Positions 1 to 33,389 of a DNA stretch of 33,389 nt are shown here, one piece after another; the first letter of the stretch is position 1; each line of letters begins with the position of its first letter. The notes under the pieces are model-generated. The model did not search any database. It was not told the DNA's origin and saw only the letters and a list, made by a program, of their open reading frames with translations. The stretch is from a virus, in the IMG/VR virus record IMGVR_UViG_3300044535_001124, positions 1-33,389 of that record. One strand, given 5' to 3'. The translations under genes and the position numbers were made by a program.

Positions 1-713
1 TTCACAAGTTTAGAGCGCACAATATCGGCCTCTAAGAAATCAATATAATCAAAATCGGATAATCTGTCAATCACTTTTATGAACTCTTTTAAGCCATTAC
101 GCTCTTGTTCACGACTCAAGTCGGACTGACGGAAGTCTCCACAGAAAATCACTCGGCAGTTCTTACCGATACGTGTGATAACAGAATCAAGTTCATGGAA
201 AGTCATGTTATTGATTTCATCAACAATCACATAACAATTATTCAATGTAGTACCACGAACAAATGAGGTACTCATAAACTCAATAGCATTCTTTTGTTTT
301 AGAATGTCATAAGCATCTCCACGCTCAAAGAGCTCACTGCAAATTGCATAGTACGGAGCTTCATAGACCTTCATCTTTTCTTTTTGAGATCCTGGTAAGA
401 ATCCCATGTCACGAGTTGGAACAACTGAACGAACTATATAGATCTTTTCTTGTTCGCTCGTGCCACCAATCAAATCTTTGATTGCTAAATACATTGAAAG
501 AAAAGTTTTACCAGTACCAGCCATGCCATGAAGCATGAGATGCTTGCCACTATGGAATGCATCAAATGTTTTCTTTTGGTTGTCTGTAAGTGGATGAACT
601 CGTTTTAGATTAAAATTTGGAGAATTGAAATTAGGTTTGTTGTTCAGCAAATCTTGCTCTCCGTTTTGACGTAGAATTCTCTTTTGTCTTTTGGTAAGTC
701 TTGCTTCAGTCAC
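1..713 (-). CDS. phoH: PhoH-like P-loop ATPase (3' end outside window)
   Basis: Translating the minus strand from a GTG at 713 gives an open frame that runs off the window edge, about 237 residues. It shows a Walker A motif GMAGTGKT (residues 63-70) and a Walker B-like stretch VIVDEINNM followed by FCGDFRQSDL, the pattern of PhoH/RhlB-type ATPases common in marine T4-like phages. The GTG is chosen because an in-frame stop lies immediately upstream and AAGG sits about 7 bases before it. The gene follows the preceding stop by 9 bases, so it is probably co-transcribed. PhoH is often linked to phosphate stress, but its role in phages is unproven. The family call is secure; the C-terminus is unseen. 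Confidence 0.9.
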   Translation of the reverse strand, partial: MTEARLTKRQKRILRQNGEQDLLNNKPNFNSPNFNLKRVHPLTDNQKKTFDAFHSGKHLMLHGMAGTGKTFLSMYLAIKDLIGGTSEQEKIYIVRSVVPTRDMGFLPGSQKEKMKVYEAPYYAICSELFERGDAYDILKQKNAIEFMSTSFVRGTTLNNCYVIVDEINNMTFHELDSVITRIGKNCRVIFCGDFRQSDLSREQERNGLKEFIKVIDRLSDFDYIDFLEADIVRSKLV

Positions 714-722
714 GAATCATCC

Positions 723-1022
723 TTATTTTTTGTTTTTAGCTTTGTTAACAGCTTCGCGAACCTTAGTGGCTTTAATGCCTTTGTCTCCATATTGTTGAGC
801 GAGTGGAGAAGCCGGATTTGCGGAGCCAATCCTATTTAACAGATCGTTAAATCCACTGTCAGTCTTATGAGTAACGCCTGCAATTCCAGAGATGAAAGCA
901 GGCGCACCAATAACCAACTGTGCGTGTGGATTAGCTACAAGGTATTCGTCTTTTCCAGAAATAGAAAGAAACTCTTCCCAGGTTTCCCCAGTTTCTTTAT
1001 CTCTAAACTCATAGATTGGCAT
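723..1022 (-). CDS. Conserved phage protein, FmdB-like N-terminus without zinc cysteines
   Basis: A 99-residue protein opening MPIYEFRDKETGE, which resembles the start of FmdB-type zinc-ribbon proteins (MPIYEF), but it has no cysteine, so it cannot form the usual ribbon. The middle (GKDEYLVANPHAQLVIGAPA) and the lysine-rich tail match, from memory, a small protein found beside phoH in marine T4-like phages. Its ATG overlaps the stop of the 56-residue gene upstream (TAATG), indicating translational coupling, and phoH starts 9 bases after it. Function unknown. The recurrence beside phoH is from memory rather than a search. Confidence 0.8.
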   Translation of the reverse strand: MPIYEFRDKETGETWEEFLSISGKDEYLVANPHAQLVIGAPAFISGIAGVTHKTDSGFNDLLNRIGSANPASPLAQQYGDKGIKATKVREAVNKAKNKK

Positions 1023-1192
1023 TAATAATCTTCTTCAATTAAATCAAACAGACCGCTTTTAGTTCGAGAACGAAGAGCTGAACGAATTCGTTTCTCTAAA
1101 AGCTTTTGGCCATGATTTTCGTAGTGGTGGTCTTCATAAAGATCATCATCATGGCCATAGTACTTATTATTCCGCTTAACTGACTTGCTCAT
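1022..1192 (-). CDS. Small conserved hypothetical protein, 56 aa
   Basis: Reading from ATG at 1192 to TAA at 1022 gives 56 residues. The N-terminal half is rich in His, Asp and Tyr (for example HDDDLYEDHHYENHG) and the C-terminal half is a basic helix (KRIRSALRSRTKSG) ending in an acidic tail. The stop overlaps the ATG of the next gene as TAATG and the start lies inside the end of the upstream gene, the coupling pattern used throughout this window. No domain recognised. The His/Asp stretch could bind metal, which is only inference. Confidence 0.65.
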   Translation of the reverse strand: MSKSVKRNNKYYGHDDDLYEDHHYENHGQKLLEKRIRSALRSRTKSGLFDLIEEDY

Positions 1193-1601
1193 TGATTAAC
1201 CCTGGAAATGCGAGGTTGACAACTTTGGTGGAGATAGTACGAGGTAGTTTCTTGTCTTTGACGGCGATTAATAAATCGGCATCACGCTTATCAATGGACT
1301 CAAGGAGACCAATGAAAAGCATTTCACGTTTCAATTGTGTAAGACCTGGTTGGTTTCCTTTCAGGTACATGTAGAGAGTACGAGCTTCTTGGTGAAGTCG
1401 TCCTTCTACGTCTAGATACTCACATGGTTTAAACGGTGGAGATCCTTCAGGGATTTCCCACTCAACACCTGGCACAAGAGCCAGTTCAAGAATATAACGA
1501 AGAGTTGATGAATCATTGTCGCGAAGATACTGAGCACGATCTTCTACGACTTCGATTTTTGATGCTGCTTCTATAATTTGTGCAATTGTATGTCTTGGCA
1601 T
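1176..1601 (-). CDS. DUF6433-like conserved phage protein
   Basis: The frame is open from further upstream, but the ATG at 1601 begins one base after the RNase H stop (TAATATG) and gives a protein starting MPRHTIAQIIEAASK, matching where related marine-phage proteins start; another ATG lies at 1613. The 141-residue product has a helical N-terminus, a central WEIPEGSPPF stretch and an FPGL motif near the C-terminus. I recognise the family as the conserved T4-like protein usually labelled DUF6433; function unknown. Its position directly after rnh suggests co-expression with replication genes. The start is less certain than the frame. Confidence 0.75.
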   Translation of the reverse strand: MPRHTIAQIIEAASKIEVVEDRAQYLRDNDSSTLRYILELALVPGVEWEIPEGSPPFKPCEYLDVEGRLHQEARTLYMYLKGNQPGLTQLKREMLFIGLLESIDKRDADLLIAVKDKKLPRTISTKVVNLAFPGLINEQVS

Positions 1602-1602
1602 A

Positions 1603-2454
1603 TTAAAACTCATTAATACTTTCGAGGAGGTTTTTGAGACGCTTTTCAATGAAGTAATTGAAAAGCTTGCTACGTCCTTTGCCTGCCTGAGCTTCATACT
1701 CAGTAAGCACTTGAGAACGTAGGTTTTCTGGAATGAAGTTCAAATCAACAAGTTGCTGATTACGAAGGTAACCACGTAACATGTTCTCATCACAAAAATC
1801 ACGAGGATCTTGCTCAAGCCATTCATCCAGTTTCTTTTGGCTAATTGGCTTTTGACGAGCACCGACTACAAACGTGTTGTCAGCCGAAAGGAAGTTAGGA
1901 ACACCATCACCCACGTCGCCGCGAATAATATGCTCCTTCATGAAGCGATCAGGATCGTTAGTGGTACGCCACTTCTTCTGAACTGGATCGTATTGCTTGA
2001 CATTCATGTAACGCTGCAACTGGACAAAGTCCTTGTCGCCAGACATGATCAGGATCTTTTCTGAAGTATCGCCGAACTTTTCGACTAGAGTACCAATGAC
2101 ATCATCGGCCTCGGCGCCATCAATTTGAATAACACGATAAGGGAAGTATTCCTTGAGTTCCTCACGAACCTTGCCGAGCGTATCAAAGATCTGAGTCCAG
2201 TTGAGCTCAGACTTCTCACGGTTCTTACGGCGATTGGCTTTGTAGTAAGGAAAGATTTGACGACGCCAGTTGTTACCGGCATCGCATGCAATAATCATCT
2301 CACCGTATTCATTCTTAAACTTTTGGTTATACGAACGAATTGAATTTAGAATCATATGGCGAAGAAGATCTTCTTCAAGCTCAGTGTTTGTGTGGTTTCC
2401 AAGCTGAACCATCAGATTGGAAATCATCACCTGAGACAAATCAACAATAATCAT
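1603..2454 (-). CDS. rnh: T4-type RNase H (5'-3' FEN-family nuclease)
   Basis: A 283-residue protein of the FEN-1/T4 RNase H family, which removes RNA primers and 5' flaps from Okazaki fragments. Acidic metal-binding motifs expected of the family are visible: MIIVDLSQ at the N-terminus, IIACDAGNNWRRQ around residues 55-67, then DGAEADDVIGT and MSGDKDFVQL in the second acidic cluster. The helical-arch region YYKANRRKNREKS lies between them. The length is close to T4 RNase H (about 305). It starts 6 bases after the upstream 117-residue gene and runs directly into the DUF6433-like gene. Confidence 0.93.
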   Translation of the reverse strand: MIIVDLSQVMISNLMVQLGNHTNTELEEDLLRHMILNSIRSYNQKFKNEYGEMIIACDAGNNWRRQIFPYYKANRRKNREKSELNWTQIFDTLGKVREELKEYFPYRVIQIDGAEADDVIGTLVEKFGDTSEKILIMSGDKDFVQLQRYMNVKQYDPVQKKWRTTNDPDRFMKEHIIRGDVGDGVPNFLSADNTFVVGARQKPISQKKLDEWLEQDPRDFCDENMLRGYLRNQQLVDLNFIPENLRSQVLTEYEAQAGKGRSKLFNYFIEKRLKNLLESINEF

Positions 2455-2460
2455 AATATA

Positions 2461-2814
2461 TTACTCTTCATCTTTGTTAGGAAAATTGTACGTGTATGCA
2501 ACTGTATTATCTTCATTATAACTAAAATCAAAAATATTGTCAACCATATTATGAAAAGGATGTTCAAGACGATATTGGCGGCTAATCATAGACTTAGTCG
2601 CTTCCATAATCATGGCAACATCTTTGATGTAGTCATCAGAACTTACGTCAAGTCCATAAGACCCAAACAGTTGAATGAACTCAGGAACCATATCTGACAT
2701 GACTCCGTCAACATGCTCTTTACGATTCTGTGTAACCTGATCCGCAATTTCTTCTAGTGTTTGCGGAGGAGATTCTCGTTTGAATCCAGGAAAGAGAACG
2801 ATGTTATCTGTCAC
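2461..2814 (-). CDS. Conserved hypothetical phage protein, 117 aa
   Basis: A 117-residue acidic protein starting MTDNIVLFPGFKRE, with a mid-section helix (LEEIADQVTQNRKEHVDGVMSDM is split across two helices) and a C-terminus rich in Asp, Asn and Glu. Its ATG overlaps the stop of the upstream 364-residue gene (ATGA). The N-terminal V-L-F-P-G-F pattern resembles small proteins that precede rnh in marine T4-like phages; this is memory, not a search. No enzymatic motif is visible. A perfect sigma70 consensus lies within this coding sequence (2515-2543). Confidence 0.75.
   Translation of the reverse strand: MTDNIVLFPGFKRESPPQTLEEIADQVTQNRKEHVDGVMSDMVPEFIQLFGSYGLDVSSDDYIKDVAMIMEATKSMISRQYRLEHPFHNMVDNIFDFSYNEDNTVAYTYNFPNKDEE
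2515..2543 (-). promoter_or_regulatory. Perfect sigma70 consensus inside a coding gene
   Basis: TTGACA at 2543-2538, exactly 17 bases, TATAAT at 2520-2515, within the 117-residue gene and about 60 bases before rnh. All 12 consensus bases match. It could give rnh its own transcript, though AT-rich coding DNA can match by chance. Confidence 0.45.
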
Positions 2815-3905
2815 TTAACTACCCTTAAGAGAATACATTCTTGATTAAGTCGCCCATTAGGCTTGCTTTCCGCTGTCTTTATATTTGACATAAACGACCT
2901 CAGTCCAACCTTGCCTACTGACAAGAGACCCGTCAGGGATTCTTCTGGTTTTCGTAGAGTCTTCGATGTACTGGATTCTACATCCCATCCAGTAAGAGTC
3001 GTTCCCTTGACTTGAATACCCGCAGGTCCCACCGCTAGGTACTGAGTTAGTTTGCGATATTTGGTGTTGTACACCCATAGCTGTTGACATCCAATAATTT
3101 CTGCCGGATGTACCGACACAATTTTCAGTGAAGGTTCTTCCTTCTGATACTTTAGGCTCTTTACCAGATCAACGGCCGACTTGACCTTCTTCTCTTTAGG
3201 CTTACGAACCTTTACTACCTTTTTATTATTTAGGTATCTTTCGATGTCAGCAAAGAAATTATTCCAAAAATTTAACCAGAATTTTAGACGCTTACCAAAA
3301 GCTTCCTGAACTTGTTCATCGTTAGAACGAATCTCATCCCACTGTGGACGATAGTAATCAGAAACAATATTCAGGATTTGAGGATTAAGTTCCTTGGCCT
3401 GACAGAAATTGTACATGGAGAATTCTTTGCCATCCATGACAAGATCAATTTCTTCTTCAAGATTCGTGATAATGATGTTGGCCTTATCACGAACACGAGC
3501 TTGAATATCAACAACTGGCTTAGCTGTTTCTTCGACTTCGTCGACTACCTGCTTGCCAGCCTGAATGAGATTTTGCACGTTGGTCTTAAAGTATTCCACA
3601 TTCTTTTCTGGTAGTTCATTACCATTGGAAAGAATACGAGCAACACTACCAAGAGTCTTAGAGATCTTCCACTTAGGAAGCTTTCGGATAAAAGCAATAT
3701 CACTCTTGGTATAGTTCTTTTTCATATAGTCAAAGAACCATTCACGAGCATCGTCATCGCTGCCCATGTAGTTATACCAATTCAGAGCATCTGTAAAGTT
3801 GCTAACAACAATAGGTTCTGGTCCATAGTGCTTATCATCAATCGATTTGATAGTTGCACGAGACTTTTGCTTTGGTTTAGCCTTGGTCTTAATACTGATA
3901 GCCAT
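2811..3905 (-). CDS. Conserved T4-like marine phage protein, 364 aa, function unknown
   Basis: A long protein with a basic N-terminus (KTKAKPKQKSRATIKS), a predicted helical middle with acidic metal-ligand-like stretches, a lysine-rich linker near residues 230-245, and a C-terminal beta-rich domain beginning EIIGCQQLWVYNTKYRKLT. The C-terminal end NGRLNQECILLRV is a pattern I recall from homologous cyanophage proteins of unknown function. It starts after AGAGGA (spacing about 6) and has its own sigma70-like promoter 26 bases upstream (3931-3959), so it may head a transcript that includes rnh. It may be involved in replication or regulation; I cannot assign a role. Confidence 0.8.
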   Translation of the reverse strand: MAISIKTKAKPKQKSRATIKSIDDKHYGPEPIVVSNFTDALNWYNYMGSDDDAREWFFDYMKKNYTKSDIAFIRKLPKWKISKTLGSVARILSNGNELPEKNVEYFKTNVQNLIQAGKQVVDEVEETAKPVVDIQARVRDKANIIITNLEEEIDLVMDGKEFSMYNFCQAKELNPQILNIVSDYYRPQWDEIRSNDEQVQEAFGKRLKFWLNFWNNFFADIERYLNNKKVVKVRKPKEKKVKSAVDLVKSLKYQKEEPSLKIVSVHPAEIIGCQQLWVYNTKYRKLTQYLAVGPAGIQVKGTTLTGWDVESSTSKTLRKPEESLTGLLSVGKVGLRSFMSNIKTAESKPNGRLNQECILLRVVK

Positions 3906-3930
3906 AGTTTTCCTCTTTGATTATAGACTA

Positions 3931-3959
3931 AATCTACATCAATTTCAAAAAAATGTCAA
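3931..3959 (-). promoter_or_regulatory. sigma70-like promoter
   Basis: TTGACA at 3959-3954, 17-base spacer, TAGATT at 3936-3931, in the gap after gmhA; the expected start leaves a short leader with AGAGGA before the 364-residue gene. Confidence 0.6.
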
Positions 3960-4546
3960 CCACTATTTTTTGTGCGCATATATTTTGCAATCATATGCAT
4001 GATCGCTTGGTGCACATCTTCAGCGGCTTCATACTCATTTATATCTACGTGTAAAGAAATATCGGCCAGCTCTCGAGCTTTGCCACCATCGAATCCTGTA
4101 AGAGCAATAGTCTTCATTTTCAATGACTTAGCGGTTTCAATTGCCTTGACAACATTCGGAGAATTGCCACTCGAAGAAATGGCCACGAGTACATCACCTT
4201 CTTGGCCAAGAGCATCGAGTTGGAATGAGTAAACATCATCATAAGAGATATCATTTGAGATAGCTGTCATGAGTGGAATATTTGCTGCCAAAGAAATAAC
4301 TCTTGGGCGCAGTCCACCTTTCTTACATCCCTTGGTATAGTCACATGCCCAATGCTGAGCAATAGAAGCAGATGCGCCGTTACCAATAGTATAAATGTTA
4401 TTCCTATAATTGGAAATGCTTGTCATCCAAATAAGCTCTGCGGCTTTTTTAAATTCATCATGATCGATACTTGCAAAGCCAATATTAATTAGGCCCATGT
4501 GATCGAATATAATATCAGTCTCGATAGACAACTCTTGCTCCTTCAT
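3956..4546 (-). CDS. gmhA: SIS-domain phosphosugar isomerase, GmhA-like (sedoheptulose-7-phosphate isomerase)
   Basis: A 196-residue SIS-domain protein. GmhA converts sedoheptulose 7-phosphate to D-glycero-manno-heptose 7-phosphate, the first step toward nucleotide-heptose. The phosphosugar-binding loop YTIGNGASAS is at residues 52-61, and AISSSGNSPNVVKAI is the second SIS motif. A His-containing C-terminal helix (EDVHQAIMHMIAKYM) matches the catalytic histidine region. Where E. coli GmhA has a glutamate after HFAE, this protein reads HWACD, so the position may be aspartate. The first 32 bases overlap the end of the kinase gene. With the kinase beside it, the GmhA call is good, but substrate specificity is inferred. 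Confidence 0.85.
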   Translation of the reverse strand: MKEQELSIETDIIFDHMGLINIGFASIDHDEFKKAAELIWMTSISNYRNNIYTIGNGASASIAQHWACDYTKGCKKGGLRPRVISLAANIPLMTAISNDISYDDVYSFQLDALGQEGDVLVAISSSGNSPNVVKAIETAKSLKMKTIALTGFDGGKARELADISLHVDINEYEAAEDVHQAIMHMIAKYMRTKNSG

Positions 4547-5456
4547 GTGAGATGCCTACATCAAGGCATGTTCTGTCTGAGAATTCTTGGCGGATTGCAC
4601 TCTTTGAATCTGTGATTGCTAGCATATATCCACCACCGCCAGCACCGAGCAACTTAGCTCCATAAGCACCAGCAGACTTACAACGTTCGTACATAATATC
4701 TATATCGCTATTAGAGATCTCATTACTCATCTGCTTCTTCAGAATCCATGCCGAATCAAGCAATCTACCATAGTCGAATGGATTTACAAGTTGAGTGCCT
4801 TGCATATCTGCCATACGAGCTAGTTCACGAATGGTAAATGTCTTTGCTTCAAAGTTAATGGTATCAAGGATTTTGGATGCATGATGCTCTACATTGGTAG
4901 GAATCAATATCATATAGTTCTCGATTCCCATTGAGTCTAGGCGGTTTACATCAACACGGCCGCTGTTCGAATACTCGATGTAGTTCATGCCGCCAAATGC
5001 AGATGCAAACTGATCTTGCATACCGATCTTCCAACCGCACATGTCAATTTCAATATTGCAAGCAGTCTTCGCAATAAGATAAGGGTTTACGTATTCATAA
5101 CCAAGATATGCTGACAAAGCCTTAATCAGAGCACAAGTAAAAGCAGACGATCCACCGAGACCGTTGCCGATCGTAGGGATGTCTGCGAATGATGTGATCT
5201 CGATGTTGGATTTGATGCCAAAGAACTTCAGTGCGTTACGAACGATTTCATTTTGAATATCGTCTACATCAGTAACGAGTTCTTGCTTTGAATAGGAAAC
5301 TTTGATATGATCGTGTGGTGTATGCATGACTGCTACGTAGACATACGCGTTGATAGCAGTCGAGATGGTTGCTCCACCCCATTGCAAAAAGTGGGCGGGG
5401 ATATCACTACCCCCGCCGAAAAAACTAACTCTCAGTGGTGCTTTGGCCAAGATCAC
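4515..5456 (-). CDS. hddA: GHMP-family sugar kinase, HddA-like heptose 7-phosphate kinase
   Basis: A 313-residue GHMP kinase, most like HddA, which phosphorylates D-glycero-D-manno-heptose 7-phosphate at C1. The family N-terminus KAPLRVSFFGGGSD (residues 5-18) and the ATP-binding loop GNGLGGSSAFTC (97-108) are clear, and the third motif KLLGAGGGGYML is near residue 275. The start is GTG at 5456, preceded by GAAGGA at about 8 bases and overlapping the end of the glycosyltransferase gene by 32 bases. Linkage to a GmhA-like isomerase strongly supports a heptose role. A fucose- or galacto-kinase-like activity is the alternative. Confidence 0.88.
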   Translation of the reverse strand: MILAKAPLRVSFFGGGSDIPAHFLQWGGATISTAINAYVYVAVMHTPHDHIKVSYSKQELVTDVDDIQNEIVRNALKFFGIKSNIEITSFADIPTIGNGLGGSSAFTCALIKALSAYLGYEYVNPYLIAKTACNIEIDMCGWKIGMQDQFASAFGGMNYIEYSNSGRVDVNRLDSMGIENYMILIPTNVEHHASKILDTINFEAKTFTIRELARMADMQGTQLVNPFDYGRLLDSAWILKKQMSNEISNSDIDIMYERCKSAGAYGAKLLGAGGGGYMLAITDSKSAIRQEFSDRTCLDVGISHEGARVVYRD

Positions 5457-6417
5457 GATGTTGTTCCTTCAATGATGCAATTAGTCCCTTCCACTTCGGC
5501 ATGATTGACTCCCAAGAGAATCGAGTATCAGCATAAGCTTTTACGAATGTAAGAAGGTTTGTCAAGTCGTTGTTCTGTACGTTTTCAATAGCATACATTA
5601 AAGTATGAGCAAAGATGTTGGCATGAAGATTCATGTCTTCATGATCACCATCATACTGTACAGTCAACCCACCCGACGTGTCAGCCAAAGCAGAGAAGTT
5701 AGGATGAACCGCCAAACAACCAGCTGACATAGCTTCAATAAGTGACCTGCACGAAGTTTCCGGCCAGATACAAGGATATGCAAAGATGTGGGCTTTTTGA
5801 TATGCGGCACGAACTGTCTCCTGGTCTGCCCAACCGTGATAGTTGATTTGTGGATGTTCTCTCATTTTCTGGAAAAGTGGTTCGTATTGCTTATCACGAC
5901 CTTCCCAGTTCTTACCATAGATACCAAACGAACTAAAGACATCTAGTTCGATGTTTGGATACTTTTCTGCGAGAGCGCAAAAAACAGGAACCAGAATCTC
6001 CAGTCCACGATGTGGTGTTGATGTATAAATGAGGCGTATCTTGTCCTTTGGTTTCTCAACGAGTGGGATAGGTTCGACACCTGTTTCAATAACGCACGAT
6101 TGGTGGCTATATGGAACTCCAAGATAGTCGCGATACTGCTGATATTGCCAGTTAGAGCTGAAGACCAACTTGTGGAAGCGATCTCGAGAAGCTGGATCTT
6201 TAAGGTGTTCAGCCTCCGGATCGAGAGGTAGGTCGTGAAGATGATAGATTCTAATTCGTTCTGGATCAAGTTCGCGGACGCGAGCAGTGATAATTTGGAT
6301 GCCATCGAGTTCATCACGAGTAAGTCGGTGGAAGAGATTTCGAGTGGTAAGTTCTGTTCCACCATTCGACTCCTTGTTCAATTCGTTCAATTCAATTAGT
6401 TCTTGATTATTCATCAT
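5425..6417 (-). CDS. GT4-type (GT-B fold) glycosyltransferase
   Basis: A 330-residue protein with the C-terminal half of a group 1 (GT4) glycosyltransferase. The acid pair of the EX7E motif is seen in PETSCRSLIEAMSAGC, which binds the nucleotide-sugar donor. IRLIYTSTPHRGLEILVPVF marks the start of the C-terminal Rossmann lobe. The N-terminal acceptor domain (NGGTELTTRNLFHRL, then IYHLHDLPLDPEAEH) is shorter than in typical GT4 enzymes. It overlaps the HAD gene upstream and the kinase gene downstream, so all four sugar genes are probably made together. The acceptor (host LPS, phage virion or DNA) cannot be read from sequence. Confidence 0.87.
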   Translation of the reverse strand: MMNNQELIELNELNKESNGGTELTTRNLFHRLTRDELDGIQIITARVRELDPERIRIYHLHDLPLDPEAEHLKDPASRDRFHKLVFSSNWQYQQYRDYLGVPYSHQSCVIETGVEPIPLVEKPKDKIRLIYTSTPHRGLEILVPVFCALAEKYPNIELDVFSSFGIYGKNWEGRDKQYEPLFQKMREHPQINYHGWADQETVRAAYQKAHIFAYPCIWPETSCRSLIEAMSAGCLAVHPNFSALADTSGGLTVQYDGDHEDMNLHANIFAHTLMYAIENVQNNDLTNLLTFVKAYADTRFSWESIMPKWKGLIASLKEQHRDLGQSTTES

Positions 6418-6748
6418 GTTCTCCGAGATGTGCTTGATCTACGTCAAAAAAGAATTCAAAATCACTGAGAGCTTTGTCATCAATCCATATGTCATAGGAA
6501 GGTTTTCCTAGACGTACTTCATGGAATTTGCAACCCCAATCATTTAGTTGTTTTGTGGTAAGTTCGGTCCAGTCGATTCCAGACCCTGAGCCACGGGCAG
6601 TCCAATAGATGATGGTGTGCCCTTGATCGTATAGTTTATTTATCTTGTCAATACGCTGCGGGAATGGATCGGAAAGATCGTAGCGATGCTTTCCATTCAC
6701 AAACGGAGTCATACATATAGTCTGATCGATGTCTACCATGTAGATCAT
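6407..6748 (-). CDS. Small HAD-superfamily phosphatase
   Basis: A compact 113-residue capless HAD protein. Motif I is VDIDQT with nucleophile Asp6 and acid Asp8; motif II is the Thr of IYWTARG; the acidic motif IV is DIWIDDKA. It lacks the zinc loop and length (about 180 aa) of GmhB, yet it sits directly before a glycosyltransferase, a heptose kinase and GmhA, where a 1,7-bisphosphate phosphatase would be expected. Similar small HAD proteins occur in capsule and LPS loci. The GmhB-like role is inference. Confidence 0.8.
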   Translation of the reverse strand: MIYMVDIDQTICMTPFVNGKHRYDLSDPFPQRIDKINKLYDQGHTIIYWTARGSGSGIDWTELTTKQLNDWGCKFHEVRLGKPSYDIWIDDKALSDFEFFFDVDQAHLGEHDE

Positions 6749-7041
6749 TCGTGAACCATATATCCAAGGATCGAATCATAACGAAACGATCTCCAGCCTT
6801 TGTTTTCGATATCCCATACGGCCAGAACATCTGGATTCGGAGTCTTCTTTTGCACGGCTTCTTCAAGATCAGTTTGTACTGGAAGAAGATCTGGTTTTAG
6901 AGTGCAGATTAACTGGCGTTCTGTTCCATCTTTCTTTACGAACAAGACATTAACTACATTTTCAAATAGTGTTTTCTTGAGATAATCATTCTGCCAGGAA
7001 GTGTTGCTCTGGTCGGTTGTAGTATTCAACGAGTCTGTCAT
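6745..7041 (-). CDS. DUF2693/WYL_2-type SH3-fold small protein
   Basis: A 98-residue protein (ATG at 7041; GTG at 7047 is an alternative). The core KKDGTERQLICTLKPDLLP followed by VLAVWDIENKGWRSFRYDSI matches the DUF2693 pattern of many T4-like phages: a strand with KDGT, a conserved CTL/CTM..LLP segment and a terminal W-R-x-F/x-R-Y/x-D strand. It overlaps the glutaredoxin gene by 56 bases in another frame, which is long for this genome; no later start codon would remove the overlap without deleting part of the domain. Function unknown; a nucleic-acid-binding beta-barrel is plausible. Confidence 0.8.
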   Translation of the reverse strand: MTDSLNTTTDQSNTSWQNDYLKKTLFENVVNVLFVKKDGTERQLICTLKPDLLPVQTDLEEAVQKKTPNPDVLAVWDIENKGWRSFRYDSILGYMVHE

Positions 7042-7243
7042 AACCACCTACTTCTTCTCCATCAATAATAATAAAAGGTACTGTTCTTACGTTTGGAAAT
7101 ATTTCCATAAACTCTTCACGAGTTAATTCGGCGCCAATCTTCATCTCTTGATAGGTGACACCTTTTGCAGAAAATAGATTTTTAGCTTGCACACAAAATG
7201 GACATTGGTCTTTGGTGTAGATAATAACCTTACTCATCTGCAT
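6986..7243 (-). CDS. Glutaredoxin
   Basis: An 85-residue glutaredoxin with the dithiol active site CPFC (in TKDQCPFCVQAK, near residues 14-17), the cis-Pro segment VRTVPFIIIDGEEVGGYD (TVP motif), and the GG-D glutathione-binding end. It would reduce the phage ribonucleotide reductase encoded upstream. ATG at 7243 is preceded by GAGG at 5 bases; ATG at 7237 is also possible. It overlaps the previous gene by 14 bases and the DUF2693 gene by 56 bases. Confidence 0.93.
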   Translation of the reverse strand: MQMSKVIIYTKDQCPFCVQAKNLFSAKGVTYQEMKIGAELTREEFMEIFPNVRTVPFIIIDGEEVGGYDRLVEYYNRPEQHFLAE

Positions 7244-7496
7244 TCTTTCCTCTGTAAATGTTTGCTACATAACGAGGATCGCCCCATGCAGTGTTTGCAC
7301 GAACACGAATAAAGCGCATATTTGAACTTGGCCCTGGAACGGTCACCCAAGGGTTCTGTCCGCGTTTCCAAGCCTTAAGTTTATTCATTGCTTTTTCAAG
7401 AGGCGTAGTGTCTCTACGCATTTCTTTTACGCCGGCAACGATAGAACGACGCTGGCCTTTAGATACTACTGTTTTACGAGTTCTTTTCTTACCCAT
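7230..7496 (-). CDS. Conserved basic phage protein, 88 aa
   Basis: An 88-residue basic protein. The N-terminus MGKKRTRKTVVSKGQRRS, the central NPWVTVPGPSSNMRFIRV and the RG-rich end recall a conserved marine T4-like hypothetical protein (similar K-R-T-R-K...SKGQRR and NPWVTI patterns). Its charge suggests binding to nucleic acid or ribosome, which is inference. It sits between a 31-residue very basic protein and glutaredoxin in the transcript from the promoter at 7620-7648. Confidence 0.75.
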   Translation of the reverse strand: MGKKRTRKTVVSKGQRRSIVAGVKEMRRDTTPLEKAMNKLKAWKRGQNPWVTVPGPSSNMRFIRVRANTAWGDPRYVANIYRGKNADE

Positions 7497-7505
7497 TATA
7501 TAACC

Positions 7506-7601
7506 TCACTTTTTGTTTTTACGTGCACCACGAGCTTTGCGCTTTGTTGAGCCAATCTTACGGCGTCCTTTACGTGGTCTATTTTTTGCTGGATGCGGCA
7601 T
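7506..7601 (-). CDS. Very small, highly basic protein, 31 aa
   Basis: Reading from ATG at 7601 to TGA at 7506 gives MPHPAKNRPRKGRRKIGS and then TKRKARGARKNKK: 31 residues of which over half are Lys or Arg, with no acidic residue. AGAAGG lies about 10 bases upstream and a sigma70-like promoter (7620-7648) starts just before it, so it is the first gene of its transcript. It is too short for any gene finder threshold of 60 aa. A nucleic-acid-binding or host-takeover peptide is possible, without direct evidence. Confidence 0.6.
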   Translation of the reverse strand: MPHPAKNRPRKGRRKIGSTKRKARGARKNKK

Positions 7602-7618
7602 ATCAATTCACCTTCTTA

Positions 7619-8005
7619 TTATATAACACTCTTCTCAATTAATGTCAACTGATTTTCTCGGTCTATATACTTATACTCTACTTTAGTAGGATTCCAAGAT
7701 TGTATTGCATCAAACACATCTTGAATATTCAGAGCACTGCATGTATAAACATCCAATTGTGCAAGCGCTGGCTCGCACTCATCCCAAACATGAAGAGCAA
7801 TATGACTAGTTTCAATAATGGTTACTGCAGTCAAGCCACGGTTACCAACCATATCTGAATAAACCGAGTATGGTCCCATCAAAATCTTCATATCAATAGC
7901 TTCCACAAGACTACGCATCCATGTTTCAATATCAGCTGTACACTGTGGAGGATTATTTAATTCTGCTCTTACAATTAAGTGCTTATGTTCTAGTACTTTG
8001 CCCAC
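7619..8005 (-). CDS. speD: SpeD-like S-adenosylmethionine decarboxylase homologue
   Basis: A 128-residue protein of the prokaryotic SpeD family, which makes decarboxylated SAM for spermidine synthesis. The start is GTG at 8005, with AGGAG about 10 bases before it. The processing region reads IIETSHIALHVWDE: Ser67-His68 align with the serine that becomes pyruvoyl and the following His; Cys89 in LDVYTCS aligns with the catalytic cysteine. The usual Glu immediately before the serine (as in T. maritima) is Thr66; E. coli uses Lys there, so processing may still occur. Cyanophages are known to carry speD-like genes. Activity remains unproven. Confidence 0.85.
   Translation of the reverse strand: MGKVLEHKHLIVRAELNNPPQCTADIETWMRSLVEAIDMKILMGPYSVYSDMVGNRGLTAVTIIETSHIALHVWDECEPALAQLDVYTCSALNIQDVFDAIQSWNPTKVEYKYIDRENQLTLIEKSVI
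7620..7648 (-). promoter_or_regulatory. sigma70-like promoter
   Basis: TTGACA at 7648-7643, 17-base spacer, TATATA at 7625-7620 (an alternative TATAAT starts 2 bases further on). It overlaps the end of speD and precedes the 31-residue basic gene, so it would drive that gene, the 88-residue gene, glutaredoxin and perhaps the sugar genes. Confidence 0.6.
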
Positions 8006-8006
8006 C

Positions 8007-8426
8007 TCATAAAGTCTCCTGTTCGGGGTTAAAAAGTAAAGCCTTCACATGGCTTGCTTGAATCTTACAACTTACCCAAGTATTATAGTAGTTTGGATCT
8101 AGTATTGCATGATTATCAAAGATATATTTTGTTTCAAAGTAATTGCATTCACCGCGGGATTTACATAGACGAAGAATAGTTCTTTTGAAATTGTCTTTGC
8201 CGAATTTATCAATGTCTTCTTTTAGAGCAGAAGAAGACCCGTAATAGGCGTCCCAATCGGACTCTACTCGGATCTTCTTTCGTTTGCCTTTGACAGTCTT
8301 GTATCCAGCTTTTGTGAGATACTTGCGACCTATGTATTTCTTACCATTGGTCAAGTTTTCGATTAGGTATACGAAGCCGTACCATTCGCCATCGTGAGTA
8401 AATTCTTTGCCTTCGTATAACCACAT
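8007..8426 (-). CDS. GIY-YIG-like nuclease domain protein
   Basis: A 139-residue protein. YGFVYLIENLTNGKKYIGRK (residues 16-35) is a GIY-YIG signature variant: GFVY and KYIG with the following Arg; a Glu in GECNYFETKYIFD fits the metal-binding acid. The protein has a short extra N-terminus and a C-terminus (YYNTWVSCKIQASH) that I recall from T4-like marine-phage homologues. ATG at 8426 is preferred over the TTG at 8444. It could be a Seg-like homing endonuclease or a DenA-type host-DNA nuclease; being a standard member of these phage genomes argues for the second, but this is not decisive. Confidence 0.78.
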   Translation of the reverse strand: MWLYEGKEFTHDGEWYGFVYLIENLTNGKKYIGRKYLTKAGYKTVKGKRKKIRVESDWDAYYGSSSALKEDIDKFGKDNFKRTILRLCKSRGECNYFETKYIFDNHAILDPNYYNTWVSCKIQASHVKALLFNPEQETL

Positions 8427-8458
8427 AAATCTATTCCATAACAAGCGGAAAGATTTAT

Positions 8459-8596
8459 TTATTCATCTTCTTCTTCATCATAAAGATCTTCAATATCAAG
8501 TTCTTCAGAACAAAAAGGACAAAATGTTGGTTTTACAGTTCCGTCCGTGATGATTTTAAATTCCTCCTCACAGGAGGGGCAGGTGGTCCAATCCAT
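8459..8596 (-). CDS. Small zinc-ribbon protein with acidic tail, 45 aa
   Basis: Reading from ATG at 8596 to TAA at 8459 gives 45 residues. CPSC (residues 6-9) and CPFC (26-29) form a classical two-knuckle zinc ribbon, followed by an acidic tail DLYDEEEDE. Its ATG overlaps the nrdB stop (TAATG). It is likely a DNA/RNA- or polymerase-interacting adaptor, but no partner is visible. Confidence 0.78.
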   Translation of the reverse strand: MDWTTCPSCEEEFKIITDGTVKPTFCPFCSEELDIEDLYDEEEDE

Positions 8597-9678
8597 TAGA
8601 GTGTAAATCCTTTGAAAGTATTTTCGTCGACATCTTTCTTTACGCCACCAATCACATAACTAGTAATTTCTGTTTCTTGTGGAGCAACTTGTACATCAGA
8701 TCCTGAGATCCACTTTTGTGTCCATGGCAGTGGGTTTGCACCAGGTTTGCCATTAAGTCCTACGGCACCCATACGCTTAGCTGCAATATGGTCTACGTAT
8801 TCGCAAAGTAGTTGCTCGTTAAGTCCGATCATCGACCCTTCCTTGAAAAGGTAAGATGCCCAGCTTTTCTCTTGCTCGACCACTCGATAAAACATGCTGA
8901 TGCATTCATCTCGTGTTTCTTCTTGTATGCGAGCAAAGTCTTCATCCTCTTTTGGTAGAATTTTGAGGAGCTGTTGAGTCGAGGCAAGATGAACGTTCTC
9001 GTCCCGCGCGATAAGCTTGATGATCTTGGCGTTGCCTTCCATCTTCTTAACTTCCGCAAAAGCCCAGCTACATGCGAATGAGACATAGAATCTTACTCCT
9101 TCGAGAGCATTCACTGCATTAAGGCAGAGCCATAAAGCTTTTTTATGCTCATATTCATTATAGAATTCTCCTGGATCGTAAGCAAGATTATTCCACTTAA
9201 TGAGATCATCATAGTACTTACTGATATCCTCTGCACAATCTAGGATCTCAGGGATTTCCAGCATTTCATCAAAGACTCTGGAAGGATCAGAATAGACGTT
9301 GCGAATGATATGAGTGTAGGAACGGGAATGAATCGTCTCACTAAACGCCCAAGTCTGGATCCAGGTTTCCAACTCAGGAAGCGAACATATTGGTAGAAAA
9401 GCCAAAGATGGAGCTCTGCCCTGGACAGAATCAAGTAAGATCTGACGCTTGAGATTGCTCGTAAAAATATGTTTTTCATGATCGTTAAGTGCCTTAAAGT
9501 CTTTACCATCGCGAGACAAATCAACTTCTTCTGGTCTCCAAAAGAAACCAAGTTGTTTCTCAGTTAGCTTTTCAAACGTATTGTAACGTTGCTTATCATA
9601 ACGAGCAATATTTACTTGCTTACCAAAGAAGCAAGTTTGTTCAGTAGCATCAAACTTTTCGTTTGAAAAAACGGTCAT
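8596..9678 (-). CDS. nrdB: Class Ia ribonucleotide reductase, beta subunit
   Basis: A 360-residue NrdB that holds the diiron/tyrosyl radical cofactor. All iron ligands can be placed: Asp83 (LLDSVQGR), Glu114 and His117 (AFSETIHSRS), Glu193 (NALEGVRF), Glu227 and His230 (RDENVH). The radical is Tyr121 (SRSYTHI). The C-terminus GGVKKDVDENTFKGFTL is the tail that docks to NrdA. It overlaps the start of the 181-residue gene upstream (ATGA). Together with nrdA, glutaredoxin and thyX it supplies dNTPs for phage replication. Confidence 0.97.
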   Translation of the reverse strand: MTVFSNEKFDATEQTCFFGKQVNIARYDKQRYNTFEKLTEKQLGFFWRPEEVDLSRDGKDFKALNDHEKHIFTSNLKRQILLDSVQGRAPSLAFLPICSLPELETWIQTWAFSETIHSRSYTHIIRNVYSDPSRVFDEMLEIPEILDCAEDISKYYDDLIKWNNLAYDPGEFYNEYEHKKALWLCLNAVNALEGVRFYVSFACSWAFAEVKKMEGNAKIIKLIARDENVHLASTQQLLKILPKEDEDFARIQEETRDECISMFYRVVEQEKSWASYLFKEGSMIGLNEQLLCEYVDHIAAKRMGAVGLNGKPGANPLPWTQKWISGSDVQVAPQETEITSYVIGGVKKDVDENTFKGFTL

Positions 9679-10220
9679 TCAACTCTCCAAGTACTGGTAT
9701 TTAGTTTAAGGTCTTTCGGCCAATCACCTTCGGTATAAGACTTATCATGGAATCGAAGTTCATTCGTTGGCATAATAGTAAGTCTGCCATTTTCCAATTC
9801 AATGAACATGAATTCTTTTGACTGCGAAGGATGCTGTGTATATCCATCATTCATCGGAACGACTGTAAAAAGATAACGGCCAAAAAGGCCGCTCTTTCGA
9901 ATCTCTGCTTGTTGGCTGTGTAGATAACTATATATCAACACAGAAAACTGATCGCCATAGCAATCCCAAACCTGAGTATCTTTTAGTTTCCAGTTTTGTT
10001 CTGGATTAGCAGAGAATGCTAATGCATGTGGAGGAACTCCACGCCAAACAGCACCGCATTCCAGCATTACGTGACATCCCCATGAATGTCCTGCTTTGGC
10101 GTGAAGAGCAAACCAGATGCATGGCTCGAAAGTATATGGCTTAGCATTCTTACGAATGAAAGATGAATCTACCCAACAGTAGATATGGTGAGGTAAGTTA
10201 CCCGAGCCTGTGTATAGCAT
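9675..10220 (-). CDS. Conserved hypothetical protein between nrdA and nrdB, 181 aa
   Basis: An 181-residue protein with a Trp/Cys/His-rich N-terminal half (YCWVDSSF, CIWFALHAKAGHSWGCH, GAVWRGVPPHALAF) and a beta-rich second half ending LRFHDKSYTEGDWP. ATG at 10220 is preceded by AAGGA. Its stop overlaps the nrdB start. Its location inside the ribonucleotide-reductase block suggests a role linked to nucleotide metabolism or simply transfer as one unit. I do not recognise the fold. The spaced His and Cys residues could bind metal. Confidence 0.8.
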   Translation of the reverse strand: MLYTGSGNLPHHIYCWVDSSFIRKNAKPYTFEPCIWFALHAKAGHSWGCHVMLECGAVWRGVPPHALAFSANPEQNWKLKDTQVWDCYGDQFSVLIYSYLHSQQAEIRKSGLFGRYLFTVVPMNDGYTQHPSQSKEFMFIELENGRLTIMPTNELRFHDKSYTEGDWPKDLKLNTSTWRVE

Positions 10221-10221
10221 C

Positions 10222-10407
10222 CTAGTCCTTTTCGTCTAACCATTCAATTTGGTTTTGCGCAACAACTCGTTTTTGAATTTCACCGGTTGTGGTATTTTCA
10301 ATTGTGAGAGTTACACCAGTACTATTTTCACGTGTTGCATATTCATGTACAAAATAGATTTTACCAGCGTCTGCCCACATGTCATTATTAATTCGAACGT
10401 ATTTCAT
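10222..10407 (-). CDS. Small hypothetical protein, 61 aa
   Basis: A 61-residue beta-rich protein starting MKYVRINNDMWADAGKIY and ending in an acidic EWLDEKD. The alternating pattern suggests a small beta-barrel; no family recognised. Its ATG overlaps the stop of the 46-residue gene upstream and the next ATG follows its stop after one base, so it is translationally coupled on both sides. Confidence 0.65.
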   Translation of the reverse strand: MKYVRINNDMWADAGKIYFVHEYATRENSTGVTLTIENTTTGEIQKRVVAQNQIEWLDEKD

Positions 10408-10547
10408 TATCTTCCTTGTCCACGATATGCTTTAAAGTTTCTTTTCTTATGCTTATTCATTGACGATAGTTTTGGTCGACGTATATCTTGCGATGTACCA
10501 GTTACGATTGGAACATGCAGTTGCTTCGATGCAATGGACTTTGCCAT
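10407..10547 (-). CDS. Small basic conserved phage protein, 46 aa
   Basis: Reading from ATG at 10547 to TAA at 10407 gives 46 residues, MAKSIASKQLHVPIVTGTSQ followed by a basic end RRPKLSSMNKHKKRNFK-AYRGQGR. The C-terminal NKHKKRNF..YRGQG pattern recurs, as I recall, in small proteins of marine T4-like phages beside nrdA. It begins 12 bases after nrdA with a fair ribosome site. Function unknown. Confidence 0.7.
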   Translation of the reverse strand: MAKSIASKQLHVPIVTGTSQDIRRPKLSSMNKHKKRNFKAYRGQGR

Positions 10548-10559
10548 ATAATACTCCTG

Positions 10560-12827
10560 TTAGATTTTACAAGAGTCACAATCCTCATCATCTAGTTGCC
10601 CTTGTGCTAGTGGTTTAGGTTCTTCAATCTCACCAGCACCATCGAAGGTGTTGAAATAGTAAAGCGTCTTACCGCCGTACTTGTAGTGCATCAAAATATG
10701 TTTAATCATCTCAGACATCGGGATCTTCTCATCCTCATAATGACGAGGATTATAAGAAGTATTGACCGAGATTGCCTGATCGATAAACTTCTGTAGGACT
10801 GCCATAATCTTCAGATAACCTTCTGGAGACTTTTGATCCCATAGTAATTCGTATTTATTCTTGAGTCGTCTTAGCTCTGGAACGACCTGCTTCAGTACAC
10901 CGTCCTTCGATTGCTTGATCGAGATCAGTGCACGAGGCGGTTCAATGCCATTGGTCGAATTGCTGATCTGAGCAGAAGTCTCGGCTGGCATCAGAGCCAT
11001 CAGAGTCGAGTTGCGAATGCCAGTTGTCAGTGCTGCTTCAACAAGAGTGTTCCATGGCATTTTATAGTTAGGAGCTACAAGTTCATCAACTTCTTTCTTG
11101 TAAGTGTCTATTGGCATATACCCGAGACTGTACTTGGTTTCATGGTCAAGAGGGCATGCTCCTACTTCTTCAGCCAAGTCGATCGAGGCTTTAATAAGGT
11201 AATAACTCCATGCTTCAGCATACTCATGAACAAGCTCAAGGTTAGGATCAGAGTAATTAGTGTCATTACGAGCCAACCAATAAGCAAAGTTAATGATACC
11301 AATGCCAAGAGGCCTACGATTCCGAGTACCAATAGCAGCGGCTCGAACAGGATAGTCCTGATAATCAAGTAAGGCATCCAAAGCGCGTACTGCAATGGTG
11401 CATGGCTTTTCGAAATCAGCTGGCTTTCTAATCTTTCCCCAATTGATCGCAGCAAGCGTGCATAGGCTAATTTCGCCTGACTCATCATGAATATCCTTTA
11501 GTGGTGTAGTTGGGAGTGTAATCTCACAACACAGATTGCTCATCTTAATTGGAGCGGCTTCAGTAAACGAACCATGCTCATTGGCATGGTCGACATTCAT
11601 CAGATAGATTCGTCCAGTATCTTTTCGTTCGGTAACGAAGGCTGAGAAGAGATCAATCGCAGGGATGGTTTTCTTTCTAACTTTACTACGTTCGTACTTT
11701 TCGTAGAGTTCTCTAAAGTCGTCAGTGCTTTTGTAAAACGCTTCATAGAGATCCGGTACATCACTAGGTGAGAAGAGGGTGATATTACCTCCAGAAAGAA
11801 GTCTTTCATACATTACCTTATTAAATTGCACACCATAATCAAGATGGCGAATACGATTATCTTCAGTGCCCTTATTATTCTTTAGGACAAGTATATCCTC
11901 CACTTCGTAATGCCAAAGGGGGTAATAGAGAGTCGCTGCTCCACCACGCACACCACCTTGGCTACAACTCTTAACAGCAGACTGGAAATGCTTATAAAAA
12001 GGAATAACACCAGTGTGAGAAGCATCGCCATTGCGTATAGGAGATCCAATAGCCCTAATACGACCACCGCCAATACCAATTCCGGCCTTTTGGCTAACAT
12101 ACTTAACGATTGCAGAAGACGTCGCATTTATTGAGTCCAGCGAGTCGTCAGTTTCGATAAGTACACACGAGCTAAACTGACGTTGAGGGGAGCGGACGCC
12201 TGCCATAATAGGAGTAGGAAGACTAATGTCAAAAGTACTAATTGCGTCATATAAATCCTTTACCCATTTAATTCGATCTGTTTTATAATTTTGAAAAAGA
12301 GTCATGGCAATTAGCATGAATGCCATTTGAGGTGTTTCGTAGAACTTACCGGTTACACGGTTCTTAATCAGGTACTTACCACGGAACTGTTCCATGGCAG
12401 CATATGTCAATAGGTTGTCACGGTCATGATCGATATACTTGTTAAGTTCTATCCATTCATCTAAGTCATATACTGGTCCGAGAGCTTTATCGTAATAACC
12501 AGCATCCATCACCGTAATATAATGAGCATAGAGAACTTGCGGTTCATATCGACCATAGACTTCCTTACGAAGATTATAGTTAATCAGACGACCAGCAACA
12601 TACTGATAGTTTGGTGATTCTTCTGTAATGAGTTCAGCAGCAGCCTTAATCAAAGTCTCCTGAATGTCAGTCGACTTGATCTTGTCATAGAATTGAATGT
12701 GAGTTTTAATTTCGAGATCAGATACAGAAACACCAGATAGGCCTTCACATGCATGCAACGCAACTTTGTGGAACTTATTAATATCGAGAGGTTCGCGCGT
12801 TCCATCACGCTTCGTTACTTGAATCAT
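10560..12827 (-). CDS. nrdA: Class Ia ribonucleotide reductase, alpha subunit
   Basis: A 755-residue NrdA. An N-terminal ATP-cone (VTKRDGTREPLDINK onward) is present. Catalytic residues are visible: the first redox Cys in QFSSCVLIETDDS, the Asn-Cys-Glu triad in SNLCCEITLP, the second redox Cys in EISLCTLAAINW, and the radical-transfer Tyr pair in KTLYYFNT. The C-terminal CDSCKI carries the cysteine pair that glutaredoxin or thioredoxin reduces. The length is normal for T4-like NrdA. The start overlaps the end of the AbrB-like gene by 23 bases in another frame. No intron or homing insertion is seen. Confidence 0.97.
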   Translation of the reverse strand: MIQVTKRDGTREPLDINKFHKVALHACEGLSGVSVSDLEIKTHIQFYDKIKSTDIQETLIKAAAELITEESPNYQYVAGRLINYNLRKEVYGRYEPQVLYAHYITVMDAGYYDKALGPVYDLDEWIELNKYIDHDRDNLLTYAAMEQFRGKYLIKNRVTGKFYETPQMAFMLIAMTLFQNYKTDRIKWVKDLYDAISTFDISLPTPIMAGVRSPQRQFSSCVLIETDDSLDSINATSSAIVKYVSQKAGIGIGGGRIRAIGSPIRNGDASHTGVIPFYKHFQSAVKSCSQGGVRGGAATLYYPLWHYEVEDILVLKNNKGTEDNRIRHLDYGVQFNKVMYERLLSGGNITLFSPSDVPDLYEAFYKSTDDFRELYEKYERSKVRKKTIPAIDLFSAFVTERKDTGRIYLMNVDHANEHGSFTEAAPIKMSNLCCEITLPTTPLKDIHDESGEISLCTLAAINWGKIRKPADFEKPCTIAVRALDALLDYQDYPVRAAAIGTRNRRPLGIGIINFAYWLARNDTNYSDPNLELVHEYAEAWSYYLIKASIDLAEEVGACPLDHETKYSLGYMPIDTYKKEVDELVAPNYKMPWNTLVEAALTTGIRNSTLMALMPAETSAQISNSTNGIEPPRALISIKQSKDGVLKQVVPELRRLKNKYELLWDQKSPEGYLKIMAVLQKFIDQAISVNTSYNPRHYEDEKIPMSEMIKHILMHYKYGGKTLYYFNTFDGAGEIEEPKPLAQGQLDDEDCDSCKI

Positions 12828-12981
12828 CCGTTTTTTTCCTTAATCCAATCTTGCCGTCATCATACACGGTCCATACTAATTCAGTATCTATATCCCAGCC
12901 CATTTCTTCCATGAGCTCATCTGATAGATCTATATATAACTCGCCGTCTTCAGTTTCTTTCACTACTGTACTATATTTCAT
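12805..12981 (-). CDS. AbrB/MazE-like swapped-hairpin small protein, 58 aa
   Basis: Reading from ATG at 12981 to TGA at 12805 gives 58 residues: VVKETEDGELYIDLSDELME then MGWDIDTELVWTVYDDGKIGLRKK. The order (strand, G-E-x-x-I-x-L-P-like turn, short helix, W-x-x-D/G-T x-L, K-I-x-L strand) is that of SpoVT-AbrB antitoxin/transition-state domains. It overlaps thyX (ATGA) upstream and extends 23 bases into nrdA. No toxin gene is next to it. It may regulate the nucleotide genes, but that is inference. Confidence 0.72.
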   Translation of the reverse strand: MKYSTVVKETEDGELYIDLSDELMEEMGWDIDTELVWTVYDDGKIGLRKKTDDSSNEA

Positions 12982-13676
12982 GGCAGTTTTCTCTCAAACT
13001 CTGCTTGTGCAGCCATATCATCAAGAGCCTTCTTTACATCAGGGAAGTGATGTGCGATAATATCCCAGCACTGTTCAGCAATGATACGATGTTCTTTTTG
13101 AGTTGCCTTATCCATACGCAACTGGCAATAGTGAACCCATGAACGAAGCGTACCAGTCACAATCATGACCGATTCTGTATTACCTTCAGGAAGTACTGCA
13201 CGAGCTTGTTCCTTGGCAATACCATTTTCAATAGCCCATTCGTAAGCATACTTGGCTTCGCTTGTTACTCGTGCCTGTCGTATATTCCAATTTTCTTGTA
13301 GTAATTTGTTATCAGCTTCGATCGAGTTTTGACGATTGGTTTTATCTTGAAGTCTGGCTTCTCGATTAACAAAGCCAAGATCTTTCGTTGGATCGGCGTA
13401 ACGCTGAGAGTACTCTTGGAACATGAAAGAACGATGTCTAAGAATTTGTCGAGCGATATCTCTTGTTGTTCTGATTTCCATTGAGACATGGACCATCTCC
13501 AAAGGTGACCAATGCTGGTTCTTGATGAGATACTGTACAAGCTTAGGCGCTGTAGCAGTGTTGTTTTGATTCGATGGATTCGATACTCGAGCAGCCCATG
13601 CAATCAATTCGTTTGCGGTTGCGCATTCTGTGTATGCACTCGGCTTCGTTAGCCCGACTAGATTTACTTCACTCAT
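12978..13676 (-). CDS. thyX: Flavin-dependent thymidylate synthase
   Basis: A 232-residue ThyX that methylates dUMP to dTMP with FAD and methylenetetrahydrofolate. The signature RHRSFMFQEYSQRY fits RHR(x)7SxR. Conserved upstream HWSPLEMVHVSMEI and downstream NTESVMIVTGTLRSWVHYCQLR regions hold the flavin- and dUMP-binding residues. Its ATG overlaps the stop of the 64-residue gene and its stop overlaps the AbrB-like start. Use of ThyX rather than T4 Td is typical of marine T4-like phages. Confidence 0.96.
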   Translation of the reverse strand: MSEVNLVGLTKPSAYTECATANELIAWAARVSNPSNQNNTATAPKLVQYLIKNQHWSPLEMVHVSMEIRTTRDIARQILRHRSFMFQEYSQRYADPTKDLGFVNREARLQDKTNRQNSIEADNKLLQENWNIRQARVTSEAKYAYEWAIENGIAKEQARAVLPEGNTESVMIVTGTLRSWVHYCQLRMDKATQKEHRIIAEQCWDIIAHHFPDVKKALDDMAAQAEFERKLP

Positions 13677-13870
13677 TAAATGTGCTCCATCGCTTCAAGC
13701 TTGTCCTTGTACTCAGCGATCTGAGCAAGTTCAAGTTCAATTGCACCCATAAAGTCGGTATGTTCGTGAATTGCCATTGGGTTATTCATCATAATACGAA
13801 TGTTCATTGCATGCTTCTCAATACCAGCTTGGAATTGCTTACGAAGCACCATTTTAATTTCATCTTTCAT
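13676..13870 (-). CDS. Conserved helical phage protein, 64 aa
   Basis: A 64-residue all-helical protein (MKDEIKMVLRKQFQAGIEKH, then a second helix with ELELAQIAEYKDKLEAMEHI). The layout resembles small proteins found next to thyX or nrd genes in marine T4-like phages. Its stop and the thyX start share TAATG. A helical-hairpin adaptor is likely; function unknown. Confidence 0.7.
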   Translation of the reverse strand: MKDEIKMVLRKQFQAGIEKHAMNIRIMMNNPMAIHEHTDFMGAIELELAQIAEYKDKLEAMEHI

Positions 13871-14017
13871 TTAACTAGTCCTCATATCGTTATCACGCCA
13901 TAGTACTTCTTGGATGTATTTAATTTCTGCATCATAGTTGTCGTATGACCATTCAGGCATTCTTTCCTTAAGGAGATCAAGAAACGACATAGCATCTTCG
14001 TATGTAACCTGTTTCAC
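13871..14017 (-). CDS. Small hypothetical protein, 48 aa
   Basis: Reading from GTG at 14017 to TAA at 13871 gives 48 residues, (V)KQVTYEDAMSFLDLLKERM and then PEWSYDNYDAEIKYIQEVLW. The GTG overlaps the preceding stop as GTGA, so re-initiation is expected. An internal ATG gives a 39-residue alternative. It ends one base before the 64-residue gene starts. No family recognised. Confidence 0.55.
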   Translation of the reverse strand: MKQVTYEDAMSFLDLLKERMPEWSYDNYDAEIKYIQEVLWRDNDMRTS

Positions 14018-14283
14018 TGTTCAACCTCAAAAGTTTTTACATTCATAAACCGTGGGATGTTCACATAACCATTGGCCTTGAGTTCATTCACACGAGCAAG
14101 AGCATCATAGTACTCTACGTACTGACCATCATTGTACCACCAGAAATGGTCCCATGGCGCCCAAAGACGAACATAACGTTGATACTCGACAAGCCACTGC
14201 TTGCCTACTCGAAATATTCGAAGCTTCTTAATCGAGATCTTCTCGTACTCGATTCCATATTCGTTGTCTACTAGTTCAGTCAT
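14014..14283 (-). CDS. Hypothetical protein, 89 aa, aromatic-rich
   Basis: An 89-residue protein with a remarkably aromatic middle (QWLVEYQRYVRLWAPWDHFW), followed by DGQYVEYYDALARVNELKANG. ATG at 14283 is preceded by AGGAAA and overlaps the preceding gene by 8 bases. The pattern suggests a small beta-sheet with a terminal helix. Function unknown. Confidence 0.7.
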   Translation of the reverse strand: MTELVDNEYGIEYEKISIKKLRIFRVGKQWLVEYQRYVRLWAPWDHFWWYNDGQYVEYYDALARVNELKANGYVNIPRFMNVKTFEVEQ

Positions 14284-14563
14284 ATCCGTTTCCTATATAA
14301 TCGAATAGCTTTGGGTCGTAATATAATTTGGCAACACCACAAGATTCGATATCGTCGACATCACGCGATGCCACTCTTACATATTTTGAAAAGTAATCAA
14401 TACCACGAAGCTCGATAATAAGAGTTGTAGCCGCAGAGACCATGTTTGCGTTATATACTACCCACGTTATATCTTCTTCAGGCAAACGCAAGATTGCATC
14501 AACGGTCTTTTCGCCATAACGCGAAATGCAACTTTGCAGTCGGTCCTGAGTAAGTGCATTCAT
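14276..14563 (-). CDS. Hypothetical protein overlapping primase, 95 aa
   Basis: A 95-residue protein from ATG at 14563, preceded by AAGGA at 7 bases (TTG at 14566 is also in frame). It overlaps the last 65 bases of the primase gene in another frame. The N-terminus MNALTQDRLQSCISRYGEKT is helical, and the middle contains VVYNANMVSAATTLIIELRG. No family recognised. The long overlap is credible because the primase C-terminus is intact and the ribosome site is good. Confidence 0.7.
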   Translation of the reverse strand: MNALTQDRLQSCISRYGEKTVDAILRLPEEDITWVVYNANMVSAATTLIIELRGIDYFSKYVRVASRDVDDIESCGVAKLYYDPKLFDYIGNGYD

Positions 14564-15518
14564 CAATAATATCCTTCACTTGTTCTGGTGTGTATCCAGC
14601 CAAGACCATGTCATTGATGTCTTTATGCTCGATACTTCTTGGCCAGACACATACTCGATATCCAGCTTCGATGGTTTTTTCTACTTTTTTGACAATTTCT
14701 TTATTGCGAGGTTCATTGTCGTATATTACTACCATATTATCTTTTGGTAAATCTGTCAACAACAATTGTGAAATTAAATCACTGCCAGCCGATGCAATTG
14801 CATTTGGAATAAATAAAGAGTCAATTGGTCCTTCAACTAAATATATATCTTGAGAACGATCAACCGTATCCAATCCAAATATTTTTGGTTTACTTTCATC
14901 CAGCATTATGGTAATATAGCGTAGGCCGTTCTTCTTGAATGATCTACCCTGGAAACCAAAGAGCTTTTTGTTTTCATCAAGGAATGGAATAACAAGCCGA
15001 GGTTCATTCTCTACTTCAGCTTTGAACTTATCGGGAATCATCTCATTCACCCACGAAGCAAACTTCTTACAATAGAAGAGTTTGTAGTGAGAGTTACTCG
15101 GAATTTGTCGACCATCAACCCATTGCTTCACAGGATGATCTGGCTTGAGCTTACTGACTTTAGTTAATTCAGAAAGTTGAGTTTCCTTCACAAAGATTGG
15201 AGGCTTCATCTTCTGAACAAAGTCGTGCGTCTCGTTTGCCTGATTATTCTCTTTAATTTTTTCCTTGACATATTCCAGATATAGTGTAGGATCTATAGAC
15301 TTGATCAGATACTGGAAGCGCATGGAGGCACCACAGTTATGACAAAAATAACGAAGCTTACCACCACGCTGAAAGACGTAGCCACGAGTCTTTCTCTTAT
15401 CCTTCTCGGAATCGCCGCAGATAGGACAACGGAATCGATAGGTCTCAGATCCGACTCGAGCGAATCTTTCTAACCTACCGGATAACAGATTAATGTATTT
15501 GTGATCTAACCAAATCAA
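14499..15518 (-). CDS. 61: DNA primase, T4 gp61 type
   Basis: A 339-residue DnaG-type primase that synthesises RNA primers with the gp41 helicase. The zinc-binding domain has CPIC (residues 31-34) and CHNC (59-62). The TOPRIM catalytic part shows VEGPIDSLF and the acidic VVIYDNEPRNKEI; the end YSGPTAKLHFALWRK is typical of gp61. The start is TTG at 15518, with GGAG about 7 bases upstream; no ATG fits. Length and order are as in other T4-like phages. Confidence 0.93.
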   Translation of the reverse strand: MIWLDHKYINLLSGRLERFARVGSETYRFRCPICGDSEKDKRKTRGYVFQRGGKLRYFCHNCGASMRFQYLIKSIDPTLYLEYVKEKIKENNQANETHDFVQKMKPPIFVKETQLSELTKVSKLKPDHPVKQWVDGRQIPSNSHYKLFYCKKFASWVNEMIPDKFKAEVENEPRLVIPFLDENKKLFGFQGRSFKKNGLRYITIMLDESKPKIFGLDTVDRSQDIYLVEGPIDSLFIPNAIASAGSDLISQLLLTDLPKDNMVVIYDNEPRNKEIVKKVEKTIEAGYRVCVWPRSIEHKDINDMVLAGYTPEQVKDIIDECTYSGPTAKLHFALWRKDR

Positions 15519-15544
15519 AGTATTACTCCAAAGCTGATAGTATC

Positions 15545-15573
15545 ATTATACTCAGTTTGGAAAATAAGTACAC
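15545..15573 (-). promoter_or_regulatory. Possible promoter upstream of primase (weak)
   Basis: TATAAT at 15550-15545 in the 70-base gap between the coiled-coil membrane gene and primase. The -35 position is only GTGTAC at 17 bases (TTGTGT at 19). It would leave a short leader to the TTG start. It marks the change from late-type genes to replication genes. Confidence 0.25.
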
Positions 15574-15588
15574 AAAAAAGTGCTGTGA

Positions 15589-16062
15589 TTAGAAAAATTT
15601 ATCCCAAGGGATAAGAGTAATAAGTCCGCCTACAATAACGGATCCACCAATTACAAGCCACATCCATTTTTCCATGGCAGTAATTCTATCACTCAGAGTA
15701 GTATGTTGAGTAGCTGATTCAGCTCTCATCTCTTTGATTTCTTTCATAAGCTCATCGTACTGTTCGTCGATGCTGGCTTTTAGTTCGCGCTCGCCTGAAG
15801 AAATTCTTTCGTGTAATAGCTGAACTTTGTCGTCTGTTTCCACTCTACGTGCTTCCACTAAATCTGATAGTTGCTTACTTATAATTTCTTGAGCTGTCAA
15901 TTTAGTTTCATGCACTGCTAAAAGGTTTGATACATTATTGGAAATGTCTGTTAGCTTATCAATAGTAGTATCCAAACGGCCGACAAGCGTATTGACGACT
16001 GCCATATCTCTATTTAGATACGACACATCTTCAGATAGCTTGTCGACCGATGGTGTAGCCAT
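15589..16062 (-). CDS. Coiled-coil protein with C-terminal membrane anchor
   Basis: A 157-residue tail-anchored protein. A long heptad-rich coiled coil spans about residues 5-130 (VSYLNRDMAVVNTLVGRLD, and later DDKVQLLHERISSGERELKA), followed by one membrane helix WMWLVIGGSVIVGGLITLI at the C-terminus. It resembles a conserved marine T4-like protein. Its ATG overlaps the stop of the 79-residue membrane gene (TAATG). Placement beside holin-like and spanin genes suggests an envelope or lysis role, though function is unknown. Confidence 0.8.
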   Translation of the reverse strand: MATPSVDKLSEDVSYLNRDMAVVNTLVGRLDTTIDKLTDISNNVSNLLAVHETKLTAQEIISKQLSDLVEARRVETDDKVQLLHERISSGERELKASIDEQYDELMKEIKEMRAESATQHTTLSDRITAMEKWMWLVIGGSVIVGGLITLIPWDKFF

Positions 16063-16301
16063 TATTCAGTTGGCTCCGTTCCAGCTTTCATGGCTAGGGC
16101 GGCACCGCCAGCAGCAAGTACCGCACCTAGACCAATTCCCCATGTAGAAGCATCGAACGATGATCCACGATAGATATCGTAGATTGACAGACCGAAAAAG
16201 ATTAGTACGCCTTTCGCCCAGAGAATTCTTCCGAGATCAAGTGTCTTGTTATCCTTTCCAGTGAACGTCTGGAAAATAAGTTCTTTTAACTTCTTAAACA
16301 T
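16062..16301 (-). CDS. Small two-helix membrane protein, holin-like
   Basis: A 79-residue protein with two hydrophobic segments, ILWAKGVLIFFGLSIYDIY (about 26-44) and WGIGLGAVLAAGGAALAMKA (about 54-73), and a charged N-terminus. Size and topology fit a small holin or antiholin, and neighbours are membrane and spanin proteins. GGAG lies 10 bases before the start. No holin family could be named, so the role is inferred from topology and context. Confidence 0.72.
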   Translation of the reverse strand: MFKKLKELIFQTFTGKDNKTLDLGRILWAKGVLIFFGLSIYDIYRGSSFDASTWGIGLGAVLAAGGAALAMKAGTEPTE

Positions 16302-16332
16302 GTTAGACTCCGTTGTTGAACGAAATCATAAT

Positions 16333-16782
16333 TTAGAAAGGACCGTGGTCCTCATCGCTGTCTTTGTACTTGTCGATTGCAGCCATCATCTTGATTTCAT
16401 TGTCTGTTTCAATCGACTCGGCTTGTGCATTGATGACATGAGCTTCTGCTAAAGCCTTATGATCGGTCTTACCGAGTTCCTGAGTCTTGACATTTGTATC
16501 AAGTTCAGATACTTTCATACCCATCATGGTAGCAAATGCACCAACAAAAGCACCAACAATCGTAGAGAATGCTGGGCCAATAATCTTAAAGATCTCGTTG
16601 TTATCAATCAGTTCATTTGGCATAAACATACCAATGAGGAAGATTGCAACAACTGCCATCATGATAGCGCCAAGAACTGTAGCAGCCATCTTCATAATTG
16701 TAAGTTGGATTTTGCCTTTTTCGAGTTCTAATTGCTCAAAAGACGTGATTGGTGGTGTTGAGAAAAACGACATTAAGCTCAT
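16333..16782 (-). CDS. Membrane protein with two hydrophobic segments, 149 aa
   Basis: A 149-residue protein with hydrophobic helices VLGAIMMAVVAIFLIGMFM (about 37-55) and PAFSTIVGAFVGAFATMMGM (about 70-90). The C-terminal half is charged (ELDTNVKTQELGKTDHKALA). Its start overlaps the stop of the EF-hand gene as ATGA. It could be a second holin-class protein or a structural membrane factor. Function unknown. Confidence 0.72.
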   Translation of the reverse strand: MSLMSFFSTPPITSFEQLELEKGKIQLTIMKMAATVLGAIMMAVVAIFLIGMFMPNELIDNNEIFKIIGPAFSTIVGAFVGAFATMMGMKVSELDTNVKTQELGKTDHKALAEAHVINAQAESIETDNEIKMMAAIDKYKDSDEDHGPF

Positions 16783-16970
16783 TTCTTTTTTACGCCCTTT
16801 ACTACTTTCTTAACAGCAACTGCAGCTTCAGCAACTTCGTTAATCGCTTCATTTGCAGCTTTTGCATTTTTATCAGCAAGAGCACGAGCAACTTCAAGAT
16901 CTTCTGCTGTTACTTTACCATCTTTGTTGAGGTCAAGTAGACCAAATAACTTTTTAATTTTTTCCCACAT
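16779..16970 (-). CDS. Single EF-hand (dockerin-like) small protein, 63 aa
   Basis: From ATG at 16970 (GGAG about 7 bases upstream) the protein reads MWEKIKKLFGLLDLNKDGKV and continues TAEDLEVARALADKN. DLNKDGKVTAED is a 12-residue EF-hand loop with D1, N3, D5, G6, K7, T9 and D12, as in dockerin half-sites. An Ala/Lys-rich amphipathic helix follows. An in-frame ATG at 16982 is possible. It is set between membrane proteins, so calcium-dependent function in envelope or virion is a reasonable guess. Confidence 0.75.
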   Translation of the reverse strand: MWEKIKKLFGLLDLNKDGKVTAEDLEVARALADKNAKAANEAINEVAEAAVAVKKVVKGVKKK

Positions 16971-16981
16971 GGTTATCTCCA

Positions 16982-17203
16982 TTACTTCTTTATTGTTGTA
17001 GCAAGTTTACGAGCAACACTGAGTGGAAGACCATCTTTAGAAGTATTTAATAGTCCGAGTGCTGCAATCAAAGCAAGCATAGTCTTAGAATCATCTTTAC
17101 CGCCTACACGATTCAGAGAATTGGCAATGATGTTGACAAGGTTATCCTTTGAAGGTACATCTTCTATATCTTCTGGCTTATCAAAATCTTTAAACTTCTT
17201 CAT
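16982..17203 (-). CDS. Small hypothetical protein, 73 aa
   Basis: A 73-residue protein starting MKKFKDFDKPEDIEDVPS, with an N-terminal FKxF motif also seen in several other proteins of this block. A helical C-terminus follows (TMLALIAALGLLNTSKDG, then LPLSVARKLATTIKK). Its ATG overlaps the Rz stop as ATGA, and its stop precedes the EF-hand gene. A virion or lysis-associated role is possible but unsupported. Confidence 0.68.
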   Translation of the reverse strand: MKKFKDFDKPEDIEDVPSKDNLVNIIANSLNRVGGKDDSKTMLALIAALGLLNTSKDGLPLSVARKLATTIKK

Positions 17204-17712
17204 TTCTTTTTCTCTTTTGCCATGGCATCAACAGCTTCTTTATTTTGAATTATCCATTGCTGGAGTTGTCTGAGTTGCTCGGCGTTGGCTTGGCATCTGG
17301 AGTAGTTTCCGATGATGGCGAGGAGGGCCGTAGTGTCTGTAATTCCTGAGGGGCTCGCATCAGAAGCTCTGGCGGAGTCGGCATCACCGGATGTGGCACT
17401 AAGGTCGTGCGTGTACACCCAGCCGTTAGACATATCGTGCTGAGTAGGAACAGAGTCTTTAACGACGTCGCGATATACATATTCTTTCTCTCTAATTGTG
17501 TTAACTCTATCAACGTATTCAGTAACTACCTGAGTAGAAATTGCAGAATTCTTCTTCTCCAATTCCGCGACTTGCTCACTCTTCTCTGCAGAGAAACGAG
17601 CCAGTTCAGCTTCAGCATGCGCTGATCCTTTCATATATCCATAAAAAAAGATCCCTGCCATAAGTGCAGCACCTGCAAGCAACTTATATGGTAGAGGAAT
17701 CATTCCTAACAT
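17200..17712 (-). CDS. Rz: Rz-like inner-membrane spanin
   Basis: A 170-residue i-spanin candidate. An N-terminal signal-anchor helix KLLAGAALMAGIFFYGYMKG (about 10-29) is followed by a periplasmic coiled coil HAEAELARFSAEKSEQVAEL and a C-terminal helix with QCRANAEQLRQL-type spacing. It links inner and outer membranes in the last lysis step of Gram-negative hosts. The gene contains Rz1 entirely within it in the +1 frame, the lambda arrangement, which strongly supports the call. No endolysin gene is in the window. Confidence 0.85.
   Translation of the reverse strand: MLGMIPLPYKLLAGAALMAGIFFYGYMKGSAHAEAELARFSAEKSEQVAELEKKNSAISTQVVTEYVDRVNTIREKEYVYRDVVKDSVPTQHDMSNGWVYTHDLSATSGDADSARASDASPSGITDTTALLAIIGNYSRCQANAEQLRQLQQWIIQNKEAVDAMAKEKKK
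17250..17480 (-). CDS. Rz1: Rz1-like outer-membrane lipoprotein spanin, nested in Rz
   Basis: Read in the +1 frame inside Rz from ATG at 17480 (a TTG at 17513 is also in frame). The 76-residue protein begins MYIATSLKTLFLLSTICLTA and has a lipobox ending TAGC with Cys at residue 22, so it would be a lipoprotein of about 55 residues. The mature part is proline-rich (TTLVPHPVMPTPPELLMRAP), as in lambda Rz1. A GAGA-type ribosome site lies just upstream. Nesting, lipobox and Pro content together make the o-spanin call strong even though the gene looks like an overlapping shadow. Confidence 0.85.
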   Translation of the reverse strand: MYIATSLKTLFLLSTICLTAGCTRTTLVPHPVMPTPPELLMRAPQELQTLRPSSPSSETTPDAKPTPSNSDNSSNG

Positions 17713-17713
17713 A

Positions 17714-18346
17714 TTACTTCTTCATAAATCTGTTGAAGGACATAACGTTCTTCTTTTTCTTCTTTACACCAGGCTCACCTTGTGGACCTACACCGAGACC
17801 GGCAACGTTACCGGCACCTACAGCATTGACAGCGCCATCTTCCTGAATTTTCTTCACAGCCTTTTCAATTCCCATTGTTCTATTCTGTGCTTTACGGTGC
17901 GCTTTTGGATTGTCGATTGTACGATCCATAGTACGTGCATCAGCCTTATTTACATAAGACTTTAGAGTGTCCTTTGAAAGCTCATCAAGTTGAGCTTCTT
18001 CTTTCACGCCACGTATGGCTCCAATCTTCTTACCTACAGCATCTAACTTTTTAGAGTCTACCGGTTTTTGCTTATAAACCTTACCACCTGGCCAGGCCAG
18101 CGCCGGTTTTACAGGAACTTTGTAGGCCTTACCGACTTTAACTTCCTCAGACATCTCGGTCGACATATAGTCGGCGGCCGTTTGCATGTAATCATAGGCA
18201 AGTGTGATCTTTGATTGTACCCACTCTGGAAGATCTGTGTCTGGCTTCAACCTGCCATGAAGTTGTTCGGCATGGGACATGATACCCTTGAGCTGAGACA
18301 TCACCATCTCGCCTTCGTATCCGTATTCTCTTGGATCTTTAGCCAT
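17714..18346 (-). CDS. Modular virion-associated protein with one LSK repeat
   Basis: A 210-residue protein with three parts. Residues 1-62 (EGEMVMSQLKGIMSHAEQLH, then LPEWVQSKITLAYDYM) form a helical module I recall from many marine phages. Residues 118-169 carry the LSK module QLDELSKDTLKSYVNKA ... GIEKAVKKI shared with the 564-residue protein. The tail has a short collagen-like GPQGEPG and lysines, ending VMSFNRFMKK. Neighbouring genes are structural, so it is probably packaged or virion-associated. Function unknown. Confidence 0.75.
   Translation of the reverse strand: MAKDPREYGYEGEMVMSQLKGIMSHAEQLHGRLKPDTDLPEWVQSKITLAYDYMQTAADYMSTEMSEEVKVGKAYKVPVKPALAWPGGKVYKQKPVDSKKLDAVGKKIGAIRGVKEEAQLDELSKDTLKSYVNKADARTMDRTIDNPKAHRKAQNRTMGIEKAVKKIQEDGAVNAVGAGNVAGLGVGPQGEPGVKKKKKNVMSFNRFMKK
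17840..17995 (-). repeat. LSK module copy in the 210-residue protein
   Basis: Encodes residues 118-169, AQLDELSKDTLKSYVNKA then TMGIEKAVKKIQE. Same module as in the 564-residue protein, 2-3 kb away, in a different gene. Confidence 0.72.
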
Positions 18347-18735
18347 TAAATCTTCCTTAGAATCTTTACTATCTTCTCGTCCATCGCAATGTCTGAACTA
18401 ATTATTGTTTTGTTTTGGAATCCAATACCAGGAATCTTATCTGGCATATGTCCTAATAAAACAATGAACGGTTTCAACATGTGATGATAACCGTCCAACT
18501 TAAAGAAAAGCATTCTTGTAGCCGGCGAACCGAATACGTTGTAAAGAATAATCAAGTGGTTGACTACCAGTCTTTCTTTGAGTTCACCGGTTTCCTCATA
18601 ACGATTAAACAATCTTTTGATATACTTGAATCGAGCTAAATCCTCATAAAATTCAAGTGTATCAAAACACTGTGGGTTATCATAATGTTTCGCGGCGTAT
18701 AACAAAAAGTTTGTTTCATCAAGTTTATCAATCAT
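18346..18735 (-). CDS. Conserved T4-like marine phage protein, 129 aa
   Basis: A 129-residue helical protein (LYAAKHYDNPQCFDTLEFYE; RFKYIKRLFNRYEETGELKE; RLVVNHLIILYNVFG). This pattern is a common conserved protein located near structural genes of cyanophages and pelagiphages, whose function I do not know. It is coupled to both neighbours: its ATG overlaps the stop of the 83-residue gene, and its stop overlaps the next ATG. An assembly role is inference from position. Confidence 0.78.
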   Translation of the reverse strand: MIDKLDETNFLLYAAKHYDNPQCFDTLEFYEDLARFKYIKRLFNRYEETGELKERLVVNHLIILYNVFGSPATRMLFFKLDGYHHMLKPFIVLLGHMPDKIPGIGFQNKTIISSDIAMDEKIVKILRKI

Positions 18736-18986
18736 TATGCAATTCTTACTTTGACAACCCCTGCTGCAGTATAGTATAGTTGTCCGAGAGCAACACCACC
18801 GGTGGTTGCTGCAGTATCGTCTGCATAGGGACCTTGTACGATAGCTTTACGAAGCGTTGATAATGTAGCAGACTTGGTCGTGTTAGCGGAGACATCCTCA
18901 ACGATGAAGAGGTCCCCGCTAGCAATCGACGTGTTGGCCGTGCCAATCGAAGTGAGTTCAGTTATTTTTTTGGCACGATCAGTCAT
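18735..18986 (-). CDS. Small virion structural protein candidate, 83 aa
   Basis: An 83-residue protein, MTDRAKKITELTSIGTANTS then IASGDLFIVEDVS. The C-terminus GGVALGQLYYTAAGVVKVRI is a pattern frequent in marine phage head-fibre or structural proteins, where it likely forms a beta-rich trimerisation element. It lies directly after the 281-residue structural gene. It is probably a virion or fibre component. Confidence 0.75.
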   Translation of the reverse strand: MTDRAKKITELTSIGTANTSIASGDLFIVEDVSANTTKSATLSTLRKAIVQGPYADDTAATTGGVALGQLYYTAAGVVKVRIA

Positions 18987-18995
18987 TAGTTATCC

Positions 18996-19841
18996 TTATG
19001 CGTCTGGTAGGATAGCGTCGTCAGATGCATCGTCAGAGAAGTTTCCACCGAATGCAACCAGTGTTTCGTACTGTACACGACCTGCACGACCGCCGGTACC
19101 AACTGTGCGCATTACCCAACCGGTGTGAGCTGCACCCTTGGTGTAACCAACTTCTGTCAGTTCAGCAACAGCTGTTGCAGTTTCACCTGTCAGTGAGTGA
19201 CCTGCTTCAGTGAGACCCTTAGTTAGATCAATTGTGTCACCATTTGGAACTGCTGAAAGAGTTACTGCAGTCGAGTTCGATGTCTTAATAAAGTATGCTG
19301 TACCCGAAACCAGGTTTGTCAGAGCAGTATTACCAGCAGCAACTGTATAAGTTACTCTGTCACCAGCAAGAAAGATGCTGTTTGCAGTTGAGATTGCAAT
19401 AGCGTCTGTTGCGTTTGTGACAGCCGAGTTAGCGTTGAAGCTCTGTGCACCAGGAGCAGCAATTGTAACTGTTGGAGCAGATGTGTATCCGCCAACCGTT
19501 ACGTTAGCTGAAACTGCAGTCACACGACCTGTTGCAACTGTTGAGTTAGCAAGCTGTGTGTTTGCACCGCCAGCGGTATTTGCAACGGTCACTGCAGCGT
19601 TTGCAGCATAACCAGAACCTGCGTTGGTAATGATATACTGTTGAACAGCAGCGTTGCCAGAAACGCGAATTTCTGTTGAATCGAGACCGAACTGACCAAC
19701 TGCTTCATTGGCGATAAACGCGCCAACAGTTGTGTTACCAAACAAAGCTGTTTGGTTGGTAGTGTTAGGTGTTAGGTTTACTAGTGCTGTGGCCCATAGG
19801 ACCGAATTTGCAGCGTCGTCTGTATTGCCCCATTGAGCCAT
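18996..19841 (-). CDS. Virion structural protein with inserted beta-modules
   Basis: A 281-residue protein. The ends, MAQWGNTDDAANSVLWATAL and GYTKGAAHTGWVMRTVGTGG, match, from memory, a shorter cyanophage structural protein, while about 165 central residues look inserted: YIITNAGSGYAANAAVTVA and GGYTSAPTVTI repeats, then AGDRVTYTVAAGNTAL with GTAYFIKTSNSTAVTLSAVP. These are fibre-type beta modules. The start has a strong GGAGGA ribosome site and a late-promoter-like AATAAATA 28 bases upstream, consistent with abundant late expression. A capsid-decoration or fibre role is inferred. Confidence 0.8.
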   Translation of the reverse strand: MAQWGNTDDAANSVLWATALVNLTPNTTNQTALFGNTTVGAFIANEAVGQFGLDSTEIRVSGNAAVQQYIITNAGSGYAANAAVTVANTAGGANTQLANSTVATGRVTAVSANVTVGGYTSAPTVTIAAPGAQSFNANSAVTNATDAIAISTANSIFLAGDRVTYTVAAGNTALTNLVSGTAYFIKTSNSTAVTLSAVPNGDTIDLTKGLTEAGHSLTGETATAVAELTEVGYTKGAAHTGWVMRTVGTGGRAGRVQYETLVAFGGNFSDDASDDAILPDA

Positions 19842-19868
19842 TGTAGTTTCCTCCTAAGAACTTTCTTT

Positions 19869-19876
19869 TATTTATT
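19869..19876 (-). promoter_or_regulatory. T4-late-like promoter motif AATAAATA
   Basis: AATAAATA, one base from consensus, in the gap before the 281-residue structural gene, 28 bases from its ATG and followed by a strong GGAGGA ribosome site. Confidence 0.5.
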
Positions 19877-20069
19877 ATTCTTCTGTAGTGAGCATATCGA
19901 TCATGTACTGAGACATTTTCTTATGAAATCTCTTTGGTCTGCCATTGACCATCACGGTGTGTTCCGGCATAGGCTTTTCAGAAAGAATAATCTCCTTTGT
20001 AGCAGATTCTTCCTGAGCCTTTACTACGTCTACACCATTAACTACTAAACCACCTACGTTGATAGCCAT
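19875..20069 (-). CDS. Small hypothetical protein in structural block, 64 aa
   Basis: A 64-residue protein, MAINVGGLVVNGVDVVKAQE followed by a basic segment GRPKRFHKKMSQYMIDMLTT. The N-terminus is beta-prone and the C-terminus helical. It starts one base after the 564-residue gene's stop and ends before the strongly expressed 281-residue gene. It could be a scaffold or capsid factor. No family recognised. Confidence 0.7.
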   Translation of the reverse strand: MAINVGGLVVNGVDVVKAQEESATKEIILSEKPMPEHTVMVNGRPKRFHKKMSQYMIDMLTTEE

Positions 20070-20070
20070 A

Positions 20071-21765
20071 TTAGTGCCTATATCTTACGATCTCGCCAGT
20101 GTCCTTCGAACTCTTAGGAACTGGAGCAGATACAGCCTTGACAAATTCTGCGTGTGACTTATGAGCTTGCTTTTGGAAAGCAGCTTTTTCTTGTGTAGTT
20201 CTACGAGCAGCCATATGATCTTCAAAACGATCAGCGTGGTTTGTAGAAATTTCGTGTTCCTTATTATCCATGAAACGAACTTTTTTGTTCATAGACTTAG
20301 CTTTACGAAGTTGCATACCAAGAGCTACCATGTCGTCGCTAGCTTGATTTTGCTTTGCGTGCCAAGCAGCCGAACCTTCCTTTGGTGGACGGCCACGACC
20401 TTCTTCAAGTCCTACTTCTTCTGCCATGCTCTTATGAACAGACCACCTACCTTTTTTCGTATCGCTACCGTATTCAGCAAATTTCTTTGCACGATCTTCA
20501 GAATCAAAATGCTTTGATACGCGCTTGCCATTCAGTTTAACATGCCACATATCTGCTTCTTCTTTAACAGCATTCTGGCGAAGACTCTTATAATGACGGA
20601 CAGCAGCTTTACGCTCCGAAGAACCGCCAGGAGTTTTTAGAAGATCAGCATATGCTTTCTTGATTTCTGGATTAGTTACACCTTCAGCAATTTCTACTTC
20701 TTCCTTGGCAAGTTTATCAGCAGCTCTTGTGATTCCTTGTGAGCGGTTCTTACGAAGGCGTTCTGCCTTATCATAAGTTGTCTGATTGAATCTTTTGCCA
20801 AAGTGTCCTGTTTCGCTGTCACCTTGATATGCAGCAATTTTTGTCAAAGGAATGTTCTTTGGTGACATTACATTCTTTGGCTGTTCAGCACCCGATGCTT
20901 TCTTGACATAAGAACCAAGAGTCTTCTTTGAAAGCTCATCAATCTGTTCCAGATCAGCATCGTTCAGAGAATCAATAAAGTCTTGCTCTTCCTTGGTTAG
21001 CTTATTAACAGCAAGTTTGATACCTTTTTCGCGCTTTCCCATGTCCTTGAAGTTCTTGCTTGACTTTTCATCAGCAGCAATCTTCAGACCAGCTGTAACA
21101 CCTTGGCTACCCATTTTTGTGGCAGCCTTGTTGATGTAACGGCCCATTGTGTCCTTTGAAAGCTCGTCGATCTGCTCTGACTCTTCCTTGGTCAGCTTGC
21201 CAACTGCAGTTTCGATACCCTTGTGACGCTTTGTTAGTTTCTTTTCAAGAGGCTTTGAAGAACTGCCGTGAGCTTCCTTATGTCCTTGTCTATAAGAAGC
21301 CATATCGATAGAGTCTTTTGCTTTATTGATATAACGACCCATTGTAGGCTTTGATAGCTCATCAATTTGCTCAGAGTCTTCCTTGACTGGCTTCTTTTCT
21401 TTAGCCATCATGTCACGGATCTTCTGGGCTACCTTCTTATCCTTAGCAGAAGGTTCGTCAGCTGTTGGCATTACACCTTCACTTGCTGCTTTAAAGTCAG
21501 CATTTGTAGGAGCACCTTCAGATCCTGGCTTACGCATACGCTCACCAGATCCAGCTTTAATGCGCTTGCGCTTGGCATGGATATTATCCCACAGTCCGCG
21601 CTTGCCCTCCTTCATCTCTTCCTTATCATCTTCTTCTTCATCGTCTTCTTTTTCACACTTTTCGCATTCACAATCTTTAGGGCATTTCTTGGCCTCGCCT
21701 AGAATACCTTTTACGGTATTCAGAAGGTCGGCAGAAAATTGATCTTCGAGTTTCTTTGTAAACAT
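20071..21765 (-). CDS. Mosaic protein with three LSK repeats and an AT-hook-like module
   Basis: A 564-residue, highly charged protein. Residues 28-37 hold a cysteine cluster CPKDCECEKC after a possible protease site ILGE/A. Three LSK modules follow (about 132-194, 197-259, 273-355), each opening EQIDELSK and closing GI..A..KL.KEE. Next is a small beta module WHVKLNGKRVSKHFDSEDRA (407-426), then GRGRPPKEGSAAWHAKQ (456-472) leading to a helical domain ending near residue 545. All modules recall pieces of uncharacterised marine phage proteins. Late location and basic charge suggest an internal DNA-associated virion protein. No enzyme motif seen. Confidence 0.8.
   Translation of the reverse strand: MFTKKLEDQFSADLLNTVKGILGEAKKCPKDCECEKCEKEDDEEEDDKEEMKEGKRGLWDNIHAKRKRIKAGSGERMRKPGSEGAPTNADFKAASEGVMPTADEPSAKDKKVAQKIRDMMAKEKKPVKEDSEQIDELSKPTMGRYINKAKDSIDMASYRQGHKEAHGSSSKPLEKKLTKRHKGIETAVGKLTKEESEQIDELSKDTMGRYINKAATKMGSQGVTAGLKIAADEKSSKNFKDMGKREKGIKLAVNKLTKEEQDFIDSLNDADLEQIDELSKKTLGSYVKKASGAEQPKNVMSPKNIPLTKIAAYQGDSETGHFGKRFNQTTYDKAERLRKNRSQGITRAADKLAKEEVEIAEGVTNPEIKKAYADLLKTPGGSSERKAAVRHYKSLRQNAVKEEADMWHVKLNGKRVSKHFDSEDRAKKFAEYGSDTKKGRWSVHKSMAEEVGLEEGRGRPPKEGSAAWHAKQNQASDDMVALGMQLRKAKSMNKKVRFMDNKEHEISTNHADRFEDHMAARRTTQEKAAFQKQAHKSHAEFVKAVSAPVPKSSKDTGEIVRYRH
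20701..20949 (-). repeat. LSK module repeat 3 (564-residue protein)
   Basis: Encodes residues 273-355, beginning EQIDELSKKTLGSYVKKA and ending SQGITRAADKLAKE, with a longer loop between the two conserved parts. Confidence 0.72.
20989..21177 (-). repeat. LSK module repeat 2 (564-residue protein)
   Basis: Encodes residues 197-259, beginning EQIDELSKDTMGRYINKA and ending EKGIKLAVNKLTKE. Closest to repeat 1; both are 63 residues. Confidence 0.75.
21184..21372 (-). repeat. LSK module repeat 1 (564-residue protein)
   Basis: Encodes residues 132-194, beginning EQIDELSKPTMGRYINKA and ending HKGIETAVGKLTKE. First of three tandem copies. Confidence 0.75.
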
Positions 21766-21777
21766 TATAGTAGTCCT

Positions 21778-22368
21778 TTAGTCTGCATCTATGATTTTAA
21801 TTTTGCGTTCTGCCGCACGAGACCTTTTAATAAGGTATCTTTTTAAGTTATCTATATCTTTATCACCCTGTGGTCCTGCAATAGGGTCAGGAACATTTCC
21901 TTTTGGTGGATTATAAAATCTTTTATCGTCAGCCGGATGGTAATCAGCGCTTGGATCGATTTCATTATCATGCTCACCGGATTGAGTATGAAGTGAATCC
22001 ATAGCAGCTTTTACAATAGCTTCATGTTCTTTTTCAAGTTTCATTCCAGCAGCGTGTCTCATTACGATTTCACCATGCATAGTAGCACGAGTAATATGAG
22101 CTACTGTGGCTTTACCAGTATGATGAACATCCTTGACAATATCAAATAATTTATCTAAATTCTCAGCCGCGGTTTGAGCATCAGAAGCATTTGTATCCTT
22201 TGGAAGATCCGCATAAAGTTTTTGTGCTTCAGGTGAAACTTCAAATGCTTTAGTAGTATAAGATCCCACTGAAATCTGATCGTTTTGATCAGACTCAACA
22301 GCACCGGCTGCAATGTGATTGCCTTCGTAGATATCACGAATTTTAGATTCTAAAGATCTATAACTCAT
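21778..22368 (-). CDS. Hypothetical protein, 196 aa, possibly internal virion protein
   Basis: From ATG at 22368 (ATGA overlap with dps) the protein begins MSYRSLESKIRDIYEG, a short amphipathic segment with an IYE/G site resembling T4 prohead-protease sites. A helical middle (NLDKLFDIVKDVHHTGKATV; MRHAAGMKLEKEHEAI) is followed by an extended His/Asp/Pro region and a basic end KRYLIKRSRAAERKIKI. No enzyme family recognised. The neighbours (Dps and mosaic proteins) make packaging in the head plausible, but this is inference. Confidence 0.72.
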   Translation of the reverse strand: MSYRSLESKIRDIYEGNHIAAGAVESDQNDQISVGSYTTKAFEVSPEAQKLYADLPKDTNASDAQTAAENLDKLFDIVKDVHHTGKATVAHITRATMHGEIVMRHAAGMKLEKEHEAIVKAAMDSLHTQSGEHDNEIDPSADYHPADDKRFYNPPKGNVPDPIAGPQGDKDIDNLKRYLIKRSRAAERKIKIIDAD

Positions 22369-22799
22369 TTCATTGAAGCCCTTAACATCCAAGCGTGTTT
22401 TTTATGTTGGTCAAGTCTTTCTTCAATGAAGTTTACTAAACCGTTCTCACCATACTTATCAGCTTCATTTCTTGCACGTTGTAAAGAAGCAAGAACAATA
22501 GCATTATCAGAGAACAATGTTGATACCATTTGCTCTGGCTTAATAATAAGAACTTCATCTCTAATATTTGTCAGTTCACTAAATCTGCTAAATGCGGCTG
22601 GAGCATAAACGTTCTGAGCACGAATTTCTTCGGCGAACTGGTCAATAGCTCCACCAACCTCTTCGTAGATCTTACCAAAGAAGTCATGGTACATTGCAAA
22701 CATAGGACCTTCTACATTCCAGTGATAGTTTTGAGCTTTCACATAGAATGCGTAAGTATCTGCAAATGCGATCTTAAGAGGGTTTGTCACTTCTTCCAT
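22365..22799 (-). CDS. dps: Dps-family mini-ferritin (DNA protection/iron storage)
   Basis: A Dps protein; ATG at 22799 shares TAATG with the preceding stop, and ATG at 22817 gives six more residues. Counting from 22817 (150 aa), the ferroxidase ligands are His32 (NYHWNVEG), His44 (MYHDFF), Asp59 and Glu63 (AIDQFAEEI), with canonical spacings 12, 15 and 4. The fifth usual ligand, an Asp four residues after the second His, is Gly48. Dps oxidises iron with peroxide and shields DNA. Virus-encoded copies are uncommon; being in the late block it may protect replicated or packaged DNA. Confidence 0.9.
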   Translation of the reverse strand: MEEVTNPLKIAFADTYAFYVKAQNYHWNVEGPMFAMYHDFFGKIYEEVGGAIDQFAEEIRAQNVYAPAAFSRFSELTNIRDEVLIIKPEQMVSTLFSDNAIVLASLQRARNEADKYGENGLVNFIEERLDQHKKHAWMLRASMK

Positions 22800-23098
22800 T
22801 ATGTTCTGCATCTCCATCTACGAAGTGACATTGCCTTACGTGTAGGACGTCCCTTCTCATCTTTCATTGGACCCGGCATGCCACCCATACGAGCACAGAA
22901 AGATTTGCGTCTTTTAGCATCCTTCGATCCAGGCTTGGCTTTACCAGTTACAGCCGTCTGAATCTTCGATCCAGGATTATCTCTACGAACTGCTTCAATG
23001 CCTTTTTGAGTCATGCCTGCGCCAGATTCTGTAGATCTATAGTGACCCTTAGAATCTTCGCCACGAGCTTCTAAAACAAATTCTTTAAACCGTATCAT
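22799..23098 (-). CDS. DUF6321-type basic protein with capsid-targeting-like N-terminus
   Basis: From ATG at 23098 (GGGAAG just upstream; ATG at 23110 also in frame) the protein begins MIRFKEFVLEARGEDSKG, closely resembling the T4 capsid-targeting peptide (MKTYQEFIAEA) with a VLE/A cleavage-like site. The rest, NPGSKIQTAVTGKAKPGSKD and AKRRKSFCARMGGMPGPMKD, is the DUF6321 pattern, strongly basic. It is a good candidate for an internal head protein that binds DNA. It overlaps the upstream gene by 14 bases. Confidence 0.82.
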   Translation of the reverse strand: MIRFKEFVLEARGEDSKGHYRSTESGAGMTQKGIEAVRRDNPGSKIQTAVTGKAKPGSKDAKRRKSFCARMGGMPGPMKDEKGRPTRKAMSLRRWRCRT

Positions 23099-24605
23099 CT
23101 GGCTTCCCATCTGTTAAGTTACCGGTTCCGATAATTTTTTTATTTCTTTTTTGCTTACGTATAACAGTCTTGCCGTCAGAGGTTCGAACAACTACACCTT
23201 CAACATCAGCAGAACGAACTTCTTCCATTGCATCAACAACGTCTGGATGCAATTCAAAAGCCGGCTTCATACGAATACCGCATTCTTCTGCTGAAAGAGT
23301 TACACCAATACCAGCTGTCCAAGCCATGTTAAAGTTTTCATCAAGGTTTGATTTTTGACCCGGTGTATCTTTCTTGTACTTCTTTGTCAGAGAGTCTGTA
23401 CCAATTTCTCTTTTGTCAGCCGTATCTTCTGAAATACCAGCATGCTTATGTGCTGATGCTTTAAAGTCCATTCCAAAGTACTTGACCTTGCCATGCTTGT
23501 TAGAAGCTTTCCAACCACGTTGGGTTGTGCTTCCCTTTTCAGTAAATGGCTTTACATAAGGTGTATTACCGGATTCGTCAATGATCTTTTTTTGAACTTC
23601 TTGTTGACGTCTTTTTGTTTTGAGAGTAATAGGGCGACGATCTACAATTTCTTGTCCGCACATATTATTCTTTTCTAGAAGTGCGTTGAAAGCACTGTCT
23701 AGTTCTTCGTTGACGATTCTTTCTTCACGAAGGTCAGCATCAAGAGTCCAAGCTCTACCTTTAGCAATATAGCTATTGACTCGATTGAATGCAACTTGCT
23801 CAGGTGTTTGAGTTGATTCATTTACATATAGCGAAAGACCGCGCTCGAATACTTCTTTCAAAGTCGAGAACGGGAGACCAGTCTTTTCAGCTTTTTTAAT
23901 GAGTGTCTCGGTAATTGGATCTGTACCAACTGTAGAGTTTAGCATTCTACGAAGAGTAATGCTAATTGGATTGCTTTCTTTTTCAAACTTAGCAATCGCA
24001 TTCTCAATGATGTCAACCAGTTCTAATGTTGACTTGGTATTTAGATCATTGAAGAGACCGGAGAAATCTTCACTTGCAGTAACAGTATGAAGACTCTTCA
24101 TTGGTTCACCAGAATGGAAAGACTTAAGTCTTTCAAATTCGGCTTTTCTGAGTCTTGGTAGAAGGCGAGCAGCGATTCTTTTAATCAGCTTAGTCTTTTT
24201 GGCAACTGCCGTATCTACCTGAATCTTTTCAGAGGTTGTTAGCTCTGCGTAAGGAATATCCTTGCGAGCAGAAATTCTTGATTTGAGTATTGCGCGTGCT
24301 TTGTTTTCAGCACGTCTTTGTAGCTTTTCTGGACCTGCAAGACGAGCTTGCGAAAGCTCTTTGGCTCTTTTTAGCTTTGGCTGAATGCGCTTAAGTTGGC
24401 GACCTCTTTGTTGACGCTGTGCAAGTGTCAACGCCTTACGCTCTTGTAAGGTTGCGGTTAGGACGGCAAAGTCCTCATTTGTACGGCGCTTGTCGTCTAG
24501 CTGAGGATTAACGTCAATGCCATCTAGTGGTTTACCAGTTGCAGATTTGCCCGTAGGCTTCTTGGTGTTTTTTTCTGGTACCGGTTTATTCTTCTTATCT
24601 TCCAT
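23085..24605 (-). CDS. Large basic conserved late protein, about 506 aa
   Basis: ATG at 24605 with AAGGG about 9 bases upstream gives 506 residues. The N-terminal third is a Lys/Arg/Gln-rich helical region (LAQRQQRGRQLKRIQPKLKR) known, as I recall, in many marine phage proteins of unknown function. The C-terminus contains LTKKYKKDTPGQ and a second small domain (MAWTAGIGVTLSAEECGIRM). A late promoter TATAAATA lies about 60 bases upstream (24666-24673). It likely acts in virion assembly or as an internal protein. No catalytic motif found. Confidence 0.78.
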   Translation of the reverse strand: MEDKKNKPVPEKNTKKPTGKSATGKPLDGIDVNPQLDDKRRTNEDFAVLTATLQERKALTLAQRQQRGRQLKRIQPKLKRAKELSQARLAGPEKLQRRAENKARAILKSRISARKDIPYAELTTSEKIQVDTAVAKKTKLIKRIAARLLPRLRKAEFERLKSFHSGEPMKSLHTVTASEDFSGLFNDLNTKSTLELVDIIENAIAKFEKESNPISITLRRMLNSTVGTDPITETLIKKAEKTGLPFSTLKEVFERGLSLYVNESTQTPEQVAFNRVNSYIAKGRAWTLDADLREERIVNEELDSAFNALLEKNNMCGQEIVDRRPITLKTKRRQQEVQKKIIDESGNTPYVKPFTEKGSTTQRGWKASNKHGKVKYFGMDFKASAHKHAGISEDTADKREIGTDSLTKKYKKDTPGQKSNLDENFNMAWTAGIGVTLSAEECGIRMKPAFELHPDVVDAMEEVRSADVEGVVVRTSDGKTVIRKQKRNKKIIGTGNLTDGKPDDTV

Positions 24606-24665
24606 CAGAGTTTCCCTTGGGCTTATCTGTAAACAAACGGGATTGCCGTAGCCTAACCGCAAATC

Positions 24666-24673
24666 TATTTATA
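24666..24673 (-). promoter_or_regulatory. T4-late-like promoter TATAAATA
   Basis: Exact TATAAATA in the gap between the 447-residue structural gene and the large basic gene, about 60 bases before the ATG at 24605. An exact match in an intergenic gap of a T4-like genome is good evidence for late transcription. Confidence 0.7.
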
Positions 24674-24685
24674 ATAAAGAAACTC

Positions 24686-26029
24686 TTATCGACTAACTTC
24701 TTCCCAATCTACTGAACCAAAAATATCACCGCCATTAGTACTTGCAGACGCAACGAGAGATAATTCAAATGGTGCACCTGTTAGTCCATTGCGCTCAAGT
24801 TGGAATTTAAATAGGGCTTCTTTCAAAATATCAACAGATGTTGAACCTTGGTTTGAACCACTTGTATAACCTGATGCTAAGATTCTACCACCGGTGTATG
24901 CGCCGCCTCCAATTTTATATTCAACTGCACTATCTGTGCCAGCATCAACCCAAGTATCACCTGCAGAAGTTCCGCTTGCTCTAACTTGCCAGTTATAGTT
25001 CACGTTGTTTGTAATACCAAGGACAGAAAGTGCGGTTAGAATAACAATAGCATCTAATCTATCTGGGCTAGCTTTCAGTCTAATAGAAATAATATTGTAA
25101 TACGTTCCTGCGATTGGTAGATCAACAGGTGTTGTAATAGGAACAGTGGCTGCTTGCTGCAAACCACGCAATTCATAACCGCCCTCAGAGACTACAGATG
25201 AACATACTTGCTTGAGAGTTGAATTGCTAGCAGTGATTCCAGTGTTCTTAATCTCATATCTAAGAGGAAGTGATGCGGTTGTAATATACGTAGAAGTAAT
25301 TAGGTTGGCATGGTGGAATGAATGGCAGTGAATTAACTTGCCATCAATTACAAAACCACAACGAACCGTACCAAGACCAAGCCACTCAATATCCATCCAG
25401 AAAATTTGAGCTTTTGACAGATCTAAAGTGATATTTGAAGGACACGAACCGAGTCCTTGACCAGGAATATTTGCCGATGGTCCTAATAGGTTATCTTGAT
25501 TCCAGTCAGCCTGAGCAATACGTGTTTCAACAAGCTCGCCGGTAGTATAAGATCTCTCTACAAAATAAGCCGTTGTTCCATCTATTTCAAAATAGATTCC
25601 ATTTTGTGCTCCAAAATAACCAATACGCTGGCGCAGGTTTGCTTTAGGAGGTTCGGCAACAAATGTATTTAAAACAAAAAGAGACTTACCGGGTTGGTAC
25701 GAACACACCTTGGTTGTTTCACGGATAATCTCTGCATTAGCGGTTGTAGGAAGGTTAAGATTAACTAAACCTTCATTTGCACTATGTGCGTATGTTGTAC
25801 CGGCTGTGTTTGACGTGCTCCAAAGATTGTTGTCTTTATATCTGTGAGACGAATCAAAAAGAGTTAATGGCAACGACATTCTTGCACGGCCAAACGCATC
25901 GACAGCAACACCTGATGGATTTGCTGGACCCACTAGGTTTCCGTATGGATCTGCCAACATGACAGCTTCAAAAAGCGTTACGTTATGTGGTTGTTTCCAT
26001 TCGTGAGAGTCAATACGCCATTGAGCCAT
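24686..26029 (-). CDS. Virion structural protein, 447 aa
   Basis: A beta-rich protein starting MAQWRIDSHEWKQP, with the opening MAQW shared with the 281-residue structural protein. FGRARMSLPLTLFDSSHRYK is a pattern of phage structural proteins that I recall. The middle includes QIFWMDIEWLGLGTVRCGFV and IDGKLIHCHSFHHAN, resembling a lectin- or jelly-roll-like fold; the end has VDILKEALFKFQLERN. Translation is coupled to the upstream nucleotidyltransferase by TAATG. A tail, neck or head-fibre component is likely; the exact role cannot be read. Confidence 0.82.
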   Translation of the reverse strand: MAQWRIDSHEWKQPHNVTLFEAVMLADPYGNLVGPANPSGVAVDAFGRARMSLPLTLFDSSHRYKDNNLWSTSNTAGTTYAHSANEGLVNLNLPTTANAEIIRETTKVCSYQPGKSLFVLNTFVAEPPKANLRQRIGYFGAQNGIYFEIDGTTAYFVERSYTTGELVETRIAQADWNQDNLLGPSANIPGQGLGSCPSNITLDLSKAQIFWMDIEWLGLGTVRCGFVIDGKLIHCHSFHHANLITSTYITTASLPLRYEIKNTGITASNSTLKQVCSSVVSEGGYELRGLQQAATVPITTPVDLPIAGTYYNIISIRLKASPDRLDAIVILTALSVLGITNNVNYNWQVRASGTSAGDTWVDAGTDSAVEYKIGGGAYTGGRILASGYTSGSNQGSTSVDILKEALFKFQLERNGLTGAPFELSLVASASTNGGDIFGSVDWEEVSR

Positions 26030-26640
26030 TAATTAATCCAGTTCTTAAATCTTGCAATGAACGACTCGTGAATACCCATGCCTTTACGAACATCGTGGTA
26101 CAGTTCATCTTTATGTGCTTTGTTCATTCCTGATGGTGCCATCTTATGGAATGATTCTTTATCACCAGCAGTAGCATGCTTACGCATTGCAGTACCAGAA
26201 GCAGATTCAATTCCACCTCCGCCTTCTTTGCGTTCACCGCCTACTGACTTGACTTTGATGCTCTTGAAATTATAGTGTCCATGTCTCCCTTCAGTTCCAT
26301 TGTACTTGTGGAGCAAGTTATGAAACTCATGGACACGATCTGAGCCAACATGCATAGTTACATGTGAGTAACCTGCCTTGTGTAGCTTAGACATCTGATG
26401 AAGAAGTGTAGGATGTTCTTTTGTCATAGCCTCGACATGTGAACCTTTGACAGCACGAGAAAGATGCTTTACCTTTTGCTCTGGAGTAAGAGGATTCTTC
26501 TTGGCATCATGAGATCCAGTAGTAAGAATCTTATGGTCTGCACCTTCCTTCTTAGCAGCATTCATGACATGCTTGACAACCATCTCGTGGCCAGCATGCA
26601 CAGGATTGAATCTTCCTTGAGTGATATGAATTGACTTCAT
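26029..26640 (-). CDS. HIGH-type nucleotidyltransferase (cytidylyltransferase-like)
   Basis: A 203-residue nucleotidyltransferase. TQGRFNPVHAGHEMV (residues 7-21) is the HxGH motif (His15, His18) that binds the NTP phosphates, and ESASGTAMRKHA is the ISGT-like second motif. The Lys/His-rich middle and the C-terminus ESFIARFKNWIN, which carries an FKxW motif, are unusual. The closest architecture is NadM/NMNAT-like or CTP:phospho-substrate transferase; the substrate is not readable. It is coupled by ATGA to the ligase-like gene upstream and by TAATG to the structural gene downstream. Confidence 0.85.
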   Translation of the reverse strand: MKSIHITQGRFNPVHAGHEMVVKHVMNAAKKEGADHKILTTGSHDAKKNPLTPEQKVKHLSRAVKGSHVEAMTKEHPTLLHQMSKLHKAGYSHVTMHVGSDRVHEFHNLLHKYNGTEGRHGHYNFKSIKVKSVGGERKEGGGGIESASGTAMRKHATAGDKESFHKMAPSGMNKAHKDELYHDVRKGMGIHESFIARFKNWIN

Positions 26641-27806
26641 AGTGCTTTGTCCCTATTAAAGTTAGCAGCTGAGAACTCAGCACGATCGACAATCTTAGTA
26701 GGACGATTATGTCTTACTACTACAAATCCTTCAGGCTTAGATTTCTTACCACTAATACTGTGGCCGAACTCAGCGTGGCTTGAGAGAGTGTTAGCCAATA
26801 CATCCTTGGCTTTTTGTAGATGGCCATGCATCTGAAGAACACGTTCAAAATGGCCACGATTGCGTTGAATGTGAGCTACATCACTTTCCATAGCAGCCGT
26901 TTTCATACCTTTGGCTTTATCTGTCTTGACAGAATCAATCTTCTTTTGATGAGACTTAGCAAGGTGAGCCATAAACTCGTTCACATTAGGCTTGGTGCCA
27001 GTACGAACTGTATGGTTGATATAAGTCTTTAGAGGAATACGATGACTCTCAATAGCAGTATGTGTTTGTGGACCGGTTTTAGCATGAAGCTTAGCAGCCG
27101 CTGCCATATGCTTTACAAACTTAGTTTGATGCTGAGGCTTATAATCAATACCAGACATATCATGCTCAGTTGAAATCAAATGAACGTCTTTATGAAGACC
27201 AAACTCATCAAGATGCGGAGCATACTCAGCTTTCATATCCTCAAGATTCTTACCATTGTACTTGGTATGAACAGCAACACCAATTCTAGATCTGGTTGCA
27301 GCTTTACCATGAGGTGAATTCTTGTCAGCGGAATATGTAATGGTGTTTGGTGTAAAGTGAATCTTGTTACCAGACGCATGCACATCGTTTGGTGTGTGCA
27401 TGATATCACCTTGGAACACACCTTTCTTTGGAGTCACCTTAGGCAAATGATCAAGAGCAGCCTTTAGCTTTTCAACCAGACCAGGAGCATGCCCGTGGTT
27501 ACGTTGAATATCTTCGTGGCTGTAATTGATCTTAGGATTCTTATTGAAAGCCGACTTTGAAGCTACAAAGAACTTGCCGGTTTCTGGATGGCGACCAAAC
27601 ACAACAGAAGGCGAACCATCATACTTCATGGTTACCTTAGTGGCATTTTCTTTACCAGTTAGTCTATCATGCACATCTTTGAGATTATGATAAGCATGCG
27701 AGAAACCCTCACCGCCTGCATTAATCACATGATCTTCTGCATGCTCGAGGTGCTTCAGCTTTTCTTCGCTGGCTTCTTCTGTAAGGAAATTTTTGAATGC
27801 TGTCAT
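26637..27806 (-). CDS. DUF6267-type covalent nucleotidyltransferase (ligase-like)
   Basis: A 389-residue protein. Ligase-superfamily motifs appear in order: motif I KYDGSP with Lys61 as likely adenylated lysine, VFQGDIM (about 130-136) as motif III, RIGVAVHTKY (about 174-183) near IIIa, PEGFVVVR (358-365) as motif IV and PTKIVDR (369-375) as motif V. The N-terminus MTAFKNFLTEEASEE matches a capsid-targeting-like peptide. I recall cyanophage homologues labelled DUF6267. The protein may join or cap nucleic-acid ends, or adenylylate another substrate. It is coupled to the HAD and HIGH genes by ATGA overlaps. Confidence 0.8.
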   Translation of the reverse strand: MTAFKNFLTEEASEEKLKHLEHAEDHVINAGGEGFSHAYHNLKDVHDRLTGKENATKVTMKYDGSPSVVFGRHPETGKFFVASKSAFNKNPKINYSHEDIQRNHGHAPGLVEKLKAALDHLPKVTPKKGVFQGDIMHTPNDVHASGNKIHFTPNTITYSADKNSPHGKAATRSRIGVAVHTKYNGKNLEDMKAEYAPHLDEFGLHKDVHLISTEHDMSGIDYKPQHQTKFVKHMAAAAKLHAKTGPQTHTAIESHRIPLKTYINHTVRTGTKPNVNEFMAHLAKSHQKKIDSVKTDKAKGMKTAAMESDVAHIQRNRGHFERVLQMHGHLQKAKDVLANTLSSHAEFGHSISGKKSKPEGFVVVRHNRPTKIVDRAEFSAANFNRDKAL

Positions 27807-28408
27807 TTGATTGTCTTTATCGATCCATCTGGTTTCACGAAATAAGCTTCGAATTTAACATTAGGGTATTCCTTTTGGAGTTCAAGGAATGCCTTTAGGT
27901 TACTCATAGCATCGTCGTACAAACGAGTTTTAGTGTAGTTTTGAGTATTTAGGTATTTGCGAAACACAACTTTCTTTGCTTCGGCAGGTGAATCCATTCC
28001 TAGATTACCTGAACGCTCAACGTGCATTGAGTCGATTGGAAGGCCATGATCTCGAAAAGTCTGGAGGAACATGTTTTTATCATCAAAGTCTGCTCGAGCC
28101 GTTACAATGATTGCTTGGCTATGAGGATTCTTTTTGGCTTTGACAATTGCCTTTGCCTTTTCGATCATTCTTACAATCGGTGTAGAAGTTTTACGAAACA
28201 CTTCAGCAGATTTAAATTCTCTAAAGTCGTATTCTTCACCATCCTTGCGCTTGTAGGTATTGAATTCCTGGTTGTCCAACATTCGAACAACCTTGCCATC
28301 CTTTACTACAGCGACTTTGGCTTTGGTATGAAAGAGCGTCTCATCGATATCAAAGATCGTGAGAGTTCCGGAGCCTATAAAATTTTTAAATCTGTTTATT
28401 TTTTTCAT
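27803..28408 (-). CDS. HAD-superfamily phosphatase, possibly polynucleotide 3'-phosphatase-like
   Basis: A 201-residue HAD protein. Motif I is LTIFDIDETLF (Asp20, Asp22), motif II the Thr of IIVTARADF, and motif IV TRLYDDAMSNL. An insertion after motif I acts as a cap. The N-terminus MKKINRFKNF carries the FKxF motif. No Shine-Dalgarno is present, and the -10 box of a sigma70-like promoter ends 6 bases before the ATG, so the mRNA may be leaderless. Coupling to a ligase-like gene suggests end healing, but a metabolic sugar or nucleotide phosphatase is equally possible. Confidence 0.82.
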   Translation of the reverse strand: MKKINRFKNFIGSGTLTIFDIDETLFHTKAKVAVVKDGKVVRMLDNQEFNTYKRKDGEEYDFREFKSAEVFRKTSTPIVRMIEKAKAIVKAKKNPHSQAIIVTARADFDDKNMFLQTFRDHGLPIDSMHVERSGNLGMDSPAEAKKVVFRKYLNTQNYTKTRLYDDAMSNLKAFLELQKEYPNVKFEAYFVKPDGSIKTIK

Positions 28409-28414
28409 ATTATC

Positions 28415-28443
28415 TTTATATCTTATTTTGAAAAAAATGTCAA
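28415..28443 (-). promoter_or_regulatory. sigma70-like promoter, may produce a leaderless mRNA
   Basis: TTGACA at 28443-28438, 17-base spacer, TATAAA at 28420-28415. The ATG of the HAD gene (28408) is exactly where the start of transcription is expected. No Shine-Dalgarno is visible. Confidence 0.65.
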
Positions 28444-28449
28444 CCTATT

Positions 28450-29184
28450 TTAGCGTAAAAACGGATTTTTTTTCGCTGTTCCTGGCTTGACCGAATATTT
28501 GCTATCAGGCATTTTAGTGATCTTAATCTCGGCCTGAACTTCATAAAATTGTGAACGAGTCGATACACGAACTTTAAAGTCACCTTGTCCAGATAAAACT
28601 GGAATGGCGGTGTCAAGCCCAAGCGGATTGCCTTTACCAATCATATAAAAATCGTCTCCAGCTTGCATATAGTATGCTGGTTCTCTCTTGCCTTCTAAAT
28701 AGTGACGCGTCACAAGTGCACCTAGATTCATACCAGGTTCATTGGCAATATAACGATTAATGTTTGATTGAGAGAAATAAGATTTCATAACATGCAATGG
28801 AACAGCACCAGATTCATTTAACCCACCTTTGCTGGTAGGGATCTTAATCACTTTTTCAGGAATACCAGAGTATTTAGAAATGTCTTTAATGAATTGCTTT
28901 GCTTTAGCTGATGAGTTTAAAATCTTAACTGCTTCGGCTGCAGCTGGAGTTTTATATGTTGTTTGCCACTTACCATCACTGTAAAATACACGAGGATTAG
29001 ATAGATTGTCGGTGTGCGACATCTTAACTTCTACCCAAACTTTATCAACGCGTTTGTTGTTATATGAAGTAATTTTAACATCAGATAAATCAGTAGCACC
29101 AGGAGGGCGCGTAGCTGTAACACCAGGAATACTATTGATATTGTCGGCTACGTCTTTTTCGTATTTGTCAGATGCTGCACTCAT
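28450..29184 (-). CDS. PD-(D/E)XK-like nuclease candidate, conserved phage protein
   Basis: A 244-residue protein. Residues Glu9, Asp35 (TDLSDVKIT) and Glu52-x-Lys54 (VWVEVKMS) are spaced as in the restriction-endonuclease-like core. Downstream regions YIANEPGMNLGALVTRHYLE and YYMQAGDDFYMIGKGNPLGL are conserved in my memory of cyanophage homologues lacking a named function. The gene starts after the terminator at 29211-29236 with a GATAAATA late-like motif at 29201-29208 and GGAG before ATG. It could process phage or host DNA, or act in packaging. Confidence 0.75.
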   Translation of the reverse strand: MSAASDKYEKDVADNINSIPGVTATRPPGATDLSDVKITSYNNKRVDKVWVEVKMSHTDNLSNPRVFYSDGKWQTTYKTPAAAEAVKILNSSAKAKQFIKDISKYSGIPEKVIKIPTSKGGLNESGAVPLHVMKSYFSQSNINRYIANEPGMNLGALVTRHYLEGKREPAYYMQAGDDFYMIGKGNPLGLDTAIPVLSGQGDFKVRVSTRSQFYEVQAEIKITKMPDSKYSVKPGTAKKNPFLR

Positions 29185-29200
29185 AAAAACTCCTTCAATC

Positions 29201-29208
29201 TATTTATC
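29201..29208 (-). promoter_or_regulatory. T4-late-like promoter motif GATAAATA
   Basis: GATAAATA (T4 late consensus TATAAATA, first base different) immediately after the terminator and 17 bases before the nuclease gene start. Confidence 0.5.
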
Positions 29209-29210
29209 AG

Positions 29211-29236
29211 ATAAAAGAAAACCGGCCTAAGCCGGT
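29211..29236 (-). terminator. Rho-independent terminator after the 185-residue gene
   Basis: On the minus strand a 6-base stem ACCGGC/GCCGGT with a TTAG loop (29236-29221) is followed by TTTTCTTTTAT. It lies 7 bases after the stop at 29243 and just before a late-like promoter, separating the early-looking block from the late-looking block. Confidence 0.8.
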
Positions 29237-29242
29237 CTTCTC

Positions 29243-29800
29243 CTACGCTGCTATTTGAAACCAGTCTGGCACCGGTCGTTTAGTCCATGCCATCTTGAAT
29301 CGATCCTGTTTGGTCTGATAGAACTTACGATAAGATCCTACGATGTCCTTGTAGTCCATGCACTCAGGATTGGCCTTCATGGCCAGTGGTTGTGGAGTCT
29401 TATAGCCAACTGGAATATTACGAGGCGGAGACTTAAGAGCCTCACGAAGCAACGTATCAGTGGCATGAACCTTGCCATAACGATACGTGTATTCGTCACA
29501 TAGAGCTACAAAATGGACATAATGCCAGTTGTAGTTGTTGTTGCTCTCGGCCGTCCAGATGGTACAAGGGTGATGCATATGCACTGCCTTGTAGAACGTA
29601 TCTTCGCGCTGGTCTGGCAAGACCCAGTACTTTGACATGGTCTTGCCAGACTTTGATGGCTTACGAGTTTCCACGCCATCAAGCATACGATGAACTGTCG
29701 AAAGCATTTGAGCACTTTCGACAATCATCTTGACAACGTGCTTGTCACATTGTAGTTGAGCTGCAACTACAGGGTCATGATCTAGAACAAATAAATTCAT
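29243..29800 (-). CDS. Conserved phage protein, possibly pyrimidine-dimer glycosylase-like
   Basis: A 185-residue protein. The N-terminus MNLFVLDHDPVVAAQLQCDK continues to HVVKMIVESAQMLSTVHRML, a well-conserved pattern in T4-like phages. Some databases relate this to the endonuclease V (DenV) superfamily, but DenV itself has a different start, so I treat that as weak. A C-terminal HxxH-like and aromatic region (NYNWHYVHFVALCDEYTYRY) follows. The gene ends just before a terminator. Repair or base-excision function is a hypothesis. Confidence 0.72.
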   Translation of the reverse strand: MNLFVLDHDPVVAAQLQCDKHVVKMIVESAQMLSTVHRMLDGVETRKPSKSGKTMSKYWVLPDQREDTFYKAVHMHHPCTIWTAESNNNYNWHYVHFVALCDEYTYRYGKVHATDTLLREALKSPPRNIPVGYKTPQPLAMKANPECMDYKDIVGSYRKFYQTKQDRFKMAWTKRPVPDWFQIAA

Positions 29801-29913
29801 GGAAACATCTCATCACTGTTTAGCATTTCATCTCGCTCCTCTGGCGTTACCTTATTTGTAAGTATACCATATACCAAAAAAGAAATAATGAACACCATAA
29901 AAATGAGCAACAT
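29797..29913 (-). CDS. Small single-pass membrane protein, 38 aa
   Basis: From ATG at 29913 to TGA at 29797: 38 residues. MLLIFMVFIISFLVYGIL is one membrane helix, followed by a charged tail TPEERDEMLNSDEMFP. The start overlaps the preceding stop (TAATG) and the stop overlaps the next ATG (ATGA), so the gene is embedded in the operon's coupling chain. Its role is unknown; such peptides often alter host membranes early in infection. Confidence 0.65.
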   Translation of the reverse strand: MLLIFMVFIISFLVYGILTNKVTPEERDEMLNSDEMFP

Positions 29914-30179
29914 TACACTTGAATTCCTGTTATTTGTTTAATATACTGAGTTGCTACCATCTGACCAGTTTTAACAGCACCAACAATTGTGGTATCTGAA
30001 ATCAAAACATTACTATCCGGAGCAGAGACAAGCCATGGCATCATGCCAAATCCACCATTGCCAGTCATGGCAATCGATCGTGGCTTAAGGAGCTCAGTCA
30101 CTCCACCTTCCTGCTTCACTCGAGCAATGATTTCCTCACCCGAGATAAGCTTAATTGTATAAACTTCATTCTGTTCCAT
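29913..30179 (-). CDS. Sm-like fold conserved phage protein, 88 aa
   Basis: An 88-residue protein. VYTIKLISGEEIIARVKQEG resembles the first strands of Sm/LSm-type barrels (KLxSGExIxxxV), and the rest (VTELLKPRSIAMTGNGGFG; ISDTTIVGAVKTGQM) fits a conserved marine-phage protein I recall. An RNA-binding regulator is possible. It overlaps the upstream gene by 14 bases and shares TAATG with the small membrane protein. Confidence 0.72.
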   Translation of the reverse strand: MEQNEVYTIKLISGEEIIARVKQEGGVTELLKPRSIAMTGNGGFGMMPWLVSAPDSNVLISDTTIVGAVKTGQMVATQYIKQITGIQV

Positions 30180-30438
30180 TATAATCTACCTTATGAATCA
30201 TATTAAATTTTTGCGCATCCGTCCAAACTTTGAGATACTCATTATCCTCATCAAACAATCGAAGATACTCTGCGTCATCAATGACACGAGCATAACTGAT
30301 TGTCTCGTCAAGATGTAACTGACTAAACTCTTCGGCTTCTTTCATCGTCACAACGTCTTTAGCATGTTCTGCGCTCTCACATTCGATAACGTATCGCATG
30401 CGAAACATGTCGATTGTCTCTACAAGATACTTAGGCAT
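30166..30438 (-). CDS. Conserved hypothetical protein, 90 aa
   Basis: ATG at 30438 follows GGAGATTACAA, a good ribosome site, and an upstream frame extension to 30468 lacks support. The 90-residue protein begins MPKYLVETIDMFRMRYVIEC and contains SAEHAKDVVTMKEAEEFSQL. The small alpha/beta arrangement is recalled from cyanophage hypothetical proteins. Function unknown. Confidence 0.7.
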   Translation of the reverse strand: MPKYLVETIDMFRMRYVIECESAEHAKDVVTMKEAEEFSQLHLDETISYARVIDDAEYLRLFDEDNEYLKVWTDAQKFNMIHKVDYNGTE

Positions 30439-30655
30439 TTGTAATCTCCGTATACTGAGTTTCACCATACTGCCGAGAATATGACCATTTACGATTACAG
30501 ACAGTGCATCTCAGAGCACCAGAGGTGATGTTGCCATCCGGATTCGTATTGTTTCCATGCTTATCGTAGGTAGGAGGAAAGTACATGCATGTTGTCATGC
30601 TCATACCGTCCTCCTGAAAACGACAGTCTTTGTCACAGTCAAGATTAGGGATCAA
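30431..30655 (-). CDS. Small four-cysteine protein, possible zinc ribbon, 74 aa
   Basis: TTG at 30655 shares TTGA with the upstream stop and gives 74 residues; CDKDC (7-11) and CTVC (50-53) could form a zinc site. An internal ATG at 30604 has a very strong AGGAGG ribosome site 5 bases upstream, giving 57 residues that begin MSMTTCMYFPPTYDKHG and lose the first cysteine pair. I favour the longer form for the paired cysteines, but both may be made. Function unknown. Confidence 0.62.
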   Translation of the reverse strand: MIPNLDCDKDCRFQEDGMSMTTCMYFPPTYDKHGNNTNPDGNITSGALRCTVCNRKWSYSRQYGETQYTEITNA

Positions 30656-30894
30656 AGTTCGGGTTCCAACTTATCAAACTCAACAGTACCAGGAACAGTG
30701 TACCAGCTGATAACACGCTCGAGTGACTCAATCATCTTACGGATCTCCACACGATCCTCTTCAGGATCTATTGAAAACACCTTTGCAGTACCACGCTCAT
30801 AATCTTTTAACAAGGATGAGCGTGTTTCAAACAACTGATCAACAATAATTTGATCAACAGCTTCAGCATTGAGTTCTACAGTAATCTTATTCAT
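30652..30894 (-). CDS. Conserved hypothetical protein, 80 aa
   Basis: An 80-residue acidic helical protein (MNKITVELNAEAVDQIIVDQ; DPEEDRVEIRKMIESLERVI; SWYTVPGTVEFDKL). It resembles a small cyanophage protein seen near AAA+ genes, from memory. Its ATG overlaps the stop of the ATPase gene (TAATG). Confidence 0.68.
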   Translation of the reverse strand: MNKITVELNAEAVDQIIVDQLFETRSSLLKDYERGTAKVFSIDPEEDRVEIRKMIESLERVISWYTVPGTVEFDKLEPEL

Positions 30895-31979
30895 TAAAGG
30901 GCTCCAAAGTAATTAAAGGTTTGCTGTTTTTGACGAGTTAGCTTCAGACGAGAACCATTCTTTGCACGATATTCAAACGTACCAGTTTCGCCATTGACAT
31001 TAACCAGTTCAGACTGATCGAACCTGTAGCCTTCACATCCATCGAATTCATCAGGTCCATCGATATCTTCATCGTCGTTAAGTTCAATAAAGATAGAGTT
31101 GCTAGCCAGCGGGTTGCGATTCCACATCTTGGTATACAAGAGCTTGTCTTCGATCTGCTTACCATTCTCGGCAAACAACTCGACCTTGAACTTGGCCTCG
31201 TCGCGACTGTCGTACTCTGGTTTAGCATTCAAGAGTCGCATAACTTCCTGAGGAGTCTCGTTATAACGATTCATGTCTTCGACCATTGCCTTCAGCATGT
31301 CAAAGTTGAACTCGGTAAACAGAGTAGCGATCTTCGTGATCTGATCGATATGCGACTTATCATTAAGATTATCATTGCAATATTCGACGATGAACTCGGC
31401 AGTCAGACCCTTGAAGTCGATCATATAGAAGATACGACCAGGACGGTTACGCATGTGCTGATCGATACGCCACTTATCATTACAAGTCAGAACAAACAAC
31501 TTCTTCGAAGGAAACACGCCATCAAGCAGAGTCAGGATAGCTTCCTGCTTTTGATGGTTGTAGACCTTCTCGAACTCGTCAAACAAGATAATGCATGGCT
31601 GATCGATGTCTGCAAGGAACTTATTGAAAGCATCGCCAGTCCAGTCATGGTTGATGATGATGGTAGGAATACCAAGCTCGTAGCCGAGAATGGAAAGCTG
31701 CTTTGCAAGCAGAGTCTTACCAGAACCCTTCTCGCCAGTTAGCATGACACCAGTGCTGGAAGGACGGTCGGCAAAAGTACGATGAATACGATCAGCATGC
31801 TTCAAGCAATCGCCGTAATATTTGGAAAGAGGCTTAAACTTATCAGTTTCCTCGAGGAATAGATTACCAAACTGATCTTGCTTAATGATGTAGTTACCAG
31901 CAGGCAGCAACTCATGGAGATCCAGAGCAGCTTCGTCAGTTACACGGTAAGTATTACCAGCACGCAAAAAATAAGTCAT
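30894..31979 (-). CDS. AAA+ ATPase
   Basis: A 361-residue AAA+ protein. Walker A is GEKGSGKT (82-89), Walker B is IILFDEFEK (130-138), sensor 1 lies in LFVLTCNDKW, and arginine-finger-like RNRPGRIFY follows. A lid region is in the C-terminal half, which also has a long acidic tail (ELNDDEDIDGPDEFDGCEGY). Such ATPases are common in T4-like phages of environmental bacteria, where the role is unclear; a remodelling or loader function is possible. No protease or helicase domain is attached. Confidence 0.9.
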   Translation of the reverse strand: MTYFLRAGNTYRVTDEAALDLHELLPAGNYIIKQDQFGNLFLEETDKFKPLSKYYGDCLKHADRIHRTFADRPSSTGVMLTGEKGSGKTLLAKQLSILGYELGIPTIIINHDWTGDAFNKFLADIDQPCIILFDEFEKVYNHQKQEAILTLLDGVFPSKKLFVLTCNDKWRIDQHMRNRPGRIFYMIDFKGLTAEFIVEYCNDNLNDKSHIDQITKIATLFTEFNFDMLKAMVEDMNRYNETPQEVMRLLNAKPEYDSRDEAKFKVELFAENGKQIEDKLLYTKMWNRNPLASNSIFIELNDDEDIDGPDEFDGCEGYRFDQSELVNVNGETGTFEYRAKNGSRLKLTRQKQQTFNYFGAL

Positions 31980-32374
31980 TACATTATCACCTTCTTATAA
32001 CGATTAATAGTTCCATCAGCCTCTTCGACCATAATTTCATCCATACGAGGATTGTGGGCCAAGATGCGTTGCTCATGATCTGCAATAATTTTGCCAGCTT
32101 CACGAAGAGTACGCATCACAGCATTAGCGATACCGAACTTATTGCGGCCGGTATTTTGTGCTTCTTCTACGACCTCACCACATGCTCGATACAACTCATC
32201 GGACAATGACCAAGATAAGTCGACCGCATTGGCAAAGTCGCCTACACGACGAAGATACTCTTGGCCACCATCGACCGAGACAGCACCACATGTGCACGTC
32301 ACAAAGTCATGACGGTGCTTTGAGACGATGAGGTCTCCACATGACAAACAATTTACTGCATTCTGAATAATCAT
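31979..32374 (-). CDS. DUF7695-like zinc-binding protein
   Basis: A 131-residue protein. The N-terminal NCLSCGDLIVSKHRHDFVTC then TCGAVSVDGG forms a four-cysteine zinc knuckle with a HRHD spacer, the pattern of a phage family labelled DUF7695. A helical C-terminus follows (SDELYRACGEVVEEAQNTGR; DHEQRILAHNPRMDE). The stop overlaps the next ATG (TAATG), indicating coupling to the AAA+ ATPase. Function unknown. Confidence 0.75.
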   Translation of the reverse strand: MIIQNAVNCLSCGDLIVSKHRHDFVTCTCGAVSVDGGQEYLRRVGDFANAVDLSWSLSDELYRACGEVVEEAQNTGRNKFGIANAVMRTLREAGKIIADHEQRILAHNPRMDEIMVEEADGTINRYKKVIM

Positions 32375-32610
32375 GCTATAAGCCTTTCGTGTACTTGTTT
32401 AATGTGTTTGCACTTTCCATGAAAGTTGAAGCCAGTGCAATTGCAGACCCAGCCACGTCCAGTCATAGTGGTATGATAGGTCTTACCTTGAGAGTTAGTG
32501 TATGGCCATGAGAAACCGACAAGGTGATGGTCTTCATTGAAGTTGATACCATCGAGCTTGAGAGGTACCTTGAACGGACTTACGCCATAAAGATTTAATG
32601 TTTCAATCAT
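32371..32610 (-). CDS. SWIM zinc-finger protein, 79 aa
   Basis: A 79-residue protein. CNCTGFNFHGKCKHIKQV is a SWIM signature (CxCx(n)CxH), which binds DNA or protein partners. The N-terminal half VPLKLDGINFNEDHHLVGFS is beta-rich. A sigma70-like promoter (32616-32644) ends almost at the ATG, leaving little or no leader; upstream read-through gives only a weak GGTGG. A transcriptional or DNA-binding role is inferred. Confidence 0.8.
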   Translation of the reverse strand: MIETLNLYGVSPFKVPLKLDGINFNEDHHLVGFSWPYTNSQGKTYHTTMTGRGWVCNCTGFNFHGKCKHIKQVHERLIA

Positions 32611-32615
32611 AATTC

Positions 32616-32644
32616 AGTCTACCACCATTTGCAAAAAATGTCAA
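32616..32644 (-). promoter_or_regulatory. sigma70-like promoter, close to the SWIM gene ATG
   Basis: TTGACA at 32644-32639, 17-base T-rich spacer, TAGACT at 32621-32616, with the ATG at 32610 only 5 bases later. The layout equals that of the other intergenic promoters; the -10 box is weaker. Confidence 0.6.
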
Positions 32645-32791
32645 CTAAAAAAGTAAGGCAAACAGACATAAAAATATAAGTCCGTAGAAAGCAAGATTAA
32701 AAATAGTCTTGGCGACCTTAAGTCCGATCAAAAGAAAGAAACCAAAGGCCGCCAAGAAAGGCAACGATAAGAGTAGGAGAGCGATGCTCAA
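32645..32791 (-). CDS. Small hydrophobic protein, two membrane helices, 48 aa
   Basis: Reading from TTG at 32791 to TAG at 32645 gives 48 residues, almost entirely hydrophobic: (M)SIALLLLSLPFLAAFGFFL then KVAKTIFNLAFYGLIFLCLF. The TTG overlaps the stop of the upstream gene as TTGA, and AGAGG lies about 5 bases before it. It is probably a membrane peptide; function unknown. The start codon is unusual but used elsewhere in the window with good context. Confidence 0.58.
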   Translation of the reverse strand: MSIALLLLSLPFLAAFGFFLLIGLKVAKTIFNLAFYGLIFLCLFALLF

Positions 32792-33207
32792 CCGCGCCTC
32801 TTACCAGTTGCCGGGTCGGCCGCATCAGACTTGGAAAGGACAACAAGTCCGCCTTTGTTATAGGCTTGGCCGACGATAAACTTACTACTTACTTCGAGCT
32901 TTTCACGCTCATAGGAATGGTTCTTTGAAAGGTGTACACCAATTTGATTTTGCGAAGGATACTTCTGGCGATGGTCTGAGACCCTGTAGTCAGGCATTGG
33001 TGTGCCACGAAGCTTAGGTTTGTAATTACCTTTACGATACTGAATGTATTCGTCAAAGGTTTTAGCTTTGATACCAAGACGTTTGCACTGGCGTTTATGA
33101 TCGAGCCAGTCCATAGCCATCTTGGTATGAGACGAAGTTGTAACTTTTTTGTTACGTTTACCAGTATGAGTGGTAGTGTAAGCAGGACCTAAAAGATGCA
33201 TTGTCAT
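32788..33207 (-). CDS. Conserved basic phage protein, 139 aa
   Basis: ATG at 33207 with GGAGG about 8 bases upstream (the frame is open to 33255 but without a start context). The 139-residue protein starts MTMHLLGPAYTTTHTGKRNK, then is rich in Lys and His (KVTTSSHTKMAMDWLDHKRQ, YRVSDHRQKYPSQNQIGVHL). I recall the HLLGPAYTTTHTGKR pattern from marine T4-like phages. It is the first gene after a sigma70-like promoter (33227-33255), so it is probably early. Function unknown. Confidence 0.75.
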   Translation of the reverse strand: MTMHLLGPAYTTTHTGKRNKKVTTSSHTKMAMDWLDHKRQCKRLGIKAKTFDEYIQYRKGNYKPKLRGTPMPDYRVSDHRQKYPSQNQIGVHLSKNHSYEREKLEVSSKFIVGQAYNKGGLVVLSKSDAADPATGKRRG

Positions 33208-33226
33208 AATGTTACCTCCAGATTTT

Positions 33227-33255
33227 GTTATACACCACCACTCAAATAATGTCAA
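33227..33255 (-). promoter_or_regulatory. sigma70-like promoter
   Basis: TTGACA at 33255-33250, 17-base spacer, TATAAC at 33232-33227, in the gap before the 139-residue basic protein. Consensus -35 and near-consensus -10 make it a strong early-type promoter. Confidence 0.7.
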
Positions 33256-33262
33256 CCGGTAA

Positions 33263-33389
33263 TTAGCGGCCTACGTTTACAATGCCCTTGAAGTCATAAG
33301 GAACAACAACGGTATTCACCTTGCCAGCCTTAACACCTTCAGCAATATCCTGTAGTGCCATAGCAGCCATGTACTCAGTAGCACCCTTG
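33263..33389 (-). CDS. C-terminal end of an unidentified protein (5' end outside window)
   Basis: Only the last 41 residues are present, ending at TAA (33263): TEYMAAMALQDIAEGVKAGK then VNTVVVPYDFKGIVNVGR. This looks like the tail of a band-7/SPFH (prohibitin-like) protein, but the evidence is weak. It precedes the promoter at 33227-33255 by a short gap. Confidence 0.5.
   Translation of the reverse strand, partial: KGATEYMAAMALQDIAEGVKAGKVNTVVVPYDFKGIVNVGR

Follow-up and report, generated by a model that had tools for sequence, protein, structure and literature searches.

Which reaction, if any, is shared by a restriction-type nuclease, a phosphatase, a protein with ligase-like motifs and a HIGH nucleotidyltransferase (NTase) encoded side by side in a phage? 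The question arises from IMG/VR record IMGVR_UViG_3300044535_001124, analysed here as a window of 33,389 nucleotides, which carries these four genes in that order on the minus strand at 26029-29184. All four ORFs were confirmed, and we infer that their products act in a common pathway. The reading that we favour, with a probability of roughly 0.55, is that the locus serves marine T4-like phages to cut, heal and seal: a module joined to a restriction-type nuclease that can be exchanged, with the DUF6267 protein as its putative divergent ligase. The features of the locus are the following:

28450-29184, minus strand: P0004, 244 aa; predicted HhaI/HinP1I-like PD-(D/E)XK nuclease, occupying a hypervariable slot
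27803-28408, minus strand: P0003, 201 aa; HAD phosphatase of the T4 Pnkp type, without a kinase domain
27774-27806, minus strand: N-terminus of P0002, MTAFKNFLTEE; resembles the T4 capsid-targeting sequence and is disordered in the model
26637-27806, minus strand: P0002, 389 aa; DUF6267, predicted covalent nucleotidyltransferase / polynucleotide ligase with K61 as the predicted active lysine
26029-26640, minus strand: P0001, 203 aa; HIGH-superfamily NTase, orthologue of cyanophage T4-GC190
24686-26029, minus strand: P0005, 447 aa; virion structural protein (phrog_1645, E=5.4e-141)

The initial annotation, made from the sequence alone, had described the last three genes of this set as coupled by ATGA overlaps. 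Both four-base overlaps are present, at 27803-27806 between the HAD and DUF6267 genes and at 26637-26640 between the DUF6267 and NTase genes. The nuclease gene lies 41 bp ahead of the HAD gene, and the P0005 start shares one base with the NTase stop (TAATG at 26029). The sequence signatures noted earlier also hold: the candidate nuclease preceding the three carries a PD-(D/E)XK core (E9, D35 and E52-x-K54) that is invariant in 46 relatives; the DxDxT phosphatase has D20-I-D-E-T24, and its catalytic positions (D20, D22, T24, T103, K145/K146 and D165/D166, covering DxDxT and motifs II, III and IV) are conserved at 95% or more in 44 relatives; and the HxGH NTase has H15-A-G-H18 and matches Pfam PF01467 (CTP_transf_like) with 23.5 bits against a cut-off of 21. 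The suggestion that the unit is made late in infection found no support in the promoter search. The late-promoter motif TATAAATA occurs once in the window, at 24666, which is under the chance mean, and nowhere upstream of the cassette; ATAAATA lies upstream of the nuclease gene at 29201-29207, at a frequency no higher than chance.

P0002 belongs to DUF6267 (PF19782; E=1.9e-100, 337 bits against a cut-off of 27, residues 18-387 of 389), a family not named in the literature searched. The ordered ligase motifs previously noticed in it (KYDG, FQGD, EGFVV and KIVD) are all found, as K61-Y-D-G, F-Q-G-D at 131-134, E359-G-F-V-V and K371-I-V-D. In 62 DUF6267 sequences, down to about 31% identity, K61, D63, G64, Q132, D134, P358, E359, G360, K371, V373, D374 and R375 are invariant. 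The motifs exceed chance: invariant K61-x-D-G, K84, QGD, PEG and K371 follow one another in the order of the RNA/DNA-ligase motifs. QGD, PEG(Y/F)V and K371 are kept in that order, with an atypical motif III (QGD, not the usual Glu form) and a motif V (KxK) in which valine replaces the second lysine. The order KxDG, K, acidic/QGD, EGYVAV, K is that of T4 RNA ligase 1 (RnlA/gp63), at similar spacing (K99/K119/E227/K240 in the T4 enzyme versus K61/K84/E359/K371). Unlike that enzyme, DUF6267 has no PF09511 match and carries a helical insert of about 120 residues between motifs IIIa and IV. Profile alignments (hhalign) of DUF6267 with the families of T4 Rnl2, T4 DNA ligase and T4 Rnl1 stayed below significance (probabilities of about 1-3%); within that range, the two best alignments to the Rnl1 family set K61 against K99 and E359/K371 against E227/K240. 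An ordered motif signature matched 57 of the 62 DUF6267 sequences, none of 1874 neighbouring ORFs and, among 135 T4 ORFs, RNA ligase 1 only, a test that is partly circular because the signature was drawn up with the DUF6267 and T4 Rnl1 families both in view.

The AF2 model of P0002 (pLDDT 89.3) points in the same direction. Its best matches outside the family are ligases in both the PDB and BFVD, none of them with E<1e-3. The PDB list is led by DNA ligase III/IV, LigA, TbREL1, T4 Rnl2 and Pnkp1/Rnl/Hen1 (best E=0.49, TM about 0.2), and in BFVD the family itself comes first and RNA/DNA ligases next. Sequence-profile searches of the PDB, with DUF6267 as with P0004, returned nothing significant. 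Eight reference Kyanoviridae with DUF6267 gave no PF01068, PF01653, PF09414 or PF09511 ligase match in profile searches, so that the T4 RNA ligase 1 family profile (PF09511) does not pick up DUF6267 itself in these carriers. T4, phiN3 and GAP32 have ligases and no DUF6267, and three carriers (EniLVp02, XG4 and the record of locus L078) have a classical DNA ligase alongside it. The earlier description of the 389-residue protein as ligase-like thus stands as regards motif conservation, fold ranking and the lack of another ligase in the reference Kyanoviridae carriers, although no single fold match is significant. DUF6267 is best read, from sequence and model, as a divergent polynucleotide ligase, with ligase activity and substrate both presumptive. 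Cyanomyoviruses are reported to have neither RNase H nor the DNA ligase gene of T4, and perhaps to degrade host DNA by an undescribed method (PMC2984593). Hundreds of sequenced cyanophages, as well as pelagiphages, carry DUF6267 and its NTase partner, and DUF6267 could be the ligase that marine T4-like phages were thought to lack.

The phosphatase is closest to end-healing enzymes. P0003 matches the polynucleotide kinase family phrog_415 (E=4.8e-7), with Pfam HAD_SAK_1 reaching only E=0.075, and a HAD 3'-phosphatase type beside a ligase-like protein recalls T4 Pnkp (PseT). As the initial annotation had proposed, this is not the usual T4 Pnkp/Rnl pair: P0003 has the HAD part only, where T4 Pnkp joins kinase and HAD in one protein, there is no PF09511 match, and HAD and kinase belong to separate lineages. 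The HAD near DUF6267 is restricted to relatives of the window, pelagiphages carry a P-loop kinase instead (58 versus 51 loci, none with both), and cyanophage DUF6267 loci have neither nearby. Because HAD and kinase sit in different lineages, their mutual exclusion may be phylogenetic. The pelagiphage kinase scores with the PNK (phrog_505), L-seryl-tRNA kinase (PSTK) and Zeta-toxin/AAA_33 families. These affinities to PNK and L-seryl-tRNA kinase, the Pnkp-like HAD and a motif order nearest to T4 Rnl1 would all suit a module that, like T4 Pnkp and Rnl1, mends and rejoins tRNA or other RNA after cleavage by host ribotoxins, with the slot nuclease as an unrelated neighbour. We consider this RNA repair unlikely, since DUF6267 is missed by the profile of the T4 Rnl1 family, neither lineage shows the full Pnkp set, and the slot is consistently nuclease-like, unlike chance neighbours. 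The cassette further departs from T4 Rnl1/Pnkp in splitting HAD and kinase by lineage and in adding a HIGH NTase and a restriction-type nuclease. The bacterial Pnkp1/Rnl/Hen1 RNA repair complex also brings enzymes for end healing together with a ligase-like one, and its Rnl is among the DUF6267 fold matches; however, no Hen1 methyltransferase was found here, the ligase family is another, and the bacterial complex has no nuclease or HIGH NTase.

The most constant part of the locus is the pair formed by DUF6267 and the NTase. Wherever at least 2.5 kb of sequence lies downstream of DUF6267, the NTase gene comes after it (140/140 viral loci), and in S-PM2 the two are fused into a 591-aa product. 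This near-universal pairing in marine T4-like phages contradicts the possibility that the genes are scattered and never together. The earlier view of the genes as a combination is upheld for DUF6267 and the NTase but not for the HAD, which is lineage-restricted, nor for the nuclease, which is one of many unrelated slot occupants. P0001 matches phrog_3041 (E=3.8e-46), and G9-R10, N12-P13, G17-H18, S148 and M152-R153 are conserved in 222 aligned sequences. Its orthologue T4-GC190 is a cyanophage core gene whose product was detected in S-SM1 virions (PMC3037559), and cytidylyltransferases were detected in virions of S-SZBM1 and S-CREM2 (PMC9146016, PMC10665884). This presence in virions is a different kind of hint than late promoters. 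An assignment as NMN adenylyltransferase failed the NCBIfam equivalog cut-offs (best 25.7 bits versus 127). The fusion of the NTase to a P-loop kinase in locus L060 has the NadR layout, and NadR/NadM enzymes combine a HIGH NTase with a kinase or Nudix domain; they differ in that the NMNAT models stay far under cut-off here, the kinase has its matches in the Zeta-toxin/AAA_33, PSTK and PNK families, and a ligase-like partner is present. A packaged cofactor enzyme, for example one resembling NMN adenylyltransferase, with late or virion-associated neighbours as passengers sharing no reaction, would account for the three virion records, the weak NMNAT similarity and the S-CREM2 NTase that stands without an adjoining DUF6267. 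We hold it to be very unlikely in view of the S-PM2 fusion and the unbroken adjacency. Moreover, the S-SZBM1 virion list includes the NTase but not the adjoining DUF6267 protein (SSZBM1_141), and packaging thus cannot explain the pairing.

On the other hand, the nuclease changes. The P0004 model (pLDDT 94.7) has HhaI as its top PDB match in Foldseek (E=1.7e-3, probability 0.54), followed by HinP1I, SwaI and HindIII, all with TM <0.3, and P0004 itself has no Pfam, PADLOC or NCBIfam match. It shares with the type II endonucleases HhaI/HinP1I the E...D...ExK core, at about 11-12% identity; it differs from them in being phage-encoded, without a cognate methyltransferase in the cassette, and in a slot used by many other nuclease families. 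A nuclease motif occurs in 12/19 unrelated slot families versus 0/26 control families (Fisher p=1.8e-6) when multi-sequence clusters only are counted; counting single-sequence clusters gave a control rate of 18/66. PADLOC recognised no defence system among the cassette proteins, with weak ATPase matches from the kinase part of L060 only. In tblastn against 50,697 phage records neither P0003 nor P0004 had a match, and their distribution therefore rests on uncultured contigs. No DUF6267 was found downstream in 11/56 P0004-type loci, and in the two that were inspected the nuclease directly precedes an NTase; the link between nuclease and DUF6267 is thus not obligatory.

A constant core beside a changing cutter might also mark DNA instead of sealing it. 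In such a restriction-modification-like scheme, DUF6267 and the HIGH NTase would label phage DNA, at its ends or on its bases, with a mark derived from a nucleotide, the exchangeable nuclease would attack unmarked DNA, and a small-molecule precursor could be the substrate of the kinase or phosphatase; locus L287, where a P0004-type nuclease directly precedes an NTase and DUF6267 is absent, would fit as well. We find this scheme rather unlikely, because the cassette has no known DNA-modifying domain, the HAD is closest to the Pnkp phosphatase, and a reaction at ends is the better fit to the ligase motifs and the fold ranking. To our knowledge, no modified DNA is known in these phages, which also counts against marking.

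Under the cut, heal and seal reading, the slot nuclease, here HhaI/HinP1I-like by predicted fold, would cut DNA, most plausibly that of the host or of a competing phage. The HAD phosphatase, or the P-loop kinase in other lineages, would then restore 3'-OH/5'-phosphate ends. DUF6267 would self-adenylylate at K61 and seal DNA or RNA ends, as its motifs and fold class suggest, thereby doing the work of a ligase, an enzyme with no known gene in these phages. Least certain is the part of the HIGH NTase, physically tied to DUF6267, which may transfer a nucleotide to some phosphorylated partner, for instance to regenerate NAD+ from NMN or to activate an end. A ligase-like core gene adjoining a hypervariable nuclease slot bears on both cyanophage gaps, the ligase and host-DNA degradation, and DUF6267, if a ligase, would be a new family among the enzymes available for joining nucleic acids.

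A bolder version, which we regard as quite unlikely, has the set delivered in the capsid as weapon and repair: the exchangeable nuclease would destroy host or rival DNA, and a DUF6267-NTase complex, as a new ligase family, would protect or reseal the phage genome. If true, it would account at once for the missing ligase of cyanophages and for their undescribed nuclease that degrades host DNA. The N-terminal tag of DUF6267 resembles the MKTYQEFIAEA of T4 internal proteins with a capsid-targeting sequence, whereas cyanophage DUF6267 lacks it and HTVC008M has no strict match. Capsid targeting does not hold as a general rule: the strict pattern is found in 0/164 ORFs of HTVC008M and in no cyanophage DUF6267, and DUF6267 is missing from the S-SZBM1 virion list. 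The strict pattern picks out only 2/45 window ORFs and, in T4, the MKTYQEFIAEA proteins. Within the window lineage, F..F[ILV]..E stands at the DUF6267 N-terminus in 72/81 relatives, and in other phages the tag M-x-x-F-x-x-F-[IL]-x-E is found on the nuclease, the HAD or the NTase.

Nearly all genes of the linear viral record (33,389 bases) lie on the minus strand. Around the cassette (26029-29184), transcription runs from P0006 through the nuclease-like P0004, the HAD phosphatase P0003, the DUF6267 protein P0002 and the HIGH nucleotidyltransferase (NTase) P0001 to the virion structural protein P0005. The first of these genes is:

29243-29800: P0006, phrog_624

P0004 and P0003 are 41 bp apart, ATGA overlaps join HAD to DUF6267 and DUF6267 to NTase, and P0005 shares a single base with the NTase gene. 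When the ORFs were re-read in the window, the cassette coordinates and protein motifs of the initial annotation proved correct.

P0002 (389 residues) belongs to Pfam DUF6267 (E=1.9e-100) and to phrog_455 in PHROGs, both without assigned function, and we found no mention of DUF6267 in the literature searched. It has orthologues in 471 phage records; cyanophages account for most of these, and the other carriers are pelagiphage HTVC008M, phages of Methylophilales and a small number besides. In an alignment of 62 sequences, the most distant at about 31% identity, the invariant positions are K61-x-D63-G64, K84, Q132, D134, P358-E359-G360 and K371-x-V-D-R; they follow one another as they should in a covalent nucleotidyltransferase. 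AlphaFold2 models the protein with confidence (mean pLDDT 89): a strand-rich core carries the motifs, and an insert of some 120 residues, helical in the model, separates the first part from motif IV.

Foldseek searches of this model against the PDB returned nothing below E=0.001; ligases, or complexes that contain one, make up the top eight matches and the majority of the first 25, among them human DNA ligases III and IV, the LigA adenylation domain, TbREL1, T4 Rnl2 and Pnkp1/Rnl/Hen1. In BFVD, behind its own family, the named matches are led by RNA ligase 2, RNA ligase and NAD-dependent DNA ligase. The overall hhalign score against T4 Rnl1 relatives was not significant; the two best local alignments pair K61 with K99 (motif I), and E359 and K371 with E227 and K240 (motifs IV-V). 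An ordered ligase signature matched 57 of the 62 DUF6267 sequences and none of 1,874 neighbouring ORFs or 4,000 shuffled sequences; from T4 it picked RNA ligase 1 alone. These counts are supportive and not independent, because the signature was composed with both families known. By established ligase chemistry, K61 would be the AMP-bearing residue. The nucleotidyltransferase fold and lysine are supported but not proven. We consider DUF6267 very probably a covalent nucleotidyltransferase (about 0.85), and lean somewhat towards a polynucleotide ligase.

PF01068, PF01653, PF09414 and PF09511 gave no matches in eight DUF6267-bearing Kyanoviridae genomes (HTVC008M, Melnitz-3, S-MbCM7, S-SM1, C48C1, P-SSM5, ACG-2014f and S-PM2). 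T4, phiN3 and GAP32 have ligases and lack DUF6267, EniLVp02 and XG4 have both, and a DNA ligase occurs in one of 15 uncultured DUF6267 records, most of them fragments. According to PMC2984593, the DNA ligase gene of T4 is absent from cyanomyoviruses, which either have distant homologues that escaped identification or manage without one; DUF6267 is a candidate for that homologue.

The predicted association of ligase-like protein and nucleotidyltransferase was borne out: a HIGH NTase lies downstream of DUF6267 in every one of the 140 viral loci whose downstream sequence reaches 2.5 kb or more. In S-PM2 the two form a single 591-residue protein, and phrog_455 covers both. The older S-PM2 record (AJ630128; locus L082, 4986-6765) shows this fusion as two CDSs, probably through a sequencing or natural frameshift, because the deletion-mutant record LN828717 has one 591-codon ORF. 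Most relatives of the window carry HAD upstream of DUF6267; in L073 and L081 it lies at another place close to the cassette. Pelagiphages carry a P-loop kinase (Zeta toxin/AAA_33, PNK-like) between DUF6267 and NTase, fused to the NTase in one locus (L060). HAD and kinase never share a locus (58 versus 51 loci), for which lineage may be the cause. The two correspond to the halves of T4 Pnkp, which fits end healing. What is observed directly is the order of the genes, their coupling and conservation, and the association and fusion of the partners. The C-terminal extensions of cyanophage NTases hit phrog_4808, a small family whose ribonucleotide reductase label is probably a misannotation. An EF-hand-like module (DVDNDGDxxxSDKYLxxRRK) occurs in proteins near the cassette (L225, 4790-5707; L215, 2648-3226).

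The slot immediately upstream of (HAD-)DUF6267 holds 27 unrelated clusters in 224 loci, a few of them commonplace (helicase, MazG, glycosyltransferase). When the count was confined to clusters containing two or more distinct sequences, 12 of 19 (one doubtful) had a conserved D-x(n)-[EDSQ]-x-K core flanked by hydrophobic residues, as did none of 26 control clusters taken from around the same loci (Fisher p=1.8e-6); in clusters 3, 8, 22 and 109 the nuclease core was seen by eye. The confident model of P0004, the slot occupant of the window (pLDDT 94.7), best matches HhaI (E=1.7e-3), HinP1I, SwaI and HindIII in the PDB. DUF6267 follows P0004-type nucleases in 45 of 56 loci with enough flank; in two of the other 11, inspected closely, an NTase-type gene directly follows the nuclease. 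Such a pair, with no DUF6267 in between, is seen in L287 (4001-6093) and L281, and the NTase there has a capsid-targeting-like N-terminus of its own, MKNFKDFLTE.

Mass spectrometry has found orthologues of the NTase in the virions of S-SM1 (PMC3037559), S-SZBM1 (PMC9146016) and S-CREM2 (PMC10665884); the S-SZBM1 DUF6267 protein (SSZBM1_141) is missing from the listed virion proteins of that phage. In the lineage of the window, DUF6267 begins M-x-x-F-x-x-F-[IL]-x-E; in other phages a similar N-terminus sits instead on the slot nuclease, on HAD or on the NTase (as in L287). In T4 the pattern picks the MKTYQEFIAEA proteins and almost nothing besides. These T4 proteins are internal proteins with a capsid-targeting sequence (PMC3012670). 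Packaging of the cassette proteins is proposed here as a hypothesis only. Only one other window ORF fits the pattern, a 99-aa protein (22799-23098, minus strand) beginning MIRFKEFVLEARGED; several large phage proteins without known function (phrog_10346, phrog_3477) have ends that match its C-terminal part. ORF 12 of S-CREM2 (OR473000), annotated as a CRISPR-Cas9 nuclease, is a virion protein with 28 unique peptides (PMC10665884), an unusual annotation for a virion.

The best-supported reading is cut-heal-seal with a DUF6267-bound NTase: the slot nuclease would cut, HAD or kinase would heal, DUF6267 would seal, and the NTase, in complex with DUF6267, would supply or transfer a nucleotide. Here we infer ligation, its substrate and one pathway for all four proteins. 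The changing slot also has a place in a rival reading, DNA marking with a variable cutter. Further rivals are RNA repair and a packaged cofactor enzyme whose neighbours would be passengers. No known system matching the arrangement was found in the searches made, and the families, taken singly, are listed as unknown or bear generic names only. We rate the cassette as a variant of end-healing and sealing modules.

Elsewhere in the window, three ORFs suggest a sugar-modification cluster (4515-6748, minus strand):

4515-5456 (-): neighbouring ORF without known function
5425-6417 (-): glycosyltransferase
6407-6748 (-): another HAD-like protein, also small, with hits to PHROGs for phosphoheptose isomerase and polynucleotide kinase
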